Shown piece after piece: positions 1 to 26,306 of a stretch of DNA of 26,306 nt. The translations under genes were made by a program, and so were the position numbers. Positions within the stretch are counted from its first letter, which is position 1. Every line of letters starts with the position of its first letter. The stretch is from a virus. Where the stretch lies: the IMG/VR virus record IMGVR_UViG_3300035201_000081, positions 1 through 26,306 of that record. One strand, written 5' to 3'. The notes under the pieces were generated by a model. That model was not told where the DNA came from. It ran no database searches and saw only the letters and a program-made list of their open reading frames with translations.

Positions 1-25
1 TCATACCAAGTATACTGGATCATCA

Positions 26-682
26 ATGAGTGATCTTAGTGCAACGTTTGGAGTAAAGACACCTGCTAGTAGTGCAACTGTACAAGTATTTTCTTCAAAC
101 TTTACTGATGCTACTGGTGCTTCACAGTTTACTACCGCAGAGAAGACAGCGTATACTGCAGCAGTTAATCGTGCTAGTGGATCTCTTAAACAAGCATCTG
201 CTTTTCTTGATATATTAAAGGATACTGGTCAAGGTAAGTTCCTGTTGGCTGCGATGTTTAAACAGTTCTTTAACTCTTACATCCGTGCAGGTACCAACCT
301 TACCAATACCAAGGCTGTGACTGCTAACTTTGCAAACTATTATCAGCAAGCACTTAATAAACAGATCAATTCAGTTAAGACTGCTAGTGCTAAAGGTAAG
401 TGGCAGAAGGTACAGGCAGATGGATTGAAATTTATTAAGACATATAATAGAGCCATATATATGACTGTGGCTTCTTATTTAAATATCATTTCTGCTAAGA
501 ATATGGTAGTCAAGAAACTGTCTAAAGTACAGGACATTGGTACCTTTATTCGTACAGATGATGGATATAAAGTCACTGCTCCAGAAGGATTTGTTGCTAT
601 AAAATCTGGTACTTCTTTGAAGTTAGTAGATAGAATGGAATTCTCTAAGTCGAATTTCACGGTAGCAAAGAACTGGGGATGA
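26..682 (+). CDS. Conserved-looking hypothetical protein, probable virion gene
   Basis: This 218-residue protein is not recognised. It has no signal peptide or membrane segment. It is rich in Ala, Thr, Lys and Ser. Its first part is Ala/Thr-rich, its centre (about residues 60-150) looks helical with many Lys and Tyr, and its C-terminal part (about 170-218) looks like beta strands. It is the first complete gene of the window and lies next to genes that look like head or virion proteins, so a structural role is plausible but unproven. ATG is taken as the start; only a weak GGAT stands upstream. Confidence is high that it is a gene and low for any function. Confidence 0.75.
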   Translation: MSDLSATFGVKTPASSATVQVFSSNFTDATGASQFTTAEKTAYTAAVNRASGSLKQASAFLDILKDTGQGKFLLAAMFKQFFNSYIRAGTNLTNTKAVTANFANYYQQALNKQINSVKTASAKGKWQKVQADGLKFIKTYNRAIYMTVASYLNIISAKNMVVKKLSKVQDIGTFIRTDDGYKVTAPEGFVAIKSGTSLKLVDRMEFSKSNFTVAKNWG

Positions 683-689
683 ATAAATA
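682..689 (+). promoter_or_regulatory. T4-type late promoter octamer AATAAATA
   Basis: The octamer AATAAATA overlaps the stop of the upstream gene and lies 25 bases before the next ATG. T4-like cyanophages use NATAAATA-type -10 elements read by the gp55-like late sigma factor. It is a good match with promoter-like spacing, but the motif is short and AT-rich, so this remains a prediction. Confidence 0.55.
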
Positions 690-713
690 GATAGAGGAAA
701 CGTCGTAGATTAG

Positions 714-1943
714 ATGAAATTTACTAACTTCATTAGCGAAGCTAGGACTGCTGCTGGAGAGACCGCTGTTAAGAGAGGTCTACAACACGTTGGTCACGGC
801 TATTATGCAGACAGATCTGGTACTATAGTTGCTAAATCAGAGGGCGGTCAAAGACTGGTACCTGTTGATCCACAGGAGGCAGAGGTTGTACAACAAGATG
901 CTGCTACTGGATTTGAAGAAGATGAAGCTAATGGTAGTGTAGAAGATAAGGGTGAAGTCGCAATGACATTTGGTCGTTTCAATCCTCCTACCATTGGTCA
1001 TCAGAAAGTATTTGATAAGGTGGCTTCTGAATCAACAGGAGAGTATAGAATTTATCCATCACGTAAGGTGGATCCAAAACAGAATCCTCTTCAACCAGTT
1101 GAGAAGATTAATTTTATGAAGAAGATGTTTCCTAATCACGCTGAAGCAATTCAGAATGATGATAAGATGGGGAACATCTTTGATGTATTGAACGCATTGA
1201 ATGAAGAAGGTTACAGTTCTATTAAGATGATCGTTGGTGATGATAGGGTGTCTGAGTTCAGTTCATTACTAGAAAAGTATAACGGTGTAGCATATAATTT
1301 CGAAGACGGATTAGAGGTCAAGTCTGCAGGTGCTAGAGACCCTGATGCTGAAGGTGCTGAAGGTATGTCAGCATCTAAGATGAGAGCATTCGCTGCAGAG
1401 AATGACCTAAAAGGTTTTGCTAAGGGTATCCCTAATGGGGATGAGTCTTTGGCATCTAACTTAATGAATGCTGTACGTAGAGGTATGGGTGTAACTTCTG
1501 AAGAGAAGACACCATCTGGTGAACCTAAGAAGACTGAGAAGGTGACTGAACTCTGGAAGATCGCACCTAAATTTGATCAGCAAGGTCTACGTGAAGCATA
1601 CGTTAATGAAGAAGTATTCCAGATGGGTTCTCTAGTAGAACACAATGACACTGGGGTACAAGGTGAGGTAGTGTACCGTGGAACCAACTATGTAATCTTT
1701 GAAGATTGCCACGGTTGGAGATTCCGTGTATGGTTAACCTCTCTCAATGAAGTGACACAGAATGAAGTTGATCCTGATGAGCAACACCATTCTGCTGATG
1801 ATCATAGTGGAAACACTTGGAAGGTCGGAACTGATACATATAGGAAGGCACTACAGGATATGACTCCTGGTCAAGCCACTGGCAGGTTCACTACTATGCC
1901 AGCTGTCAGTAAAAAGTTCAGCGATTTCAGAAAAACTAAATAG
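714..1943 (+). CDS. Nucleotidyltransferase-domain protein with T4-like capsid-targeting N-terminus
   Basis: The 409-residue protein has three parts. Residues 1-11 (MKFTNFISEAR) closely resemble the capsid-targeting sequence of T4 internal head proteins (MKTYQEFIAEA, from memory), and I-S-E at 7-9 fits the I/L-X-E cleavage rule of the T4 prohead protease. Residues about 82-250 hold a cytidylyltransferase-like (NMN adenylyltransferase/HIGH-superfamily) fold: GRFNPPTIGH at 87-96, with T-I-G-H in place of H-x-G-H, and SASKMR at 219-224, like the second ATP-binding motif. Residues about 295-350 form a small beta-rich region (GVQGEVVYRGTNYVIFED) that resembles an SH3/KOW-type barrel. A nucleotide-transfer enzyme packaged in the head is inferred; the substrate is unknown. 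A late-type octamer precedes it. Confidence 0.75.
   Translation: MKFTNFISEARTAAGETAVKRGLQHVGHGYYADRSGTIVAKSEGGQRLVPVDPQEAEVVQQDAATGFEEDEANGSVEDKGEVAMTFGRFNPPTIGHQKVFDKVASESTGEYRIYPSRKVDPKQNPLQPVEKINFMKKMFPNHAEAIQNDDKMGNIFDVLNALNEEGYSSIKMIVGDDRVSEFSSLLEKYNGVAYNFEDGLEVKSAGARDPDAEGAEGMSASKMRAFAAENDLKGFAKGIPNGDESLASNLMNAVRRGMGVTSEEKTPSGEPKKTEKVTELWKIAPKFDQQGLREAYVNEEVFQMGSLVEHNDTGVQGEVVYRGTNYVIFEDCHGWRFRVWLTSLNEVTQNEVDPDEQHHSADDHSGNTWKVGTDTYRKALQDMTPGQATGRFTTMPAVSKKFSDFRKTK
1935..1942 (+). promoter_or_regulatory. Possible variant late promoter ACTAAATA
   Basis: ACTAAATA overlaps the stop codon of the nucleotidyltransferase gene and lies 23 bases before the next ATG. It differs from T4 TATAAATA at two positions. 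The same CTAAATA core recurs at several other junctions in this window (11544, 11884, 20936, 25624), which is the main support. Confidence 0.35.
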
Positions 1944-1965
1944 TACTATCGGAAAACTTAATCCA

Positions 1966-3543
1966 ATGGATCTCAAGCTTGCAGGAAGACTGCTAAAATA
2001 CAATCCAGCAGATGTAACTAGAGCAACATATGTAGTGGAATACGCAGAGCGTAACTACTCTACTGCTGAAGCTCAACAGATGTACATCGATGCTAGTCTG
2101 AAAGAGACTATCGCTGCAAAGGAGATTGCTGGTATACTCCGAGAGAAGACTGCATTAGCAGCCACTATTGATACTAAACCATCTGCAGCCTCAGGTAAGA
2201 TTGATACGATCAAGGAACCTAAGACTACTGAAGGTCCAGTGAATGCTAACCAAAGCTCAATCAAAGCCAAGGGGGATGCGAAGAAAGCTGCGGGTTTTAG
2301 CGGTGGTGTCAAGAACACGGGGCTAGTTGACACCAAGGAACAAGTTGAAGTCCTCGATGAAGAAGAGTATGATCGCATCAAAGACAGGAAGAGAGAGTTA
2401 GGACTCCCAGGACCTGGTGATGGAGACGAACCTTCTAACAGAAAACCTACTGGTGGTACCAGGGGGTTGACACCTGAAGAGCAAAGAAAAGCTCAAGCTA
2501 ACTCTAAGAGAGCATTTGATACTGTCGTGAAGAACCTACGGGCTAAGCACGGTAATAATGCTGTCCTTACTAAGAAGGAAGATGTTAGTATAGAAGGAGA
2601 GCAGTTAACCGAAGCTCCCAACAAGCATTCAGCACGTCCACACGTTGCTGTACAAGCTCCTCAAAAGGAGAAACCAGGTAGAGATGCTGGTGCTATAGCG
2701 AAGAAGCGACTTGCTTCTAAACCTAAGCCTAGTGTTAAAGCCCAAGCAAAAGACGTTGCCAAGTCTGCTGGATCAGCCGTTAAGAAGACGGTCAAGGCAG
2801 TCGGTAAGAAAGCAGCACAGACTGCTGGCAAAGTCGCAGGTGAATACTCTGCTGCTAAAGAGAAATCTAAGAAGGCAGCTCAAGAGAGATCATCAACCTC
2901 TACAAAGTCTTCCTCGTCATCTGATTCAGATAAAAAGTCAGAGACACATAGGAAAGGTGAGGAACTTCTGAATAAAATCCGTTCTTCTGGCGGTCAGAAA
3001 AAAGACTCCTCATCATCTACTTCATCTTCAAAATCATCGGATTCTAATCCGAGTAAAGGTCCCAAGGCACCAACTATTGTTACAGGTGGGGACAAGAAGA
3101 AGGAAAGTAGCTCGTCGTCTTCCTCTAGCAGTGGAAGCACATCCAGCGGTACCTCATCATCTAAAGGTGGTGGCGTTAAACGTGCCGTTAAAAAGACAGT
3201 TGGTATCACAGCACGTGCTGTCTCCAAAGCGTCTGGATATGTAGCTAGCAGGATGGGTGAAGAAACCACACTGGAAACCACTATGGACCTATCAAGAACA
3301 GAAAGAATTCGGAGAATTCTGGGAGAGCAAGAGACTAAACGCCACGACCAGAATAATCTAAGGGATCCTGAAGCTCAATCTTGGAGAGATAGATTAGGAT
3401 TCGATTTACAGGAGGACAATCCAACTCCTGAGCAACAAAAGAAGAGAGATGTCTTGAAGCAAACCAAGTCACTCACTAACAAAGGAAAGCATAAAGAAGC
3501 TTCCGCATTATTTAAAAAACACTTCCCTAATTTTGGTAAGTAG
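1966..3543 (+). CDS. Large Lys/Ser-rich low-complexity protein, probable virion or core component
   Basis: This 525-residue protein is of unknown function. The N-terminal 70 residues look helical and ordered. Residues about 70-260 are Lys/Ala/Pro-rich. Residues about 260-400 are low-complexity, with histone-like Lys/Ala stretches followed by long serine runs. A compact C-terminal tail (about 430-525) ends in FKKHFPNFGK. Several L-X-E tripeptides (for example LTE in EQLTEAPN and LGE in ILGEQ) fit the T4 prohead protease rule, so a processed internal or scaffold-like protein is possible; that is inference. The high positive charge could neutralise packaged DNA. Reading frame and start are clear; the overlapping ORFs in other frames are shadows of the low-complexity region. 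Confidence 0.7.
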   Translation: MDLKLAGRLLKYNPADVTRATYVVEYAERNYSTAEAQQMYIDASLKETIAAKEIAGILREKTALAATIDTKPSAASGKIDTIKEPKTTEGPVNANQSSIKAKGDAKKAAGFSGGVKNTGLVDTKEQVEVLDEEEYDRIKDRKRELGLPGPGDGDEPSNRKPTGGTRGLTPEEQRKAQANSKRAFDTVVKNLRAKHGNNAVLTKKEDVSIEGEQLTEAPNKHSARPHVAVQAPQKEKPGRDAGAIAKKRLASKPKPSVKAQAKDVAKSAGSAVKKTVKAVGKKAAQTAGKVAGEYSAAKEKSKKAAQERSSTSTKSSSSSDSDKKSETHRKGEELLNKIRSSGGQKKDSSSSTSSSKSSDSNPSKGPKAPTIVTGGDKKKESSSSSSSSSGSTSSGTSSSKGGGVKRAVKKTVGITARAVSKASGYVASRMGEETTLETTMDLSRTERIRRILGEQETKRHDQNNLRDPEAQSWRDRLGFDLQEDNPTPEQQKKRDVLKQTKSLTNKGKHKEASALFKKHFPNFGK

Positions 3544-3544
3544 T

Positions 3545-3700
3545 ATGGACTTAAGCGAAAAGAAATCACGAATCATTCTTAACCCTAAGAAGGAGGACTT
3601 AATGAAGGAATCTATACGTGCCATTGTTAAGGCAGATATCGAATCGCTTAGGGTACCTCGTAAAAGATCTTCTGAGGTTATACATAATTCAGATATCTGA
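3545..3700 (+). CDS. Small charged hypothetical protein (51 aa)
   Basis: ATG lies one base after the TAG of the previous gene, typical of translationally coupled phage genes. The product begins MDLSEKKSRIILNPKKEDLM and continues with a short amphipathic helix and a basic tail. It has no recognised domain or membrane segment. Support is the tight spacing, the clean frame and the lack of another gene in this gap. Confidence 0.55.
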   Translation: MDLSEKKSRIILNPKKEDLMKESIRAIVKADIESLRVPRKRSSEVIHNSDI

Positions 3701-3709
3701 AATTGAATT

Positions 3710-3898
3710 ATGGTTAACTTTTTAATGCCTATAGCTATCAGCATAATTAACAAGGCTGTTGATAGAATACCCGAAGATCTTGACTCTGTAATTAAAGATT
3801 TTCTAATTAAACTGCTAAAGAAGGCAGCTGCTAAGACTGGAAACAAAGTAGATGACGAACTTGTTGTCGCTCTTCAGAAGGCACTGCTTGAATCATAG
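3710..3898 (+). CDS. Small helical hypothetical protein (62 aa)
   Basis: It begins MVNFLMPIAISIINKAVDRI, a moderately hydrophobic N-terminal helix, followed by two charged helices (about 22-40 and 48-62). It is not recognised. Membrane attachment by the first 18 residues is possible, but the stretch is short and interrupted by polar residues. It sits between the Ser-rich gene cluster and the late promoter of the Ig-like gene. Confidence 0.55.
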   Translation: MVNFLMPIAISIINKAVDRIPEDLDSVIKDFLIKLLKKAAAKTGNKVDDELVVALQKALLES

Positions 3899-3902
3899 TG
3901 GT

Positions 3903-3910
3903 TATAAATA
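3903..3910 (+). promoter_or_regulatory. Perfect T4 late promoter TATAAATA
   Basis: This is the exact T4 late consensus octamer, in the intergenic gap 33 bases before the ATG of the Ig-like structural gene. The position fits a late -10 element with a leader of roughly 25 bases. It is the best late promoter in the window. Confidence 0.75.
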
Positions 3911-3943
3911 ATAAAACGAAGTAACAAATCTCTGGAGATACCA

Positions 3944-4777
3944 ATGGCAGTCCACGGAAAAATAGACGCTGCAGCCTTTAGTAATACTATAGGGGTCACC
4001 AATGGTGACGCTACAGTATCTAAGAACGCGGGCGATACAGTTGCTGTAGGTGATGTGCTTAATATTAGTAGTGTAAACTACATCGTTAAGCAAGTAACTA
4101 GCACAACTGCAATAGAATTGCATAAGAATTATGCAGGAAGCACAGCAACAGTTGCTGCTGCATCCGTTATAAAGAGAACTCCTCCTAAAGCAGTTGCAGA
4201 ATATGTAATTGTTGGTGGTGACTCTAACTCATACGATCTAGTCTTTGTTGACACAACTGAGGATAGCATCGCATCAAACAAAACCCGTGGTATTTCTGGA
4301 CCTGGTTGGTGGTTATATCGTTCATTCGTTTCATCTTCAGGTTTAACTAAGCACAAGGCAGAATGCCTGGTACCTTTGAAAGTTGCTGCTGGTTCAGCAG
4401 GTGACTTTGCTCAGGATACTATTGACGCTGATGTACTTGAGACAATCACAGTTGGTACACAACCTGCTAACTCCACCTCATCTTCTGGTGCTGGAACATT
4501 CGTTGCTGCATTTACAAGAGATCAGTCTGGTACTAAGCAGTACAAGTGGCAACGTCAGACAGCATCCGCTACTACTCGTTGGGTAGATATTAAGGGTGGT
4601 GCTGGTGCACTTGATGCAGGTATCACATACGCTGACTTCACTACTGCAACTCTTGCATACAGTGCACTTGCTGGTACTACACTTAACGGTTACAAGTATC
4701 GTTGCGTACTGAACACAAGTAAGGGTGCTGAAACTAAGTACACTAATGGTGCTGCTACACTAACGTTTGGTAGCTAA
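3944..4777 (+). CDS. Virion surface protein with C-terminal Ig-like domain
   Basis: The 277-residue protein is rich in Ala, Thr, Ser and Gly and almost all beta in character, as expected of a phage decoration, tail or fibre-associated protein. Residues about 1-75 are a beta-rich N-terminal region with repeated Val/Thr strands. Residues about 80-150 include the aromatic GPGWWLYRSF. Residues about 170-277 match the pattern of bacterial and phage Ig-like domains: YKWQRQT strand, TTRWVDI, then LNGYKYRCVL with the central Cys, and a final TNGAATLTF strand. Such domains are often displayed on T4-like capsids and tails and are thought to bind carbohydrate weakly. The perfect late promoter upstream supports a structural role. 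The exact location in the virion is unknown. Confidence 0.75.
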   Translation: MAVHGKIDAAAFSNTIGVTNGDATVSKNAGDTVAVGDVLNISSVNYIVKQVTSTTAIELHKNYAGSTATVAAASVIKRTPPKAVAEYVIVGGDSNSYDLVFVDTTEDSIASNKTRGISGPGWWLYRSFVSSSGLTKHKAECLVPLKVAAGSAGDFAQDTIDADVLETITVGTQPANSTSSSGAGTFVAAFTRDQSGTKQYKWQRQTASATTRWVDIKGGAGALDAGITYADFTTATLAYSALAGTTLNGYKYRCVLNTSKGAETKYTNGAATLTFGS

Positions 4778-4793
4778 AACTTAATTATTTGTT

Positions 4794-5162
4794 ATGAATT
4801 TCTCTGTGTTAAATGCGGACAACTTTATGATGTTCGCAATGAAACATTATGATAACCCCCAGTCTGTGACTTACGACGATTTTTTAGAGGATATGATGAG
4901 GTTTAAATACCTCAAACGCCTCTTCGGTAGGTACGTAAAGGCTGGGGTTTTGCGTAATCATTTGATTCTAAATCATTTGATTGTACTTTTTAATGTGTTT
5001 GGTGAGGCAGCCATACCTTTATTGATCTTTAAGATTGAACAAGAGTATTGGTCTATACTAAAAACGTACCTAGTGTACCTTAATAGATTGCCAGAACCCA
5101 GTGGGGTTTTAGATATTGTATCAATTGATCCACAAATTTCTAATGAATTAAGTAGACTCTAA
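4794..5162 (+). CDS. Conserved cyanomyovirus protein, DUF7207-like
   Basis: The 122-residue helical protein starts MNFSVLNADNFMMFAMKHYD. It resembles from memory a small protein conserved in cyanomyoviruses (DUF7207): an N-terminal NFMMFAMKHYD stretch, a central RFKYLKRLFGRY segment, then LILNHLIVLFNVFG and LVYLNRLPE. No enzyme motif is visible. Its stop overlaps the next ATG (TAATG), indicating translational coupling to the Lys-rich gene downstream. Family assignment is by eye only. Confidence 0.65.
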   Translation: MNFSVLNADNFMMFAMKHYDNPQSVTYDDFLEDMMRFKYLKRLFGRYVKAGVLRNHLILNHLIVLFNVFGEAAIPLLIFKIEQEYWSILKTYLVYLNRLPEPSGVLDIVSIDPQISNELSRL

Positions 5163-6571
5163 TGGCTAAAGAAGAACTACAAACAGAGGAATCCATCAAG
5201 GATAAGATGGAGAAGGCTTTTAAGAAGGGTTCTAAAAGACACAGGGTTGCTGTACAAAAGAAGAAAGAGAGAGACGGTAAGGCAGTTAACTATAGTACTA
5301 TGGCTCAGTCATATGAACCAGATGGTGAAGCAGATCTAGTAGAAGAACCAGAAAGAACTACTGCATACAAAGCAATGCAGAAGAAATTATATCCTAGAGG
5401 GTCTACAATAGATGCAAAGACTGGTAAAGATAATGCTACCTCAGGTCAGATTGGTGGATTTCGAAAACAAATAAACCGTGGTAGAAAAAGAAAAGTAATG
5501 GCAGAGTTTGAACCAGAGTTAGAGATGGTAGAAGATACTGGTTCGGAACAGAGAGCAGCTATTAAGGATGCTATCCTACAAAGAAAGGAAGCCCTTAAGA
5601 AGAAGATGAAAAAAAGATTGAACAAAGAAGATTGGAAACCAGAGATAGAACATAGTAAACTGGGTGATGCTGTTAAGAAGAAGAGAGAGAAGAAGAGGAA
5701 GGAAGCAGAGTCTAGTCTGCCACCTCATCTTAGATTAGATACTATGAAGAAAGCCTTTGCTCATACTAATGAAGGATATAGAGTTCTTGTTAAGGGTGAG
5801 GATGGTAAACGTGGTCAGTTCTCATATAAAGATGAGAAAGATGCTAAGAAATTTGCTTCTACCTTTAAAAAAGCAACTGTTACTAAAGAGGAAAATGCTT
5901 TAGAGAAACGTGCTAAGGAGAATGAGAAGGCAAGGAAATGGTTAAAGAAAGATGCTAAGGATAGTGGTTACACTGACATAGCATTAAAGGCATCTATGTC
6001 TAAAGGTGCTGGTGTTAGTGAGGAGAGGCACCCACGAGATCAAAAAGAATTAGACAGAGCACAAGCATTCATCAAGAAGAATCCAAAGTTCGGTAAGAAA
6101 GTTGTTAAGGAAGAAGGTGCTCCTACTATGAGCACTGGTAGTACCGCAACTGCTGCTGGTTTTAGTGATCAATCTGATGAGAATGGTCCTACTGCTGGTA
6201 TGAGTCAACCTTTAGGTGGACTAAGAGGAAAACCAAGAGGCAGAGGTCCTAAGTTAAAGAAACAAAAGTACAAGTGTAGGACTGATGAGATCGGTAACAA
6301 GATTTGTACTACTGAAGCTCACCTTATGGGTGACTCAAAGAAAGTAAAGATTATGTCTGGTGTACACGACACTAGATATTGGCCACACATTGTGGAACTA
6401 GACGGTACACCAGGTACCGACTTTGTATTCTATGGTCGCAGTCCTGCTGACGTTAAGTTAAGACTGAGAAAGATCTATAGACCTGAACAGCATAAGAATA
6501 TGAAGGTAAAGAGAATTTCTCCTGGAGAGGCTATCAAGTACCATTGGAATAAAAAACTAGAAGCATCCTAA
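5162..6571 (+). CDS. Lys-rich modular protein, probable virion-associated
   Basis: This 469-residue, very Lys/Glu-rich protein is not recognised. Long charged stretches (about residues 1-190 and 230-320), probably helical or disordered, surround small ordered units: one at about 195-230 (EGYRVLVKGEDGKRGQFSYK) and one at the C-terminus (about 385-469, with KIMSGVHDTRYWPHIVELDG and FVFYGRSPADVKLRLRKIY). An Ala/Thr/Gly linker (about 320-350) and a basic GRGPKLKKQKYKC patch separate them. The peptide FIKKNPKFGKK near residue 300 is similar to the C-terminal end of the Ser-rich protein encoded at 1966-3543. A DNA-contacting or core protein is possible; this is inference. Confidence 0.65.
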   Translation: MAKEELQTEESIKDKMEKAFKKGSKRHRVAVQKKKERDGKAVNYSTMAQSYEPDGEADLVEEPERTTAYKAMQKKLYPRGSTIDAKTGKDNATSGQIGGFRKQINRGRKRKVMAEFEPELEMVEDTGSEQRAAIKDAILQRKEALKKKMKKRLNKEDWKPEIEHSKLGDAVKKKREKKRKEAESSLPPHLRLDTMKKAFAHTNEGYRVLVKGEDGKRGQFSYKDEKDAKKFASTFKKATVTKEENALEKRAKENEKARKWLKKDAKDSGYTDIALKASMSKGAGVSEERHPRDQKELDRAQAFIKKNPKFGKKVVKEEGAPTMSTGSTATAAGFSDQSDENGPTAGMSQPLGGLRGKPRGRGPKLKKQKYKCRTDEIGNKICTTEAHLMGDSKKVKIMSGVHDTRYWPHIVELDGTPGTDFVFYGRSPADVKLRLRKIYRPEQHKNMKVKRISPGEAIKYHWNKKLEAS

Positions 6572-6577
6572 GGTACA

Positions 6578-6964
6578 ATGGAGAGTATTAACTCTGCAAT
6601 ATTAGAACGACTGGAACGAGTGGTCGATAAACTCTCGGAAAACTCCTCCAAGATGGGGGAGTTACTTGCTGTGCACAATGAGAAACTTGACAAGCAAGAT
6701 AGAATTGATGCTGTACTCTTTGAGAAGATAGAGTCAGTGCATAGAGAAGTAAACCGTAGATCAGAGGAGATAAAGAAAGGTTGTGAAAGGGATATACGTA
6801 AGGTTGATGACCGTTTACAGGTGATGGAGAGGAAGATGTGGGGTATATTTGGTGGACTAGCAGTGATTAGTTTCCTAGTTAGTGTACCTGGTCAACAGTT
6901 AATGAAGTCCTTGACACCAGCACCAGCACCTGCTACACTTAGTCCAGTTGATATGCAAGTGTGA
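6578..6964 (+). CDS. Coiled-coil protein with one transmembrane segment
   Basis: The 128-residue protein has an N-terminal heptad-rich coiled coil (about residues 5-88) with many Glu, Lys, Arg and Leu, then one hydrophobic segment at about 89-106 (MWGIFGGLAVISFLVSVP), then a short Pro/Ala tail. This topology fits a membrane-anchored rod, and some phage holin or spanin-like proteins look similar, but no function can be assigned. Its stop overlaps the GTG start of the primase gene by four bases, so the two are co-translated. Confidence 0.6.
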   Translation: MESINSAILERLERVVDKLSENSSKMGELLAVHNEKLDKQDRIDAVLFEKIESVHREVNRRSEEIKKGCERDIRKVDDRLQVMERKMWGIFGGLAVISFLVSVPGQQLMKSLTPAPAPATLSPVDMQV

Positions 6965-7962
6965 GTTTCATTGATGTCAAGTATGCTAGGATCGTAGGTC
7001 CTCGTCTTGATAAGTTTAAAGAAAAGAAATCAACCCTATACAATTTTAGATGCCCTTATTGCGGTGACTCTCAAAAGCAGAAGTCAAAAGCAAGGGGTTA
7101 TTTTTTTGAGAAAGGATCTGATTTAATATATAAATGTCATAATTGTGGTGTGGGTAGAACCCTAGGTAACTTCCTTAAGGATCACGCTAGAGATATCTAT
7201 GATCAGTACGTTATGGAGAGGTACCGTGATGGAATGACAGGTAAAGGAACACGTGTTGCTGAGCCATCATTTAGTAATGTTACCACAACCAAACCAATCT
7301 TTAAAACTGGTAATAATCTTCCAAGTATTGCAAGTCTAAATAAAGAACATCCAGCGAGATCATACCTTGAAGATCGGAAGATTCCAAGCGGAAAACTTAA
7401 CAAAATTTACTACGCCGATAAGTTCAAGAGATATGTTAATACTCAAAAGCAAACGTTCGAGAGCCTCACTAATGATCGACCTAGAATAATCCTTCCGTTA
7501 ATAGATGACGATGGAAAATGGTTTGGGTTTCAAGGCAGATCCTTGTTACCTAAGTCAACGATGAGGTATATTACTATCATCCTTGACGAGACTAAACCCA
7601 AACTTTATGGACTTGATAGTGTAAATTATGACAAACCAATTTTCATTGTGGAAGGACCGTTTGATTCCCTCTTCTTGGATAATTCCATTGCGATGGCTGG
7701 GAGTGACGTTAATATTCGGTCGCTTGGTTGGAGCAATTATATTTGGGTTTATGATAACGAACCTCGTAACAGACAAATCATCGATAGAATCTCAGCCGCC
7801 ATTGACAGAGGAGACAAAGTAGTAATCTTCCCTGATCATATTGTTGAGAAGGACATCAATGATATGGTACTGGCTGGACATAATGTAAACTCCTTGGTAC
7901 AATCTAATACGTACTCAGGCTTAGAAGCAAAACTAAAACTAACTAAATGGAAGAAGGTATGA
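6961..7962 (+). CDS. 61: DNA primase, T4 gp61 type
   Basis: The 333-residue protein synthesises RNA primers for lagging-strand replication together with the gp41-type helicase. An N-terminal zinc finger is formed by C31/C34 (CPYC) and C59/C62 (CHNC). A TOPRIM-like catalytic core follows: VEGPFDS at 230-236 gives the conserved Glu231 and Asp235, VYDNEP at 263-268 gives Asp265, and EKDINDMV at 296-303 gives the third acidic cluster. The start is GTG at 6961 within a GTGA overlap with the preceding gene; no nearer ATG keeps the zinc finger. The helicase gene is not in the window. The stop overlaps nrdA. Confidence 0.9.
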   Translation: MSFIDVKYARIVGPRLDKFKEKKSTLYNFRCPYCGDSQKQKSKARGYFFEKGSDLIYKCHNCGVGRTLGNFLKDHARDIYDQYVMERYRDGMTGKGTRVAEPSFSNVTTTKPIFKTGNNLPSIASLNKEHPARSYLEDRKIPSGKLNKIYYADKFKRYVNTQKQTFESLTNDRPRIILPLIDDDGKWFGFQGRSLLPKSTMRYITIILDETKPKLYGLDSVNYDKPIFIVEGPFDSLFLDNSIAMAGSDVNIRSLGWSNYIWVYDNEPRNRQIIDRISAAIDRGDKVVIFPDHIVEKDINDMVLAGHNVNSLVQSNTYSGLEAKLKLTKWKKV

Positions 7963-10289
7963 ACGTAATCAAAAGGGATGGTGAAACCACTCCTCTCAAC
8001 CTCGATAAGATTCATAAGATGGTTGAGTTTGCCTGTGAGGGACTCGCAGGAGTCTCTGCCTCTCAGGTAGAAATGAATTCCAATTTGCAATTGTTTGATG
8101 GTATAAAAACCTCTGACATACAGGAGATCCTAATTAGATCTGCTAATGATTTGATCACGTTAGACAATCCTAACTATCAATTTGTGGCATCACGTCTGTT
8201 ACTCTTTAGTATACGTAAGCAGGTGATACCAGGTTGGGAGGAAGGGTACCCTCATCTATTAGATCACGTAGAAGAGTGCTGTGATGCTGGTGTTTATGAC
8301 CCTGGTATTCTATCTAAATATTCGACAGGAGAATGGAACCTACTCAATGGTTTCATTGACCAAGAAAGATGTATGGGATTTACCTATGCTGGATTGCGAC
8401 AAGTTGTTGACAAATACTTGGTGCAGGACAGAAGTACTGGTAAACTATACGAGACACCACAATATATGTACATAATGGTGGCAGCAACGCTGTTCCAAGA
8501 CTACCCTACAGAAACGAGATTAGATTATGTCAGACGCTACTACACAGCAATCAGTAAAGGAAAAATCAACGTCCCAACACCCGTCCTCGCAGGTGTCAGA
8601 ACACCCATTCGTCAATTTGCATCTTGTGTTCTGGTTGATGCTGATGACACCCTCGATAGTATCTTTAGCAGCGATATGGCTATTGGCAAATATGTCGCAC
8701 AGAGGGCTGGTATCGGTATTAACGCTGGCAGAATCAGAGGCATCAACAGTAAAATCAGGGGTGGAGAAGTTCAACACACAGGTGTTGTCCCCTTCCTTAA
8801 AAAATTCGAGAGCACTGTTAGATGCTGTACTCAAAACGGTATCAGAGGAGGGTCAGCCACTGTCCACTTTCCTATCTGGCATCAGGAAATCCAAGACATC
8901 CTCGTCCTCAAAAACAACAAAGGAACAGAAGACAACAGAGTCAGAAAGTTAGATTACTCTATTCAAATATCTAAACTATTTTATGAACGATTCATTGCTA
9001 ACAAAGATATTAGTTTATTCTCTCCTAACGATGTTCCTGGGCTCTATGACGCTTTTGGTACTGACAAGTTCGACGAACTCTACGAGGAATACGAACGGCA
9101 GGAGTCTATTCCGAGAGGCACTATTGCAGCGCAAGAGCTCATTCTAGATCTCCTTAAGGAGAGAGCAGAGACTGGTCGGATATACATTATGAATATCGAC
9201 CACTGTAATGAGCACTCATCATTCAAAGACAAGGTTACTATGAGTAACTTATGTCAAGAGATTACACTACCTACCACACCTCTCCAACATATAGATGGTG
9301 GTGGTGAGATAGCATTGTGTATTCTATCTGCTATTAACGTAGGTAAACTACGTAACCTAGAAGAACTAGAAGAATTATGTGACCTTGCTGTACGTGGACT
9401 GGATAGTCTTATTGATTATCAGAAGTATCCTGTTGAAGCAGCAGAGGTAAGCACTAAGAATCGTAGATCATTAGGCATAGGGTACATTGGATTAGCACAT
9501 TATCTTGCAAGAAATAATGTGAAGTATGGTGATCCTGATGCTTGGAAATTAGTACACGATCTTACCGAAGCGTTCCAGTATAATCTTATACAAGCATCTG
9601 TTAATCTTGCTAAAGAGTATGGTGCTTGTGGATACTATGACCGTACTAAATATTCAGAGGGCATCCTACCTATAGATACCTATAAGAAGGATGTCGATGA
9701 CATAGTACCTAATGAGTTAAACTATGACTGGGATAATTTACGGAATGCTATCGCCACCTACGGTCTACGGAACTCAACATTGTCCGCACAAATGCCTTCG
9801 GAGAGCAGCTCCGTTGTGTCAAACGCAACCAATGGAATCGAGCCACCTAGAGACTACTTGTCCATTAAAAAATCGAAGAAGGGACCTCTTAAGCAGGTTG
9901 TACCATCCTTCGGGACTTTAAAGAACAGTTACACATTGCTGTGGGATATGCCTGGTAACGAAGGGTATATTAATATCGTTAGTGTAATGCAGAAGTTCTT
10001 TGACCAAGCGATCAGTGGTAACTGGTCTTACAATCCAGAGAACTACCCAGACAATGAGGTACCTGTTAGTGTGTTGGCACAAGATCTCCTCACCACCTAT
10101 AAGTTAGGGTGGAAGACATCTTACTATCATAATACCTATGATGCTAAGAAAGATGTCGATGAACCATCTCATCCAATAGGATGGTATGATAACGTTGCAG
10201 ATCAGAGAGTCGCTACTGAAGAGCGTCTCAAAGAACTACTTCACGAAATTGAATCTATTGAGGAGGACTGTGATGGCTGTAAGGTCTAA
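7959..10289 (+). CDS. nrdA: Ribonucleoside-diphosphate reductase class Ia, alpha subunit
   Basis: The protein reduces ribonucleoside diphosphates to deoxyribonucleotides with NrdB. With ATG at 7959 it is 776 residues. The N-terminus holds an ATP-cone-like domain (NVIKRDG, about residues 2-90). All catalytic residues align with E. coli NrdA: Cys223 (FASCVL), Asn430, Cys432 and Glu434 (NLCQEI), Cys454 (ALCILS), radical-path Tyr722-Tyr723 (SYYHNT) and the C-terminal redox pair Cys771/Cys774 (DCDGCKV). The start at 7959 is preferred because GGAAG stands five bases upstream and it makes an ATGA overlap with the primase stop; ATG 7947 lacks a ribosome site. There is no intron or intein. nrdB follows with an overlap. 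Confidence 0.97.
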   Translation: MNVIKRDGETTPLNLDKIHKMVEFACEGLAGVSASQVEMNSNLQLFDGIKTSDIQEILIRSANDLITLDNPNYQFVASRLLLFSIRKQVIPGWEEGYPHLLDHVEECCDAGVYDPGILSKYSTGEWNLLNGFIDQERCMGFTYAGLRQVVDKYLVQDRSTGKLYETPQYMYIMVAATLFQDYPTETRLDYVRRYYTAISKGKINVPTPVLAGVRTPIRQFASCVLVDADDTLDSIFSSDMAIGKYVAQRAGIGINAGRIRGINSKIRGGEVQHTGVVPFLKKFESTVRCCTQNGIRGGSATVHFPIWHQEIQDILVLKNNKGTEDNRVRKLDYSIQISKLFYERFIANKDISLFSPNDVPGLYDAFGTDKFDELYEEYERQESIPRGTIAAQELILDLLKERAETGRIYIMNIDHCNEHSSFKDKVTMSNLCQEITLPTTPLQHIDGGGEIALCILSAINVGKLRNLEELEELCDLAVRGLDSLIDYQKYPVEAAEVSTKNRRSLGIGYIGLAHYLARNNVKYGDPDAWKLVHDLTEAFQYNLIQASVNLAKEYGACGYYDRTKYSEGILPIDTYKKDVDDIVPNELNYDWDNLRNAIATYGLRNSTLSAQMPSESSSVVSNATNGIEPPRDYLSIKKSKKGPLKQVVPSFGTLKNSYTLLWDMPGNEGYINIVSVMQKFFDQAISGNWSYNPENYPDNEVPVSVLAQDLLTTYKLGWKTSYYHNTYDAKKDVDEPSHPIGWYDNVADQRVATEERLKELLHEIESIEEDCDGCKV

Positions 10290-11433
10290 GAAGATTGATG
10301 GTGTAACAGTTTTTAATCAAAACAAAACTAATACACTAAAGCAACCAATGTTTTTTGGTAAACCTCTGGGAATCCAGAGGTATGATGGTGCTAAGTATCC
10401 TGTCTTTGACAAACTTACAACACAGCAGTTAGGTTATTTCTGGAGACCAGAAGAGGTCTCACTCCAGAAAGATCGTGCAGATTTTACGCAATTAAATGAG
10501 ACCCAGAAGCATATTTTCACTAGTAATTTAAAGTACCAGATCTTACTTGATAGTGTACAAGGTAGGGGACCTGGACTTGCTTTCATTCCATACTGTAGTT
10601 TACCTGAACTAGAGTCAGCAATGATAGCGTGGGAATTTATGGAGATGATCCATAGTAAATCTTACACATACATTATCAAGAATGTATATTCAGATCCGTC
10701 TGATGTTTTTGATACAATACTAGACGACGAAAAGATTATTGCACGTGCAGAGTCAGTTACTAAAGCATACGATGAGTTCATTAACCAAGCACATTCTTGG
10801 GACACTGGTTGTATGTGGACTGATAGTAGTAGAGGATCACCTACATCTCAATGGTGTGAGAAGGATCTAAAGCGTTCACTTTATCGAGCAATAATGAATG
10901 TTAACATCTTGGAAGGAATTCGTTTTTATGTTAGCTTTGCTTGCAGTTTTGCTTTCGGTGAACTCAAACTTATGGAGGGGTCAGCAAAGATCATCTCCCT
11001 TATTTCAAGAGATGAAAGCCAGCACCTGGTACTCACTCAACAGATAATTAAGAAGTGGCAAGAGGGTGATGACCCTACGATGCTAGAGATCATTGAGGAA
11101 GAACACGATAACGTCGTTGAAATGTTTAAGAATTGTGTCGAAGAAGAGAAGGACTGGGCTGAATATCTGTTTAAAGATGGTAGTATGATAGGGTTGAATG
11201 CAAAGTTACTCGGACAGTATGTTGAATGGATTGGTAACCGCCGTATGAAAGCGGTGGGCATCGATCCTATCTACGACATACCGTTGAGAAACAATCCCCT
11301 ACCTTGGACTGAGCATTGGTTGAACTCAAAAGGTCAACAGAATGCTCCACAAGAAACCGAAATTGAATCCTACGTAGTGGGAGCTATTAAACAAGATGTC
11401 ACAGCGAAAACCTTTTCGGGGTTCAAGCTATGA
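10273..11433 (+). CDS. nrdB: Ribonucleoside-diphosphate reductase class Ia, beta subunit
   Basis: This 386-residue subunit generates the tyrosyl radical used by NrdA. Metal ligands and the radical residue are intact and spaced as in E. coli: Asp93, Glu124, His127, Tyr131 (the radical, in IHSKSY), Glu214 (LEGIRFY), Glu248 and His251 (RDESQH). The C-terminus, FSGFKL, is the likely NrdA-binding tail. The start is ATG 10273, inside the last codons of nrdA, with a perfect AGGAGG at 10261-10266. An upstream open extension to 10186 in the same frame only shadows nrdA. The 17-base overlap suggests translational coupling of the two subunits. Confidence 0.97.
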   Translation: MAVRSKKIDGVTVFNQNKTNTLKQPMFFGKPLGIQRYDGAKYPVFDKLTTQQLGYFWRPEEVSLQKDRADFTQLNETQKHIFTSNLKYQILLDSVQGRGPGLAFIPYCSLPELESAMIAWEFMEMIHSKSYTYIIKNVYSDPSDVFDTILDDEKIIARAESVTKAYDEFINQAHSWDTGCMWTDSSRGSPTSQWCEKDLKRSLYRAIMNVNILEGIRFYVSFACSFAFGELKLMEGSAKIISLISRDESQHLVLTQQIIKKWQEGDDPTMLEIIEEEHDNVVEMFKNCVEEEKDWAEYLFKDGSMIGLNAKLLGQYVEWIGNRRMKAVGIDPIYDIPLRNNPLPWTEHWLNSKGQQNAPQETEIESYVVGAIKQDVTAKTFSGFKL

Positions 11434-11551
11434 TCCTTGGTCTATCAAAGCACATCTTAGGTTCCTTCGGGATGTTAAGAATGATCTACGGAGACGACCA
11501 AGAAAGATCAGGAAAACTAATAAGTTTAGAAACCCTGACAAGACTAAATAA
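11396..11551 (+). CDS. Small highly basic protein (51 aa) overlapping nrdB
   Basis: It starts MSQRKPFRGSS inside the 3' end of nrdB (38-base overlap, different frame) and continues with a helix containing HLRFLRDVKNDLRRRPRKIR, then KTNKFRNPDKTK. The composition (many Arg and Lys, no membrane segment) suggests nucleic-acid or ribosome binding. The protein-like reading continues after nrdB ends, which argues that it is real; the competing frame starting at ATG 11430 is less convincing. The late-type octamer ACTAAATA is embedded in its last codons. Function is unknown. Confidence 0.6.
   Translation: MSQRKPFRGSSYDPWSIKAHLRFLRDVKNDLRRRPRKIRKTNKFRNPDKTK
11543..11550 (+). promoter_or_regulatory. 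Variant late promoter ACTAAATA before the riboswitch leader
   Basis: ACTAAATA overlaps the end of the small basic gene. A transcript starting about 7-10 bases later would begin with the palindrome at 11552 and carry both RNA elements as its 5' leader. It has two mismatches to T4 TATAAATA, so support is moderate. Confidence 0.4.
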
Positions 11552-11573
11552 TTATGTAACAATCATTACATAA
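11552..11573 (+). promoter_or_regulatory. Perfect 8-bp-arm palindrome with NtcA core GTA-N8-TAC
   Basis: The arms TTATGTAA and TTACATAA are perfect inverted repeats separated by CAATCA. They contain GTA (11556-11558), eight bases, and TAC (11567-11569), the core recognised by NtcA, the cyanobacterial nitrogen regulator that responds to 2-oxoglutarate. Against a classical NtcA-activated promoter: the nearest TAN3T (11586-11591) is only 16 bases downstream, not 20-24, and lies inside the first RNA element. The palindrome could instead act as an operator at the late start site, or as a 5' hairpin in the RNA. Confidence 0.45.
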
Positions 11574-11619
11574 CGTTCATCCTGATACATTCAGGACGCA
11601 AGTAAGCCGACACGGAACG
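11574..11619 (+). ncRNA. Glutamine riboswitch-like element 1 (Downstream-peptide/glnA class)
   Basis: The fold read by eye has an outer stem CGTTC (11574-11578) with GAACG (11615-11619) and an inner hairpin TCCTGA/TCAGGA (11580-11585/11591-11596) with a five-base loop. The joining strand CGCAAGTAAGCCGACACG follows. The sequence GTTCATCC, then GGACGCAAGTA, then GGAACG matches what I recall of the glutamine riboswitch family of cyanobacteria and cyanophages. No covariance model was run. It controls the short gene at 11701. Confidence 0.72.
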
Positions 11620-11624
11620 GAATT

Positions 11625-11667
11625 CGTTCATCCTCATTAGAGGACGCAAATGCCGACTGAAGGAACG
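11625..11667 (+). ncRNA. Glutamine riboswitch-like element 2, tandem copy
   Basis: This is a second copy five bases after the first: outer stem CGTTC (11625-11629) with GAACG (11663-11667), inner hairpin TCCTC/GAGGA (11631-11635/11640-11644) with loop ATTA, and joining strand CGCAAATGCCGACTGAAG. The inner stem differs from element 1 in sequence but still pairs, which is compensatory evidence for an RNA structure. Tandem glutamine aptamers before a short peptide gene are known in this family. Its TCCT strand could also pair with the downstream AGGAG. Confidence 0.72.
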
Positions 11668-11700
11668 GTCTAATCAACCTAATCCTACAGGAGAAAGCCA

Positions 11701-11835
11701 ATGGCAAAAGTAACATACCGAGGTGTCAAGTACGACACCAATGACAAGAGATCTTGTCAGAAAATCAAAGCTGATCTTACTTACAGAGGAATCAACCACT
11801 CAGAGAAAGAAAAATACTTAACTGTATGTGCTTAA
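11701..11835 (+). CDS. DUF4278-like small peptide (44 aa) downstream of the riboswitch
   Basis: The peptide starts MAKVTYRGVKYD and carries a second LTYRGI at about residues 26-31. The (V/L)TYRG pattern is typical of the DUF4278 family of short cyanobacterial and cyanophage proteins. It has Cys19 and Cys43 and no membrane segment. AGGAG at 11689-11693 is well placed. The two glutamine riboswitch-like elements precede it and a strong terminator follows, so it is a one-gene unit. From memory, PirA of Synechocystis, which interacts with PII and affects arginine/ornithine metabolism, is a small protein of this kind; a role in host nitrogen control is inferred, not shown. Confidence 0.75.
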   Translation: MAKVTYRGVKYDTNDKRSCQKIKADLTYRGINHSEKEKYLTVCA

Positions 11836-11854
11836 AATCGAATGAACGATTGAC

Positions 11855-11883
11855 AATACCCCCGAAAGGGGGTATTTTATTAT
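11855..11883 (+). terminator. Rho-independent terminator after the DUF4278-like gene
   Basis: A nine-base-pair stem AATACCCCC/GGGGGTATT closes a GAAA tetraloop (11864-11867) and is followed by TTATTAT. A TTGACA at 11850-11855, 17 bases before TATTTT, overlaps it and could be a weak sigma70 promoter for talC. The terminator itself is very strong. Confidence 0.88.
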
Positions 11884-11890
11884 CTAAATA
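11883..11890 (+). promoter_or_regulatory. Variant late promoter TCTAAATA before talC
   Basis: TCTAAATA lies directly after the terminator and 25 bases before the talC ATG, so talC needs its own start of transcription here. One base of the T4 octamer is changed (A to C at position 2). Confidence 0.45.
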
Positions 11891-11915
11891 GCCTCACGTA
11901 TCTCGGAGTAATCAA

Positions 11916-12581
11916 ATGAAACTTTTCTTAGATTGTTCTGATCCTGATCTGATCAAATCTGCTTACGATACTGGTCTAGTGGATGGTGTTACAACTAACC
12001 CCACATTAATGTTAAAGACAGGACAGAATCCCGTAGACGTAATATATAAAATCTCTGAAATCTTTTCTTGGACATCATCAGTATCTGCTGAGGTAGTAGG
12101 TGAAACATCTGAGGAAATGTTGGATGCTGCTGTAGAGTACTACAATCTAGCACCTAATGTTACAATTAAAATACCTTGTACCATCCAAGGACTCCTTGCT
12201 TGTCAAGAATTATCCAGGATGGATATCAAAACTAATGTTACACTAGTCTTTAGTCCAGCACAAGCAATTCTTGCTGCCAAAGCTGGTGCTACATTCATCT
12301 CTCCTTTCATAGGAAGATTGTATGATCAGTACACAGATGGTATAGGACTGATTAAAGAAATTAAACAAATTTATTCTATGCACAATGTTGAAACTCAAAT
12401 TCTCGCTGCTTCCATTCGATGTCCCATTGATGTCCCTCGTGCTTTTACAGCAGGTGCTGACGTATGTACTGTACCTATTGATATATTCTTCAAACTCTAC
12501 AGCCACATCTTAACTGACAAAGGATTGGAAATGTTCAACAGAGATTGGGCAGACTTACAGGATCAACTTTATGCAGAATAA
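11916..12581 (+). CDS. talC: Transaldolase (TalC/fructose-6-phosphate aldolase family)
   Basis: The 221-residue enzyme is of the short transaldolase type. The N-terminal MKLFLDCSDP strand holds Asp6, followed by GVTTNPTLM (24-32), the Schiff-base Lys85 in NVTIKIPCT (81-89), TNVTLVFSPAQA (about 106-117), ISPFIGR and the C-terminal GADVCTVP. Lys85 sits exactly where it does in bacterial TalC/FSA proteins. In cyanophages this enzyme is known to shift carbon from the Calvin cycle to the pentose phosphate pathway, yielding NADPH and ribose phosphate for dNTP synthesis, which fits nrdA and nrdB close upstream. Length is normal. The gene is preceded by a terminator and an octamer, so it is transcribed separately. 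Confidence 0.95.
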   Translation: MKLFLDCSDPDLIKSAYDTGLVDGVTTNPTLMLKTGQNPVDVIYKISEIFSWTSSVSAEVVGETSEEMLDAAVEYYNLAPNVTIKIPCTIQGLLACQELSRMDIKTNVTLVFSPAQAILAAKAGATFISPFIGRLYDQYTDGIGLIKEIKQIYSMHNVETQILAASIRCPIDVPRAFTAGADVCTVPIDIFFKLYSHILTDKGLEMFNRDWADLQDQLYAE

Positions 12582-12723
12582 TAGTGAACCCAGGCTTAAG
12601 GTACTACTCCGTAAGCTTGATGACATAGTATACGAAATTAAATCCGAGGTGTATTCAGACCCTTCTAAATATTTGAAAGGTCCTAACATACAGATTGGTG
12701 ATGACAACGACGGAGAGTATTGA
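12571..12723 (+). CDS. Small hypothetical protein (50 aa) overlapping talC
   Basis: ATG lies in the last codons of talC. The product reads MQNNSEPRLKVLLRKLDDIV, then YEIKSEVYSDPSKYLKGP and an acidic tail. An amphipathic helix at about 8-28 is likely, and no domain is recognised. The frame continues cleanly for 140 bases beyond talC and its stop overlaps the nuclease-like gene, giving the usual head-to-tail packing. Confidence 0.6.
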   Translation: MQNNSEPRLKVLLRKLDDIVYEIKSEVYSDPSKYLKGPNIQIGDDNDGEY

Positions 12724-13159
12724 TTATGACAATCCCTGGTACTACAAAGGTACAGCTTTTACTTCTAACGATATTGGCGACCAGTTCGGTTTCGTCTACT
12801 GCATTACTAATATCGAATCGGGTAAACAGTACATCGGTAGAAAATATTTCTACCAGAAACGAAAGCCTCGAACTGGAGGTCGGAGGGTTACGTCTGAGAG
12901 TAACTGGAAAGCATACTACGGATCTTGCCCTGAGCTTAAAGAAGATATTAGATCGATTGGACGCAGTGGTTTCAGTAGAACCATCCTTTCGTTACATCCA
13001 ACCGTGGGAAAGACAAATTATGAAGAAACGAGACAGCTCTTCATCAATAATGTCCTCACCGAGTCACAGGATGGCAGACCCAGATACTATAACTCCAATA
13101 TTTTAGGACGGTACTATCGAAAAGACTACTTCCCAACACAATTACAAGAATCCAAGTAA
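12701..13159 (+). CDS. GIY-YIG-like endonuclease
   Basis: The 152-residue protein contains GFVYCITN (30-37) followed by GKQYIGRKYF (41-50), the two halves of a GIY-YIG nuclease motif. Further candidates are a basic region KRKPRTGGRR (53-62), Glu109 or Glu110 as metal ligand (NYEETRQLF), and a terminal NSNILGRYYRK. GIY-YIG enzymes in T4-like phages are often free-standing homing endonucleases, but here the gene sits in a tight array and may instead be a fixed phage nuclease. ATG 12701 is chosen over in-frame TTG 12695 and GTG 12698. Confidence 0.72.
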   Translation: MTTTESIDYDNPWYYKGTAFTSNDIGDQFGFVYCITNIESGKQYIGRKYFYQKRKPRTGGRRVTSESNWKAYYGSCPELKEDIRSIGRSGFSRTILSLHPTVGKTNYEETRQLFINNVLTESQDGRPRYYNSNILGRYYRKDYFPTQLQESK

Positions 13160-13178
13160 GGCACAAGACCTAGGACAC

Positions 13179-13382
13179 TTGGAGGCATCTGCTGGTGGTG
13201 AAGTAGATCATCAAGGATGGCCAAAGAAACCAGGCATATCAGATCGTGAATGTATTTACAAGTGTCTTGATAATTGTCAAGCACTTGCAGGACTTGATAG
13301 GAAACAAGTAGCACGATTGATGAAAGAGTTTCAAGTAGAGAAAACTTTAGAGGAAATCCAGTCAGAATATCCTCCGTTGTAA
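13179..13382 (+). CDS. Small Cys-containing protein (67 aa), non-AUG start
   Basis: From the TTG at 13179 the product has 67 residues, including GEVDHQGWPKKPG, CIYKCLDNCQ (Cys25, Cys29, Cys33) and a C-terminal helix LMKEFQVEKTLEEIQ. The Cys spacing C-x3-C-x3-C could be structural; no family is recognised. No ATG is available. The frame stays open upstream to 13107 and reads plausibly (NPSKAQDLGH), so the true start could be further upstream at a rare codon such as ATC 13116, which follows AGGACGG. AGGA before the TTG (13172-13175) supports the call given here. Confidence 0.55.
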   Translation: MEASAGGEVDHQGWPKKPGISDRECIYKCLDNCQALAGLDRKQVARLMKEFQVEKTLEEIQSEYPPL

Positions 13383-13383
13383 G

Positions 13384-13397
13384 GTACTATATAATAC
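13384..13397 (+). promoter_or_regulatory. Possible promoter: TATAAT inside GTA-N8-TAC
   Basis: TATAAT at 13390-13395 lies 20 bases before the next ATG, inside a GTA-N8-TAC match (13384-13397). There is no good -35 at 17 bases. GTA-N8-TAC is expected several times by chance in 26 kb, so the NtcA reading is weak; the -10 is the better part. Confidence 0.3.
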
Positions 13398-13414
13398 AGA
13401 ACTCAAAGGTTATT

Positions 13415-13756
13415 ATGTCAGTATCACAAGTGTATGTGGATCAGCTGAAGGATTCAGTGAACGCAGTTCGACAAGCATTCAAGACAGCATTAGATGAAGA
13501 CGTTGATGATAATATTACTTCCGAATTATGGAGACACTATCTAGGATTGAAATCAATAACTGCCAGCGCAGAGAAAGAGATTGATCCCCTTAAAGGTGGT
13601 CTACATATAGACTGTAGTGATGTAGCATTTGGTAACACTCACGTGAGGGGTGGATTAGGTGATGATATAATATCATTTAACACTGACACTCCAGCGGCTG
13701 CAGGAATGGTAGACTTCACGATGCCTACTGGGGATGATCATATTACCTTAGGATAA
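13415..13756 (+). CDS. Hypothetical acidic protein (113 aa)
   Basis: It starts MSVSQVYVDQLKDSVNAVRQ with a helical N-terminal half (about 1-60) and an acidic, Gly/Asp-rich C-terminal half with HVRGGLGDDIISFNTDTP and MPTGDDHITLG. The C-terminal pattern resembles a short beta structure. It is not recognised. It is the last gene before the palindrome that precedes petF and has a possible -10 of its own upstream. Confidence 0.6.
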   Translation: MSVSQVYVDQLKDSVNAVRQAFKTALDEDVDDNITSELWRHYLGLKSITASAEKEIDPLKGGLHIDCSDVAFGNTHVRGGLGDDIISFNTDTPAAAGMVDFTMPTGDDHITLG

Positions 13757-13773
13757 TGAGAGTCATTCTCATT
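13755..13773 (+). promoter_or_regulatory. Near-consensus Fur (iron) box upstream of petF
   Basis: AATGAGAGTCATTCTCATT is a 9-1-9 inverted repeat with one mismatch. It differs by one base from the classical 7-1-7 Fur box TGAGAAT-N-ATTCTCA. It starts on the last bases of the preceding stop codon and ends 45 bases before the ferredoxin ATG. The iron-sulfur product downstream makes iron regulation meaningful. It could alternatively be a weak hairpin terminator, since T-rich sequence follows about nine bases later. Confidence 0.55.
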
Positions 13774-13791
13774 AACTAGGTACTTTTTCTC

Positions 13792-13799
13792 AATAAATA
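13792..13799 (+). promoter_or_regulatory. Late promoter octamer AATAAATA before petF
   Basis: AATAAATA lies 19 bases before the ferredoxin ATG, in an otherwise AT-rich gap. It matches NATAAATA. The Fur-like box lies 18 bases further upstream, where a bound repressor could cover the upstream part of the promoter. Confidence 0.5.
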
Positions 13800-13818
13800 T
13801 TATGGTTGCTTATTTTTT

Positions 13819-14109
13819 ATGACCTATTCAGTTACGTTGATTGATACAGCAGGTGAATCTACCACCTTTGACTGTGCTAAGGATGAATTCATACTAGACA
13901 AGGCAGAAGAGGTTGGGGTTGATGCTCCTTACTCCTGTCGTGCTGGTGCGTGTTCCACTTGTGCAGGTAAGATTGTATCAGGTACAGTAGACCAAGAGGA
14001 ACAGTCTTTCCTTGACGATGATCAGATGGAAAGTGGATTTGTGTTAACTTGTGTAGCATATCCTACATCAGATGTTACAATACAATTGGGTGAAGAAGAG
14101 AACCTTTAA
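13819..14109 (+). CDS. petF: Plant-type [2Fe-2S] ferredoxin
   Basis: The 96-residue protein has the complete ligand set of photosynthetic ferredoxins: Cys40, Cys45 and Cys48 ([13 protein letters not shown]) and Cys78 (LTCVAYP). The length and acidic surface are typical of PetF. Ferredoxin accepts electrons from photosystem I and passes them to NADP reductase and to biosynthetic enzymes such as bilin reductases, glutamate synthase and nitrite reductase. In cyanophages it is an auxiliary metabolic gene. It carries its own late-type octamer and a Fur-like box upstream. Its 3' end overlaps the next small gene. Confidence 0.96.
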
Positions 14110-14263
14110 ACTTCAGCTCGAGACAGGAGAAGGATGGAGAACCCTCAACAGGTACCGTAATCTTTCTCCTGTTAAAGCTGAATTTTATGTAGAGTTATCT
14201 AGACTCTCTAAGGATCTTGTATCTAATCCCGTACCTATAAGAGCAGTTGAAAATGACTTCTAG
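14072..14263 (+). CDS. Small basic hypothetical protein (63 aa) overlapping petF
   Basis: The product includes [20 protein letters not shown] followed by [20 protein letters not shown], a beta strand pair and a helix. The start is uncertain: ATG 14072 lies 38 bases inside petF, while GTG 14090 would give a product starting at [11 protein letters not shown] and may be the real one. No clear ribosome site stands before either. Function is unknown. The end overlaps the next gene. Confidence 0.55.
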
Positions 14264-14468
14264 TTGGAAAGCCGATTGGGGCAATGACTCTATGAAATTG
14301 AGGCAGGAAACTCTTAAGATTTTAATGAAGAAGTTTCCTAAATATAACAAGAAGGTCTATGAATGTGCCGACGAGTGGTGCAAGAAACAAGTCACAACAA
14401 ATGGCTTGGTTGGATACTTCGAAGCATATTATCTGCCAAAAATCACAGACGCTCCTTGCGACATATGA
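14253..14468 (+). CDS. Small hypothetical protein (71 aa)
   Basis: It starts at ATG 14253 ([20 protein letters not shown]) and is helical, with KILMKKFPKYNKKVYECADE and a Trp-Cys pair (EWCKKQ), then GYFEAYYLPK. It is not recognised and has no membrane segment. It overlaps the gene before by 11 bases and the gene after by four bases (ATGA). Confidence 0.6.
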   Translation: MTSSWKADWGNDSMKLRQETLKILMKKFPKYNKKVYECADEWCKKQVTTNGLVGYFEAYYLPKITDAPCDI

Positions 14469-14614
14469 ACTATCCAAAAAAAGTTTTTGATAAAGTAGTT
14501 ACTTGGGACAGAAACCTAGCGAAAAAGTTCCAAGATAAGTTTAGTCTTACAGACTACCAGATGCTTTGTCTTTCATTCGCTAAAGGAATTATTATCGGAG
14601 CTATTTTCTTATGA
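14465..14614 (+). CDS. Small protein with C-terminal membrane segment (49 aa)
   Basis: It starts at ATG 14465 (MNYPKKVFDKVVTWDRNLAK). The last 16 residues, CLSFAKGIIIGAIFL and neighbours, are hydrophobic and could anchor it in the membrane. It is not recognised. ATGA overlaps at both ends tie it into the same operon. The longer open frame beginning at 14363 mostly shadows the preceding gene. Confidence 0.55.
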   Translation: MNYPKKVFDKVVTWDRNLAKKFQDKFSLTDYQMLCLSFAKGIIIGAIFL

Positions 14615-14901
14615 CCGACTCAAATTTTACTGTTGATCCTATAACAGGACAGACAGTTACTACTGCTGGAGATGGTAGTACATTTACTGTACCAGTTGGA
14701 GATCTTCCACCAGCATCACACGCACCTCATCCAGAGTTAGTAGAAAAACTAGACCACGCTTTAGAGCATCTACATATTCTCACACAGAAGGTAGATCATT
14801 TGCTAGAGCATATGCATCAACCATTACACGGTACAATTAATATAGAATCACCACCTAAGACTCCAGCTGGAGTTACAGGAGACGTTACTGAACAGGGCTG
14901 A
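14611..14901 (+). CDS. His-rich small hypothetical protein (96 aa)
   Basis: The N-terminal part (MTDSNFTVDPITGQTVTTAG) is beta-like. It is followed by a His-rich amphipathic helix at about 36-73 (HAPHPELVEKLDHALEHLHI then QKVDHLLEHMHQ) and a Thr/Pro-rich tail. About ten His residues fall in 40 positions, which could bind metal or simply form a coiled coil. No family is recognised. It overlaps its neighbours by four bases and one base. Confidence 0.6.
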   Translation: MTDSNFTVDPITGQTVTTAGDGSTFTVPVGDLPPASHAPHPELVEKLDHALEHLHILTQKVDHLLEHMHQPLHGTINIESPPKTPAGVTGDVTEQG

Positions 14902-15137
14902 TGGGATTACCGATTATACCTCACGATGATTGGTTTGATAATCCATTAGACTCTATGCCTATTGCAACAGATAAAGAACCAATTGACACTTCACCCTCGG
15001 AGATACAACCTCCTGGTGTGGATCAAGAGGAAGAAGAGATAACGATGCACGAAAAAATGTATAGGATTGCTACTGCAAAGTACAATCCTTTTGCTGTAGG
15101 TGGATCTGAAAGTATTAGTGGATCTTCTTCAAGTTGA
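14901..15137 (+). CDS. Small acidic hypothetical protein (78 aa)
   Basis: It starts MGLPIIPHDDWFDNPLDSMP, continues with an acidic Pro-rich middle (QEEEEITMHEKMYRIATAKY) and ends in a Ser-rich tail. It looks disordered, with a short helix at about 48-60. It is not recognised. The -35 of the psbA promoter (TTGACA) overlaps its stop codon, so the chain of petF-linked genes ends here. Confidence 0.55.
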   Translation: MGLPIIPHDDWFDNPLDSMPIATDKEPIDTSPSEIQPPGVDQEEEEITMHEKMYRIATAKYNPFAVGGSESISGSSSS

Positions 15138-15167
15138 CAGATGCTTAACAAAAGTATATAATAAATA
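15134..15167 (+). promoter_or_regulatory. psbA promoter: consensus sigma70 fused to late octamer
   Basis: TTGACA (15134-15139), a 17-base spacer and TATAAT (15157-15162) form a perfect host-type sigma70 promoter. The late octamer AATAAATA (15160-15167) overlaps the -10. psbA could therefore be read by host polymerase early and by the phage late polymerase later, from nearly the same start around 15168-15174. Confidence 0.8.
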
Positions 15168-15370
15168 GGACGGGTGCAAGGGCAAGACCGAACCGATGAA
15201 TCGCATTTATGCGTGGCTGGGTAGTTCTGAACACAAATAAGTCCCCCCGATGATACAATGGGGCTGAGTACAAGCAGCATATGTATCCCACCCTCATACA
15301 TACCCCCTAACCAAGACCACGGGGTCATAATGTCTTATCATAACAAGTAAAACAACGCACTCATTTTTAA
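15168..15370 (+). ncRNA. Structured 5' leader of psbA (about 200 nt)
   Basis: No gene fits here. Hairpins visible by eye are CGCA/TGCG with loop TTTA (15202-15213), CCCC/GGGG (15245-15248/15260-15263), a 7-bp stem TATGTAT/ATACATA with a C-rich loop (15280-15286/15296-15302), and ACCCC/GGGGT (15302-15306/15321-15325). The last two share one base and several C and G tracts can exchange partners, so alternative folds are likely. Cyanophage psbA leaders are the known place of the PhotoRC RNA motifs; I cannot confirm identity. No Shine-Dalgarno sequence stands before the psbA ATG. Confidence 0.5.
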
Positions 15371-16453
15371 ATGACTACTCTTTCTAAAAGACAGAGCAGC
15401 CCTTTGCAAAATTGGGACGAGTTTTGTAGTTGGGTAACCTCAACTGACAATCGCATTTACGTTGGATGGTTCGGAGTCTTGATGATTCCTTGTCTTCTAG
15501 CTGCTGCTACTTGTTTCATAATAGCATTTATTGCTGCACCGCCAGTCGATATCGACGGCATCCGTGAGCCTGTTGCAGGTTCATTCTTATATGGTAACAA
15601 CATCATCTCTGGTGCTGTAGTACCATCTTCTAACGCTATTGGATTACACTTCTATCCCATCTGGGAAGCTGCTACTCTTGATGAGTGGTTGTATAACGGA
15701 GGTCCATATCAGTTAGTAATCTTCCACTTCCTTATTGGAATCTCTGCCTATATGGGTAGACAGTGGGAGTTATCATATCGTTTAGGTATGAGACCTTGGA
15801 TCTGTGTTGCATATTCTGCTCCAGTATCTGCTGCATTCGCAGTCTTCTTAGTGTACCCTTTTGGTCAGGGATCTTTCTCAGATGGTATGCCTTTAGGTAT
15901 ATCAGGTACGTTTAACTTTATGTTCGTGTTCCAAGCAGAGCACAACATACTAATGCACCCATTCCATATGGCAGGGGTAGCAGGTATGTTTGGGGGAGCA
16001 TTGTTCTCCGCTATGCACGGTTCTCTTGTTACATCTTCATTGATTCGAGAGACAACTGAACAAGAATCACAGAACTATGGTTACAAATTCGGACAAGAAG
16101 AAGAGACTTATAACATTGTTGCTGCCCACGGATACTTCGGAAGACTCATCTTCCAGTATGCGTCCTTCAACAATAGTCGCTCTCTTCATTTCTTTCTCGC
16201 TACTTTCCCTGTGGTTTGCATATGGCTTACCTCAATGGGTATATGTACAATGGCATTCAACCTGAATGGGTTTAACTTTAACCAGTCGATTGTATCGGCA
16301 CAAGGTAAGGTTGTTCCTACGTGGGCAGATGTACTAAACCGTGCCAACCTTGGTATGGAAGTTATGCACGAGCGTAACGCACACAACTTCCCTCTTGACC
16401 TTGCTGCTACAAGTGAGACACAGGTAGCACTTCTTGCTCCTGCAATAGGATGA
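15371..16453 (+). CDS. psbA: Photosystem II D1 protein
   Basis: The full-length 360-residue D1 carries all known functional residues, offset by one from plant numbering: redox Tyr162 (TyrZ), Asp171, Glu190 and His191, His199 (P680), His216 and His273 (iron and QB), Ser265, and the manganese-cluster ligands His333, Glu334, His338, Asp343 and Ala345. Processing after Ala345 would remove 15 residues. Gln131 (plant 130) is the low-light D1:1 type; high-light forms have Glu. There is no intron. Phage D1 replaces the fast-damaged host D1 during infection. The promoter is dual sigma70/late with a long structured leader, and a strong terminator follows. Confidence 0.98.
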
Positions 16454-16587
16454 AGTTAAGTAAACCATTGATGCACGTAAGACTGCACCAACTACAATTC
16501 TTCTACTGGGATCCACGAATAGATCCTAGAGAACCTGAATACTGGAACCCCTCAGGGGGTTCCTTTTTTATGTCTGATATGTTATAG
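16450..16587 (+). CDS. Possible small protein (45 aa) coupled to psbA
   Basis: ATG overlaps the psbA stop (ATGA). The product reads [20 protein letters not shown], then [12 protein letters not shown]. Its last third lies across the psbA terminator hairpin and T-tract, which is unusual for a coding region, so the true product may be dispensable or the ORF may be chance. The protein-like middle and the coupled start favour a gene. Confidence 0.4.
16544..16569 (+). terminator. Rho-independent terminator after psbA
   Basis: An eight-base-pair stem GGAACCCC/GGGGTTCC closes the loop TCAG and is followed by six T residues. It separates psbA from the tRNA. Confidence is high. Confidence 0.92.
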
Positions 16588-16597
16588 TATTATTGTT

Positions 16598-16671
16598 GGG
16601 ACCGTAGTTCAACTGGTTAGAGCACCGCCCTGTCACGGCGGAAGTTGCGGGTTCGAATCCCGTCGGTCCCG
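16598..16671 (+). tRNA. trnD: tRNA-Asp (anticodon GUC)
   Basis: The 74-base cloverleaf is complete: acceptor GGGACCG/CGGTCCC, anticodon stem CCGCC/GGCGG around loop CTGTCAC with anticodon GTC, and T arm GCGGGTTCGAATCCCGT. The discriminator base is G. CCA is not encoded, so it must be added. It lies between the psbA terminator and the oxygenase gene; AT-rich TATAGTATTAT upstream may be its promoter. It is the only tRNA seen. Confidence 0.95.
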
Positions 16672-16692
16672 TATCTACCACTATGTTTGCTT

Positions 16693-17262
16693 ATGAATAG
16701 AACCATTGATAGTGCCTTCACTACAGATATAGTACGCTATTCTATTGGATGTGATTTGCAACCAATACTAGACTTTGCTGATGGTACCGAGTATAATATA
16801 GGGAGTCTAAAGCAGACGATACACAATCGTCTTCACATACAACCACTCTTTAAGAGATTGTTCTCTCATATACAAGAGTGTTTAGATGATTATAAAGATC
16901 TGTACCAATATGATTGCTACAGAATTGAACCAGTATTATCGTGGATAAATGTTAGTACAGCAAAAGAAGAACATCACGAACACAACCACCCCAACTCACT
17001 TATCTCAGGTATACTCTACCTTAAGAGTTGTACTCCCACGTACTTCTCATCACCCGCTAGTGCTGCTCGTACAGGTGTTGTTGTGTTTAACAATCATCCT
17101 ATGATGTATGAGTCACAAGGTATAGCAGGTGATCTTATATTATTTCCATCTTATTTGGATCATTACACGGTACCTGGTGGTGAAAGATGTACACTAAGTT
17201 TTAATACTATGCCCAAAGGTATAGTTAACCAAGGAACACTAATGGAAATGGATTACAGATGA
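16693..17262 (+). CDS. 2OG-Fe(II) oxygenase-like protein 1
   Basis: The 189-residue protein resembles the putative 2-oxoglutarate/Fe(II) oxygenases common in cyanophages (PF13759 type). A central [19 protein letters not shown] segment supplies the first metal motif (His97 and His99 in H-x-H form). [15 protein letters not shown] (151-165) supplies the distal His157 and Arg165 that would bind 2-oxoglutarate, and TLSFN follows as the last strand. Substrate is unknown. It consumes 2-oxoglutarate, the nitrogen-starvation signal of cyanobacteria, so an effect on host nitrogen sensing has been suggested for such genes. Start ATG 16693 lies after the tRNA; the upstream extension to 16645 would read into the tRNA and is rejected. 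Confidence 0.78.
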
Positions 17263-17480
17263 AACATTCTACATACTATAGTGATGACGACAAGCGTGAA
17301 GCTTCCGTCCTCCAAAATAACTTCTTAGGCAAAGAGTTTAAAGTTATCTGCTGTACGTTTGATGGTGCTTGTAAGACCACGAAAGATTTCTTTACTCGTG
17401 CCAATAAGATACATACAGAACAGTTCGATACCTTAGATGAGGCAGAGAACTACGCTGAAGAGTGGGTACTAAAAAAATGA
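17259..17480 (+). CDS. Small hypothetical protein (73 aa)
   Basis: It starts [20 protein letters not shown], followed by a beta-like FKVICCTFDGACKTTKDFF (three Cys) and a helical C-terminus FDTLDEAENYAEEWVLKK. No domain is recognised. Four-base ATGA overlaps with the oxygenase gene before and the deformylase gene after show operon organisation. Confidence 0.6.
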   Translation: MKHSTYYSDDDKREASVLQNNFLGKEFKVICCTFDGACKTTKDFFTRANKIHTEQFDTLDEAENYAEEWVLKK

Positions 17481-17932
17481 TTTACGATCTCATACCATCC
17501 AATGATCCATTGCTACACGAAAAAATAAAGAAGTGTAGTTATAATCTGGATCGCAAAGATATTTCATTCACTTTGAATGAGAATATGTTGTACCATAATG
17601 GTGTTGGATTGTCTGCAAATCAACTTGGCATTAAAGAAAGATGCTTTGTTATGATTAGATCAGAAGACATAGAAAATTTACAGACTCTTGTTGTTTTTAA
17701 TCCTAAAGTTGTTAAGTATTCAGTGAGACAGGAGTTGATGGAGGAAGGATGTTTATCTTACCCAGAACTTAGGTTACCTATACGTAGACCATACAGTGTA
17801 ATAGTAAAATATGAGGACGCTGAAAAGAATATACATAAAACTAAAATGAGTGGCTTCATAGCGAGAGTATTCCAACACGAGTATGATCATATGGAAGGCA
17901 TCAACTTTACACAAAGACAAGAAGGTAAGTGA
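17477..17932 (+). CDS. def: Peptide deformylase
   Basis: The 151-residue metalloprotease removes the formyl group from new proteins. All three motifs are intact: GVGLSANQ (42-49), EGCLS (90-94) with metal ligand Cys92, and HEYDH (134-138) with His134, Glu135 and His138. It is shorter at the C-terminus than bacterial enzymes, as is usual for cyanophage deformylases. These have been reported to act well on D1-like N-termini, so it may help turn over the D1 made from psbA 1 kb upstream. Start ATG 17477 (ATGA overlap) is preferred to the upstream extension at 17462. Confidence 0.95.
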   Translation: MIYDLIPSNDPLLHEKIKKCSYNLDRKDISFTLNENMLYHNGVGLSANQLGIKERCFVMIRSEDIENLQTLVVFNPKVVKYSVRQELMEEGCLSYPELRLPIRRPYSVIVKYEDAEKNIHKTKMSGFIARVFQHEYDHMEGINFTQRQEGK

Positions 17933-18366
17933 TTAAATTCTGGAGGACTTGGAAGTATGCCTTGGGAAGTTTCTCGGATCATACAACTACAGAGTATGAT
18001 AATGCGGTATGTATTGTTCGTAGTATTATTTTCATTACTTACCTTGTCACTAATTGTTTTATTACTGCTGGCGTGATACGCCATTGGAATCCTATGGGAA
18101 TTGATACACAAGGAATGAGTGGACCTACTGATCCCAATTACAAAGGACCAGTCACACAACAAGAGTACAAACCTGCTACCATCAAACCTCGAAGACTCTT
18201 CACCCCATCCTATGCAAGGGAGATGAAGATTCTAATCAATGAGGTACTGGATGAACGTGAAGGTAGGATGGATTATCAGACTTACTTTGACACTGAACCC
18301 TTCAAGCACAGTGTAGAAGAGGAGGAGCCACCTTACAAAGGTTATCAATCTGACCTAGTGGGTTGA
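17929..18366 (+). CDS. Membrane-anchored hypothetical protein (145 aa)
   Basis: GTG start in a GTGA overlap with def. The N-terminus (MIKFWRTWKYALGSFSDH) is basic and amphipathic. A transmembrane segment follows at about 27-50 (CIVRSIIFITYLVTNCFITA), then a Pro-rich, charged soluble tail with PTDPNYKGPVTQQEYKP and an acidic end (VEEEEPPYKGYQ). No catalytic motif is seen. It probably resides in the host membrane with the tail on one side. Function is unknown. Confidence 0.6.
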   Translation: MIKFWRTWKYALGSFSDHTTTEYDNAVCIVRSIIFITYLVTNCFITAGVIRHWNPMGIDTQGMSGPTDPNYKGPVTQQEYKPATIKPRRLFTPSYAREMKILINEVLDEREGRMDYQTYFDTEPFKHSVEEEEPPYKGYQSDLVG

Positions 18367-18404
18367 CTCAAGTGCTATACTGGTACAGTTAATCCAGCAC
18401 ACCA

Positions 18405-18494
18405 ATGCATCTTATCTTACCTATCATTTGCATCGCTTTAATATGCACAGTGATAGTATATTCAGTAATCCATCGTTACGATCCCCATTCTTAA
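18405..18494 (+). CDS. Single-span membrane micropeptide (29 aa)
   Basis: The peptide MHLILPIICIALICTVIVYS plus VIHRYDPHS is almost entirely a hydrophobic helix followed by a short polar tail, like small photosystem or holin-type peptides. It fills the gap before purN, whose ATG follows one base after its TAA. It is too short for certainty; the strong hydrophobic bias and tight spacing are the support. Confidence 0.45.
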   Translation: MHLILPIICIALICTVIVYSVIHRYDPHS

Positions 18495-18495
18495 A

Positions 18496-19011
18496 ATGAG
18501 ATTAGGAGTAATGTGCTCTGGCAACGGGAGCAACTTCGAGAACATAGTACACTCTTGTCCAGACCACGAGGTTGTATTAATGGTATACAACAAGAAGAAG
18601 GCTAAGGCTAAGAAGAGAGCGGATAGATTAGACATCCCATCCTGTTATAGTAAGGATGAAGATGAGATCATCGCTCTCTTTAATGCTTACAACATTGACC
18701 TTATTGTAATGGCAGGGTGGATGAGAGTAGTCAGCAAGAAGTTTGTTGACGAATTCTCAGGGCGGTTAATTAATTTACACCCCTCCCTCCTACCAAAGTA
18801 CAAAGGATTGCACGCTATAGAGCAAGCAATTCAAGCAGGTGAATCAGAGACAGGATGTACAGTACACTTTGTCACTGAAGAGCTAGATAGTGGTGCTGTT
18901 ATCAAACAGCAGGTGGTCCCCATTCTTCCTGATGATAATGTTGATTCAGTTCAACGAGCAATTCAACAGGCAGAACATTATCTTTTACCCCTTGTGATCA
19001 ATGCTTTCTAG
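18496..19011 (+). CDS. purN: Phosphoribosylglycinamide formyltransferase
   Basis: The 171-residue enzyme transfers a formyl group from 10-formyl-tetrahydrofolate to GAR in purine synthesis. Catalytic Asn93, His95 and Asp131 (NLHPSLLP, ELDSG) correspond exactly to E. coli Asn106, His108 and Asp144. The phosphate-binding CSGNGSNF (7-14) and VMAGWMRV are present. It is somewhat shorter than bacterial PurN (about 210 residues), mainly at the C-terminus. It pairs with purC downstream, feeding purine nucleotides to ribonucleotide reductase. Confidence 0.95.
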   Translation: MRLGVMCSGNGSNFENIVHSCPDHEVVLMVYNKKKAKAKKRADRLDIPSCYSKDEDEIIALFNAYNIDLIVMAGWMRVVSKKFVDEFSGRLINLHPSLLPKYKGLHAIEQAIQAGESETGCTVHFVTEELDSGAVIKQQVVPILPDDNVDSVQRAIQQAEHYLLPLVINAF

Positions 19012-19048
19012 TAGTTACAGATTAAAATTGACAGACATTTGCTGTAGG

Positions 19049-19180
19049 ATGATGACTACAGGAGGTGTACCAGTCACATTAACTGAGAGAATTTGGATGA
19101 ACAAATTATGTGACCACAATTCATCTGCAAAATCTCTCGTCGAATCTTTATTATGTCCTTACAAGTATGAACCTAGTTAA
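19049..19180 (+). CDS. Small hypothetical protein (43 aa) between purN and purC
   Basis: It starts MMTTGGVPVTLTERIWMNKL and continues with CDHNSSAKSLVESLLCPYKY. It fills the gap between purN and purC and overlaps the purC start by 14 bases. Two ATG codons (19049, 19052) are possible starts. No domain is recognised. Confidence 0.5.
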   Translation: MMTTGGVPVTLTERIWMNKLCDHNSSAKSLVESLLCPYKYEPS

Positions 19181-19862
19181 TGAAGGCAAAGTAAAATCAG
19201 TTTACGATGTCGATGGTGATCCTGAAAGAGTGCTCATCAAATTCCACGACAAAGTTACTGCTGGCAATGGTAGAATGGTAGAGTTCCCTGAAGAGAAGGG
19301 TGCTACCTGTGCATTAATTTCTGCATTGCTTTTTGAGAAGCTAGAGAAGGCGGGTCTCCGTACTCACTTCATCGATCTTCCATCACTAGATACTATGCTG
19401 TGCCGCAAGTTGACAATTATTCCACTTGAGGTTATAGTAAGGAACGTTGCAGCAGGATCTATTGTTAAGAATACTACTTTAACAGAGGGTACTCTTATAC
19501 AACCTCCTATTGCTGAGTTCTTCTTAAAGGATGATAGTAAGAATGATCCTTTACTTACACCTGACCGTGTGAGGTTGATGGGATACGATCCATACCCACT
19601 TATACATAGTGCACTGGATATTAATCATCAACTACAAGCACTCTTTACATTATGTGGGATTGATCTAGTTGACTTTAAACTAGAATTTGGTTATGATGCA
19701 CACGGCAATCTCTATCTCGCAGACGAATTATCACCAGATAATATGCGTCTCTGGAAAAAAGATACGAAAGAACGTTTCGACAAGGATCTTTTCCGTAAGG
19801 ATGAAGGAAACATAGTCGAAGCATACAAAAAGATACTGATGCAATTGCGTCAGTTCGCTTAA
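19167..19862 (+). CDS. purC: SAICAR synthetase
   Basis: Phosphoribosylaminoimidazole-succinocarboxamide synthase of 231 residues from ATG 19167 (MNLVNEGKVKSVY). Conserved elements are the Gly-rich GKVKSVYDVD (N-terminal ATP region), VRNVAAGSIVKN (the substrate-binding VRN.AAGS signature), DFKLEFGYDAHGNLYLADEL with DELSPDNMRLW (metal and ATP site), and the C-terminal EAYKKI. It matches E. coli PurC along its length (237 residues). It converts CAIR and aspartate to SAICAR. The longer open frame from 19110 reads through the small gene before it and is not used. Confidence 0.95.
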   Translation: MNLVNEGKVKSVYDVDGDPERVLIKFHDKVTAGNGRMVEFPEEKGATCALISALLFEKLEKAGLRTHFIDLPSLDTMLCRKLTIIPLEVIVRNVAAGSIVKNTTLTEGTLIQPPIAEFFLKDDSKNDPLLTPDRVRLMGYDPYPLIHSALDINHQLQALFTLCGIDLVDFKLEFGYDAHGNLYLADELSPDNMRLWKKDTKERFDKDLFRKDEGNIVEAYKKILMQLRQFA

Positions 19863-19916
19863 CTCTCACCCCAACCACCTACGGACGGGGCTTTACGCAC
19901 TATCGCACCGAGAACT

Positions 19917-20939
19917 ATGAACAATGTACAAAGACCAGACGGGACACCCGTCGATTTTCGTGATGTTAAGGCTTGGGGAGTCATAGACTCCTACTGGATG
20001 CCTTACCAAGACTTCGCTGAACTACCTGAGGTATTCTGCCAGAGAAATACAGAAGCCAGGTTGAGTAAAGCAAGAAAACATTTAGCAGTGCTTCTGCCTG
20101 AGCATTGCATCGTCTTCGTAGCAAAGCTAACACAAGATGATGAGCTACAAGGGCAACGGTTTAGAGCAGGGTACCGTTGGAGGATAGACTCTAACACTCG
20201 TGCTTTAAACTGGTCTACTGCAGGATCAGATGTAATACCAAAGGATCTATTCGTGATCGAACTATCGTTCGCAGAGATAGATCGGATACAGTTCTCATAT
20301 AATACCTTTGACTCAATGGATTCCGTAGAGAGGAACCAAGAAAAACTCTACGGTATACTACAGGGTCCATTCAAATTCACACCAGATTCTCCTAAGATCA
20401 TCAAGGGACAGATTCTTTCTGCCTTGAATAAAGCTTGTTGCTTTATGTTCCCTGATCAGTGGAACCAACTTTCACCAAAACCTAATGAGTTACCTGGACA
20501 GGTTGGTGCATTCATTGATGAGATTAGAGTCCTTGATGAGGTTCTAACTGATGCAAAAGCTTGGGATCAAGCACTTGTTTGTGCTGCATTGATGGCACTT
20601 AGAAGGTGGGGTGAGAACGAAAGACTAATACAAGGTCTTACCTTAATCAATGACGGTTATATGAATACCGCACTGACATATAAGGGTAAGAAGAAGGCTA
20701 AGATCTGGGATGGTATCACTAAGATCAACGATGAGTGGATCAATGGTGGTAAGTTCCCTGATAAGACAACCAACTGGTTCAAGGAAGGTGGTATGAATAA
20801 CACCGTATCATTTGCTTTGTATTGGTTAGAGAAGTGGATGAAAGATGAAACAGGAGAGAACACTCCTCCCTCTTACAAAGAGACTGCTGTTAACTGGAGG
20901 AAGAAGGGAGCAGCTATAGATGTTACTGCCCTCGTCTAA
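19917..20939 (+). CDS. ParB-like domain protein
   Basis: The 340-residue protein has an N-terminal half similar in pattern to ParB/sulfiredoxin-like phage proteins: IVFVAKLTQ (65-73), RWRIDSNTRALNW (87-99, the D-x-NTR element that corresponds to DGxHR in ParB) and SYNTFDSMDSVERNQEKLYG (127-146). The C-terminal half is helical and not recognised. ParB-like domains of this sort bind nucleotides or nick DNA; the activity here is unknown. A weak CCCC/GGGG hairpin with CTTT in the 54-base gap after purC may partly end transcription before it. Confidence 0.6.
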   Translation: MNNVQRPDGTPVDFRDVKAWGVIDSYWMPYQDFAELPEVFCQRNTEARLSKARKHLAVLLPEHCIVFVAKLTQDDELQGQRFRAGYRWRIDSNTRALNWSTAGSDVIPKDLFVIELSFAEIDRIQFSYNTFDSMDSVERNQEKLYGILQGPFKFTPDSPKIIKGQILSALNKACCFMFPDQWNQLSPKPNELPGQVGAFIDEIRVLDEVLTDAKAWDQALVCAALMALRRWGENERLIQGLTLINDGYMNTALTYKGKKKAKIWDGITKINDEWINGGKFPDKTTNWFKEGGMNNTVSFALYWLEKWMKDETGENTPPSYKETAVNWRKKGAAIDVTALV

Positions 20940-20942
20940 ATA
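20935..20942 (+). promoter_or_regulatory. Variant late promoter TCTAAATA before the large virion gene
   Basis: TCTAAATA overlaps the stop of the ParB-like gene and lies 15 bases before the ATG of the 1069-residue protein, leaving a very short leader. One change from TATAAATA. Confidence 0.4.
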
Positions 20943-20957
20943 AAAGAAAGATCTTTT

Positions 20958-23900
20958 ATGTCAGGCGGACACGATAACGGTTGGTTCCAGCAGAACTGTG
21001 ACCCTTCTCCAGATACCACGACTACCGTAACAACGGTACCGTCTGGAGGGGGTCCAGTTAACACTGATGCTGCAGGAAATCCTGCACCTAGAACTGCTAC
21101 ACAAGTAATAGAAAACCTAGTTGGTCAGTGCTACCCTTCGCAAGCACCTCAGACCATAAGAAATTTTATACCTGATGATGACAAGAGAACAGATACAGAT
21201 CCACTTGAGTGGGACTTAGGATTTTTATACGATTCACTAATTGATTTGGGTATACCTGTAACAGGTTTACCATCTAAGGTTAAGGTAACATTCCCTGATG
21301 GTAAGGATGAAACGTCAGGTAAGGTATGTCTTAATGATCCTGATGATCCTAATTCAGAAGTAAATTGTGATGGAAACTATGAGTACGAAGCGTGTATAAA
21401 AGAACATCTTAATTGTATATTCAAACCTTATGCTGGTGGTGCGTGGAAGCCACCCCAAGCAGACTGTGATACGTTCGTAGCTGAAGGTCAGTTTGGTATT
21501 ACTAATAAGGTATGTGTTAGGAACTGTGTACACCCTAGAGTTCCCATATATCAGCACGAGAAGAACGATAATTCAAACCACACATACACAATGACATCTG
21601 ATACTCCTTCGGGGTACAGTAATACTAAGGTAGCTTGGTATGGTCACCAAGGAGAGACAGATAAAGCTATACCTGTGTATGTTTCATACTCATCGACAAA
21701 CATTGATACAATGTTGACCACCGATCCAGCAGGTGAGAAGAGTACAATGGATGCTGCTGGTATGGGTGCCAGAGATACAGTAATGTTCTATGCTTATCGT
21801 GATCCTACCGAGATCATTGGTGCATTAGGTGAAGGTGAGCAGGGTACTCCATTGTACAGATACTATAACCCTATCACTTTAGATCACAGGTATACTGTTA
21901 CTCCTATTGGTGGTGCACCTATCAATCCTAACCTTGATAAAGGATACTATGATTTAACAGAGCAAGTTGATGCTGATCTATTGATAGAATTCAACTGTGC
22001 TAGAGGTTCTGCAGGATATAAGAATACATTTGGATACTATCTGACCAGTGGGGCTGATATGGATCCTACTTTTGGTGAGATATTATTGTCTAATGCTACT
22101 GATGCTACAGGTTATAGATCATTTACTATACCTGCTGCTACTCTCAACCAGTATGCACCTTGTCGCTTAGGGTTTGTGTTGATCCCTAATGGATACCAAG
22201 TCAATGGTTCATCTGCTGTTGCAATCGGTACTGATTTAGCATTCACTACACTCAACACAGGGTGGACTACCATAGGACTTGGCAGTTCCCAGTCAAATTA
22301 TTCCCTGTTTTCAGAGTCGAGATTAAACCCCATAGTAAATGGTAGACACAAGAGAACTACTCGCTGGACATCACGTTGGTGGCAGTGGTGGGAAGATCTA
22401 GTAGATGGTGATGATGACTATGATGATGTTAAAATATCATATCGTTTGAACTATGCTGGTAGTAACTGGTACTATGAAGGTATACAGTGTCACGTCTTTA
22501 AAGAACTCGTTGAGCCAGAGTATATGGAACTCCGAGGTACAAATGATTGTGAAGATAGTTGGTTCACTCCAAGAGGATTTACTGATGCAGCTCTTACTCG
22601 TCACGAGTGTGGACGTTTAGAAGAAGGAGAGTTTGGTTGTTCTAAATGTACTGGTGATTATTCTTTCAAGAGAAATGCTACTCAAACTGTTACTGCTGTT
22701 AGATCAGGTACTGTATCTCTTAGATCACACGGTGGTATGACTGGAGGGTTTGGTGACTGTACTGTATTCACCTATGAACTATTAAAGAATGGTACACAGA
22801 TACATATAGATTCTCCTGCTGTTCAAGAGTGGAAGAGTATAGGTGAGAAACTACACGAGTTTACTATTGCTAAGGGTGATGATATTACATTTAGAATTGT
22901 TAGTATAGATCAAGGACATTACAATGGATCAGTAACACCAGCTTTCTCTCTAAGAGATGAAGGTAGTGGTGCTATCTTCTGTCAATGGGGTGTACAACTT
23001 ACAACTATTGCTCAGAATTATTCTGCTGCACAACAAGGACAGCCTGTAGGGTCTACAGGACCCTGTGGTATCGTTGGTTCCTTTAGTCTATATGATTTAA
23101 CTGATGCGTCTAACACCACCTCTGCGTGGAGTACAGGTGGCGGTCTGACTAATAATATACTGACTGTTAATAGTATACCAGGTGCATTTGGTGATGATAA
23201 TGATGTTGATGATGATACTTCAGGTGTAATGGTACGTGAGATAAAGAATGGTTTATCAGTTTCTATACAGTATGAAGTTAATCCAGGACTGGTACAGTAT
23301 AAAGTCCTTGGTGTCGTTGACCACGGGGAAGGAGGATATCGTACGGGACAACTCTTAAGGTACTATGTTGGTACAAATAAAGATACTGGTGAGAAGTTCT
23401 GGCAAGGTCTTCGTATTGATACTATTGATGGTACCAATTGTCCTACTACAGGTATTGTACAGTCACTATCCTTCCAGAGTATACTAGAAGACAATGAACT
23501 CAATCAGTATGGGTTACCACCTGCTAAAACATTGATGGTTGCTCAAGGTATACAATCATCCACTTACTATGATTCACATCTCAGTACACTAGCAGAACAT
23601 TTATTTACTATTGATCTAAAGGACACTGCTGATTCTGTTGAGTCATTACGTGGTGAACCTTGTACGTTGGTACAATATTGGCAGAGGAAGACTGCTGCTG
23701 GTGAACCAGTTAACTTCTATCACGATGTTAGATTGCCTAAGGGGTTGTATTCTATGAACTTTGTTGCTAGATTTAGAGCACAGTTGGTTTACAAACCTGA
23801 ATTAACTAACACACCTGGCGTTCCAGAGAGTAGAGTAGGGTACACATTCAGTTGGTACTTGGATAGTATTATTGATTATGGTATAGGGTATGAGGATGGA

Positions 23901-24167
23901 CAGGAATATGCCTTCGTGTTCCCAGACCCACAAGCAGGTGACTCTGACGGTACTATGATTGAAACTCCGTACTTCCCTAACAACCATTTACTCCCCTCTA
24001 AGATCAGAATTAAGAACGCAGAGACTGGTTACGTCACACGTACTGCTAAGTGGGGTATCTACGAGCAGTCGCACAACAAAAACTCTACTATATGGTATAG
24101 TAATATGAGTAAGGGCAAGACTGATCAGTTTAAAACTTACAACATTATTATTGATGACGCACAATGA
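20958..24167 (+). CDS. Large virion protein with DUF5648-like repeats and DUF4114-like domain
   Basis: The 1069-residue protein is mostly beta in character. Residues 1-190 contain a Thr-rich start and a Cys-rich part (Cys60, 124, 137, 146, 153, 170, 186, 190). Three units at about 196-232, 238-283 and 297-337 follow the DUF5648 pattern (PIYQHEKNDNSNHTYT; PLYRYYNPITLDHRYT). Residues about 340-515 look like DUF4114 with its acidic DLVDGDDDYDDVKISYRL end, probably calcium-binding, preceded by the Trp-rich RWTSRWWQWWED (469-480). The remaining half has further beta domains with Cys pairs and an Asp-rich loop (about 745-755). This suits a tail fibre or adhesin contacting the cell surface. A late-type octamer precedes it. 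Confidence 0.75.
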   Translation: MSGGHDNGWFQQNCDPSPDTTTTVTTVPSGGGPVNTDAAGNPAPRTATQVIENLVGQCYPSQAPQTIRNFIPDDDKRTDTDPLEWDLGFLYDSLIDLGIPVTGLPSKVKVTFPDGKDETSGKVCLNDPDDPNSEVNCDGNYEYEACIKEHLNCIFKPYAGGAWKPPQADCDTFVAEGQFGITNKVCVRNCVHPRVPIYQHEKNDNSNHTYTMTSDTPSGYSNTKVAWYGHQGETDKAIPVYVSYSSTNIDTMLTTDPAGEKSTMDAAGMGARDTVMFYAYRDPTEIIGALGEGEQGTPLYRYYNPITLDHRYTVTPIGGAPINPNLDKGYYDLTEQVDADLLIEFNCARGSAGYKNTFGYYLTSGADMDPTFGEILLSNATDATGYRSFTIPAATLNQYAPCRLGFVLIPNGYQVNGSSAVAIGTDLAFTTLNTGWTTIGLGSSQSNYSLFSESRLNPIVNGRHKRTTRWTSRWWQWWEDLVDGDDDYDDVKISYRLNYAGSNWYYEGIQCHVFKELVEPEYMELRGTNDCEDSWFTPRGFTDAALTRHECGRLEEGEFGCSKCTGDYSFKRNATQTVTAVRSGTVSLRSHGGMTGGFGDCTVFTYELLKNGTQIHIDSPAVQEWKSIGEKLHEFTIAKGDDITFRIVSIDQGHYNGSVTPAFSLRDEGSGAIFCQWGVQLTTIAQNYSAAQQGQPVGSTGPCGIVGSFSLYDLTDASNTTSAWSTGGGLTNNILTVNSIPGAFGDDNDVDDDTSGVMVREIKNGLSVSIQYEVNPGLVQYKVLGVVDHGEGGYRTGQLLRYYVGTNKDTGEKFWQGLRIDTIDGTNCPTTGIVQSLSFQSILEDNELNQYGLPPAKTLMVAQGIQSSTYYDSHLSTLAEHLFTIDLKDTADSVESLRGEPCTLVQYWQRKTAAGEPVNFYHDVRLPKGLYSMNFVARFRAQLVYKPELTNTPGVPESRVGYTFSWYLDSIIDYGIGYEDGQEYAFVFPDPQAGDSDGTMIETPYFPNNHLLPSKIRIKNAETGYVTRTAKWGIYEQSHNKNSTIWYSNMSKGKTDQFKTYNIIIDDAQ

Positions 24168-24445
24168 CAGGACAACGTGAAGCATTTTGGGATCGTCGCT
24201 TGGCAAAATCCCAAAGAGAACTCAAAAAGATTGCAAACATCCTCAAAAAACACGAGGATGATCCCGCTATGGTCAAGAAAAAGATTAAGAAAAACAAAAA
24301 GTATTTCAGAAGTGTACTCGGTGAGCTTGACCGCATCGACGGAACACTATATAATGTTAGTGAACAGACACACGAGGTAAATGTCAACCAAGGAACAGAA
24401 GCAAGCGGGTTGGACGATCCTGATGGAGAGTCTGCAGAAACCTGA
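24164..24445 (+). CDS. Small basic coiled-coil protein (93 aa)
   Basis: It starts with an ATGA overlap after the large virion gene. Residues 1-60 (LAKSQRELKKIANILKKHED and onward) form a Lys-rich helix; the tail is acidic. A structural accessory or chaperone of the fibre gene is possible from position alone. It is not recognised. Confidence 0.6.
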   Translation: MTGQREAFWDRRLAKSQRELKKIANILKKHEDDPAMVKKKIKKNKKYFRSVLGELDRIDGTLYNVSEQTHEVNVNQGTEASGLDDPDGESAET

Positions 24446-24560
24446 CAATAGACTCAGGAACTGTGCTCGCAACCAAGAATGTTATGATGAACTCTTACAG
24501 TACCGTGATGAGGTCGTATTATTCTGCCAAACTCGTTTAAAGGAGGTCCAAGATGATTAA
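24423..24560 (+). CDS. Small hypothetical protein (45 aa)
   Basis: ATG lies inside the end of the previous gene (23-base overlap). The product reads MESLQKPDNRLRNCARNQEC, then YDELLQYRDEVVLFCQTRLK. It has three Cys and a clear amphipathic helix. It ends on the next ATG region, and its last codons contain the AGGAGG used by the following gene. Confidence 0.55.
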   Translation: MESLQKPDNRLRNCARNQECYDELLQYRDEVVLFCQTRLKEVQDD

Positions 24561-24783
24561 CTTAGATGAGAAGTTTCATAACTACTTGGAGAATGGTGGC
24601 AAAACCTTCAGAATAGATGGTGTTAATGAACCCTTAACAGGTTATGGATATAACTGTGATGGAAGTGACATCATAGGGTACTGGGTTAACACAACCAATT
24701 ATAAACTATTTTATAATTTGAATGAACAATTTATCAAAATGGAATCGTTGAATGGAATTGTTTCCAATAAAAGTACATCCTAA
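24553..24783 (+). CDS. Small hypothetical protein (76 aa)
   Basis: It starts MINLDEKFHNYLENGGKTFR with an excellent AGGAGG at 24541-24546. A beta-rich middle (GYGYNCDGSDIIGYWVNTTN) and FYNLNEQFIKMESLNG follow. It is not recognised. Its end overlaps the second oxygenase gene by 32 bases in another frame. Confidence 0.6.
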   Translation: MINLDEKFHNYLENGGKTFRIDGVNEPLTGYGYNCDGSDIIGYWVNTTNYKLFYNLNEQFIKMESLNGIVSNKSTS

Positions 24784-25372
24784 GGAGCACAAAGACAGTG
24801 AGATCGTTCAAGAGATTGATGATCTCATTTCTTTATTGAATGAGACCCAAGACTGGTCAAGCGTATCATATATGTCACCCAATGCTATGCAGGAAACCAT
24901 TCACGGTACGCATAGTAAGCAGCATCTTTTGCAGCTGTTTAAGAAGCATTTAATGCCCAAGCTAACGAGTTTTCTTGGGGAAGCGATAGAAGAATATCTT
25001 GAGTCAATCAAACAGCCAATACCAAACTCTGCGAGTGCATACATAGAACCGTTGAAGGGTGGCTGGGAAATCAGTCAGTCTTGGATAAATATTTGTCCTT
25101 CAGGGAAGAAATTTGAACGTCATACGCACGCAGGTCAAATAATATCTGGTGTGTATTACCACAAGACTCGACCTGAACAGGGAGGAATTCTTTTTTATAA
25201 CCCCAATCCATTTGCAAAGATGTGTCTCTGGGGAAGTGAGGAAGAGGGAATATACTTTGATCCTGTACCAGAATCTGTTATACTATTTCCGTCTTGGTTA
25301 GAGCACCAGACAGAACCTAACGGGACAGATGATCCTCGTTATTCCATTGCGTTTAATGTACACTTACCTTAA
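24752..25372 (+). CDS. 2OG-Fe(II) oxygenase-like protein 2
   Basis: The 206-residue protein is of the PF13759 type. SWINICPSGKKFERHTHAGQ (110-129) supplies the H-x-H pair His124/His126, GVYYHK and GGILFYNPN form the core strands, and LFPSWLEHQTEPN (178-190) supplies distal His185, with Arg196 (PRYSIAFN) to hold 2-oxoglutarate. All expected ligands are present, so it is probably active as an Fe(II)/2-oxoglutarate hydroxylase; the substrate is unknown. It matches the family better than the gene at 16693. The start at ATG 24752 lies inside the previous gene. Confidence 0.82.
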   Translation: MELFPIKVHPKEHKDSEIVQEIDDLISLLNETQDWSSVSYMSPNAMQETIHGTHSKQHLLQLFKKHLMPKLTSFLGEAIEEYLESIKQPIPNSASAYIEPLKGGWEISQSWINICPSGKKFERHTHAGQIISGVYYHKTRPEQGGILFYNPNPFAKMCLWGSEEEGIYFDPVPESVILFPSWLEHQTEPNGTDDPRYSIAFNVHLP

Positions 25373-25378
25373 AGATCT

Positions 25379-25627
25379 ATGGCAGCACCTAGAAACACAA
25401 CCATCTATACGAAACCTGGTTGTCCTTTCTGTAGTAGGATTACAGAGTTATATAAGTTAAAAGGATGGCCGTACAAAGAGTACATCCTTGACAAGAATTT
25501 TACAAGAGAGCAATTCTATATGGAATTTGGACACGGTTCTACCTTCCCACAGTTAATAGTGGATGGGACGAACAGAGGTGGTTGTAATGAGACAATAAGT
25601 TACTTCAAGTCACAGCAACTTCTCTAA
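25379..25627 (+). CDS. Glutaredoxin
   Basis: The 82-residue protein has a thioredoxin fold with the redox motif CPFC (Cys15, Cys18), the cis-proline TFPQL (Pro58) and the GGCNE glutathione-binding corner. Length is standard for glutaredoxin. It likely supplies electrons to the NrdA/NrdB ribonucleotide reductase encoded in this window, as the T4 nrdC product does. No clear Shine-Dalgarno site stands upstream; the start follows the oxygenase stop by six bases. Confidence 0.93.
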   Translation: MAAPRNTTIYTKPGCPFCSRITELYKLKGWPYKEYILDKNFTREQFYMEFGHGSTFPQLIVDGTNRGGCNETISYFKSQQLL

Positions 25628-25630
25628 ATA
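25623..25630 (+). promoter_or_regulatory. Variant late promoter TCTAAATA after the glutaredoxin gene
   Basis: TCTAAATA overlaps the stop of the glutaredoxin gene (CTC TAA), 54 bases before the next ATG. It is the same form as before talC and the large virion gene. Confidence 0.4.
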
Positions 25631-25683
25631 GAAACAGAATTGAGGTTCCTTTTTGTTGTCAACTGTACTATATGGAGAGACCG

Positions 25684-25923
25684 ATGTTCGAGGAAATGAT
25701 CCAGTCATTGTACACTTTCGCTCTGTTCGGAGCATTTATTTTAGGAGGACTAGTCTCTTGGTTAACTAAGGACTATGTTGATGCATACTTAGACAATGCA
25801 GCGTACGCTAAAGCGATTACGCACCCTGAAATGCTAGACGAACAAGGCAACGTTGATCAGACAGAGTTATTATACTTGTCATTCAACGAGCAAGATGATA
25901 CAATAGAACAGGATGAAGATTAA
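25684..25923 (+). CDS. Small single-span membrane protein (79 aa)
   Basis: From ATG 25684 (MFEEMIQSLYTF) it has a transmembrane helix at about 8-27 (SLYTFALFGAFILGGLVSWL) followed by an acidic soluble tail ending IEQDED. GGAGAGA at 25674-25680 favours this start over ATG 25672, which overlaps the ribosome site. Not recognised; the topology is that of a small inner-membrane protein. Confidence 0.6.
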   Translation: MFEEMIQSLYTFALFGAFILGGLVSWLTKDYVDAYLDNAAYAKAITHPEMLDEQGNVDQTELLYLSFNEQDDTIEQDED

Positions 25924-25938
25924 ACCGTCAATTTAATT

Positions 25939-26306
25939 ATGAAATTATTAATCTCAGAGGTCCTTCAGAAAGCACATAGTGCTAAGACTAAGGCAGAGAA
26001 GATCAAAGTTCTTAAGGCGAACAACAGTCAAACACTGCGTTCTCTATTCATTTGGAACTATGATGACTCTGTTAAGTCAGTACTACCTGAAGGTGAAGTG
26101 CCATACCGACCTAATCCAGCACCAATGGGTACAGAACATACTCGTTTGGAAACCGAAGGACGTAAATTCTATTACTTTATTGAAGGAGGTGCTGATAACC
26201 TCTCAATGATAAAGAAAGAGAATATGTTTATTCAACTGTTGGAAGGTCTTCATCCAGAAGAGGCAGAAGTAGTTTGCCTTGTAAAGGATAAGAAATTACA
26301 GTCTAA
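25939..26306 (+). CDS. Conserved T4-like cyanophage protein, DUF6433-like, cut by window edge
   Basis: The open frame starts at ATG 25939 (MKLLISEVLQKAHSAKTKAE) and runs past the end of the window without a stop; 122 codons are visible. Characteristic parts are LRSLFIWNYDDSVKSVLPEG, EHTRLETEGRKFYYFIEGGA and MFIQLLEGLHPEEAEVV. From memory these match a protein family (DUF6433) found in many T4-like cyanophages, whose function I do not know. Confidence 0.75.
   Translation, partial: MKLLISEVLQKAHSAKTKAEKIKVLKANNSQTLRSLFIWNYDDSVKSVLPEGEVPYRPNPAPMGTEHTRLETEGRKFYYFIEGGADNLSMIKKENMFIQLLEGLHPEEAEVVCLVKDKKLQS

Follow-up and report, generated by a model that had tools for sequence, protein, structure and literature searches.

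The nucleotidyltransferase described here is probably an enzyme packed in the head of a marine T4-like cyanophage and delivered with the DNA, its predicted payload being of the NMNAT/PPAT type. This is our best explanation because the protein carries a T4-like tag, has relatives in virions, and shares the tag with other virion enzymes. The gene lies in the window, by which we mean the whole 26,306-nucleotide stretch of DNA analyzed, a 26-kb virus record that is a fragment without capsid genes of its own. Pfam identified nrdA in the window, and psbA, nrdB, and a transaldolase were recognized by eye from the translations.

The open reading frame encodes 409 amino acids, starting MKFTNFISEARTAAGETA, and belongs to the family annotated "cytidyltransferase" in T4-like cyanophages, which includes Syn9 gp184. 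The window protein matches 555 phage records, with at least 80% coverage in 386 and a top identity of 47%, and it matches PHROG 395 (cytidyltransferase) at 1e-87. The Pfam domain CTP_transf_like is sub-threshold on the window copy (15.7 versus a cutoff of 21 bits) and passes the cutoff in two orthologues, Syn9 gp184 and S-CREM2 gp154. Database names for the enzyme differ: cytidyltransferase, NadR-like, and NMNAT are all in use. The features discussed below are as follows.

1-682, + strand: neighboring gene, DUF6267 protein, cut by the window start
682-689, + strand: AATAAATA, candidate late promoter, 24 nt before the start codon
714-1943, + strand: predicted NMNAT/PPAT-type nucleotidyltransferase, whole ORF, orthologue of Syn9 gp184
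714-740, + strand: capsid-targeting-type signal MKFTNFISE, residues 1 to 9; predicted cleavage between Glu9 and Ala10, after base 740
747-860, + strand: mini-domain, residues 12 to 49, from HMM search and structural model
951-1487, + strand: nucleotidyltransferase domain, residues 80 to 258, confidently modeled
972-1001, + strand: GRFNPPTIGH, (T/H)xGH active-site motif, residues 87 to 96
1368-1385, + strand: SASKMR motif, residues 219 to 224
1560-1772, + strand: C-terminal SH3-like module, residues 283 to 353, with modeled strands
3944-4777, + strand: neighboring gene, homologue of S-SZBM1_136

A conserved capsid-targeting-type signal opens the enzyme

Mutagenesis of the T4 internal protein IPIII assigned targeting to residues 4 and 7 and processing to residues 8 and 10 of its capsid-targeting sequence (CTS), and T4 gp21 cleaves after L/I-x-E (PMC9026906). 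Residues F3, F6, I7, E9, and A10 of the window protein correspond to CTS positions 4, 7, 8, 10, and 11, with one residue fewer between the initiator methionine and the first aromatic residue. This confirms the resemblance to T4 internal proteins that an earlier note on this DNA had drawn. The note had also held that I-S-E at residues 7 to 9 fits the prohead protease rule, and the predicted site I7-S8-E9/A10 does conform to L/I-x-E.

The F3 column is invariant in 39 homologues, and E9 is at least 90% conserved. In a similarity-based collection of homologues, conservation falls on the positions that IPIII mutagenesis had identified, and the linker behind them varies or is absent. The signal pattern was used to gather part of alignment A1, so the fair measure of conservation is the count among 30 dereplicated homologues gathered by similarity only. 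The canonical signal is present in 20 of these, several of which begin with GTG or TTG; a further 7 have a variant that is one residue longer (FKEHxLxEA). The remaining 3 lack it, although one of them (L041) has VAINSFKNYLVE a few residues past the scanned stretch. A table of motif residues derived from a regular expression presupposes the motif and was excluded as evidence of conservation. All nine named cyanophages checked (Syn9, S-CREM1, S-CREM2, S-CRM01, S-N03, S-H34, S-B68, S-SZBM1, and S-SCSM1) carry the signal, as do P-SSM2 and P-RSM6. Aligned across homologues, the N-terminal signal that the earlier note had pointed to is conserved, the exceptions being S-RSM4 and two jumbo phages that are not T4-like, GAP32 and Cassandra.

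Because these last homologues do without the signal, the enzyme fold does not need it. What follows the signal also differs: in one group the mini-domain and linker together span about 70 residues, another group has almost nothing, and in one fusion protein (L045) the signal opens an 876-amino-acid polypeptide. The possibility that the N-terminal motif is a piece of the enzyme fold was ruled out by the signal-less homologues and by this variation in the linker.

The signal is a module that recurs on other proteins

We searched N-termini for the pattern M-x(1,2)-[FY]-xx-[FY]-[LIVFM]-x-E. The expected number per cyanophage proteome is 0.07 to 0.08, and we observed 4 in S-CREM2 and 3 in S-SZBM1. 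Searched as DNA against the 177-kb genome of Syn9, the pattern has a single match, which is at the nucleotidyltransferase gene, and the reversed control gave 0. A chance resemblance to the CTS is ruled out by the conservation together with this enrichment.

A scan of IMG/VR with the back-translated signal alone found at least 123 ORF starts, falling into about 29 clusters among the matches listed. The nucleotidyltransferase cluster accounts for 59 of the matches listed and the remainder fall in 28 other clusters, including a GNAT acetyltransferase, a DPBB protein, and DUF6267; the 107 matches listed that have complete ORFs are all at least 60 amino acids long. Since its bearers are spread over other clusters, the signal is a module, of which the nucleotidyltransferase is the commonest bearer among the matches listed. 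In S-CREM2, a SAM lyase, a kinase, and gp136, which are otherwise unrelated, share the signal, and all are in the virion list. A similar core, RFASFMAEA, begins at residue 18 of gp12, a virion protein of the same phage annotated "Cas9," and the relatives of gp12 in S-N03, S-H34, S-B68, and S-CRM01 carry one at a comparable offset.

Several individual bearers were also observed. A DUF6267-type protein on L095 (4695-5945; also on L121 and L153) has its own capsid-targeting-type N-terminus, MKSFKSFITEA. Two adjacent genes on L107 (3736-4152 and 4149-4532) each open with the signal; the first has no Pfam match, and the second encodes a GNAT acetyltransferase. A small family of about 105 amino acids marked by VNISGDFNG (S-SZBM1_191, SSCSM1_30, and L145 426-755) has the signal but no reported virion member, and might consist of core proteins that are degraded during maturation. 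In T4 itself (NC_000866 19101-19130; L226), just one ORF, of 54 amino acids and starting MKTFKEFIKED, matches the signal exactly at the DNA level.

Orthologues of the enzyme are present in virion proteomes

Orthologues of the nucleotidyltransferase are reported in the virions of S-CREM2, S-SZBM1, and S-SCSM1 (PMC10665884, PMC9146016, PMC9602691), with 3 peptides in S-CREM2 and 2 in S-SZBM1. These proteins, named NMNAT or cytidyltransferase, are 31 to 47% identical to the window protein, and all three bear the signal. None of the three papers refers to a targeting signal; they allow for co-purification, of which the S-CREM2 authors warn.

We then related the exact N-terminal motif, at annotated protein starts, to virion membership. 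In S-CREM2, the motif is found in 4 of 219 proteins (gp6 SAM lyase, gp14 kinase, gp136, and gp154), and the virion list includes all 4 (hypergeometric p=0.003). The corresponding fractions are 1/3 in S-SZBM1 and 1/2 in S-SCSM1, for which membership was taken from the tags in the record (48 proteins; the paper gives 45). When the three phages are pooled, 6 of 9 motif proteins are in virions, versus 130/719 (p=0.0016); with the enzyme itself removed, the association is 3/6 (p=0.07). The signal-bearing proteins not reported in virions are S-SZBM1_191, S-SZBM1_192, and SSCSM1_30. Taken together, the orthologues in three virion proteomes, the conserved tag, and its presence on unrelated virion enzymes give good, if indirect, support to the earlier suggestion that the enzyme is packed in the head.

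The predicted enzyme domain has an NMNAT/PPAT-type fold

An AlphaFold model of the window protein was built from 39 homologues (mean pLDDT, 78.9). In this model, residues 3 to 9 form a weakly predicted N-terminal helix, and about residues 12 to 50 form a compact alpha+beta mini-domain that is followed by a flexible linker. C-terminal to the enzyme domain, a beta module spans about residues 305 to 346 (strands 307 to 346) and is followed by a tail. Foldseek matched the enzyme domain best to NadM (1.2e-6), then to PPAT/CoaD (1e-5), and also to NadD, at 13 to 19% identity; the majority of the enzyme matches are NMN/NaMN adenylyltransferases. Among the 39 aligned homologues, G87, R88, P91, P92, T93, G95, H96, G175, D177, R178, S219, and R224 are invariant, and the (T/H)xGH and SxxxxR signatures are therefore intact. 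A search of the family profile against the sequences of solved structures gave no match.

As modeled, then, the enzyme is of the NMNAT/PPAT-type fold with intact active-site motifs, and both the fold match and the invariant residues uphold the earlier assignment to NMNAT-like enzymes from GRFNPPTIGH and SASKMR. Of the two motifs, SASKMR lies outside the span 714-1000 given in the note. NadM, NadD, and PPAT share the fold and both motifs with the window protein, which differs in its low identity to them (about 14%) and in its extra N- and C-terminal modules.

The beta module is named SH3-like because its Foldseek matches include MscS beta domains and integrases. It also occurs without the enzyme domain: three relatives (L100, L184, and L191) consist of signal, mini-domain, and SH3-like module, and a fourth (L195) has only the signal and the SH3-like module. 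The catalytic motifs are altered in four others (L130, L134, L172, and L141). In S-RSM4, the 84-amino-acid product of SRSM4_062 (L254 3049-3303; PHROG 4808), annotated as a ribonucleotide reductase alpha subunit, resembles the C-terminal SH3-like module of the nucleotidyltransferase as a separate gene, and its name is probably wrong.

A mini-domain is shared with other virion proteins

We built an HMM of residues 12 to 49 from homologues of the window family only and searched the 418 proteins of S-CREM2 and S-SZBM1. There were exactly two matches, the S-CREM2 virion kinase gp14 (2e-21) and the "Cas9" gp12 (5e-15). A tblastn search with the gp12 N-terminus found, besides gp12 relatives, mainly the N-termini of cyanophage nucleotidyltransferases (best 3e-6, many weaker). 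In a profile-profile comparison of A3 with A2, member sequences are shared between the two profiles, and so the case for a shared mini-domain rests on the HMM search. A PDB fold search with the mini-domain gave nothing significant. No Pfam domain was found in gp12, for which "Cas9" is thus an annotation name only.

The mini-domain is also found ahead of a 993-amino-acid open frame (L065) and twice in one frame (L108). On L157 (9941-10777), it precedes an ADP-ribosyltransferase (Pfam PF03496, 1.3e-16), a possible Alt analogue whose N-terminus is not a canonical signal. The S-CREM2 genes gp12 to gp15 (L085 7704-13331) are four adjacent genes, each detected in the virion.

The sharing of the mini-domain suggests, from sequence comparison, a delivery chassis with interchangeable payloads. 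Tentatively, and with somewhat more doubt than confidence, we extend this to a general head-delivery chassis of marine T4-like phages, made of a capsid-targeting tag, often with the 38-residue "SDGHG" mini-domain, and swapped payload enzymes. The payloads in that reading would be the nucleotidyltransferase, the kinase, the Cas9-annotated protein, and the ADP-ribosyltransferase, and the mini-domain may have a role in packaging.

Genomic context

The candidate late promoter at 682-689 fits NATAAATA, the late promoter consensus of cyanophages (PMC2984593). It is suggestive only: family-wide statistics are mixed, with one of two motif definitions not significant, and ATAAATA shows no overall enrichment across the window. 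Downstream, the product of 3944-4777 is homologous to S-SZBM1_136, which mass spectrometry identified in virions. The operon around the enzyme in S-SCSM1 includes seven genes, the enzyme among them, that are tagged as virion proteins. Of 6 long contigs that have homologues, 4 were found to encode an S77 (gp21-type) prohead protease. No signal was seen on the DUF6267 copies of Syn9, S-SZBM1, P-RSM6, and S-RSM4. The DUF6267 neighbor (also L083 19031-19993) has a conserved KxDGAPA that resembles motif I of nucleotidyl ligases.

Proposed mechanism and alternatives

We propose that, late in infection, MKFTNFISE would bind the prohead core. A gp21-type prohead protease would be expected to cut after E9, and the mature protein, from Ala10 onward, would stay in the head, pass into the next host together with the DNA, and act there ahead of phage gene expression. 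It would transfer a nucleotidyl group to a small phosphate acceptor, our leading guess being the adenylylation of a mononucleotide, NMN or NaMN. This might serve to maintain the supply of NAD-type cofactors while the host is taken over, or in the face of an NAD-depleting defense. A role in NAD supply has already been speculated for the orthologues (PMC9602691, PMC10665884). The canonical NAD salvage route needs NMN adenylyltransferase (PMC12774641), which would make countering such a defense a natural extension.

The part of this proposal most exposed to an alternative is the substrate. The enzyme could be packaged as proposed and act on phosphopantetheine, a cytidylyl acceptor, or a nucleic-acid-related one, a serious possibility that we nevertheless rate below an NMN-type reaction. 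PPAT/CoaD is among the low-identity structural matches, solved structures gave no sequence match, and the database names are varied; against this, NadM is the best Foldseek match, and most enzyme matches use NMN or NaMN. We think it unlikely that the protein is instead a prohead-core or internal structural protein like IPIII, with an enzyme domain that is optional and in places vestigial. The relatives that have lost the enzyme domain or carry altered catalytic motifs would fit such a protein, as would the influence of T4 IPIII on head assembly (PMC9026906), but none of the active-site residues varies across the alignment of 39 homologues. Moreover, the enzyme domain appears to be selected in its own right, since S-RSM4, GAP32, and Cassandra have it without the signal.

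Less likely still is an ordinary metabolic enzyme of the infection that sticks to virions at purification, its N-terminal motif serving some other purpose. The low peptide counts, the caution of the S-CREM2 authors, and the existence of signal-free homologues speak for it. However, virion sets from three laboratories and three phages contain the enzyme or its orthologue, abundant enzymes of infection such as NrdA are missing from the lists, and the motif is of the type mapped experimentally in T4 and recurs on other virion enzymes.

The packaged enzyme that we favor can be compared with known T4 systems. Like the CTS of IPI to IPIII (PMC9026906), the cyanophage signal is a ten-residue N-terminus that has aromatic residues at both targeting positions and L/I-x-E just ahead of the cleavage point, and it is borne by otherwise unrelated proteins. 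Unlike the CTS, it sits on a 409-amino-acid enzyme, is one residue shorter before the first aromatic, and is often followed by a shared mini-domain; the cut here is a predicted one. The comparison with T4 Alt made in the earlier note survives as a functional analogy: both would be enzymes loaded into the head in advance and carried in along with the DNA, but the window protein is not homologous to Alt, has a different chemistry, and yielded no ADP-ribosyltransferase domain in a Pfam search.

The T4 CTS and the detection of NMNAT-like proteins in cyanophage virions are already known, and a review of the T4 work considered that the CTS is perhaps a general device of T4-like phages (PMC9026906). 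Our literature search, which took in few subscription papers and not the Syn9 and S-PM2 virion studies, found none that links the CTS to cyanophage NMNAT-like virion proteins or describes the shared mini-domain.

If our proposal is correct, the T4 internal-protein system, known mainly from coliphages, would reach a widespread family of cyanophage enzymes, and the puzzling NMNAT, kinases, and SAM lyase in cyanophage virion proteomes would be explained. Given only a genome, a ten-residue rule would predict the proteins that a marine T4-like phage takes into the host cell, and would name candidates for early host takeover and counter-defense in ecologically abundant viruses. Should the chassis reading also hold, these phages would deliver a predictable arsenal of pre-packed proteins into cyanobacteria.
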